Source: Nymphaea colorata (Eukaryota > Streptophyta > Magnoliopsida > Nymphaeales > Nymphaeaceae). From it: a DNA stretch of 64,000 bases. A program made the position numbers and the translations under genes. Location: NCBI RefSeq assembly GCF_008831285.2, contig NC_045150.1:8072001-8136000 (forward strand), read 5' to 3'. The notes under the pieces were generated by a model that ran no database searches, had not been told where the DNA came from, and saw nothing but the letters and a program-made list of their open reading frames with translations. Below are positions 1 through 64,000 of this stretch, piece by piece. Within the stretch, counting starts at the first letter, position 1. Every line of letters begins with the position of its first letter.

Positions 1-157
1 CAGTTTTTAACCCGAGAGCTGCTAATGCCTGAATATTTTAATCAAACAACCAGTTAAAAGAAATGAGTAAGAAATAAATGCAAGTCATGCAAACATGCAA
101 GCTGAAACAAGTATAGGCCCTCTGGGCAGCGCACTAGCCATATGGTTGTATGACCGT

Positions 158-303
158 GGGTGGACAACAAGATCTTGACCCTGGTGTGCTACACCATACA
201 ACAAATGTATATGAGCACCATACAACAAATGGGTGGACAACAAGATCTGGACCCTGGTGTGCTACACCATACAACAAATGTATATGAGCACTTTTCGCTA
301 AAC
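158..303. repeat. 73-bp tandem duplication
   Basis: The block beginning GGGTGGACAACAAGATCT occurs at 158 and again at 231, nearly identical over its length. An ACCATACAACAAAT motif also repeats inside each copy. It lies in the SF3A3 intron and looks like a recent local duplication. Confidence 0.85.
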
Positions 304-699
304 AGGATGCCCTTTATACACATGAAAAACCATCATACCAAGTTAAACGTCAAGGCAAAATCACCATTATGATCCCATGCATGTCATGGCAGGATTTCCA
401 CTAGAAAGACAACATGGCCAACCAAACGCGGAAAAATTTCACAGAACATAAATTTACTAAAGATTCAGAACACATCTAGATTCAGGAAGAAAAGCATTTG
501 CTGTGCACTAGAGAGGCATGGGAAAACTTTTTCCAACGATATTTGCAACGGAAATATGAAAAGGGTCCCAGAGCAGTTTCTGCTTTTTATAAAGAATCAT
601 GCATATTTCAAATGGGAGAAAGATACAGAAACTGAAAAAACACTACAAATGGGATCGTGTCCAAGAAATTAGAACTGGATTGAAGTCATTGGAAGAGGG

Positions 700-702
<3 letters not shown>

Positions 703-733
<31 letters not shown>
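703..733. repeat. GA microsatellite
   Basis: Uninterrupted AG dinucleotide run of about 31 bases within SF3A3 intron 6. Confidence 0.95.
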
Positions 734-740
<7 letters not shown>

Positions 741-1768
741 TTGTGCACTCAAATTTTGGAGAAAACAAGATGTTTCCTCTGTTGTGTGACGGCACCTACT
801 AAAGAACCAGCCTTTGGCAATCCACTGTGGCATAAAGTAAATTGTACTATACGAGGGAAATGCTAATTCACATGGGTGCAGATACAAGTGTGGGTATGGG
901 TTCAGACATGGCAAATTTAGAATGGGTCCGGGGTAAAGACAGGGTTTTATATATATACTATATATATCAATGTCATGTATAATATACAAATATTCAAGAT
1001 TAAAGCACGAACATCAAACATTAAAACTTATGTTCAATCATCTGAGCGTCATGAAGAAAATTACTTATTTGAAATATTCATAAAAACATTAGCCAGTAGC
1101 ACAAGTATTGCCTGTGAAATCAAGTGAAATTTTCAATGTGGGTAAAATTTAGGAATGCTTTAGTAATTTTTAAGAAATAAAAAGGAAAATGAAGTGAATA
1201 CTTTTGGAGAGAATAATTATTTGTAAATTTGGCAAACTTTGAGCATGTTTTAGTAATTGTTTCATTTTATAAGATGTTGTGAGTTGAAGAAATACAGGGA
1301 GAAATGAAATAAACGCCACCTGGAAACCCTCATTCACTTGCCTAATATATCTCATGCCAAAAGATGTGTAGCATGACTGCTGGGCAGGTTGGCGTGTTCT
1401 GGGCACATCTCCCATTTGGGGTGCAGTGCTGTTGGAGGCTAAGTCGACGGGTTTTGTTGCCCCCTCTCCAATCACCCACACCCCCCACCCCCCTTTCTTG
1501 TCTTTCTGTCTCTCTCCCTCACTGTGAGGTAATATTTTCCTTTCATGCCATCAGTCGGAACCTGTCATCCAAAATGATGCTGCGCATAGCACTCTTAATA
1601 TTTTTTTACCACGTCTGACCTAGACCAATTCAAAGGGTACCCAGTTGCCCAGGAGTAACTGTGCCAAGGAACAGCCATACAGTCACGTGTATGCCAGGGT
1701 AACTCTTATACCTGTGTTGTATATAAGAAATGAGAAATTTGAAACTACGATCTGTCTAGGTAGAAAGT

Positions 1769-2038
1769 GACTCCCAAGGAAAAAGTAAACAAAGATGTCA
1801 TCCCCCTAATTATCCAAAAGCATATTAAGAAACTAAGATGATATCTGTACTAATTTTATTAATTCTTGGAATACAAGCAGTTTTTGGAGTGCATTGATAC
1901 CACACCCAAGGAAAAAGGAAACAAAGATGTAATTCCCCTAATTATCCAAAATCACATTAAGCAACTAAGGTGAGATCTGTACTAATTTTATTAATTATTG
2001 GAGTGTCTCACAAGGAGTTTCTGGAGTGCATCGGTACC
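1769..2038. repeat. Degenerate tandem duplication, about 135 bp unit
   Basis: Two adjacent copies start with CCCAAGGAAAAAG (near 1772 and 1905). They share ACAAAGATGT, CCTAATTATCCAAAA and TACTAATTTTATTAATT, and end in TGGAGTGCAT followed by GATACC or GGTACC. Substitutions and small indels separate them, so the event is older than the duplication at 158-303. Confidence 0.8.
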
Positions 2039-3102
2039 ATCAGCTATTATCATACAAAATCATAAGAAGGTGCCACCATATAATATTTGTAAGTATATTT
2101 TGCTGAACATGGATAATGATTCACAATTCTCATAGCAAGTGAATTTCACAATTTAAGACCTAAACCTAAGGAAAACAGATAAAATTTAACTGTTGAAGAT
2201 ATGTAATTGAGGAAAGGCAAAGCAGGAAAGAAAGAAGGTTTGGGGATCAAAGAAGTCAAGATGGCCTATCCTGGCAAAATATTCCTGGAGTAACAAGTAA
2301 GGCCTGATCAAAGCACTTGCTTTGCTTCGACCCGCTCACAAGTTGGCTTCCTATCATGGTCGTGCCTCCAAATTTTAATTTGCTACATATCCTTTTCTGG
2401 AACTACTGACCTTGAAAGAGTGTAAGAAAAAGAAAAAATTTCAATGTACCAAAAAAATGGAAAGCCATTGTTTTGAAGAGATATGGATATGCACAAATAT
2501 CTTTGATAATCTCATCAACCACTCAGAAGTGACTTGGTTCAGCGGCATAAACATAAAGGATGTAATGACAGAATAATAACATAGCTACTCCCGCTGATGC
2601 ATCTCATCTGGCACATTCAGTTCAGTAGCTTGAAGGGGGGATGATGAGAGTGATATTTGTGGCTGATAGGAACATTGAGTTCACAAGTAGTGAATATGTT
2701 GTACGCTAAAGTGAAATTAGACGCAGCAATAATCAAGGGCCTGAAACAGGCCCATCCAACATTGTATAGTCCCACATTAACCAAATAACACCATTACTCT
2801 TCATAAAAAGTATAAGTGAAATATCAAAGAAAGTGAAATGACAACATGAAGTTCCATTGCTGCATATAGCCATTTAGGTAGTACATGGCCAAGGAGAACT
2901 TAAAGAAAAACAGAAAATGAATATTGCAAAGATTTTTGGACTAAAATAGGAATGTGAGAAAAGGAATAGAGGCCATCAGTTTTGACTTTTCAGGCCAAAT
3001 AGTATAAGAGCACTATGACAACTTTACAGGAAAATAAAAGATGGATGTCTCAAAGAATTTTGGACTAATGAAAGAAATGTGAGAAAAGAAACAGAAGATC
3101 AC

Positions 3103-6100
3103 CTCTTTCAATTTTTCAGGGCCTACATTGACCAGTTCTTCTGCAGTGTCGTAATAATCAAGATCAATTAGAGGTTCAATCATAAAAAGTTGTCCATTTT
3201 CTACACCATTGTTTTCCCAACCTCGCACCTTATTATCTTCCCATTGCTCTTCAAATTCCGTCTCAACCTACCAAACACCAACAGAATTAATAGATTACAG
3301 TCCAGAGAAGCACAGGCAAAGAATAAAGAGCATATGAATGTCTCATCAGCAACATCATGGTTCTCTCTCTATAATTTCCAAATTAATTTGTGATTATGAA
3401 TACATGCTCAACTGATTTGGCCATTTATAAAATTGTGACAGCTCAGGCAAAACCAAAGAATTAAATAAGCCAGGCAAAAACCATATTCCATTGATACAGT
3501 GATTACTGTTCCTTGCCTCAACCTCACAGAAACGTAATTACAGGAAGGATTGAATGCAGACTAAAACTAGAAAAAAAGGAAATGAACATAAAGAAGAAAA
3601 GCAATGAGGGCTAGATGTTCATTAATCAATTTTCAACTATCATAAAACGTCCCCTTGAATAAGGCATCCTAATCAATTTGGATCTGTGGATCCAAGACAA
3701 AATAAATGGATAAATAAGGGTCCAAACTAAATAACTTAACCAAACAACTAAAAGTGGATCCACTCTAAGATGCAGACTAAATAGATCAGGCCTGCGCCGA
3801 CAACCCCCCACCCCCCCAACACACGCACACAAAATCCTCTTTACTGAAAGGTAAATTAAATAGAACTGTGATAAGAGAAGTACCACCAGAATTATAAAAT
3901 GTACTAAAAAGCACAAACCTAGCTAACCATTTCCAGTTTGTAGCACCAATTGCATTCATATGACATGCTACAAGCATACCTTCGAAAAAATTCTGTTGAG
4001 ATCCTGTAAAGGCTCTGTTCGCTGAAAGAAAGAGATGAGATACTCTAACATGTGCGTTAGATAGTCTTTATATTGCCTGCAGAAATAAATGACAATTAGA
4101 ATAACATTCCTTCTGCAAATGCTAATCAGACAATTGTCTGCTTTTTATGCATCCAGCAGAAGCAAACTGTCTGAAGTCTGCATACAGTTGGCATCTCAAA
4201 TTGTCAAAAAGAATGATCTAGATGATCACCTTGTCAACTTCAAATCCCTCGGTATATCATGAGTTTGTGGAAAGATGTCCAAGTAAGCAGAATATTCCAC
4301 AACCTTTGCGAACTTAGAATTAACAAATTCATTATACAACTCATGCAAGTCCAGGTAGCGACCAAAAGCTTCCTGAGAAAATAAGTAACACATTCTAAAT
4401 ACCATGAGATCTTGAGAATACAAGAGAAGGACAAAAGCAAGTAACAATAACTATGGTAAACAAATCATTCTTCCCAGTAAGCTTAAACATCCATCATGAT
4501 ACAACCCACACAATATTTTTCACATTGTGAAACTTTCCAAACCATCTTCATCATATGCTTCAAACTTCAAACAAACTCACAGCAAACAAAAACATAAAAA
4601 TCCTGCTATATATACCACTTTCAGTTCAAACAATTACTAATTATATATGTGAATATGACATAAGCTAGAAATTACAGTGAACCTAATTTCTGTTTAGTAA
4701 AACATAATGGCCTCCTACAATGCACTGGTAGGATCCTGGCCTTATTTGTGAAACGGCTCTTAGAACAGCTGATGCATCCTCTTAAGTCCAGTTCTAAGCC
4801 TGAATGCCATACACCATCTTTACAAGCCCAAATTATTACAACTTGATATTTCCTGGTTCATGTTCTAAAATTACAAATCAAAAGTTAAGTCTCATTTCTT
4901 TGCGCTGGAGAAAATGGAAATTACTTGATTTCCCATGATTCACAATTCACATAACTTGGAACCAACTTTAGGCATCAGTTATGGTCCACATTGACAAACA
5001 CCATTGCATAGGGATGTAAAATGTTCAAACATAAATCAGTTAAATGCATGAGAAATGGGATCTAAATTGGACATGCTACAGCTTGAAAAACAAAATCCCA
5101 AAAACCATTTATGAAATGTCTGAATTCCTATTAACTTACATATGTGTTCATTACTCTTTTAGCATCATGAATGGAAGAGAATACTACTAGCTATATTGTC
5201 AAGGCGCCCAGGCAGCGTGCCTATTACCTATGCAAAAGAAGCGACCCATTTTTTTTTTTTAGTTATGTTAACCGTTACATAATAAAATTATGCACTTACT
5301 GACTGAACTGTAAGCTTCTATTCAAAGTAAAACTTGAAAAACCGTTTTGTTCTTTTCTAATTGAATGATTGCACTTTGTAAGTAAAGCCAAAAAGTAAAA
5401 CATGAAAAGCTATTCTGTTCTTGTTTACAAGACAGACTAACAGTACATTTTCAGCTTGTTTACATGCTGGAAAACTGTGCTGTTCTGTTCTAGCTGATGC
5501 CTTAGTCTGATACACAAAACAAGACACATCATTGTTGTTTACATACTGGACACGATGCTTGCATTTCTTATAGACTATTTCACTTATAGACCTTATAGAT
5601 TATTTCATTTGAATCATTTCAGACAAAAATCGTATCCAATCAGTACATATAATATACATTACAAGTTTACAACAGATTGTACATATAACATATAATATAC
5701 ATTATGACAGATTATACATATATGATATAACAGATTGTACAAATCAGTACATTATAATATACATTATAACAGATTCAACTGCAGATGCAACCACTTTAAA
5801 AATTGCTTCAGATAATCAGATTTACTAATATACATATATAGCACATTAATTTACAATATGTAAATATACATTATTTTTTATTGTACATATATTATACATT
5901 ATAACATATTGTACATAGTATATACAATAAAATCACAGGCATATACCTTCCCATGGACTAGGCGTGCTCGCGCCTAGTCCAGCCTAGGTGCCAGCCTAGA
6001 TGCCAGCACCACACCCATAGCCTAAGTGATGGACTTAGGCAACAAGTGTGGAAGCGACGCCTTAACAACAAAGAATACTAGTATGAAAAAATATCAATCT

Positions 6101-6202
6101 ATCCCAACCATATTATGCAACTGAAATTGTCAAGATGCAAAGATGCAGCACTCAGGCATGTGCTTGCATACCACACACATGTTTATGTGTCCACAGAGAA
6201 AA

Positions 6203-6246
<44 letters not shown>

Positions 6247-9200
6247 CGCCACTAAATTCAATAACAGGTTCTTCTTTAAGTAGCTCTTCAAGATCTCCGG
6301 CTGGATCCAGGACACGTGCAACAGGATGTCGTCTATGGTACTCACGTATCTGCCAATGTGGACAGCACTTAAAATAGGAAGATGTTTGGTTGTGATAGCA
6401 AGAGGAAAACATGGCAAAGCAATAAGACTCAAGACATTTATCAGATGAGCTCCAAATTAAAAGCTACCAGGATGACAACTTCAAGTAAAAAGCTAAAATG
6501 CCAAAAAGTGGTGAGCCTGGGTTAATAAGCCATAAAACTAAATACCTAAGCCCAAGCAAGAAGATAACATATAACCAGCTATAATGTTCATTACAAATGA
6601 CCCATGCTTGCCTAGATAAACTCATAATCGGTGACAGCCACAAATATCCTCAATATTTTGAGAACATCTCAATATTATTTTCATTTTGAAGATAGCAGAT
6701 ATATCAGCAAAAATTTGGATATTCTTATAATATCACCAAGAATGATAACATCCCAATATCATTGCAATATTATACCCTGTTAACTTTCCTCATCTTTCCA
6801 TAACGTCCTTTCAAATTTTTAAGCATCTGATTTTTTTTATTTTTTATGCTCACAAAAAGTGTTTCTATTTGATTCTTAATATCTGTGCAACAAAGATACT
6901 AGAAAACTTACTACTTCCCAAACCTTCATGATCTTTATATTTTTTAAGTTTTAAAAGTTGGCAAGGGTTCCAGAATAATGTTGGTGATCATATACTCAAT
7001 AATCTTGAGAAGGAAGTTCTATAATAATCACCCAATTGCCTCAAATCACTGGCAATGTGAATCGCCAATACAGGGGTGCAGTGTCTCATTTTTAATTGCC
7101 CCTGAATTTGCAGACGGCATATAGTCATAGGTTTAATCAGCTTTAAACCCTTAAATCTGCAGACAGGATACAGTCATAGTTTTCAAAATTTTACGAGGAA
7201 TGCAATGTGACAACAGGGGTACTTCTATGATTCTATCAGCCCACTCTACCTTCTTTCCACCTGCTTTTGGTACTTGGATAATTCTTGCGTAGATAATGGC
7301 TTAAGATGAAGAGTATCTACATCTTTTACAACATATTTTTATTGTCAATTTTTCGCTAGCTTTATATATTTGACATACTTAATATTTTAAACTTTAATTA
7401 TTAGTCTAGATTATGATGCATGAAACATCTAAATTACACAAGTAGTCCATTTTGGATGTTATACCCATGCCAGTAGGGCAATTCCAGGACACGGGTACTA
7501 ACACTGCTGGTACTTCAAGTTTTTTATTTTGATCAGATCCAGATGGATTCTTTTTTAAAGCATTTGTGACCCTAACTTTATTTAGGAAGGTTAACATTTT
7601 TTATTGTTAATGACACTAAATTATTTATGAACTTATAGAACTATTTTTGTTGAGATTTTTAGATCATCAGACTGGAATATCTATGAACTATGAATTTATT
7701 TTACTTAATCTTTTGTCACATATATTGTCATGAATGCTCACCATTGAGCGTTTAATGAGAAAAGAGACAGAGTGATTTGAGTTGTCCAAATAGTGGCTAT
7801 ACAGGATATAGCTGTGCTCTTATACATATAGCAGTATTGACATACCCACATTTTCTGAAATTCTTATGTCCTGCCCTATGTACTGGCAGTGTGGCACCTA
7901 CATGTGACTTCTGAAACAATTCAAAAACTTTTATGTACTCGGTTATTTTAAATGTGTTTGTATATACATATATAGCCAGAACCTCATTCTGGACTTCTAT
8001 AGAGTTTTCTAACCAAGTCATACCCCATACTACCCAGAACCTCATTCTGGACTTCTATAGAGTTTTCTAACCAAGTCATACCCCATACCCGCACCATTAC
8101 AATATGTATATGGATCGAATATACAGTTAATTTGCTGTTTATGTTTCAGAAACTTTTTTAATTCACTGTTGAGGTAATACATTATAGAAAGATCCATGAT
8201 TTCATCTTTAATATCATCTCGCATCCAGATGGTCACACATAAGAACGTCTAAACACCCACCTCCTTCAATCTGTCATAGAAGGCACTGAATACATTCTGC
8301 CCACTTGCTGTTTGACCTCCAAGTGCAGCAATCTCATCCTTCCTTGCACTATCTTTATCCTCGTATATCTCAACCTGCAAAACGAAAGAATAGAATATAG
8401 ACAAGCATTTTCAGTTCACGAGTACATAATCTCAGGAAAATGCCAATAAATAAATACATTTTAGAAACTAAAAAACTTAGTAGTCTGAACTCTGAAGTGC
8501 TGGGCACGCCAAAAGAGTACAAGGAAAAGGGATAAGGAAGAAGCGGGGAAACGTGGAGGAGAAAAAGAGAAGAAAGGAAGAAAAGGGGTAAAAGCAAATG
8601 ACAAATGAATGAAAAAGGCAAAAGTAGAAGAGAAGGAAAAAATAGGAAGAAAAAAAATAAACATTTTTTTAATTTAGGTGCTTAAGTGGTCCAAAATAGT
8701 AAAAAAGGCAGGCACCTAGGAACATATTTGACACGTAAGCTCGAAAGCAAATTTATGACTGCATAAAACATTCATAATTTTTAATTGTGAACCAGGATAA
8801 CAAAAACAAAAAGATAAGCCATTAGAAGCAAAAAAGTGTACCAACTACCAAATGATGATGCATGAGTACATGGTACTCTTACACTAACCAGACATAAAGG
8901 GGGAAAAACCAACTATAAAGTTGTAAATCAAACTCCACCTATTACTAGTTCTGTAGTGTGTCAGCACAACGTAAATCCAGAATCATCACAGTTGAGATAC
9001 TAAACGGGATTGTTTGGTGTAAAGAAAAAGGTATACACTTCTCTATTTGAACCAGAGAAAAATAAAATATAGAACATTGAAATTATGATTTAAAAATGTT
9101 TCAAGTTATTTGTTGAAATTTGAAGCCATAAGTACACATGAACATCATTCACTAGACATACATATCTATTCATGCTAGAGGGCATTAATTGATTTTCAAA

Positions 9201-10200
9201 ATGTATTTTCTACTATTTATTTTCTTGTGGAAACCAAATCCGATCTGCTAGACTATGCCATGTTAACAAGATTTTAAATGCAACTAACAACTAAGCATTC
9301 CCAAATCAACTTCTAAGCCAAGAACTAAACAAATAAATGCAATGCACTTTGATCTCCATTCAAGCAAATTTGCAAAAGAATGGCATGTTGGATACATACT
9401 TCAAAAGAATGCCTCACCAGATTAGTCTAAGCAACTTGATTCTCTTGCTCTAAGATTTATTGGATGATTGGCGTCTATTTCTTTCAATGGCAATTGCGCA
9501 AAACACAAGGACCGGTTAAAGAGACAACGTTTGTAAACCTTAGAATGGATATGGGATTAGATATTAACGATAGGAAATTTAAGTACTTCCCAAACCAAGA
9601 TGGCATGTAATACGGTATATTCTGCCTGCATGTCTTTAAGATAGACTATTTTTATGGGTCACGTACAGAGGTCTCTCTGGCTCCTACTATTGGAACCTAT
9701 AACAGAGGAAGGTAACGTCCATTTCTTGACGCGAAGCAAATTTAACTAGTAATAGTTGTTCCCAAAAAGGTACACGTATAGAATTTTCTGTTTTCACCTT
9801 GACTACGACTTCTTCCTGCGTTTGCCCAATCTACTACCTGCTTCAAACTTCAATATTCTTTTTATGAGAGTTTTCGGCTTTAACCATCGTTCCACGGTTT
9901 TATGGACCAAGTGTTTCCAATGCGGACAAGATATATATATCAACATTTACTAGAGGGATTTTAGTAGCATACAAACTGAAAAAATGATAATTAGGGCACA
10001 GAGTCGGCTCCTGGAAAGGGATATACCAGCTTCTCGGTGGTGGAGAAAATGGAATCAATCATGTGGCGGACGCGGTGGTTCTGGAAGAGACGCTCTCTAG
10101 CAGTTGCAGGCTCCTTCTGGAGGTCCTTCACTACGAGCCGCTCGAGCCGCTCCACCTCCTCGTGAGCCGACCGAGTCACCTCCAGCAAAGTGGACGACAT
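3103..10200 (-). CDS. SF3A3: Splicing factor 3A subunit 3 (SF3a60 / ATROPOS), N-terminal 266 residues, partial
   Basis: SF3a60 is the scaffold of the SF3a complex, which joins SF3b to make the mature U2 snRNP in the nucleus for branch-point recognition. The minus-strand coding exons are 10200-10027, 8374-8261, 6349-6245, 4372-4230, 4076-3980 and 3267-3103 (798 nt, 266 codons). All are bounded by GT-AG and all phases close. The protein begins MSSTLLEVTRSAHEEVERLE and continues with HRVRHMIDS (residues 42-50), the conserved N-terminal region of the family. Later landmarks are IYEDKDSARKDEIAALGGQ (exon 2), IREYHRRHP (exon 3), GRYLDLHELYNEFVNSKF (exon 4), the coiled segment ending in QRTEPLQDL (exon 5), and IDLDYYDTAEELVNVGPEKL (exon 6). 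The family is about 500 residues long; the C-terminal zinc-finger half is off the left edge. Introns 1 to 4 are about 1.65, 1.9, 1.9 and 0.15 kb and intron 5 is 0.7 kb; the first three carry repeats. Confidence 0.93.
5196..6068. mobile_element. Candidate non-autonomous element in SF3A3 intron 3
   Basis: The block starts with TTGTCAAGGCGCCCAGG and ends with GACGCCTTAACAA, giving an imperfect 11-base inverted terminal match (TTGTYAAGGCG). GC-rich ends containing GCCTAGG-type motifs enclose a very AT-rich interior with repeated ATACATTATAACAGATT. No coding capacity and no clear target-site duplication were seen, so the class is uncertain. Related GCGCCTAGGC sequence occurs at 14455-14485 in an intron of the SFT2-like gene. 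Confidence 0.4.
6209..6243. repeat. GA microsatellite abutting an SF3A3 splice donor
   Basis: A 35-base AG run ends one base before exon 3 of SF3A3. On the gene's own strand the intron therefore begins GTCTCTCTCT, so the dinucleotide repeat forms most of the donor's downstream context. Confidence 0.9.
7977..8090. repeat. 58-bp tandem duplication in SF3A3 intron 2
   Basis: The block starting CAGAACCTCATTCTGGAC and ending in AAGTCATACCCCATAC is present twice with a period of about 58 bases and no mismatch seen. The perfect identity points to a recent slippage or repair event. Confidence 0.85.
8508..8660. repeat. Polypurine tract in SF3A3 intron 1
   Basis: About 150 bases of the plus strand are almost entirely A and G, so the SF3A3 transcript is pyrimidine-rich here. 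It lies about 135 bases upstream of the exon 2 acceptor. The overlapping minus-strand ORFs rich in Phe, Ser and Leu are products of this composition. Confidence 0.7.
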
Positions 10201-10235
10201 CTCTCCCTGTCTCTCTCAGAGGAGGCAATGGCCCT

Positions 10236-10244
10236 CTAGGGTTT
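10236..10244 (-). promoter_or_regulatory. Telo-box-like motif in the SF3A3 leader/promoter
   Basis: On the minus strand the sequence reads AAACCCTAG about 36 bases upstream of the SF3A3 start codon. AAACCCTA motifs are a known feature of plant promoters and leaders of translation, splicing and cell-cycle genes. The role here is inferred from position only. Confidence 0.5.
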
Positions 10245-10806
10245 CGTTCGCCCTCTACTTCTCGAGAGGGCGGGAAGAGAAAGAGGGAGCAGAAGACGAA
10301 GACGCCAGGAGCAAACACTGGAAGCGCAAAAATTTCGCGAAATTTGGTTTTGCTTCCTTTTCCCCGAAATTCATATGGTAGACGTTTTCGAAATCTCGCC
10401 CACATTTTTCAGTAATTCCGGGAGCCTCAGTCCATATTGTGAAAAATCTGAAAACAAAAAATTTCAGAACTTAACAGGACAACGGAACTGTCTATTAAAT
10501 TTCTTCCTTCGATCCTAGATGATATCTGTGTTTCGGTACATTCTTTTGTATATATATATATACATATGTGAAACTGTGTAGCTACCAGATTTTTATATAC
10601 CTAAATTTGATAAAAATCATCTGGGTTGTCAATTACAAGAAAATCAATAAGGCGATTTATGTTATAGGCCTTTACATGAAAGCATGAACTGAGTCCCTCT
10701 CCCATGACATGCAATGGAAAGCGCTGTGTATCATTGGAGAGAAGTTCCTTTCCACCTTCTTCCGTAAAAACCTTTGTATGAGAGTTTGTTGGCAATAAAT
10801 AAATAA

Positions 10807-10810
<4 letters not shown>

Positions 10811-10874
<64 letters not shown>
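10811..10874. repeat. AT microsatellite
   Basis: Uninterrupted AT dinucleotide run of 64 bases between the divergent SF3A3 and SFT2-like genes, preceded by AAAT repeats. Confidence 0.95.
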
Positions 10875-10878
<4 letters not shown>

Positions 10879-12202
10879 AATGAATGAAAGTTGACCCTAG
10901 TTAATCATCTAACTAGAACGGTCTATTTGAAACAAATGAATAGTTGAGAACGATAAATAACAAAAAAATATAAACTAATATTAAATGATAAAAATATTCA
11001 TCATTTTGTTTTTATCTTAACCATCCATCGTGTTGGATCCGACAGTCCAAACTAAATGGATAAGTAACTTTAAAATGCGAAAATCACCATTCAATTTTTA
11101 TATATTATTTATTTAGTTTTATTTATCCAACCCTCCAGATGTTCCGACCGAGATCAAAGGGTTTAATCTTACATATATGCCTAATGCTATCTTATGACTA
11201 GCATTTAAAAACTTATATTTAAAAACTGACACTATGTTTATGTCAGTGGCATGATTTTCAGATTGTTATTTGAAAATTTGGAAAGCTACTTAGAGAGTTT
11301 TAGGTTGTTTTTTGATGTTGATTCTGTAATGTAAGGTCAAGTGTGATCTGAATTAGATCTTAAATCCGTGGATTTATCAGAAAATGTACTTTGAGCTCGT
11401 GACCATTAGCTGCCTTGCGTAATGGCTAGGACTTTTCCCATTATCCTTTATTCCTCCGAGTTCTTGAAAAGGAAAAAATTGCAAAACCATGCAAATATTT
11501 TGTTAAATAATTGTTTAGACTTACATAAAAACTAAGGAGTCAGACAAAGGAGGCAAAATTATTTAGTCTACGTGTTTACTTAATTGAATTCAAGCGATTT
11601 CCTTACGTATAGTGCGTTAGGCAATTGTTTAAGAGCTGTTTATGACGTATTATTCTTGCATGTTTGTTATTTTAGCTGTTTTATTTGTTTGCATTATTTT
11701 ACAAATAATATACACTTTACAATTTGGTCATGAACATTATTACACTATGCTCAGCTTCCCGTCACTTCATTCCTCACTTTATACGCTTAGGGCTTCATTT
11801 CGTCTCATCGTGTTAACAATGTCGGTTAGAGTTCATATTCTATTTGGGGTTTAAATAAACAAGTAATCGGATAATAAACATAAATATGGCGGGCTATTTT
11901 TTTTTATATTCAATATTCATACATTTCAAGGTTGGTTTTCAACATCCAGATTGAATTTCCGACTATATTCGGTTGTGGATTTCAAATTGAATTTAATTGT
12001 GAATTTTAAAGTTCTATCCATTTTTTTTTTCTATTTGAAACCGAGTCCGATTCAAATATGTGAACATTCAATAGATCAAATAATTAACTGTACACTCTAT
12101 TCAAATATAGTATGTTCACATTCCTACCTACCAGATCACCACCCGACACGAGTTGGCCACAAAAAATGTAAGCCAAATGCATGTCTGGGTAGCACTAAAT
12201 TG

Positions 12203-12216
12203 AACCCTAAACCCTA
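12203..12216 (+). promoter_or_regulatory. Two tandem telomere-type (CCCTAAA) units
   Basis: AACCCTAAACCCTAAG lies about 550 bases upstream of the SFT2-like start codon. It could act as a telo-box in that promoter or be a chance or relic interstitial telomeric repeat. Nothing else in the sequence decides between these. Confidence 0.4.
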
Positions 12217-12705
12217 AGAACACAAGTGGTAGAGTAAATGCTTCAAATTTCTAATTGAGTGATAAAATGAAATATTTTTCTGCTTAGCGAAAAATATGTT
12301 ATACTTGTGACAGACATCTCAAGTGGGTTTAGATCATAAGCTCATTTTAGTTTGTAAATTAACCCATTACTGCGTCTAAAACATTTCGCTCACTCACTCT
12401 CGTTTCATATGCTGTCATAAAATGGCATGTTTGGGGTTATGCCCACAATGAAGAAAAAGAAAAAGCTCCGCATTCTTTCTGTGTTTCCTCTTTATTGACA
12501 ATTTATGGTTGAGTTGAAGGCGAAATGAAAACCAAAATTGGACTGTCTACTAATAGATAGTAATTGTCCAGGTTTTCTCAGAAAAGTACTTCAGACGCAA
12601 AAGCTGAAGACTGTGCCCCAAACGAAGGACCGGCCGGTTGGAGGCGAAAAGGCGAGAGGAACTATCTCTCTCTCTCTCTTTCTGGTGAGAAGGTCTATCG
12701 TCGGG

Positions 12706-12746
12706 ATGGAATGAGAAGCCACGAGGAGGAGGAAGAAGAACCTTGA
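12706..12746 (+). promoter_or_regulatory. Two overlapping upstream ORFs in the SFT2-like leader
   Basis: ATGGAATGA encodes Met-Glu-stop, and its stop overlaps the start of a second frame (ATGA). The second frame encodes MRSHEEEEEEP and stops at 12746, 19 bases before the main ATG at 12766. If the transcript starts upstream of 12706, as the CT-rich sequence around 12665 suggests, ribosomes meet both before the main start. An effect on translation is inferred. Confidence 0.45.
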
Positions 12747-12765
12747 GAAGTTTGAGGAATAAAAA

Positions 12766-12907
12766 ATGACCAGCTGGATCGCGACGGCGGGCAGATGGAG
12801 ATTCGGAGGGTCGCTTCTTGGGGACGATGAAGCGAGGGAAGATGATCCTTTGGGCTTCATGGGAGATGGCGATGGTCTTTGCTCTCTATCCCCATTGCAG
12901 GCACCAG

Positions 12908-12941
<34 letters not shown>

Positions 12942-15900
12942 TCACGATATGGGCATATTTCTGTTGTTGGCTATGGCAATTACATTTCGTTTTATGAGTA
13001 TGCCACTTGTTTCTTTGACAGAGATTGTACGTTTTTGCTGCTTGTTTGGTTGCTGGCTTGGCGTGCATGTTCTTGGTAAGGACACGACCAGCCCATCCCT
13101 GTTGAAGCTTTTGATGAATGATCTTTTATTGTCTCACTGGCGGTTGGTTTCAGTTGGGAGGGATATAATTCGTTTTCATTAATGTTGTAATGGTAGAAAT
13201 GCCAATTGTCTCACTACGATGCGTCTTTTCTCCTAGCAGCTATCCGTTTTATATTTATTGTTGAAAAAATATTGTTTTTCTTATTAATCAGTTTCTATCA
13301 GCAACGGAGGAATGCAATCCGTCTTTCGTTCATCTGCGGATCTTTGAAACAGAAGCCTGAACCTTGGCTTTTTTTTTTTTTTTGAATAAAATCAGTAAGA
13401 AGTAAGAGTTACTTTCTGGTTAGTGGACACCGAGCTAATTTAATTGTTCTTAGATTGCGTGGTCTTAGTGGTTCTTTTCATTGAACTGGTTGGATTTACA
13501 TTTTTGTTGCTTATTAGTTGCTGCCGAACATCTTGTGTTGCTAAGCCATTTTCAGATTTTATTACGGTCCATTTTATCTCCGGGGAGAATATTGCATTTG
13601 AATTCTACTATGTGAAGCACAAGCCAGCCATTGCCGTTGCACAAAACGCTGCTTGCTTCATTTTCTGAATGTTGACAAAAATATTCCGTTTTCCTTCTGG
13701 AGGATTCTGTAGTTTTGGAACGTGGAAACAAGCTAAAATAGTATCTTTGTCTTTTTTTCTTTTTGTAGTCAATGATTGTATTCTTCAAACCCATCAAGTT
13801 CGCTTTGCTGTTCACCTTTGGTAACCTGCTCGCTATTGCAAGGTAGGTAAGTTGCCAACATGTCATCTATTCTTTTATCAGATAAGGTCAAGCTTTACAT
13901 AGTTTTAAGAACACAGCCACACTGTATTGCAGATACATTTGATGATTTGGTGCAGTTCTCTATTTTTGTAGTCCTAAAAATACAGCTACATGTTAAAATA
14001 ACTGTAAATGAACTGAATGTGCGCAGAAAAAGGAAAAGAAGAAAAATTTGAAAAGAAGTAAAAAAACAAATAAGTAGATGTGTATAAAGACTGAAAAGGA
14101 AAAAAAGGAAAAAAAGTAGCAAGAGAGAACACATAAAGAAGAACAAGAAGGAGGAAGAAAACAAGAAGGAAGATAACCAGTCGCTTCAAAAAGAATAAAT
14201 AGGTAAGAAGATGGCAGGAAAGAAAAGGAGAAAAATGATTACATAAATCTGCTGGTTCTCCATGATTTCTTCATCTTCTTCTCCTTTTTCCCCCTCTCTC
14301 ATGCATGTAGTGTTTGCAGCATGTTCATTTCTTTGTTTTTTTCTCATCAATATTATATTATGTTTTGCATACATGACCTGTTTTACGACCTAATGGTTGT
14401 AAAAAGGTTCTCCATGTGTTTTTTTAGATGATCATGTTGTTAAAAAGACTCAAAATGCGCCTAGGCTTCACATTGCCTAGGCATTGGAAAGTAGTTCATC
14501 ACCAGTACCTGTTGGGCCGAGATGTTGACCTGAACTGGACACTCCTAGGTCTGTGCTTGAATGTGCCTTTCACAGCTTGCTTCCATATTTATAATATAGC
14601 ATTGGACATGGTATGTTTATGGAATCATGATGTTGTTCTCAGATCCCACAATTAAACGCTGGACAAAAATCACACCATGTTTCCTAGAATGAGAACATGG
14701 TCTTCTTGAAACATATGTTTTTAGAACATGTTTTCCAAGAATACAATATTCTTATCCAACGCCCTCTTATGTCCTCATCTTCAGTGATACACCTTTTAGG
14801 TTTTGTTTTCAATTCAATAGGTCATTCCCAAATCTACTTTTTCTACTATTTTAAGCATTTCAGGTGAAGGGAAGATGATTAAAAGTTTTCAGTACTGACC
14901 TTTTCCAGTTTTATGTTTGTCAATTACTTTTCCTGTTGCTGAATTTGCTGGTGAAATTTTAAGGTTATAACCTGACACTCCAAAATGTTATTTGATAATT
15001 TGACATGGCAGTACAGCCTTCCTTATTGGGCTTTCGAAGCAATTAAGGATGATGTTTGATCCTGTTCGATTATATGCAACGGTGGTATACATAATTTGTG
15101 TAATTCTGGCACTTGTATGTGCACTGTGGGTACGTTTAGATTTGTTTTATTTCTTATTCTTGATCCAGTAAGTTAGCATCATATGCTTCCTTGGTTTTGC
15201 ACTATTATATGACAAATTCTTTATATTTTTCAGTTCCAAAGCAAGATCCTGACATTACTGGCCATCATTTGTGAGATTTGTGCTCTAATTTGGTAAATCG
15301 TATGCATTTCCATTGCTTCTTTATTTTAAACCTGTGCTTCCATTAGTTATAAATGAGTGGCAATGTTATGAAATGTGTATCACAACCTGTATTGGTTGGG
15401 TCAGGAATAAGATACATATTGTAATGTAATGTAATAGATCTTACAAATCACAATTTTTGTTAACATTTATAAATCTACAAAAATCAGAAAATTTCAGAAA
15501 AATCTGAGAAAATACACTAAATTAAAAAGTTATTTTAACTACAAAAAGAAACTACATATTTCACCTTCCAATGGCCATGAATTGCACAAACTTGAATATA
15601 TAATACTAAAGAAATAATCCTACAGTGAACCGTCAATATGAACATTTTCATTTGGAATAATGAAAGTTAACAACTTATATTGTACCCCATACTTAAGTAG
15701 GCATAAAATAACTAAGTTTTAGCATGTATGACTTACTCGTTGAAGTATTGAACAACTTGATGGTAATAAACTTCAATGTATTATTTTGGACGTTGGGAAT
15801 AGGCTCTTACATGAAGGAATCGTGAAAGCCTTAATTTTGGAGCATGAAATGGGGCTTAAATTTTTTATTTTTACTCTAAAGGTGTAAAAATACCATTCAT

Positions 15901-17087
15901 GACAATATTTTTTTAAAATTTTAAGGAATTTATGTAACTTATAGTTTAAAAGAACAACCATTTTTTTGTGTGTTGAAGGTGTAAGGTAAGATACACTGAA
16001 TAGTCTGAATGTTAGCCACTGCTAACCTTGATAAACCCTTACAAGAGGAAACCCAAATACACACGCACACACTCAGCCCTAATCTCCAGGTTAGGATTTC
16101 TCCTCCCAGAGGAACACCCGATACGTTCTGCGACACCATAATTACAGCTGCCCAACCCTTATTTATACTTGTTCCTATGTCAGTCTAATGGGCCTGACCC
16201 GCAACCTAGGACCTGGTCCCTAACAATATCGTATGACAATGAAAGGTATGGAGGTATATCGTAAGTTATACACAATAGAGTATATTTGTTTCAGGTATGT
16301 ACCATATCTGTTTCCCCTATACTTCATGTATCATAACATATTGAACAATGTGTCTCAATGCTTACGATTGGGTAGTGGGTCTACAGTCAACAATTCGAGT
16401 TAATAGACTTGGTATAAGATATTTCAAAGCAAGTTTTATATTTATGCAAAAGATGAGCCACATGATGGTTCTCATGTCCAAACTTCTGCTTATATAAAAG
16501 AAGTTCATATCACCAGTTATAAGAACACTGAATGATGTAACTATATTTGGAAAAGTGGTTCCAAATTTGTTTCATTAACAATCACAAAGTGGTTATGCCA
16601 CGTGAATGAACCCCAAACTTTCATGAGAAAACAAGAAGGCATGTTTTTCGCACTTCACATACATCCATTGGAGTAGTGAATAAGCTGCCCAGGTTTACTC
16701 TTACTTTCAGAGAGTCTAAATGACAAGTTATAGTTTGCTTGGTAAGAAGATGGATGTGAGGGCGGTATGGCAGAGCACTAGGCTGCTCTTTGGAACTTGG
16801 GTTTGCTTTTTATCTGCATACAGGTTTAATTCACCTTTGTTGTACTTGAAATACTATGCAAAATGGGGTTACCATGAACGATGGTGCTTTTGGAATAAAA
16901 TCTGGTCATTTCTAATACAATATTGATGCCTTTGGTCTGTACAGAAACCACAATACAGCTGACTAGCTGAGCCTTTCTAACGTTCCTGTAATGCATATTT
17001 TTTTTCAGGTACAGTTTAAGCTACATTCCATTTGCTCGAAGGATGGTTTCCCAATTGTTTATTTCATGCTGTGACACAGAGATATAG
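12766..17087 (+). CDS. SFT2-like vesicle transport membrane protein (Got1/Sft2 family)
   Basis: Proteins of this family are small tetraspanning membrane proteins of the Golgi and endosomes, implicated in SNARE-dependent retrograde vesicle fusion. Coding exons are 12766-12900, 13022-13075, 13769-13842, 15012-15129, 15234-15292 and 17009-17087 (519 nt, 172 residues plus stop), with phases closing throughout. A charged N-terminal tail (1-38) leads to the family signature CSLSPLQRLYVFAACLVAG. Four hydrophobic segments follow, at about 47-70, 72-90, 109-128 and 132-157. The C-terminus carries the conserved LIWYSLSYIPFARRMVS block and ends in CCDTEI. The length is normal for plant members (about 160-175). 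All introns are GT-AG except the first, which starts GC (12901). Introns 3 and 5 are enlarged by a polypurine stretch and an LTR-like fragment. I chose 12766 because no in-frame upstream ATG exists without a stop. Confidence 0.9.
14025..14240. repeat. Purine-rich tract in SFT2-like intron 3
   Basis: About 200 bases of plus-strand sequence composed mostly of AAG, GAA and AAAAGG runs, transcribed as purine-rich intron RNA. No coding meaning was seen. Confidence 0.6.
15965..16225 (-). mobile_element. Possible solo or truncated LTR in SFT2-like intron 5
   Basis: Read on the minus strand, the fragment begins TGTTAGGGACC, has a TATA-like GTATAAATAAGGG about 60 bases in, and continues as GC-richer sequence. 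That layout resembles plant LTRs. No primer-binding site, internal domain or matching 5-bp target duplication was found, and the far end is uncertain. Confidence 0.35.
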
Positions 17088-18820
17088 GCTGCCCTTGTCC
17101 TTGATGGCAACAAAAACTTACTCCCTGTGAACCCCTAGTTGGGGCCTTCTCCAGTGTTGCTCGTGAGTTCATTCTTTGTTGTCTGACAATCAAGCTCTGT
17201 GTCTGCACCTGGTTGGTTGGTGCACCATGTTTTACAATCTAACTGTCCCATAACTGGTTCCTGTTGTATCTGATGCCAAGTTGTTAAAATTGAAAGCCAC
17301 ACACAGGTCCTTGAGGACCTTAAACTGATTAGTTGGTTTGAGTCATTCCAAGTCGATCGACTAAAAAAAATACTTGTGACTGGATTTCTCCCCTTATTTT
17401 CTCTCTTACCTTTTTTTTTTCTCTTTTCCTCCTAACAACCATCCCTATCTTAGAATGGGTGAATTCTGAAGGAAGAGTTGACATGACAAACCAGTTCCAA
17501 AATGGGGACTAAAACACAAGTCAGTTGACAATCGACACAACTCACTAACTGGACCAATCTGCAGGCCCTTCAGTAGGGCTTTGACAAAAGAAGTCTGGTG
17601 TGTGTTTATTATGAAGTGATGAAACGCTTGTGCCACTTTTAGGTGCACAAGTTATGTTCTGAAGAGCGAAACAAGTTTGTATTATGAATGCTGGTTAGGT
17701 CTTGTCTACTACCAAAAGATTTTCCCCAGCCACCAAGAAAGCCCTTAGAGGCCATTTGTTCCCCGTTCCTGGGAAGGTTAGGAACAAGACATCATTTTCT
17801 TTCTCTCATAAATGGTAAGGACAAATGTGGCTCTGTGAGGGCCTCATTTGATTCGCAATGAACGGACACTCCGCATAACATGAAGCATCCGTTCCCCAAC
17901 ATGAACCCACATAATGCTAAAACGGGGTTTTGCGAGTCACAGAAATGCACGTGGGCATGTTACTGTGCATCCCCCGTTTGCATTGCGGTTTGGTTCATGA
18001 GCATGCATTCCATGGGACATGTTTTGCGACCCAAGTACCCTCTTAGTGCAGTTCGTGATCGTCTTCTGGTATACTGGCATGTTAGGTAGCAGTTTGAGCT
18101 GGGATTTGTCTTCTGAGGTTCTCTTGCTATGTGTCCTTCATTTCGATTTGATTCATTTCTTGCCCAAACAACTGAGATGGTAAAACCCCCACATGCAATC
18201 ATTAGGTCAGATCAGAAGTGAATGCATCAGAATTTAGGCTGTCTTGAAATTGTATACAAATTTGTAAAATTTTGGTTGAACCTTAAAATTTAGAAAATTT
18301 TATTTCGGCCCTTATTAAAACTTTTAAACTATAGTTAGGTCCATGCAACAAAAAAATTCTTGGTTCTGCCCTTATATGCGGCGCTCAGGTTTGAGTGTTG
18401 AACCATGCATTTGGTACCACTGAAACAACTCAGCTCACTCCTATATTGTACTGGGATCCCAGCTTGTTTCTTGGTGGCTTCGGTCCCGATCTAAAAATGT
18501 TAGGAAACAAGACAGTTAACTACTTTAAGCTATTGAAGAACTCTCATAATCTTTAATATGATAAATGGACATCCTGCAATCCACCCCTTAATAAATGACT
18601 TGAGCGACTCCTACACGAACTCATGCTCTTGGTTTGACGGATTCCAGCATGTTCCTAACTGTGAATCATGACAACCAATGTATGACAACCAACTACATGA
18701 ATTTGTTGCCATGCCCTCGAGCAAAGGTCACAGAGGAGGGGGAAGTCAAGCATACGAGGAGATGAATAAATTCAACCTAGCAGCTGCCTCCAAGATCGTT
18801 TTGCTGTCGAATAGAAGGGA

Positions 18821-18973
18821 ATGGTTGAGGTGGATCCAGAGGCGACTTACAAGGAAGCTTCCTGGCTTTCAAACCTTGCCGTGCTGCCGAATCTGGCACA
18901 CATAATTTACATCAGTCGAACCGACGTTGGAGTAGATATAGCTGACAGGCTTTTAGATCTCTGTCTCATGTAA
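18821..18973 (+). pseudogene. Unidentified 50-codon frame, possible gene fossil
   Basis: The frame begins MVEVDPEATYKEASWLSNL and ends ADRLLDLCLM before TAA. It has balanced, non-repetitive protein-like composition, unlike the surrounding low-complexity frames. The sequence just upstream in another frame (NKFNLAAASKIVLLSN) is also protein-like, which would fit an exon broken by a frameshift. I do not recognise the family. It could equally be chance. Confidence 0.2.
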
Positions 18974-20269
18974 GCTTGTGTTGTATGCTGTTTCTGTGCG
19001 CTACTGTGTGCCGATTACTGAAATTTTGCTGGTTGATTAAGGCTGGAGGCCTAACCTCCCGCAAGCCTGTTTCCCCAAGAGTCGGCTTTTCTGCCATCGA
19101 AGAAGGCATTTGTGATTTTAGAAGGTTTCTAGCGGTCACCCAAGGTTGTGATTTTCTACATTCAATCTCTTTGTTGGAACATATTATGTCGCCTAACAAA
19201 ACTTTCATCTGCCTCGTTAGGAGGTTGGGTATAAAACTTTTTAGTGTTGGGTATAAAACTTTTTAGAGGCACTGAAACAGGCCTTATATCCTGGGGAGGG
19301 GTTGGGTGAGGGCTTCGGGCTTCTTTCGGCCGGCCGGTGGGTGCTCCACCAAACTGAAGAATGTCAAGACTTCAGTATCTCAGATATGCATTTGTCCGTA
19401 TAAACTGGTGAACATATGCATATCCCCATCTTGGGAAAAGTTAATTGCGCTGTGTGCCTGACAGCTTATCAATGACTAAAATTTAAAAATTTAGCCGTTA
19501 CAAGGGTCATAAATTGTTGTTAAAGCCACCATAAATCAGCATTATACCATAACCATTGGCTAATATTAATTTAGTATCCTTTTTAATATCAAAATTTTAA
19601 ATTTTAATGATTCGGCAACATCAAATAACATCCAGCACATGAAAACCTTGAATCCCCACCTCCCCACTCCTTAAAACAAAAAAAAAAAACAAAAAAAGAA
19701 AGAAATGGATATTATGAAATGCATGATTTGGAAAAAAAAACTAACATATGGGAACACGTATGTTAATGGTCAAAAGGCGAAACAGGGGCCCTGCGCTCCC
19801 TGAATTTCTATTTTTAAAAGTTTGCTGCATAAACGTTATGTTCCTGAAATCCATGTTTTAAGAAGACAACGTTCTCATTCTAGAAAACATAGCATAATTA
19901 TATCAATTGCACGACAGTTGAATTCAGAAACAATACCGACAATCACAGCACCTTTCCTGTAACAGCAGGAACACAATCTCCTACAAAGTGTTGAAGAGCA
20001 TACCTAAACTTATCCTGAAATGTGAGAATAAGCCCTGATCATATGCCGAGTGCGTTGTGCTATACAAGACAAAAATCCTCGATTATCCTGCTTCTTCCCC
20101 ATAAACAGTTGCAATATTCAAAATTCTTTCTTATACATCACGCTAGCTGCATTTATGCTAAGGGATCGGACAAACTTGACGAGGCATCAGATATCTAGGG
20201 AGAATAACGCATATTAATAACCAGTTTATGCCCATCTATACATCTCGGTGGAATGAGAAGATGGTATAT

Positions 20270-20760
20270 ATAAGTCCAAACTCCACTCGAACTACTCGAG
20301 CTGGACTCATTAAAGTTTGGCTCCTGAACGAGTTCGAGCCGAGTCATTTGCTTAAATAGTCGAGCTCGAGTTCATGAGTGGACTCGTTCAAATAATCGAG
20401 CCGTGGACTCAAATTGTTAAAGCTCGACTTGGCTTGAAAATGATGTGTAGCAATTTTTTAAATATCTGACACGTTTCTTTAATTAAAAAACCGGTATATT
20501 GACGTCAATTAATTATATAAATTTTTACAAAAGCTCCTTCAAGTTTGTCGAGCCTTAATCGCTCGTTTTATGGCAAAGTAATACCATATATTCAAACTAA
20601 TTTTTCGAGCCTTAATCGAGTCCAGCTCGAGCTCAACATATAACTGCCGAGTCGAGCTCGAGCTGCTTCTGTCGAGCTATTCTCAAGCTCGAGGTTTCAT
20701 TAGTTAAGCCGAGCTCGAGCTAGCTGAACTCGGGCTCGACTTGACTCGTGTTCACCCTTA
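20270..20760. repeat. CTCGAG/GAGCTC-rich dispersed repeat
   Basis: Roughly 490 bases contain many overlapping GAGCTCGAG, CGAGCTCGA and GACTCG motifs and end in GACTCGTGTTCACCC. Similar but more decayed motif-rich stretches lie at 30815-31010, 39225-39280, 40695-40775 and 43005-43070. This suggests one dispersed non-coding repeat family. Termini and class could not be settled. Confidence 0.5.
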
Positions 20761-22777
20761 TTAGTAGCAGATCTAGAAAGTTCTAATCAATGGGCACTCT
20801 TATTTTAAATTTAGAACTTAAATGGAGAACTCATCTGTAAGTAAAAAAAAATGGAAACAAATAAAGTTCCTATATGTAAATAAAGCAAATTCTGAAGACT
20901 CGTATGGGCAATTGACCACAGCAGCCACAACTGGCTCCACCACTGGATCCCACCTCAGATTTTGGTTGGTGTTATTTTTTAATTGCTTTCTTGTGTTAGG
21001 TATTGAACATGGACGCATTGTCAACAAAGAAGGAAGGAAGGAAGGGGAGAGAGAGAGAGTTGCAGTTGCCTTTCTTTGCCTTGTCTGATAGCGCTAAATT
21101 CTAAATACATGAAATGGAATGTTGAAGTCATTATAGCAGAGGCCGCAGTCCCTTTCCGATATGTGTGTGGTTGCCTAATAAATTACTGTGAATACACGAG
21201 AGTTATAAAGGGCTTGCCTCACTACGTTTGAATACCGAACCAAATCCCCGTGACGTCCAAGCCTCGAGGCTTGGTGGTAGCCCGAACCAGACTTTTGAAC
21301 GTCCCAACTTGGTCGTTAATAATTGAAGGGGAACAGACGCTTTTATCCATGGGAAACGTAAGGCAGTTTATGAGCATGCGCCCTCGCTTCATAGATGCCC
21401 TTATTTATATGTCACAATCTTTCCTAATAGGGCAGCAGTTAGTGGTTATTTTCTATATGACGTTGAATTTTCATCACCACCCTACATCTCATTTTGATAG
21501 ATGTGTGCCGATGCATGACACGTGGCATGTCATGTAACTGATGGCAGTGGCGGAGCCAAGATTTTTCATCTCTGGAGCACTTGCATTGGTGATTAAACTG
21601 TGGTGTGGGCATTGCATAAAATTTTATAATCATAACATTATGAAGTTAACACAATATAATGAATTTTTTGATGAACTGACGTGGGCAGTGGCCCATCCCA
21701 ACCAACAAGTAGCTCGGTTACTGTTTGCCTGTAACGACCTTCAACTTCAGGATTTAAATCATCTAAATGAAGAAAAAAAAAACTTTATGATTGAATAAGA
21801 TATAAAACAAAAATTACAAAGACGGACAATTAAAAAGAAAAAAATTGAATCATGTAGAGATTTGCTTGGTTAAAGAAAAAGGGTCATAATATGTGGTTCT
21901 GTCAACACTGTAACAACTCGGTCCACTTTCACATCGTCTTAAACTTTTGATTCGGCGGTCTCCAACCTACCTTTACCTTTAGCAACTTCAATTCAATTTT
22001 GATCGGCCCCAAAAAAGTTAGGAATCATGACATATTGTTGGCTTGTATAATTATAGCTCTGGAAGCAAAATGTGAAAACCAAAAGGCATAATTGGCCCCA
22101 CGAAAATGGCCTTGCGTCTGAAACGTGTACTATCGGGTGAGCCTACATGTTTTCTCAAAGTGAGATGCAAAAGACACCTTGGCTGATTGATAAATTTAGA
22201 GGAGAGGGAGACCAGGGACTAAAAGCAAGTTTTTTTTTTTACTGAATACAACGAATATCTGATTTTCAAGGACATTGAAATTTGATTTTACATTCAAAAA
22301 CCAAATATTCCTATTCCTGATCCAAATTACGCTGTCCAAGTATTCAAATATGATATATCTGATCCGAATCAGAGTTTAGTACGTCTCTAATTTTCCTATG
22401 GTTTTAAGCAGAAAAAGATCCTAATTTGTAAAAGTAGGCGTGCGCGATTGACTGAAGAACTAGCACCAACCTGCTAAGAGAGAAGTGATTTTTTATGGGA
22501 GGTATTTTTGTCGTTTTATATCGAAAATTAATATATTTATATTGGCAGATAGTTTTTTGAAAACTTCTTTCAAAAATTGAGCACCTGTTTGTTAGCTTTT
22601 GAAAGCTGAATGGTGATTTCTTAAGCTGGGTTTTTGTTAACTTTTTCAAGATTGATAAAGAATTGCCAGCACATGTTTCTTTTCTTTTATTATCAGAAAA
22701 TCTAACATGCAAGAACAGTGCCATTTGATTGCCACAAATTGATCGTGAAGGTGGTCGATAGATGGATATCTCAATTT

Positions 22778-23499
22778 AGAGAGAGAGAGAGAGATGGAAG
22801 GGGGGAGAGGGGCGCAGAACCACAACCATTGTCCTTAATTTGCAGGAGATCACCTTGAGTCTCTTTAGCTCAATGCTGACCAACATATAATACCCATGAG
22901 AATCGAACCTGAGACTTGTATGTGCTGCACTATGTTACAGACAAATTAGAGAGAGAGAGAGAGAGAGAGATGGAAGGGGGGAGAGGAGCGCGCAACCACA
23001 ACCATTGTTCTTAATTCGCAGGACATCACATTGAGTCTCTTTAGCTCAATGCTGACCAACATACAATACCCATGAGAATCGAACCTGAGACTTGTAAGTA
23101 CTGCATGTCCAACCAACTGTGCTATAGACAAGTTAGAGAGAGAGAGAGAGAGATGGAAGAGGGGAGAGAGGTGCACAACCACAACCGTTGTCCTAACTCT
23201 GCAGGACATCACCTTGAGTCTCTTTAGCTCAATACCAACCAGCATACAATACCTATGAGAATCGAACCTAAAACTTGTACATGCTGAAGGACCAACCAAC
23301 TATGCTACAGACAAGTTAGAGAGAGAGAGAGATGGAAGGGGGAGAGAGGGGCGCTCAACCACAACTGTTGTGTTAATCTGCAGGACATCATCTTGAGTCT
23401 CTTTAGCTCAATGCCAACCAACATATAATCCCCATGAGAATCGAACCTGAGACTTGTACTATCCTACAGACAAGTTAGAGAGAGAGAGAGAGAGAGAGG
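22778..23499 (-). mobile_element. Four head-to-tail tRNA-derived SINE-like units separated by GA runs
   Basis: The GA runs at 22778-22794, 22948-22970, 23135-23153, 23318-23332 and 23477-23499 delimit four units of 159-187 bp. On the minus strand, units 2 and 3 carry a pol III A-box-like TAGCAYAGTTGG (complement at 23113-23124 and 23296-23307). All four carry a B-box-like GGTTCGATTC (complement at 22900-22909, 23076-23085, 23259-23268, 23438-23447), about 35 bases downstream of the A box where both exist. A shared non-tRNA body and a CT tail follow, which is SINE architecture. Units 1 and 4 have lost the A box. No tRNA-like folding of the full unit is claimed. Confidence 0.6.
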
Positions 23500-26400
23500 A
23501 TGGTGAAATGAGGACAGGTTTGGTAGATATAGTTTGACAAATCCATAAAACCGCAGAAGCTACTAATCTTGTTTGTGTTTGGACCACAATGACACCGACT
23601 TCCTTTTGTTCCACCCATCGTCGTTATTCAGGTCCACTGCTTCTAAGAAGAAAAATATCAACTAAGAATGTTGTCTAAAGTGGACGTCGACTCGAACGAG
23701 CCTCGGGATTTTATCAGATGCCTCCAACAGACTGCATGCCCAGGCGGCTCCACAAAGGAAGTGGGTACGGTGGCAAGCTGGATAGACAAATATCTGACAA
23801 AACGTTAAATTAGCATACTTGATAGGTTGGAGAACATAATGTAGAATATGCAACCCCTCCAACCCCAACCACTCAGGAGAAAAATACCAGAAAGAAACGA
23901 TAAATTACTAGTAGTAGAAATCGGAGATCCCTTTAGGGTGCGTTTGCATGGCTGAGACGGAGTATCTCACATGTATTTTTTGGGACACTTTGTCTTAGCC
24001 ATATGTGATGTTCATTGAAACACACCCAAGATTTTACAATCTTTTTCAGAGTAACCGAAAATTTTAGGCTACATTTGCACCCTATGGGCAGGGCCCTTAA
24101 ATGAAATGCCAGGATTGTTTGATGGTAATGACGTTTCGTGAGTGTGCCATAAATCTACTCAAATATAAATATTAAAACAGATACATAAAACACTAGAACT
24201 AATGTTCCACGAACTTAAACCCAATTTTTAAAACTAATTCAAGGAACATTCACAAAATATTTCTGTTGCCAAATGATTTTTCAGGGATTGTTTGACATTA
24301 CCAATACTACTATCTTATGAATCTATCCTAAAAAACGAGTCAAGTTCAGGAAACACTTTTAAAAGTGTCTAATGAATCTAACCAATTTTGGGGTTAGGTA
24401 CATCAGACAATAACATAATGTTATCATTCGCCGTTTAGAGTATTTTGATAGCAAGGACACTTATTGAGTGTCTCATGATTTTGCCTCAAAAATAGAAGTA
24501 GGTTTATGTAACAATAGTTTTAGTGTTCGATAAACCTACAACCTTTTGATCTTTTACTGTGAAATTATCCTTTTAAGGATATCTAGTAACAAGAACACTG
24601 TATTAGTATTCTATAAATTTGTTTCACTCTTTATAATAGATTCATAACAAGCTACTCGAACAGTTAACCAAACACCATCCTTCTAACAGCGTGTATCCTA
24701 TCGTGTCTCAAACATGCCCTATTCCGGGCAACTTCATGACCTTGGGCCCTGTGTGAACATAGATTCACTCTACTCATCCACTTGTGTACATAATTGCACC
24801 AAATTGGATAGCTTGCTTTATATATTTATATATATATAAGAGAGAGAGAGAGAGATGGCTCTATAAGGAGAGTAAGCAACAAACAAATCGATGCATAAAA
24901 GGATAGTGCAATGATATGGGCCTTTGAATTTTTATGATATATCTTGAATTAAGCCTTATCCTTATTTTTTATGTACGGGATTTAGTAGTAGGGCCAATTT
25001 GTCTCGAGTCAGCGTATATATTACCAGAATTCGAAATGAGAAACCGAGAGAGTTATTCAATTTTATATTGCATGCGCTTGTTCTATTGGCTTTGTTCTTA
25101 GCTGTTAGGGGTGCATAAGCATGTGAAGGCGCATGTCATGATATCGACACGTCCAATCAAGGGGAATCCATTTTCAATCCAATTGGCGAAATCTAAATAC
25201 GATACGACATGACACCGTGAACAACATACGCTTGCCATCTTTGAAATTAATGCCTGGAAAGTATAGAAAATGCTATTTGCGATGTGTCTAAATACAAACG
25301 GGTCAATTTAGAGAGAGAGATGATGGTGATATAAAACTGATCAACATGATTCTGTCTTGGATAGTTATCCAGATAGGGACGTGTTTGTTTTTTACTTCAT
25401 CAATATCTATGGATCGGAAAATGAGACTACTCAATCAACAACGGCAGAGCCAAAAAAATTTACAAGGCTAAATTAAAGTTTTTAAATTTTGACAATGATT
25501 GAAATATATTTTTTCAAAATTTTTACATAAAACAAGTGTTTTTTTTTTTAATTTACATGTAAATGGGCCCGAGCCCAAGCGAACCCTACCTTGGCTCCAC
25601 CCTCTATACCCAATAATATGGATATAAGGCAATTATCCTTTATCTTGACGAAAAAGAAAAGCAAAAAAAAAAAAAACAAAGAAATTCAAATGAAGGATGA
25701 AACAAAATTGGCTTACGAGTCTTGAGGTCATGATGAAATTTAACAGTGGAGTGCATATCTATCTCCAAGCGCATTCTCGACGCACACCTATTTCAGAAAA
25801 CCTTGACAAAGAGGAACCATTAGCTGATTTGCCGTAATCATTTTCTTCTCCATCCAGAGTGTACCTACATATGGGGGCAGCTAAGAAACACAACACTCCT
25901 TGAAGAAGTTAAAGTCCAAATTTCAAAGTAATTGGAACATTTTAAGTGGAATTTTCTCGCTGGTTACAATAACAATTGTTTTATGAATCTGTTTAAAAAC
26001 TCACAAACTTTTTATTATGGTGTTTTATGAATCTACTATATAAAACGTTGAGGCAAATTTATAGAATAATAACAAACAAACGTACCCCAAGGGATCATTT
26101 GGCAACGAAGCCTCAAGGAACTCAATGTGTGGAGCATAAATCAACAAGGCTAGGGTTTGACAAGTTGGAAGAGGTCAGCGGCTCGTGAACACATCCGTCG
26201 CCGTAAACTGATAAGAACAGTGTTGTCTGTATCGGCCTTGATAAAGCAACACACCCGCCAACATCGGTCAGTGTCTGTCTTTTTCTATTACAAAGTAATT
26301 AGAAGTATTTGTTTTTGAAAACTATATGTGATGAGTGAGCGACGATGTGAGCATGACCATATAATATACTGGATAAGAGTCGATGGGCCCTTCTCTAGCT

Positions 26401-26573
26401 TTTTCTTTCTCCAATTAAAACCAATATATCTCCAACACATCCTCCATTTAAATCTTGGAAGATGCTATCTTAATGATATTGAAGAATGTTGAGATTGGAG
26501 ATTAGAGGTGTCATTATGGAGGCTAAGTAGACCGGTTCGTGTTCTTGTCCCTCTCTCTTTCGATTATCTCCTC

Positions 26574-26610
<37 letters not shown>

Positions 26611-27031
26611 AACAAACACATATTGTACTAATTGACTTTCATAAGGTTGTCTCTCCCCCTCTCTTCATCTCTTAATTAACATTCTTTGAAAATGTTCATA
26701 AGTAAAACTTCAATTTTCAAAATGTTAGAAGGGCGATGGTCCAAGGATGTTACAAGAGCCAAATTATAATTTCTTGAAAGTTTTTTTATTGGTAAAACTT
26801 TAATTTTCAAAAATGTCAGAGGGGTGATGGCCCCTACCGGCGCCCTTGGCCCTGTCCCTGCTCTCTCCCATCAAAAGATTCCAAGTGTTACTTAAATCAA
26901 ACATCCCAATGGATTTTATATTGGATTTTGGAATCAAAATTGATCTGAGGGGAGAGTGGCGGAAGTAGGTGCGGGCATGCGTTGCCAGCGGCTCCCGAAG
27001 GCCCCCTTCATTTTAAGGTGTGAGCATAGAC

Positions 27032-27212
27032 CAGGGGCGGAGCCGCATGTGGGCATGTGTGGGCATTTGCTCACACAACCTAATAAACATCTCTTGTTTG
27101 TATAATGGTTAACCCCAAACTTTTACATACTTACACATAAAATGATAAAATATCCTTCAAATATATGGTGAGGTGAGTGCCGCTTAACTAAATATGTCTT
27201 GCTCAGCCACTG
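27032..27212. mobile_element. hAT-like miniature element
   Basis: 181 bp beginning CAGGGGCGGAGCC and ending GCTCAGCCACTG, inverted at the ends. The 8 bases outside each end are GCATAGAC and ACGTAGAC (6 of 8 identical), consistent with the 8-bp target duplication of hAT elements. There is no coding capacity. Similar termini occur at 37600-37773. Confidence 0.55.
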
Positions 27213-28107
27213 ACGTAGACCAGTTAATAATTGAGATGGCTCTGCCAAACCTGTTGATACTGCCCCACAGCTAATTTTTTTTTTTTAATTTCTGATCACT
27301 CTACGACTGGTCACAAGTGGCACAAATCTGATCTTCTATGCCTTCATCTGAATGTCACTCTTCATCACAATGCATCGGCTCACCGGCGAGCTTACGACAC
27401 ACTGCATTTACAAGAGCATCGTTTGGCCGACCAAGTGTCCGTACGACTGGGAAGAACACTTGACTCGGGTGATTGGTTTTTGTTTTACCACCAATAATCA
27501 GGTGGTGCCAATTTCTCTTCTGAAGAAATGCACGTGATCGCTGTCGAACGTGGAAGAACTGTTGGTTCTTGTCTGGATCCGACTTTCTCTGCAACATTTT
27601 TTTTCTTCCAATTTTCTGGATGGACAAGATCATGAGGCTTGGTGGATCTGAAAATTTTAATTTTACATCTCCTAAAATTGTTGCCGAAGTTCTCGTTTCT
27701 GGATTAATGGTTGAAAACTTCACACACGCATACACTTAAATATCCGAGTTTTCACGGGCCTTTCAATGCTTAATTTTGTGTAGCATGCAAAGTTCTAGAA
27801 TCAGATTATGCCTCTAATATGTTATTGGTTGGATTCATTTGTATCCTTAATGATCTGTGAATTGCACAGTGAAGATCCTTGCGGTCAGTCGCGTTAATAT
27901 ATCATTGGAGTATTGTACTCTAATTTTGAAAGCATATTTATCATATTCAATCTTTTAGATGCTTTAATTAATGGTGAATTCAATGGCTTAATATTAATTG
28001 TGAAAGGTGGTTAATCTATCAAATCGGCAACACTTTTGCAAGTCATTATTTCTACGTCTGTTCATGTTATTCACATCTTTAAGCTTCTAGAGGCATGCCT
28101 CACATAA

Positions 28108-28274
28108 GAAGGTGTTTCGCTACAATAACAGCTCATTAATGTCTCACAAATCTGTTTCAAAGATTGAGGCAGATTCATGGAACACTGCATGACGACAATT
28201 CAATGAATTTACCTTAAGTTTTGGGACAGATTCATGAAACAATAAACAACATGTTATTGTTACCAAACAGCTCC
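28108..28274. mobile_element. Tourist-like (PIF/Harbinger) miniature element
   Basis: 167 bp with inverted ends GAAGGTGTTTCGCTACAATA and, from the other side, GGAGCTGTTTGGTAACAATA. It is flanked on both sides by TAA, the target duplication expected for Tourist elements. The interior carries CAGATTCATGGAACACT-type sequence shared with its relatives here. Confidence 0.65.
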
Positions 28275-28997
28275 TAAAGTAACATAGCCAGGTAAACGGA
28301 TTTAGTTATGTTTGAGAAGATCTTACCATCCAAATCCTGTCCATTCACATCAAATTGTGAGCTGAGCATTTGCTTGTATGGATCGACTCAGTTGGATTAT
28401 ACCATAATGTAGGACATTCAAGATTGATTAATTCATCGATTCCTTTATTTTGAGCTGCTTGCTAGGTGATTAACTTTTTAATGGGTAAGGACCAACTTTT
28501 TACTTCATTGTCATCAACTTTTGGAGGATTGAGATCAGTTTCATTTGTATTTTACATGTGCAACATTACAAAGAAAAACGTGATTCTTTTCCTTCCTTTT
28601 TAATCTTGCATGGGAGAGTTACCACTAGTTGGTGTAGCAGTAATTGATTAATGAAGTAGAATCTCAAGGAGGATCGTCCAGATGTGGAAGGGATATGCTA
28701 ATTTACTAGTCACATCAGATTTCATGAACTCTTGAGCACAGGCATCAAATTTCATCAGATTCATTGACTAGCACATGCCTTGTTTTCGAACAGCTGTGGT
28801 AATGATTCAAGCTGTAAGTGTGAATGTTAACAATGAGCAGAAACTGTCTTTCATTGTGAGAGCAGGGGTTGTTGTTAGACCGTGTGCGAACGAACTAAGC
28901 TATGCTGAAGTAGCTTGGCATCTTCTATACATGGTCAAACATATTCAGGGGGAAATTGCATGGTTTTGGACCTGTTTTATCACCAGGGCGTGCATAT

Positions 28998-30703
28998 AAC
29001 CAGCTTTCGCCTAAGCGGCGGCGCTACACTAGAAGATGAAGAAGGTCATTACTCGGATATGGGCAGAAGGAATGGGATTCTTGCCTCTTAACAGTAGACT
29101 CTCAACGGCGCGTGTGTTCAAGGATAACCCAGCTGCGACCGACCAAGGAAGGAACGACCGAGGGACACAGCAGTCGAATGGATCTACTAACTATCCAGCT
29201 TTCAGGAAGATTTTTGTTTCGCCTAAGCGGCGGCGCTACACTAGAAGATGAAGAAGGTCATTACTCGGATATGGGCAGAAGGAATGGGATTCTTGCCTCT
29301 TAACAGTAGACTCTCAACGGCGCGTGTGTTCAAGGATAACCCAGCTGCGACCGACCAAGGAAGGAACGACCGAGGGACACAGCAGTCGAATGGATCTACT
29401 AACTATCCAGCTTTCAGGAATATTTTTGTTTCGCCTAAGCGGCGGCGCTACACTAGAAGATGAAGAAGGTCATTACTCGGATCTGGGCAGAAGGAATGAG
29501 ATTCTTGCCTCTTAACAGTAGACTCTCAACGGCACGTGTGTTCAAGGATAACCCAGCTGCGACCGACCAAGGAAGGAACGACCGAGGGACACAGCAGTCG
29601 AATGGATCTACTAACTATCCAGCTTTCAGGAATATTTTTGTTTCGCCTAAGCGGCGGCGCTACACTAGAAGATGAAGAAGGTCATTACTCGGATCTGGGC
29701 AGAAGGAATGGGATTCTTGCCTCTTAACAGTAGACTCTCAACGGCGCGTGTGTTCAAGGATAACCCAGCTGCGACCGACCAAGGAAGGAACGACCGAGGG
29801 ACACAGCAGTCGAATGGATCTACTAACTATCCAGCTTTCAGGAATATTTTTGTTTCGCCTAAGCGGCTGCGCTACACTAGAAGATGAAGAAGGTCATTAC
29901 TCGGATCTGGGCAGAAGGAATGAGATTCTTGCCTCTTAACAGTAGACTCTCAACGGCGCGTGTGTTCAAGGATAACCCAGCTGCGACCGACCAAGGAAGG
30001 AACGACCGAGGGACACAGCAGTCGAATGGATCTACTAACTATCCAGCTTTCAGGAATATTTTTGTTTCGCCTAAGCGGCGGCGCTACACTAGAAGATGAA
30101 GAAGGTCATTACTCGGATCTGGGCAGAAGGAATGAGATTCTTGCCTCTTAACAGTAGACTCTCAACGGCACGTGTGTTCAAGGATAACCCAGCTGCGACC
30201 GACCAAGGAAGGAACGACCGTGGGACACAGCAGTCGAATGGATCTACTAACTATCCAGCTTTCAGGAATATTTTTGTTTCGCCTGCGGCGGCGCTACACT
30301 AGAAGATGAAGAAGGTCATTACTCGGATCTGGGCAGAAGGAATGGGATTCTTGCCTCTTAACAGTAGACTCTCAACGGCGCGTGTGTTCAAGGATAACCC
30401 AGCTGCGACCAACCAAGGAAGGAACGACCGAGGGACACAGCAGTCGAATGGATCTACTAACTATCCAGCTTTCAAGAATATTTTTGTTTCGCCTAAGCGG
30501 CGGCGCTACACTAGAAGATGAAGAAGGTCATTACTCGGATCTGGGCAGAAGGAATGGGATTCTTGCCTCTTAACAAGAGACTCTCAACGGTGCGTGTGTT
30601 CAAGGATAACCCCGCTGCGACCGGCCAAGGAAGAAACGACCGAGGGACACAGCAGTCGATTGGATCTACTAACTCTCCAGCTCTCAGGAATATTTTTGTT
30701 CCT
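28998..30703. repeat. 212-bp tandem array, eight copies
   Basis: Taking ATGAAGAAGG as the phase marker, copies start at 29036, 29248, 29460, 29672, 29884, 30096, 30306 and 30518. The period is 212 bp, except for one 210-bp copy that lost two bases in GCCTAAGCGG. A partial copy precedes the first. The inner copies are almost identical, while the last is the most diverged, the pattern expected from unequal exchange. Copies 3, 5 and 6 share GAGATTC in place of GGGATTC, and copies 3 and 6 also share CACGTG. The array is clearly richer in G and C than its AT-rich surroundings. Each copy holds a 71-codon and a 63-codon open frame on the plus strand. No known satellite or gene family is recognised. 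Confidence 0.9.
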
Positions 30704-31018
30704 GATTGGTGTTAATACTGATGTATATACAGATAATCTTTATATTTTCTGTAAATTCATTTTTTGCAATACAAATGGTGTGGAAGCCCACTTTCTCAGC
30801 AGCTATGGCTGTACCATGAGTCGAGCCAACGAGCTCAGACTCGTTTTTTAAATGAGTTAAGCTCGAGCTTATAAACGTGTCGAGTTCAAGTCATATAAAC
30901 TCTACTCAATTAAAATCGAGTAAAACTCGTTTAATCTTGGTCTTCTTTTTTGCAATTTTTAAACTTAAAACGATGAAAAGTTGGTAAACGAGTTGAGCTC
31001 GAGCCAATTAAGCACTAT

Positions 31019-31131
31019 GGGGTCGTTTGGCAGCAAAGACTTTTTGTGAGTGTCACATGAATCTATCCCAAAAATTAGTTTGAAAAAATTCATGAGACAC
31101 TTACAAAGTATCTTAGTTGATAAACTACCCC
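31019..31131. mobile_element. Miniature inverted-repeat element
   Basis: 113 bp. The left arm starts GGGGTCGTTTGGCAGCAAAG and the right arm, read inverted, starts GGGGTAGTTTATCAACTAAG. The pairing continues inward to ATTCATG, so the whole element can fold into one imperfect hairpin. TAT flanks both ends. Ends of the GGGGTYGTTTGG type are typical of Tourist-like elements. Confidence 0.6.
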
Positions 31132-32545
31132 TATATGTTTCTGCTGATGGAAGACAAGACAAGCCGACTTCCTCTAGGGCATTTGTGCTTCCCAAAACAT
31201 CATGTTATTGTTTAAAGCTGCGTTTGTGATATTATGTCCAAAGTTTGGAACAACATTATGTTCTGCTTTTAAATGCTAAGATACTTTGTAAGTGTTCTAT
31301 GAATCATATATTTAAGCATATTGGTGCGACACACTAGAACTATTGTTCAATTATCCTATTCCAATCTTAATAGATTCATGGCATTCTCATATTTTTAGTT
31401 ACCTCATTTCATCTATCCTGTCCAGCGCCCATTTTATTGCAGAGTGCACGCCAAAAAAATCCAATCGAATGGACCTGGCCATGTTTGTTAGGCGGTCATA
31501 GTCCAACTCTGTATCTAACAATAAGCGTCACCCCTTACGCAAGCCGAAGGCCCAATGCTGTTGATATGGAACCAAAAACCGACAAAATATACAAAAGAAC
31601 TTTACCTCTTCTGATTATAAGATCTTCACATTTAATTTCCCCTCCAAGAGTAGCGAGAAAACATAAAACTCTTCTTACTGACCAGCAATGTTTACCTTTT
31701 CTTTTTATCTTGGGTATGTTTGATGGCCCACACAGGAGATAACTTCTGCTTTAGCTATAAAAAAAGCAGGTGAAAAAGTATTGCATACCTTGTGGTTGGT
31801 GGCCACGAGAGCCTCGTGCCGCAACCAATCTAACCAATAACGAAATTTAAAATTAAATTGCTCAGGTTGTCATATATATATATATATATATTACACAGAG
31901 TCAGTGGTTAAAAACTTAAAAATAGTCGTTACTAATATATTAGGAATGGCTTGTGTGGTGTCCGATTTTAATTTTTAGCTATCAAGCAATAACGGCAATG
32001 AGCATATTTAAATCCTCCTAAAATACAAAAAAAATTATTAACAAATAAAAAACTTCAAAATTATTAAACGTAAAAATGAATAAATGAACACCTTTAGATG
32101 CGCTGATGAATGGAACATATGGATACCGATTAGATTTGAATAAGCCCATCTAAGCTAAATTAACAATCCTTGCAGTCCCTTCACCACTCTGTCTATTAAG
32201 ACAACGTTTTAGGCACACAACGGTAAGATTACTGTGGAAAAAGGTCGGACTTAGAGAGGTCTGACTTTTTTGCATGGGAATTTTTTCCCAAATCAATGAA
32301 AAACACAGGGTAAAGTTTCGTGTGTTTGATATTGTAGGGAAAAACGGTACGAACGAGGGGAAATTTCTTTGATGCACAGTATTTTTTCCTAGTATCAAAT
32401 GGAGCCTAAGGGAAGGGGGCGAATGCAGAAAAATTTGGTGAATGAATACTAGTTATAAAAATTTAAAATTTTTAATGAGCACTAATATGTAAACGAAAAA
32501 AAATTTCATGAACTATTAGTATGAAAATAAGAATTTTTTGCCGGT

Positions 32546-32998
32546 CTATATTTTTAGCATGACAGAGTAAACGAGCGAACAATCTGGAGGAGAAAATCAT
32601 GTTGATGAAAAGGAAAAGAAAATTATGGAAAGAAAAAATCAACGATTTGTTGATTACATCAATAAGAAAAGGGAAACTGCCAAACCAACAAAGGAAATAC
32701 AATCCCGGTGCATGAATCAATCTATCTGTAATCCAAAGGAAAGATATCTTTCCAAGAATGACTTAATGTAAATTTCCTATATTTTTAGCATGACAGAGCA
32801 TGAACATACAATCTGGAGGAGAAAATCATATTGATGAAAAGGAAAAGAAAATTATGAAAAGAAAAAAGCAACGATCCCTTGATTACAACAATAAGAAAAG
32901 GGAAACTGCCGCAAAGGAAATACAATCCCCGTGCATGAATCAATCAATCTGTAATCCAAAGAAAATATATCTTTCCAAGAATGATTTGATGTAAATTG
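32546..32998. repeat. Tandem duplication, about 231 bp unit
   Basis: The block starting CTATATTTTTAGCATGACAG occurs at about 32546 and again at about 32777. The copies share AATCTGGAGGAGAAAATCAT, GGGAAACTGCC and ATCTTTCCAAGAATGA, with scattered substitutions and an indel. No gene is implied by the lysine-rich frame inside. Confidence 0.85.
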
Positions 32999-34233
32999 CC
33001 TAATGGAACCTCACCCAACTAATATGGTGTGAGAGAGCATTGTCGTGGATGTAGGAGAGTAATGTAGGAGAGCAATACTCCGAACCACATTAAAATTCTC
33101 AGTGATTTCATTTTTTTACCGTTGCTTGATTTCTAACATATATGGCAAGCTTCCACAGCGCTCACACATGCATTTACCCCTATTTAAAGGCCTTTTACAG
33201 CGATGAAAACTGTACCCACCAGAGAATTAGGCTCTTTGGGGGGGGGAGGGGGGGAGTCGAACAGGATCTCTACCACGACGACTTAGAGTCAGAAATTCAA
33301 ACACCCTCTAGAGTGAAAATTTTTTCTAGGAAAATTGATTTATTTCAAGACTTACCAAGAGCACACGTAGCAAAAGTCTCCTGTTTATAGTAACAGGGGA
33401 AAGTCACCAGTTGGTCGTCATGTTTGTCTGTCTTGAGAATGAATGAGACGCAATATAAGTACTTGCTTGATGCCCTTCATGGGGCCACTGGATCTGCTAC
33501 CGATTCATATGAAAAGTAGGGAAGAATCTAAAACGGCCGTGGTGGGTGAGGGATGATTCGTATCTGTTATCGAGAGAGAGGGATCACCTACCGGACTCAA
33601 ATGATTGATGTGATCTTCCAAAAAGGAAATCGATCGTCAAAAAAGGCGTCGAGTTACGGTTTTGACTCGTTTTTCCAAGCCTTCAGACTACCTTTACCTT
33701 TATTACGGAGCAAGAAAAAGGAGAAACCAAGAGCGACACGAGTGCTTTTTGGCTTAATCTTTGCACCTACAGACATTGTGGAGGGAAGAAGAAGGTGCAA
33801 TTATCACATCCAGTTGAACGTCTTATCAGAGAATGTATGACTTAAGTGAGATGGGGTTTTCCACTCAAAGAAATTATGGGTAGGTGCAGCTAATCCGTGA
33901 CCTTATTCGTGTTATTTAGTCTATTTTATAGTTGTAAGGAAAATTGACGAATTTCTTCCTTCTGTTGGTTGTCGGTGATTTGTTATTCAAAATTGTTTGC
34001 GGATCTTTTTTTCTCTTTTTCGGCGTACTGATCTCGCTTTTACTTTAAAAAAAGAAAAACATTTTAAAATGGTTACATAAAATGTGGATGTGGACATGCA
34101 AACGGCTAAGGAGCATAAGTTCATGTGTTGCCTATTATCATCATTTTACTTAAAAAATATGTTTTTGCTATGCAAGAATTTAGGTTGAAGGACTAATTTA
34201 GCATCATTAACGGAATTCCACTAAGGTTTCATT

Positions 34234-34514
34234 AGGGGGTTTTAGAAAAAACTAGTTTTTTTGGGTGTGCAAAAAGAGTATTTCATTCTATCACCCCGAC
34301 TGGGAAAGACGAATCCTCAACCAATCACTTAGATTTCCATGAAAAAGCCCTAGTGATCTAGGAGATGTTTGTGCGTGTTGGGGGGTTTTATAAAGAACTA
34401 GTTTTTTTGGGTGTGCAAAAAGAGTATTTCATTCTATCGGAAAGAAAAATCCTCAACCAATCACTTAGATTTTCATGAAAAAGCCCTAGTGATCTAGGAG
34501 ATGTTTGTGAGTGT
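34234..34514. repeat. Tandem duplication, about 140 bp unit
   Basis: Two copies share ACTAGTTTTTTTGGGTGTGC, AAAAGAGTATTTCATTCTAT, CAACCAATCACTTAGATTT and AGCCCTAGTGATCTAGGAGA. The second copy lacks the segment around CACCCCGACTGG. Confidence 0.85.
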
Positions 34515-36970
34515 GAGAAAGAGAAATAGAGAGATAAAAGACAAAGAGAGAAAGTAATTGTGTATCTTGACAGGCAAAGAGAAAGGCAAACCCTATAAAG
34601 TATGAGAGCCTACCCGAGTGGTGCTGCCAATACCTGGACTGACCTGGCCCAAACTTGCATGCACATCGCAAGACCGAGTCAAGCGATTGGTACCCAATTC
34701 GACCCAGCCCGCATTTCACTCATGTGGCCTCAGCCTAGCTCATTTCAGGCTTGAAATCCAACTATCTATCAGATACCCACCCAGCTTGATGTCTATCCTT
34801 GCAGGCAAGGGGAAAGGGAGAAGGTGGAGGACTTTGGCTCTTTCTCGAGTGGGTTGTCTATCTTCTCGCTCTGCCAAATTAGGGTTTGGCTATTAGATGT
34901 GCAGACATAGTTGTAAGCTTGGGATATTATCCCTTTCAAAAGCTGAAACAAAATATACCAACCCACCTAAGGGAAAAGGAAAAACAGGGGCTCATGAGAA
35001 CCATGGTGAAGCAACATACGACATTTTATGCCTTCCCCATGGTCTCTCCTTCAATCTCTAGCTCCCCAGTGACCACAAGCTTCCTGAAAATCACTGTAAA
35101 GCAAGGAGTTTCATTCTTTAGACAGAACAAAACACGACCAATCTAAAGTGACGAACACATGTGCATACCTTTTCCTTCGGCTTCTTGGTAGCTTCCTTTG
35201 TAATGTCATGACAACCACTCGACGAATAAAAGATAACCTCTATTTAAACTGAGCCCCCCTCAATTGGAAAGGACAGCTTCCCAACCATGAATCCTTCAAA
35301 CTTAATTGAAATTAAATAAGATAAACTTCGTCTTACCGCACCTTTGACAATTTTGTGGCCTACGTTTCCCCTTGTTTGTACTTGCACAATTCTCAAGGTG
35401 TCAACAGGCATTGTTTAAAATAACATTACCACCCTTATCTCAAAGATTAAATCGACATAAAATAAAAGTTTTAAAAATTAAATGTGATTTAATTAGGACT
35501 AATCACGGAATCTAAGTGTGCTACTCACGGACCAAGAGAGCTGTCCCCTCAACTTAACGCCATCAAGATCCGCAATTGGGACCCCTCGTGTTTTTTTTTT
35601 TTTTTTTTAAACTCACAATACAACCATTAAAACATTATTATATATATAGTTTAAATGGATGGGATTTAATTAAAACTAGTTACAGAATCTAAGGCGAAAA
35701 GCTAAACTTAATGCCATATAAAATCCAAGAGCGGGACCCCTCGATTTTTTTTTACTCATAATACGGGTAAAATGTGCCAGGTGTCTAGAGATTCGCCGCC
35801 TGAATTGTCTCCTTACCAACCAACCCATATTGTGCATGTCGGTAGCGCTACCTAAGCTACTCATGAAAGGCCCTTCACAGTTTGCTTTTCCATTGCACCA
35901 AGAGGCACATATCTCTCCTATTAAATTTTGGATATATCTTTAAAAGACTCAATTATTCTCTGTTCTTTGTTTTTTTGGTGGGTAGCATTGGGAAAAGAAG
36001 TTTGAAGATCCCTTTTTCTCTGGTTCTCATCTACGTGAGACTTGGGTGAGATATGTTGCAATCTCACAATTTCCAGCTATATTATACCCCTTACACCTAA
36101 TGTCTTTTATTTTTTTGGGTGAACGATAGGTTCATCCACTGCTCGAAACAAGGCCCGAAGATCCTTCATTCCCTCTGCCTTTGAGGTCATGAGCTGCGTC
36201 GGTGACAGCGATAGTAACAGTGCATCCTTCAACTTGAATGTCGCGATCTACCACCTTAAGACACATGAACATAAAGACCACAAGAATCAAACTAGAAACA
36301 TACTTTTATGTAGACCCCTAACCCGACCAACTATGCTATGCCCCTTGAGGCATGTTCTCTATGTATTATAACTAAATTAACAAGAAAAAAACAACATCTT
36401 GATCACATATTTTCTTAAGGAATAACCTTTTAACATTCTTATTGAAGGAAAACAAGAAGGCCCTTTAAATTCCATCATTTGGCAACCAAGTGATAGCCAG
36501 AGTACCCCAGTTGTCCCAAAGGGTGTAGTGCAACTAGCTTGGATCAGCAACTGGTCTCACTTCCATTGGCAAGGGTGCAGTCTCTTGTTCTAAAACACCG
36601 ACACAAGCCATTACTAGAGAAGCAAAGGAAATAGCTTTGGGTGTTTGTACACAGGCAAACAATAATATAGTCCGTCTCTATTAGCAGAACAAGAAAAATT
36701 TATTGGAGGATATATATTTAAGATTCTTATTTAAAAATAATTTTTTTTAAAAAAACAGATATGAACAACTGCCTATACCAGTCACAACGTGGCTACGCCA
36801 CGGTCTATTTTAGCAACGTAAGGGCCAACTTGGCATTGCACCATGGTACCCACTAACTAATTACAAAATCTGATGATCTTACTAGCTACGTGGTTACTAA
36901 TATTATTTTACTGTTTACTTAACTCTCAAAGATCTGCCTAAGATCCTCCGCCTGTTTCCCTTCTTCCTTT

Positions 36971-37105
36971 CTCATTAGTTGAAAGCCCCTTCTTGAATAT
37001 TCAGGCCAACTGTTTCTCATTAGTTGAAAGCCCCTTCTTGAATATTCAGGCCAACTGTTTCTCATTAGTTGAAAGCCCCTTCTTGAATATTCAGGCCAAC
37101 TGTTT
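36971..37105. repeat. 45-bp repeat, three perfect copies
   Basis: The unit beginning CTCATTAGTTGAAAGCCCC occurs at 36971, 37016 and 37061 with no mismatch. The copies are contiguous with no unique spacers. Confidence 0.95.
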
Positions 37106-37599
37106 CTCTTTCTTGTTTGTTTTTTTAATGGTCCACTTGTGTATTTTCGCGTAGAGGTGTACGGTTGACACGAATATTCAAGTTACGTCACAAAAAGGAG
37201 AGACATGACCAGAGGCCAGTTGCCATATCAATTCTGTAATTCAGAAATCAACTGTAATGAACTATTATTCTACTTTCTACAGTCCCACACGACATCTCAA
37301 TACCTCCAAAAGCAAAAGTATATGGACCCCTCATAAAGATAATCTTAAAGTAAGGAGCTTTGCAAAGCACCTTATTATTTAGTCTACCACACTTTTTTTT
37401 TCCCTCTTTATTTAGGAATATAAAGGACTTGCAAGACAATTAGAACCCAATGAGCCTAGTGTCGGGTGAGCAAAAAGAACATCTCATGGCCTCAGTGTGA
37501 GAGGTCGAAACCTCTTCCTTTCTATTTCTTAGCATCTAGGGTTGCATTGGTACCTCGCTTATGTAAATTGTGGAGTGATCTCTACGTTGAAGTTGGTCC

Positions 37600-37773
37600 C
37601 AGGGGCGGAGGGCGGGGCCCTCTCCAAATAATTGAAAAAAAATTACATTACCAAAATTGGAAATTTTTAATTGGGTGATGTATTTTTTAGATTCGGGTTT
37701 AGTTTGGCTCTACCCAGATAAACTTGTTGTACCGTTTGGCCCGCTCCTGAAAAGAATCATCGCTCCGCCCCTA
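37600..37773. mobile_element. hAT-like miniature element
   Basis: 174 bp beginning CAGGGGCGGAG and ending CTCCGCCCCTA, a nearly perfect terminal inversion. The outside 8 bases are GTTGGTCC and CTTGGTCC (7 of 8 identical), the size expected for hAT insertion. AT-rich, non-coding interior. Confidence 0.65.
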
Positions 37774-37973
37774 CTTGGTCCTACTTGTGAAGTTACAGCT
37801 TAGTCAAATAAAACATTGATGAAATTGAAGGGAAGCATAGATCTCAATTCACTCTTTTGTTGCAATTGTATAGAACTCTCACTGAACATCTGGATAATCG
37901 AATAATATGCTTTTGTTCATAAGCATTTTGTTTCGTCTCGCTTAGAACTTTGTAATGAGAGGTGAACACCTAA

Positions 37974-38110
37974 GAAGCCGTTTGGCAACGGTAACTGGTT
38001 CGTAAACCAGCATAAAAATTGGGCAGATCCATGAAATACTGTAATATAGTGTTTTATGAATTTATGTGATTTTTGTACCAGATTTATGAAACATAACCAA
38101 ACACTGTTCT
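37974..38110. mobile_element. Tourist-like miniature element
   Basis: 137 bp bounded by GAAGCCGTTTGGCAACG and, inverted, AGAACAGTGTTTGGTTATG, with TAA on both outer sides. The interior has the ATTTATGAAACA motif shared with other elements of this group. Confidence 0.65.
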
Positions 38111-39456
38111 TAAAACACATTGGCATTCTCGGTGTCGCTTGTTTGATAAAGCACATTGTGATGGAACATCTCGTTCCTGTGACAAACAATTTGCCTGCCA
38201 GTTGGAAAGACCTCTTGTTTCCGTGGCTGTTCAAGTTGTCTCTGTTCCAAAAACACGAACAACCACCCTCTTATGTGTATCTTCTCCAATGTTAAGATTT
38301 GCAGTACACGTGATAACGGACAGTGCAACAACCATCTCCTGGTAGCCGCAATTACCTCGCGTCACCAACCCTCCTTATTTTGAACCTCTTTGGGTCTCAG
38401 AAATTATTGAACCAATTTAACCACAACGCACAACAATCTTGACTTTTGTTTAATTATTGGCTTCCATAATGACGCCTTCAACGATGCCTTACGGTTGACA
38501 TGACATTGCACAAAAATAATTTAATCTATGTCTCAACATATACAAGTATGAATATTTATAGACGCTTGACCAAAGCACTTTCCTATAATTTTTCTTTCTT
38601 GAAAGAATCTTTAGTGCTGTTGTGATTGCACTTACATTCTCTTCTTTAGAGTCTTAAGGCTCGCGTATCGCAGAATATGACAAATCTAAAAATATTCTTT
38701 TAAATTTGTTAAAAAAAGTATTTATTTACCTTTTTTTATTTTTTTAATGGGATTATTGGTGTTGAATATATCATGGTAGGTCTAGTTCAGGCATTAAACA
38801 ATTCCGAGCGGAGCGAGACGGTTTCTTTCCGTTGTTTAAATAAACGAGGAGGCCGTTGAGCTCAACGATCGCGCACCCTGTTGTCGTTGACAATTCTTCG
38901 GACGAAATTACCCCTTTCGTTTTTGGTCGACATAGACAAGCGGGAAGCGTATTTTCTTGCCTCACTTGGGGGCCATTTCGTGCTTCTCTTTTTATTCCCG
39001 CTCGTTGAATTTCGGAACGCTGTGGCGTCCACGTAAGAGAAGCCCTCTTACCACAACATCCTCAACATTAGAGTCATGGTCAAAGACAAAAGGTTCTTTG
39101 CGTGCCGATTTGAACTGCCGGAGATTAACTTAATTGTCAAGACTAGAGAATGTGAGCACAAGCATGCTAATTTGTGATTAGTGGGTTTGAACACCTTTAA
39201 TTTTGTGATTGCATAAGTAAAACTGGCTCGATTTGAACTCGCTCGTTAAAACTTGACTCGAACTTCACTCGAAAAAATACAATTGCAAACAATTTGGGCA
39301 GTGTTTGACAAGCCAAATTTTTCTTCCTTTCTTCAAGAGTACATCCAAACTTAGGTGTGAAAATAGTGCAGAGATGAACTGACGATGTGTAGTTACATGC
39401 CCGCCGAATTTTGAAGTATCCACTCAACTCGATTTTGAATTCTAAACCTGCTTACA

Positions 39457-39977
39457 ATGGAGAAAGACGATAAACGGGAGGCCCTTTTAACTCAACCGTT
39501 TGACTTCCTCCGTGGAGAACGACGGAAAAACAAGGACGGCCGGCGGCGAGGACAAGAAGGACATTTCGTGAAAACGTCAGCGATGTGCTCGGAAGACGAA
39601 GCGATAGACATTTATACGGAGACTCGAGCCAGGAACGAGGTCTTCGTCGGACGAGTTGCCGCATTTACTGGTTTTTTGAGATCCCTGAAGACCTCGGCCC
39701 TTGCCGCCCGCAGTTGCGCTCGGAATCGACGCCGATCTCTGCTCTCTTTCCCCGCCGCCCGAAGTCCGATCTCCGCCTTCCTCATCCCGTCATTAATGAC
39801 GGCGCTTTAGATCGAAAGGGACTCCTCGGCCAAAGCCAACCCTGGACCAACAGCTCCCCCTTCGTTCCCAAAAAAAAGAGAAAAAAACGCACTCTCCATC
39901 ATTCGACGACCAATGAAAGCTTGGAGGCCGTGGGCTTAAAGGCGATTCATCGTCTCATAGTCGGCATGATTCTGTAA
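39457..39977 (+). other. GC-rich patch with overlapping unassigned frames
   Basis: A locally GC-rich stretch gives a 117-codon frame (39457-39810) and an overlapping 130-codon frame (39585-39977). Both are rich in Arg, Ser and Pro, as expected from GC-rich non-coding DNA. I recognise no domain and no matching splice structure. It could be a decayed first exon or a promoter island. Confidence 0.2.
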
Positions 39978-40125
39978 CAAGGAATCATTGAATTTAGTTA
40001 CTGAATGATGCTTTGTTGTTAGTGAAAATTTATTGAGAAACAAATAATAAAGTGGTGCTATCTCGAAATTAATGTGCTTGGGGGGTCTTTGTTTGATGTA
40101 GTTGTGCAGAATCTGTACTTATGAA

Positions 40126-40261
40126 GGCGTTTGGTTAATAAAACACCAACACTTTGTTTCAAAAACCGTTTTAAAAATTAGAACAAATTCAAAAGACACT
40201 AATTTTTAAGCCAAATTCATGAAACACTGAATTAGCTAAGTGTCTCCTTAACCAAACACTC
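40126..40261. mobile_element. Probable Tourist-related miniature element
   Basis: Ends GGCGTTTGGTTAA and TTAACCAAACACTC are inverted with respect to each other. The interior contains AAATTCATGAAACACT, as in the other elements of the group. The target duplication is not clear. Confidence 0.5.
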
Positions 40262-43200
40262 TCCATAAATCAAGGTAGAGTGAGACTTGAATCAGTGATT
40301 GTGCTATTGAATTGATTCGGATGCAGATAAGCTAAATACACAAAAAAATGGGTGCTGGACTGTACATACCAAATAGGGTAAAACTCGGACCTAGTCCCTC
40401 TGGTAACATCCCCAGTTATGGCATTTCCTATTCTATCTCATAGTGAAAGTTGTTTCTTCAACTAAAAAAAAATATGTGAAGACAAAAATTAAAACAAAAG
40501 CCAAAAGCTATTTATACAACTTGGAACAGAAAATTGATTTACATCTAGGCAATGAGCCAGGCTGCTGGTAGATATGCATTACCTCCAGGTCGGCCTAATA
40601 ATTTATCGGGCCGGTTTAGGTGGGTCCGATAATTATGATTAATTATATTATATATATTATTTTATATTAAAAAAATATTTTTTTTTTAATTTAATCTGAT
40701 CGAGCTCCAAGGGCTCATGTTTGGATTTTACTTGTCAGATCGAGCTCGAGCCCAGGTTTCAAGTGTGTGGTCGACCCGGCCAATGCAGCCTTAATTAGAA
40801 GTAACATTCTGGCCACTTCATGTGAGCTATTACAAGGGCAAACCATATCCTGCTTTTTCTATTTGAACCTCATTTTGGTCATAATCATCAAATAAGAGCT
40901 TGCTGCGGGCAGTAACCCCATGGCTCGAGTTTGATAGTCGGTCGAGTTAAAGGTAGAAGATGCTTGCCAACTCAAACATATGAAGTTAAAAGGCATAAAT
41001 TTTCACATGTTTTGAAATTAAATAAATTAAATGTGTGGTCTTCATTTGCTGTTTGTCAGCAGAAGCAGAGACGCACTCAGATAAAAATTATAAAAAAAAA
41101 TCCGGTCTTATTATTATATATGGACGAAACGAAGGGCCCTAAAAGTAATTTCCTCGATCAAAACAGGCCATATGACTCTGCCCCGCTCGTTTAATGTCCA
41201 CAGCGCCGATGTTGACTCGTGCGTCGCTTTTCTCCCCAACAAACAGGGAACACGAGGACGAAATAAATAAGAAACGAGAATCTTTTTAGTGATTTTTTTT
41301 TTTCCTTTTAAGAAATAGATTCTTTAACTGCAGACGATGACAGAGCCCCCGTCGCTGTTGGTGACCCTTTAAAATAACTTTTAAGATAACCCCTACCTTT
41401 ATTTTCGGTGGGGCCGCTCTCTCCGGCACGTCACCTGTGAGGCTAAAAAAGAAAAAACAAAAAGTAAAAGAGAAGAAAGACGCACGTCATGCATGATGCT
41501 CGAAGTTCCTCAACGGTGAACTTCTTATTTTTAAACTCCGAATGACGCTTTAAAATAAAGGGCCGTAACCGTAAACCTCCTATAGAAACACGTTTCACCT
41601 GATTTTAAAACTCATACAGTCGATTCCTTCTCTGAATCTTCCCCGGTTTTTGCTTTTGAAGTTTTCTGAACTTTGTTATCAACCGTTGGTCTCGTGAGGT
41701 AAAACTTTTTGTTTCTTTCCCATTATTCTCGAGTAAGCGACGACTATTCGAGAACGTGGTGCTTGATGTCATGCATTATGCATTCGCGGCTTTTGACCAA
41801 AGAAAGGGTTTACTGTGCTCTCCGCCTAAGGACGACGTTATTAAAATACCCGTTTAGGAACATACACGTCACGCTCTTTAATTTTATTCATCTTTTTAAA
41901 TGCATGCACACTAATGACGCGATAGTTGAATTAGAACATTGAAATTCCTTTTATATATTGATGTATGTATGTAACTGTAAGAGCACATTGTTTAGATTTA
42001 TGTGAATCAATTTTGCATCAATATAATGTGCATTTGTAAATTTTATTTGGTCAACAGGAGTGTGAATCGTGGCCTGAAAGTCAGGCTTCATGTGCACGGT
42101 TTCGGCCTCGGAGTCCCACCGGCAACAAAAGGAAAAGACCGTGCAATTTAGTGGATATCATGACCTTAGTAAGTTCTAAAGCAAAATTTGATTATTTTAT
42201 AGCATAAGTTAATACATCATGCAAACGAGGAAGCCACATATATATATATATTTATGCGCTTGGAATATTTGTTGGTAAAGCTTCATTTTCCTCATTGGCT
42301 CGGAGTTTTATTATTATTATTATTATTATTTTCTTCACTTTTTTATTTTCAAGAAATGCGCCTGAATTCTTCTAATCTAACTGTGATTAGAGCATGAGCT
42401 AGATCGGCTGCTGCAAAGGCTCAACTCGAAAGATTAAGCTGTTAGTCCCACCGGACTCTTCCAAAAAGATTCTAATAGATGATACTTGGTCTTCAAATTT
42501 TGAACCCGTGTCCTTTTACATTTAAAAAGTCTTAAATTGATTCTTCTAGTAATGACAACCCATGAGTTTCATTGCCCCCCAAGCAATTTGATCAAATCTG
42601 ATAGTAAAACATTTTGTGAAGGCTGAACCCGACCACCTGAAGTTGGGACACGGCCAAAGAGCAGGGCCGAACCTTGGCCGGCACAGTTTGCCCATTACGT
42701 GCTCCAATGATCGGATCCCGTAATGCAAATGAGGTTCATGGGTCATGGCCCAAAACTCTGGGTACTGGACACGTGTCTCGCCCAAGCCCACGGGATATAC
42801 TCCTAGGAATCAAAAGTGGGTCCCCGCATTCGCCAGCCCCTAGTTTAGACTAGATCAATGGTCGCAGCGTGTACTTCAATCGACAAGTACGGTGGCAATA
42901 ACCTTGCGTTCAAAACCCAATCTATGCTGCTCTGCTGGCTTCCATGATTACTAAAGCAACAACAAACCTATTATTACCATCCCTTTGAAGTGACCCCTCA
43001 ACAAATGAGCTGAGCTCAACAACTGAAGTGGGCTCGAACAAGCAAGGCTCATCGAGCAGCTCAATTAACGCAGCGGCTCAATCAATACAATGATTCAAGT
43101 TAAAATGTACTCAAGTTTGAGGGTAGGATCAAACTTAGCACGAGGCAGGGTCGGGCTCTGACCCATTGAGCTCTGGGCCTGGTCCGAACGGAGGGCGACC

Positions 43201-43620
43201 AAAACGCAAACGCCGGACGCCAAGGGTGGCTTTGTAATTTCGAGATAACCGCCGGCCTACGACGTCCGGCACCGCAGACCTTAGAGGCCTACGGCTTACC
43301 CACCTAACCCGAGCCTGAGGGGTTCGGATCCGAACCGGAGTAGGCGGCGAAGTCAGCGGGGCCCATCCCACATCCGCTGTCAACTGCCGAATCGTGGCCA
43401 TCCGCCGCGGTGTTTTCCATCCCGAGGACCCACGTGTGATTCTATCCGTCCATCTGAGGGCGCTGATGGGAAAAAGAGAGAAAGATGAAGGGGGAAATGG
43501 AGAAAATGGGGGCGGTGGGGCCCTGGTGGTAAGTGAGGGAGCAGGCGCCCTGGGGTAGATAAAGAGAGCAAGTGGGACCCGCGGGTGGAGTCACTTGCTG
43601 AGCTGTCGGCCAGAGAGGTC

Positions 43621-43628
43621 TATAAATA
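43621..43628 (+). promoter_or_regulatory. TATA box of GLT1
   Basis: TATAAATA lies in a GC-rich context about 330 bases upstream of a strong leader-intron donor. Transcription would be expected to begin roughly 30 bases downstream, near 43652. The distance to the coding start at 44939 makes sense only if the leader intron is removed. Confidence 0.65.
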
Positions 43629-43951
43629 GGAGAGCCACCCGGCAACGCCGGTTCTAGTTGTTCAGATTCAGGTTTAGCAGGGGCGGGAGAGCGGGTGGGA
43701 GAGAGAGAGAGAAGAGGGGTGGCATTCGTTTCCCCTGTTTCTTTTGTCGTTATTTATCGGTTCATTTTCCTCCTTCCTTTCTCTGTTTCTGGAGGCGAGT
43801 GAGAGACAATCTGCGGAGAATCTCCAGATTTTTCGTTACCTTAATAGGGACGATCGATACCCCGTGTTTTCCCTTCTTCCTCTGAATCTGTAGCGGTATT
43901 CACCGAGAAGATAAGCGAGAGAAAAAGTTAAAATAAAGTAGAAGCAAAGAG

Positions 43952-44903
43952 GTACGTGCCGGCGCGGGTCTCTGACTCTCTGCCTCTCTTCCTCTCCCTC
44001 TTCTTTCCTGTCGAGAACGGAAGAAAGGTTCAACTGAATTGCGTTAATTAGTTCTGCCGTTCTGGTTAAAGAGTACTGTGAGCACCTGAGCGCAAGAAGA
44101 GCCTTTCTTATCTTAGATTATTTTGGAGCACCTTTTCCTTTTTCTTGCTTATTTCCGAGAGTTCTTCGGTCTGATCGGTCGGAGGACGCGAAAGTTTGAT
44201 GTGATCTGTTTTTTCAGAGGTCGAAGTGAGGTAATCCCTGGCTTTTTGCCGTTTTCGGTGTGAAAGCTTCCGGTTTTTGTTGTGAAATTACGAAAAAGTA
44301 AGCTCTTTGAAGTTTTTCTTGATTTAGACTGTGGAAATCCAGTAGTTTGTGCAGATCCGCGGTTTAGAGGGGAAGGTGCGTTTCTTATCATTCTCTAGGT
44401 CTTTGCATGACCCAAGGTAGAATTTGTAGGCTGTAAGGTAGATTCTCTTATTGAAAGTCGGGAACTCTGAAGAGCCCTGTTTCTTTGGAGTCTGAACTTC
44501 AGACTGTATCTTCGAGAAGCGTTTCTTGTCAGCAAGATAAAACGAGGGAAGGCTTCTTTGCTTTTGGAGTCTATAGTTCCGTGTTGGGACCCAAAAATGC
44601 AAAAGAAGCACGTTGTTTTGCTTGAAAGAGGACGATGAAAGGATTGAAACTCTTTCAGCTTTTCTACATTTCTAGGGTTTTAGACCTGAGCGATGCAGCA
44701 AGTCATTTCAGGTTGGAAGAAACAGCAATCAGATATAACGGATTTAAAACTGGGCACGGCTGCGTCGCCGAAATACATTTACGATGAAAAAACGGACTTT
44801 GTGCAAAGTTTTGGAACCTACAAAAAAATAGGGAAAAGACGAAGTAAGAAAAGTTCAAAGGCGATCTTGGTTTTTTTCTGATTTTCTTTTTTTCCTGAAG
44901 CAG
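43952..44903 (+). other. Probable 5' UTR intron of GLT1
   Basis: The donor AAAGAG|GTACGTG and an acceptor with a long T-rich tract (TTTTTTTCCTGAAGCAG) define a 952-base intron in the leader. The short remaining leader, 44904-44938, then runs directly into the start codon. The intron holds a TCTAGGGTTT motif (44671-44680) and a 62-codon frame at 44693-44881. The splice pair is inferred from consensus only. Confidence 0.6.
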
Positions 44904-44938
44904 GAGAAGCAATAAAGCTTACGACAGCAGACGTCGCA

Positions 44939-59703
<14,765 letters not shown>

Positions 59704-59739
59704 AAAATGGGTGAATTAGTCGAAGATACCAAGTGCGTG

Positions 59740-60004
59740 AATAAAGGCCCAGATCTCTACTTGTCCATGGTAAAATTGGAATTATAAAGACATGGCAATA
59801 CATGGGGAGGGCTGATGTAAAGGCCAGCGGATGCTTCATGCAAAAAGATTACAGGTCCGTTTTGGTGACCCGAAATTTTGGTCAAGTGGTTTTGGTAGTC
59901 GTCTAATAGTAGTGTCCTGGAATAAATTGGGAATAAGTTGGTTTTTGGGGCCATATTTTTTCTATTGCAGTTTTTTTTAATGTTTTTATGTGCCCATTAA
60001 TAAA
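59740..60004 (+). terminator. Candidate poly(A) signals of GLT1
   Basis: AATAAA occurs at 59740-59745, 59921-59926 and 59999-60004, which are 37, 218 and 296 bases after the stop codon. Plant genes commonly use several sites; which one dominates cannot be seen. Confidence 0.5.
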
Positions 60005-61581
60005 CGTTGTATAGTTCTCGAGTTCCTCAAATGGCAGTTGATCTTTTGTCTTGTATAGTTTGTCTATTTTTATACCTGTGGTCGAATATTGTATTGTATA
60101 GAGGTACTGGTGGTCCTCATCCGTGCAAGCTGTTGGAATCTCGAGTCCAAACAAAAACCGTTAAGAGGCCATCTTTTCTCCAAGTCAGAAATCAAGAGAT
60201 GGGTTCGCCCACTAAGTTGGACGTGAATCCTGAATCCGTTAACGAGTATGGAATTCGATCCAGGGTTCAATGAAGGCCTCGGGCTTTGTGTCCTTTCTTT
60301 TCTGGATTTTCTGTCGCAAGTCAGCTTTGGGTAATTCCACGATGAGACGCACAAAGGCTGAACTGGGCCTGCACCCGAAGCTATGATCTACTCTGGATTT
60401 ATCAGGCTTTTAAAAACAATCAGTCGGTCCTAAAGACAACCAGACCCAAATGTCAATGCCGCCGTAGTTGGCAAATTTGTTGATCCCGACTAGCGAGCTG
60501 CTTGAATCAGTTAGGATTGTGAGGTCACGAATCAGGATTCAGTCGTTTCACTGCTTAAGTTTGTTATTTTGTGAATTGAAATCTATATTCCACTAAAGAG
60601 ATCTTCTGGGGGATAGACCCCGACCTTCTCAATAAAAAAGAATAAGATATACAACCATGCAGAGGGAATGCTATGCATCAAACAATGAAGAACACCAAAA
60701 TTAAACCCAGCCGTACAGAAACATAAAGGCACACCAAAAGGTGATCTAAAGCAAACACCGAGACAGCGCCAAGCAATTCTAAACTTGTTATTCTATTTAC
60801 TCTCAGCAACTTGCTGATAAAAAGAGAGAAGAGAACATGTGTACACTTAGACTATCTTTTCCCTAAGTCATTGCTTTGTTAGACATCCAATTGCTAACTT
60901 TAGTAAACATACACACATTCATATTACGTATTATTTAGTTTTAGCAGAAGAAAAAAAGCAAACTTGAAGCCATCTGACATCTACCTTTTTCATTTATTTC
61001 TAGCAAAAAAACATTATAAAAAAAATTTTATGACATCCAAGTCACTGAATCAATGCTCTAACCAAATGACCTAGTCATCAGCTGATTCGAGTCCGAATTA
61101 TGAGTTCGCCAACTATGTTCTATAGTGGTTTATTTTTATTTAAGGCGATTGAAATCATCAAATAGAGACAACAACCAACTACCCACTTAATCGGAATCAA
61201 GAGTTAGGGTAGGATAGAGGGAACACAGGCAGCCGTGCCATGTCACTTAGGACCTTAAATTCTAGTTATTACTCGTTCTGAACCTTGAATCTTGGATCGA
61301 ATGGCAGCTCGAATTGCTTAAAAATTAGGGGTTTCCAACTGAACCAGCAAAACATGGATCTGGTCTCACTCATGGATTCGGAGTGAGTAGTACTTGTTTC
61401 CACCAACTCAGACGGCGCTCATATCTTACCAGTTCGGGGATTTGCAATCAAACTGGATCCGATACGCAAGCTTAGGAGCCTCTGAAATGAGTCCCGTCCT
61501 CTTGGGGATATGAATAACCTCCTTTTAACCGATTGAGGATACTCTAGTCAGCAATTTAAAAATTTGGAGTTATCGTGGGAG

Positions 61582-61589
61582 TATAAGTA
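61582..61589 (+). promoter_or_regulatory. TATA-like box of the F-box gene
   Basis: TATAAGTA lies 140 bases upstream of the proposed start codon in otherwise unremarkable sequence. Assigned by position only. Confidence 0.35.
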
Positions 61590-61728
61590 GGGGAGGGGCT
61601 GCGGTCCTGGTTGCCTTAGTTTAGCCTCTTCAACAATTTCGTTTCCCGCGGATATTTGAATAAGAGAGAGAAAGGAGGAGGAGGAGGAAGGCGAGGGACG
61701 GGGAAAAGAGTAAGAGAGGGGAGAAGGC

Positions 61729-63971
61729 ATGGGGAAGTACATGCCGAGGGCAAAAACCATCTCTTCCTGCCGTTTCTCTCCGCAATCAATCGCTCTCTCC
61801 TTCCCTCTGTCGAGGTCTCAATTTAGATGGTAAACATAAGCCCTGCGTGTGTGTGTGTGTGTCTGTGGATGTGAAATGAATTTCTCCTTGCACGGACCTG
61901 CATGTTTATCGTTTCCTGTCTGAATAAGTACGATTGAGGACATCGAATTCCCTGATCTTGATGACAACTTGCTTCTACTTCTACTTTCTGCTGCTTCTGA
62001 TTGAAGATCGGTACTTGAAATCTTTTTATAGCCTTGCAGCGGCACCTGATCAGCAAATCCTTGATCGCTTAATCACTTGAAAAGTGAAAAAACTTGAATA
62101 CTCGAGTTGAGCACCATGATCTATGGTAATCGTTGTTTCTTAGTAATTGTGGACGTTTTTGTGCATCACGATTGCTATAGCTGTTTCAGATTGACTTTGT
62201 TTTCTTGACTTTTGTTTGTCAGTAATCTGAAACCTTGAGGTGAGAAAGTTTTGAAGGTTCAAATTCTTCAGGCAGCTGTAGTCAGTCTCGAACTAGTGAA
62301 ACTCGAAGATTAGGCGATCCAGTAAAATGAATTTGAGTTGCTCATATTTCTGCTTTTTCTGTAATCGGATACTTCGACATGCAGCAAGTCAGTTAATTAG
62401 CTCCGGAGCAGCTAGATCAGGGACTTTTTTGGTGAACTTGTATTCTGGATTGAATTTCACTCACTATAGCAAGCTTGGAGTCTAGTTGCCTTATAAACGA
62501 CGACTTCCTGCTTTCTGGTTATGCTGCACGAATTTAGTAGTTCGAGGCATTAGTTGTAGCCTTAAGTTGATTTCAGAAATAACTTTTCGTAAAGAATTCA
62601 TTTGGAGTTCGTATCTTGAATTTATGCACTGGTAATTTCAGTTGGACCTTTTTCTTTTCTCGGTCCTTTACTAATAGAAAAGAAGCAAACCGAAAAATTT
62701 TCACTAACATAGTTACTGATGAATGATAATTTAGCTGAAATTTGAAGTTTCCCGATGAATTTGTGCAGATACGGAGTTTATCCTTGGAACTGCTTATTTC
62801 AGCATAGCTGCATTTGATATTTATCTTGTTCTGACATAGATCATGCCGGTATGGTATTAATATTGGTACGAAATGCGTATGAGAAACCATGCCGAAGTGT
62901 TCAACGTTTAACAAGCTTGTTTCAAGTATGTGCATTGAAAATTGTGGCTTCAATAAGTGACCTCGTTTTTACTAGACTAAGACGTCAGATTTGAGCATTT
63001 GACATGAATATGCAATTGACGTCATTTAAAAAACATTTCCATCACAAAGATCTTTAAGTAGTATGGTTTTTTTTAAGAATAATGATGATTCAATATGATT
63101 TTCTCATGATTGTAATTGGTAGACGATAGTATTTTCACTAGCATGTCTCTGGAAGTCCGTTTTAATTCTTTCGAAAACCATATTATTATTTATTTGAAGC
63201 ACGAAGCAACAATTTGTCTAACCTTCTCTGTACGCATTTGAAGTTGTTTATACCTGAGCTTTTTAAGCGCTCACATGCTTGGATCAGCTCCTGGCTATCC
63301 CAGTTGCCCTAAAAGCTAAAAAGGAAACATGTACCCCCTCACCAGCAAATACTCTGATATGTTAATTTCTTCGCCCTTTTTCCTCCTCTTTTTAGAAATT
63401 TGTTTTAAAATTTTCTTAATTAATGCTCCCTGATAGAAATGCAAAAGAAAAAGTTTGTTCTTTTCCACCCGTCCCATATAGAGAACTGTACTAAATTCCT
63501 ACATGCGCATGGTGTGGGCATGTGTGGGCTACGTGCCTGCTCAAATAGATTTACTCATTGTCAATAGCGGGCTAGGACAAGTAACATGAGATGCCCTGTA
63601 AATGCTCAACCAATAAAAGCTTTTGGCTCCGCCATTGTAATTTCAACATACTTTTTCGTCTTTGCTGCTGCTGGTGTTCTCTTACGGAATCATTTTTCTG
63701 AAGCAGAACATGAATTCGGTAACAGATCAATAACTTTGCAATGATGCTCCATCATTCTATGAATTTTGAAGGTACGAAGAAGATATCTGGACGGAGATCG
63801 CCAAGTACTTGGACAAAAAGTCGTTGGTGAGGCTGGGGATGGTGGATCATTGGTTTCACAAATTTATGTTCCACGAGAGCGTCTGGAAGTACGCATGCCT
63901 ACGTGATCTCAACGTTTCACCACCCAAAGAAGTTGCCTTCAAATGGCGGGAGCTCTATGCTGCATCCTTCG
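61729..63971 (+). CDS. F-box protein gene, 5' part (exons 1 and 2), partial
   Basis: F-box proteins bind SKP1 and select substrates for SCF ubiquitin ligases. Exon 2 (63772-63971) encodes YEEDIWTEIAKYLDKKSL, then an FHKFMFHESVWKYACLRDL block, matching an F-box motif of about 40 residues. It continues into FKWRELYAASF, where a GGTAATC donor follows at 63972. Exon 1 is proposed as 61729-61829. It starts MGKYMPRAK and ends in a split Trp codon (TG at the donor GTAAAC, G at the exon 2 acceptor), which keeps the frame. Exon 1 is a short basic, serine-rich stretch with no recognised domain and is the weaker half of the model. An in-frame ATG at 61741 is an alternative start. The intron is 1942 bases long. 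The rest of the gene is off the right edge. I cannot assign a particular F-box subfamily. Confidence 0.7.
63480..63637. mobile_element. Probable hAT-like miniature element remnant in the F-box gene intron
   Basis: The right end TTTTGGCTCCGCCATTG is the inverted form of the CAGNGGCGGAGCC terminus seen at 27032 and 37600. The body shares GTGGGCATGTGTGGGC with the element at 27032. The left end is decayed and its position is approximate. Confidence 0.4.
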
Positions 63972-64000
63972 GTAATCCCATGTCACCCATTTAAGTTCTC

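Follow-up and report, generated by a model that had tools for sequence, protein, structure and literature searches.

An eight-copy 212-bp tandem array in Nymphaea colorata and its probable origin in the tail of a dead LINE

What is a tandem array whose reading frames are chained end to end, and where does it come from? The question is raised by positions 29005-30703 of a 64,000-nucleotide stretch of Nymphaea colorata DNA (contig NC_045150.1, 8,072,001 to 8,136,000), called here the window; positions refer to it unless a locus is named. An earlier note had described the array as unrecognised and had offered a young satellite, a repeated regulatory module or a source of structured or small RNA as possible roles. 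We conclude that it is very probably a young, in-place tandem expansion of a 212-bp piece of a dead L1-like non-LTR LINE.

The array itself is certainly beyond chance. On the plus strand, 29005-30703 consists of eight head-to-tail copies of a 212-bp unit, and Tandem Repeats Finder returns 29005-30700 with a period of 212, 8.0 copies and 97% matches. The motif ATGAAGAAGGTC recurs at 29036, 29248, 29460, 29672, 29884, 30096, 30306 and 30518, with five spacings of 212 followed by one of 210 and one of 212. The eight copies and the period of 212 reported earlier are real, except that one copy is 210 bp long, copy 7 having lost 2 bp where it begins (CCTAAGCGG to CCTGCGG, about 30285). Apparent changes of copy 7 at columns 2-10 of the copy table are this one deletion, and they inflate the distances of copy 7; the 18 substitutions listed between copies 8 and 7 are inflated too, the copy-7 boundary having been set 2 bases off. 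Any two of copies 1-6 show 1-5 differences over the 212 sites, 2.7 on average (1.3%), and copy 8 differs from them by 9-12 substitutions. Two variant sites are common to copies 3 and 6, and copy 5 has one of them; such sharing is expected from the exchange of blocks of units. A composition unlike the surroundings, also claimed earlier, is borne out by a GC content of 0.496 in the array against 0.389 in the window. The features of the locus are as follows.

28772..29004 (left limit approximate), plus strand: left single-copy LINE-tail remnant, ORF2 C-terminal coding (DNA and protein match to C12, protein search of the own genome)
28997..29008, plus strand: TAACCAGCTTTC, identical at 11 of 12 positions to TATCCAGCTTTC, which lies close to the unit's right end (local alignment)
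29005..30703, plus strand: eight-copy tandem array, GC 0.50 (Tandem Repeats Finder, motif spacing, copy comparison)
29036..29131 in copy 1, with a counterpart in each of the others, plus strand: 32-codon relic of the LINE ORF2 C-terminal frame (identity to C12 and C9)
30277..30486, plus strand: copy 7, 210 bp, with the 2-bp deletion that shortens the chained frames begun in copy 6
30487..30703, plus strand: copy 8, the most diverged, passing straight into the LINE 3' UTR (substitutions, homology to C12)
30704..30802, plus strand: right single-copy remnant, LINE 3' UTR (matches to C12 and to the C10 relative L030)

The reading frames are less regular than the earlier note had it, in which every copy held a 71-codon frame chained to the next by ATGA and every full copy a second frame of 63 codons. 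An ATG frame of 71 codons with the shared ATGA end is present in six of the eight copies (1-5 and 7), and six of the seven junctions in the array are chained. The frame of copy 6 has 68 codons because of the 2-bp deletion that opens copy 7, its stop ending at 30302 without overlap with the next ATG at 30306, and that of copy 8 has 65, with its stop in the right flank at 30715. The 63-codon frame is open in the same six copies, absent from copies 6 and 8, and starts with GTG only. Further complete ATG frames of at least 55 codons were found on neither strand of 29005-30703. When one monomer was shuffled 5000 times with its dinucleotides preserved and each shuffle repeated five times, 521 shuffles gave an ATG frame of at least 71 codons on either strand, and 208 gave a frame of at least 60 codons ending in an ATGA overlap; against chance, the chain of frames is unremarkable. 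Because 212 equals 3n-1, a frame open from one ATGA meets the next in the TGA phase, so that a single open stretch suffices for the whole chain. Chained frames in an array can therefore be the arithmetic outcome of a 3n-1 period, with no need for a coding role. Here the chain stems from the repeat length together with an old LINE frame and not from working genes.

The origin of that frame is found in the relatives of the array. Searched as DNA against the whole genome, the array returned itself and one other place, on contig C12, with 72% identity over 100 bp. Compared with 20-40 kb of the window, the C12 relative matches the unit and both single-copy flanks in the same order, with identities of 70.6% at 28852-28969 (E 4e-10 in that locus), 70-72% in the unit and 81% at 30684-30725; overall, 63% of the aligned bases (238/380) are identical to the window pieces. 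At the protein level, the left flank matches it over 35 residues (43%) and the copies are 56-59% identical to it. Copy 8 continues into 30704-30725, which is homologous to the C12 relative, and 30676-30712 is 81% identical to the C10 relative L030, to which 30773-30802 has a weak match in the same order (77%, E 0.5). About the last 30 bp of the left flank, at the left edge of the array, are not shared with relatives, and the GC-rich middle of the unit (about 29135-29190) aligns poorly with all of them. Beyond the LINE tail, 30804-30960 resembles a piece rich in GAGTCGAGC/GAGCTCGA that is also seen at 4346-4503 of locus L026 (sense).

An alignment of the window pieces with relatives from C12, C10, C9 and C11 and another C10 relative runs from a coding tail into a 3' UTR. 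Identity of the window to the relatives other than C12 is 39-52% of aligned bases, and since this DNA similarity is weak, protein matches carry the argument for a LINE tail. The left flank as a protein query of its own genome gave 10 matches at E<=1, itself among them, including C2 (5.4e-5), C9 (6.9e-5), C12 (0.001) and C10 (0.002). With the C12 piece as protein query, 18 matches were obtained at E<=10, among them C12 itself, the array and its left flank, together with divergent relatives in C9 (7.1e-5), C11 (7.0e-4) and C5 (0.0035) and further ones in C10 (three, 0.034-0.135) and C1 (1.84). The C9 relative holds both the left-flank part and the unit part in a single open frame of 142 amino acids. 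As a query, this frame found 46 matches at E<=1 on 14 contigs and 22 at E<=0.001 on 10 contigs, counts that include its own place and some overlapping matches. Its match to the window (28775-29131, E 4.8e-5, 35% identity) crosses the border between left flank and copy 1 without a change of phase and contains three stops; the relic frame of copy 1 has 36% amino-acid identity to the C9 tail. Between C12 and C9 the similarity is strong in one direction, as the C9 query reached C12 at E 0.55 only. Pfam gave no family for the tail, and a PDB search with it returned only a synthetic chain (E 0.5).

LINE parts are found upstream of the tail in several of its relatives. On the same strand, Pfam reports RVT_1 in L031 (E 3.3e-7; 30.7 bits, the cutoff being 29.6) and, in L041, zf-RVT (E 1.1e-15, above the cutoff); zf-RVT in L026 (2.1e-5) and L003 (1.4e-4) falls below the cutoff. 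With LINE pieces from L026, L031 and L041 as tblastn queries at E<=0.01, and excluding matches of the L041 query inside the tail, sense-strand LINE parts were detected upstream of the tail in 9 of 15 fetched relatives. Among the first nine fetched, five had them (L003, L026, L031, L032 and L041), each detected with a query from another locus, and none were found at this threshold in L027, L028, L029 and L030. Six further relatives (L042-L047) were picked from the E<=0.001 matches of the C9 query: upstream LINE parts are clear in L042 (best E 1.7e-14), L045 (1.3e-28) and L046 (6.5e-15) and weaker in L043 (1.2e-4), with none at E<=0.01 in L044 and L047, while the reversed sequences of these six gave 0 matches. 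Some of the loci are weak members of the tail family, namely L041 (E 0.076) and L031 (E 0.010) with the C9 query and L032 (E 1.84) with the C12 query. The six relatives in which no upstream LINE part was found fit truncated copies, but would equally fit a non-LINE family. In L041, zf-RVT is followed by a W..WKNRN stretch, which we take to be typical of plant LINE ORF2 ends, and then directly by the tail. The LINEs of this genome carry after zf-RVT a tail of about 140 residues (PWPSF ... RPW ... NPVxxVF) with no Pfam family, an example being L026 3359-3784, counted on the sense (minus) strand of that locus.

In the window itself, neither RT nor zf-RVT was found at 24000-29000 by tblastn with the LINE pieces, nor at 15000-36000 when compared with three LINE loci. 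The missing RT is consistent with 5' truncation, the window copy being a LINE remnant and not an element. As one of the 22 tail matches at E<=0.001, the segment would by its sequence be classed as a remnant of an L1-like LINE 3' tail. Homology links its flanks and unit to the tail found after zf-RVT in the LINEs of this genome, which are of the L1-like plant kind (RVT_1, PF00078; zf-RVT, PF13966); unlike such an element, it has no detectable RT or zf-RVT and contains an internal expansion. The relatives and their upstream LINE parts thus give the array, previously unrecognised, a source: its unit comes from a LINE 3' tail.

With a monomer and flanks that come from a transposable element and copies set head to tail, the array is a transposon-derived minisatellite or proto-satellite. 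The earlier note had proposed searching the same genome for the monomer, and this search places it at one locus: a unit-specific 32-mer, allowing up to 3 mismatches, occurs at 8 places in 407.8 Mb, all in the array, with 0 for the control. Eight copies at one locus, in an assembly that may collapse arrays, do not amount to satellite DNA proper; the young satellite suggested earlier is indeed young and local, but it is an eight-copy minisatellite or proto-satellite at a single place. The GC content of the array, which is above that of its surroundings, could be taken to mean that it is one local member of a repeat dispersed elsewhere, be it a satellite, an rDNA spacer or an organelle repeat. 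The 32-mer occurs nowhere else in the genome, however, and the flanks of the array match the LINE tail, which leaves this reading hardly any probability. An organelle origin had been the first guess from base composition and was dropped once the LINE relatives emerged.

Three other readings bear on function. In the first, the array would encode translated 71-aa peptides, coupled by stop and restart at ATGA or made from separate small ORFs. The 71-codon frame and its ATGA overlaps are kept in six of eight copies, and there is a coding signal: a comparison of copy 8 with the C12 relative over the first 32 codons counts 12 synonymous and 17 non-synonymous changes (dN/dS 0.24), with 3, 10 and 16 differences on first, second and third codon positions, and their identity in the relic frame is reached by 13 of 2000 random placements. 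This low ratio fits an ORF selected while the LINE was active, and as evidence for peptides it is countered by its restriction to aligned codons of the LINE ORF2 frame as it was before insertion. For the left flank against C12, dN/dS is 0.67 and 1308 of 2000 random placements reach the identity, a contrast with the relic frame that has no explanation here. Among the copies themselves, synonymous and non-synonymous changes number 5 and 11 over 60 codons, a ratio per site of 0.64 from few changes; the five other frames give 2-8 synonymous and 7-14 non-synonymous changes, ranges that include these values. No clear coding constraint is seen, at weak power, and the earlier caution that coding is not shown was well placed. 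The broken frame of copy 6, the frequency of equally long frames and ATGA chains among shuffled monomers and the lack of a Pfam family weigh against peptides as well, and to our knowledge a plant nucleus would not be expected to couple many units by stop and restart. We regard a chain of translated peptides as extremely improbable. The same slight chance is given to the idea that transcription and translation of the eightfold relic frame, with its start codon, yield a new 71-aa peptide; if true, the peptide would be a gene born from a transposon tail by tandem duplication, and the ATGA overlaps a by-product.

A regulatory role, as a G-box module or an enhancer of, for example, the glutamate synthase gene downstream, takes its support from two CACGTG cores and from glutamate synthase domains at 49.1-56.6 kb. 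The two perfect cores noted earlier are confirmed at 29533 and 30169, in copies 3 and 6, and both are one substitution, GCGCGTG to GCACGTG, common to these copies. With the core in two of eight copies only, and with 13 CACGTG in the window (both array sites included) against about 8.5 expected from base composition, the G-boxes are near background and arose within the array, so that they lend no support to a repeated regulatory module. The exons at 49.1-56.6 kb encode GATase_2, Glu_syn_central, Glu_synthase, GXGXG and Fer4_20 domains (Pfam) and belong to a gene whose extent, judged by eye, is roughly 44.9-59.7 kb and which resembles a plant NADH-GOGAT. Some 14 kb or more separate it from the array upstream, and this distance also tells against regulation, which we consider very unlikely. 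Apart from the frames of the array, 14 frames tested in 1-44 kb gave no Pfam family above cutoff, and a Pfam search of ten window frames likewise gave nothing above its cutoffs. The third reading, a source of structured or small RNA such as a repeat whose siRNAs keep the array itself silent, is unlikely, though less so than the others. In plants, siRNAs often target tandem repeats that derive from transposons, and by analogy the array could be such a target, which would not conflict with a LINE origin. For structured RNA the results point the other way: on the two strands the unit folds less well than shuffles (z +1.57 and +1.82; 194/200 and 193/200 shuffles fold at least as well), and Rfam at curated thresholds has no match in the window, which contradicts the structured RNA suggested in the earlier note. 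The array probably has no function.

For the LINE tail the following history is proposed. A truncated LINE copy, consisting of the ORF2 C-terminal tail and 3' UTR alone, would have sat at about 28.77-30.80 kb, with an ancestral single-copy length of about 0.55 kb and probably with its 5' part lost on insertion. In the first duplication, the ...TTTTTG(TT) of the 3' UTR would then have been linked to the TTTCGCC of the former coding tail, the microhomology being about 2 bp long: the unit junction runs from ...TTTTTG to TTTCGCC, and the right flank has TTTTTGTTCC, which gives about 2 bp in common. The short repeat TAWCCAGCTTTC near both unit ends perhaps aided this step. The local alignment score of TAACCAGCTTTC with TATCCAGCTTTC is reached by 12 of 1000 shuffles; at the left edge, TAACCAGCTTTC may be a repeat that helped the first duplication or the trace of a former copy 0. 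Later, the copies may have undergone unequal exchange or gene conversion, which brought the number to eight and homogenised the inner copies, leaving the outer copy 8 the most diverged. Each frame would begin as the 32-codon relic of the LINE frame and continue through the former 3' UTR. At a plant substitution rate of about 7e-9 per site and year, the 1.3% divergence would make the array of the order of one million years old. This age is rough, since each conversion between copies sets the clock back. GC-biased conversion inside the array is one possible cause of the high GC of the unit. GC stands at 0.50 in the unit, against 0.424 in the corresponding part of the C12 relative and 0.40 and 0.38 in two other relatives.

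The 140 kb around the C12 place have in common with the window only the LINE-tail segment and a few pieces of about 60-150 bp, which speaks against a duplication of the chromosome segment. Another source that had been considered was a host gene or exon, the C12 match at first resembling a paralogous exon with a splice-like CTTTCAG; it was dropped because these 140 kb share none of the glutamate synthase exons with the window and the family adjoins LINE parts.

Repeats born from transposable elements are described in PMC6947457, with LINE-1-derived PROsat of Phodopus roborovskii, CR1-C-derived chicken satellites and Gmr9/Ogre-associated soybean minisatellites as examples. As in these cases, a part of a retroelement appears here as the monomer of a head-to-tail array; unlike them, it does so at one place only and in eight copies. 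The route proposed there for minisatellites, by way of short flanking repeats and unequal exchange, resembles the history suggested above, although the same text finds in short flanking repeats no ready explanation for larger repeat units, a caveat that counts against the short-repeat step here. The plant rows seen in its table list LTR sources (maize CRM, soybean Gmr9), one barley SINE and one pea row (PMC6947457). In the present array the source is a LINE ORF2 tail and 3' UTR. With single-copy flanks on both sides, one locus, few copies and an unexpanded relative elsewhere, the array would offer a snapshot of the early birth of a tandem repeat from a dead transposon.

Other tandem repeats occur in the window. 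A second array at 22778-23458 has a period of about 183, 3.8 copies and AG runs. At 36968-37108 lies a perfect 45-bp repeat of 3.1 copies; 45 is divisible by three, and an 87-codon frame on the minus strand (36922-37182) spans the repeat.
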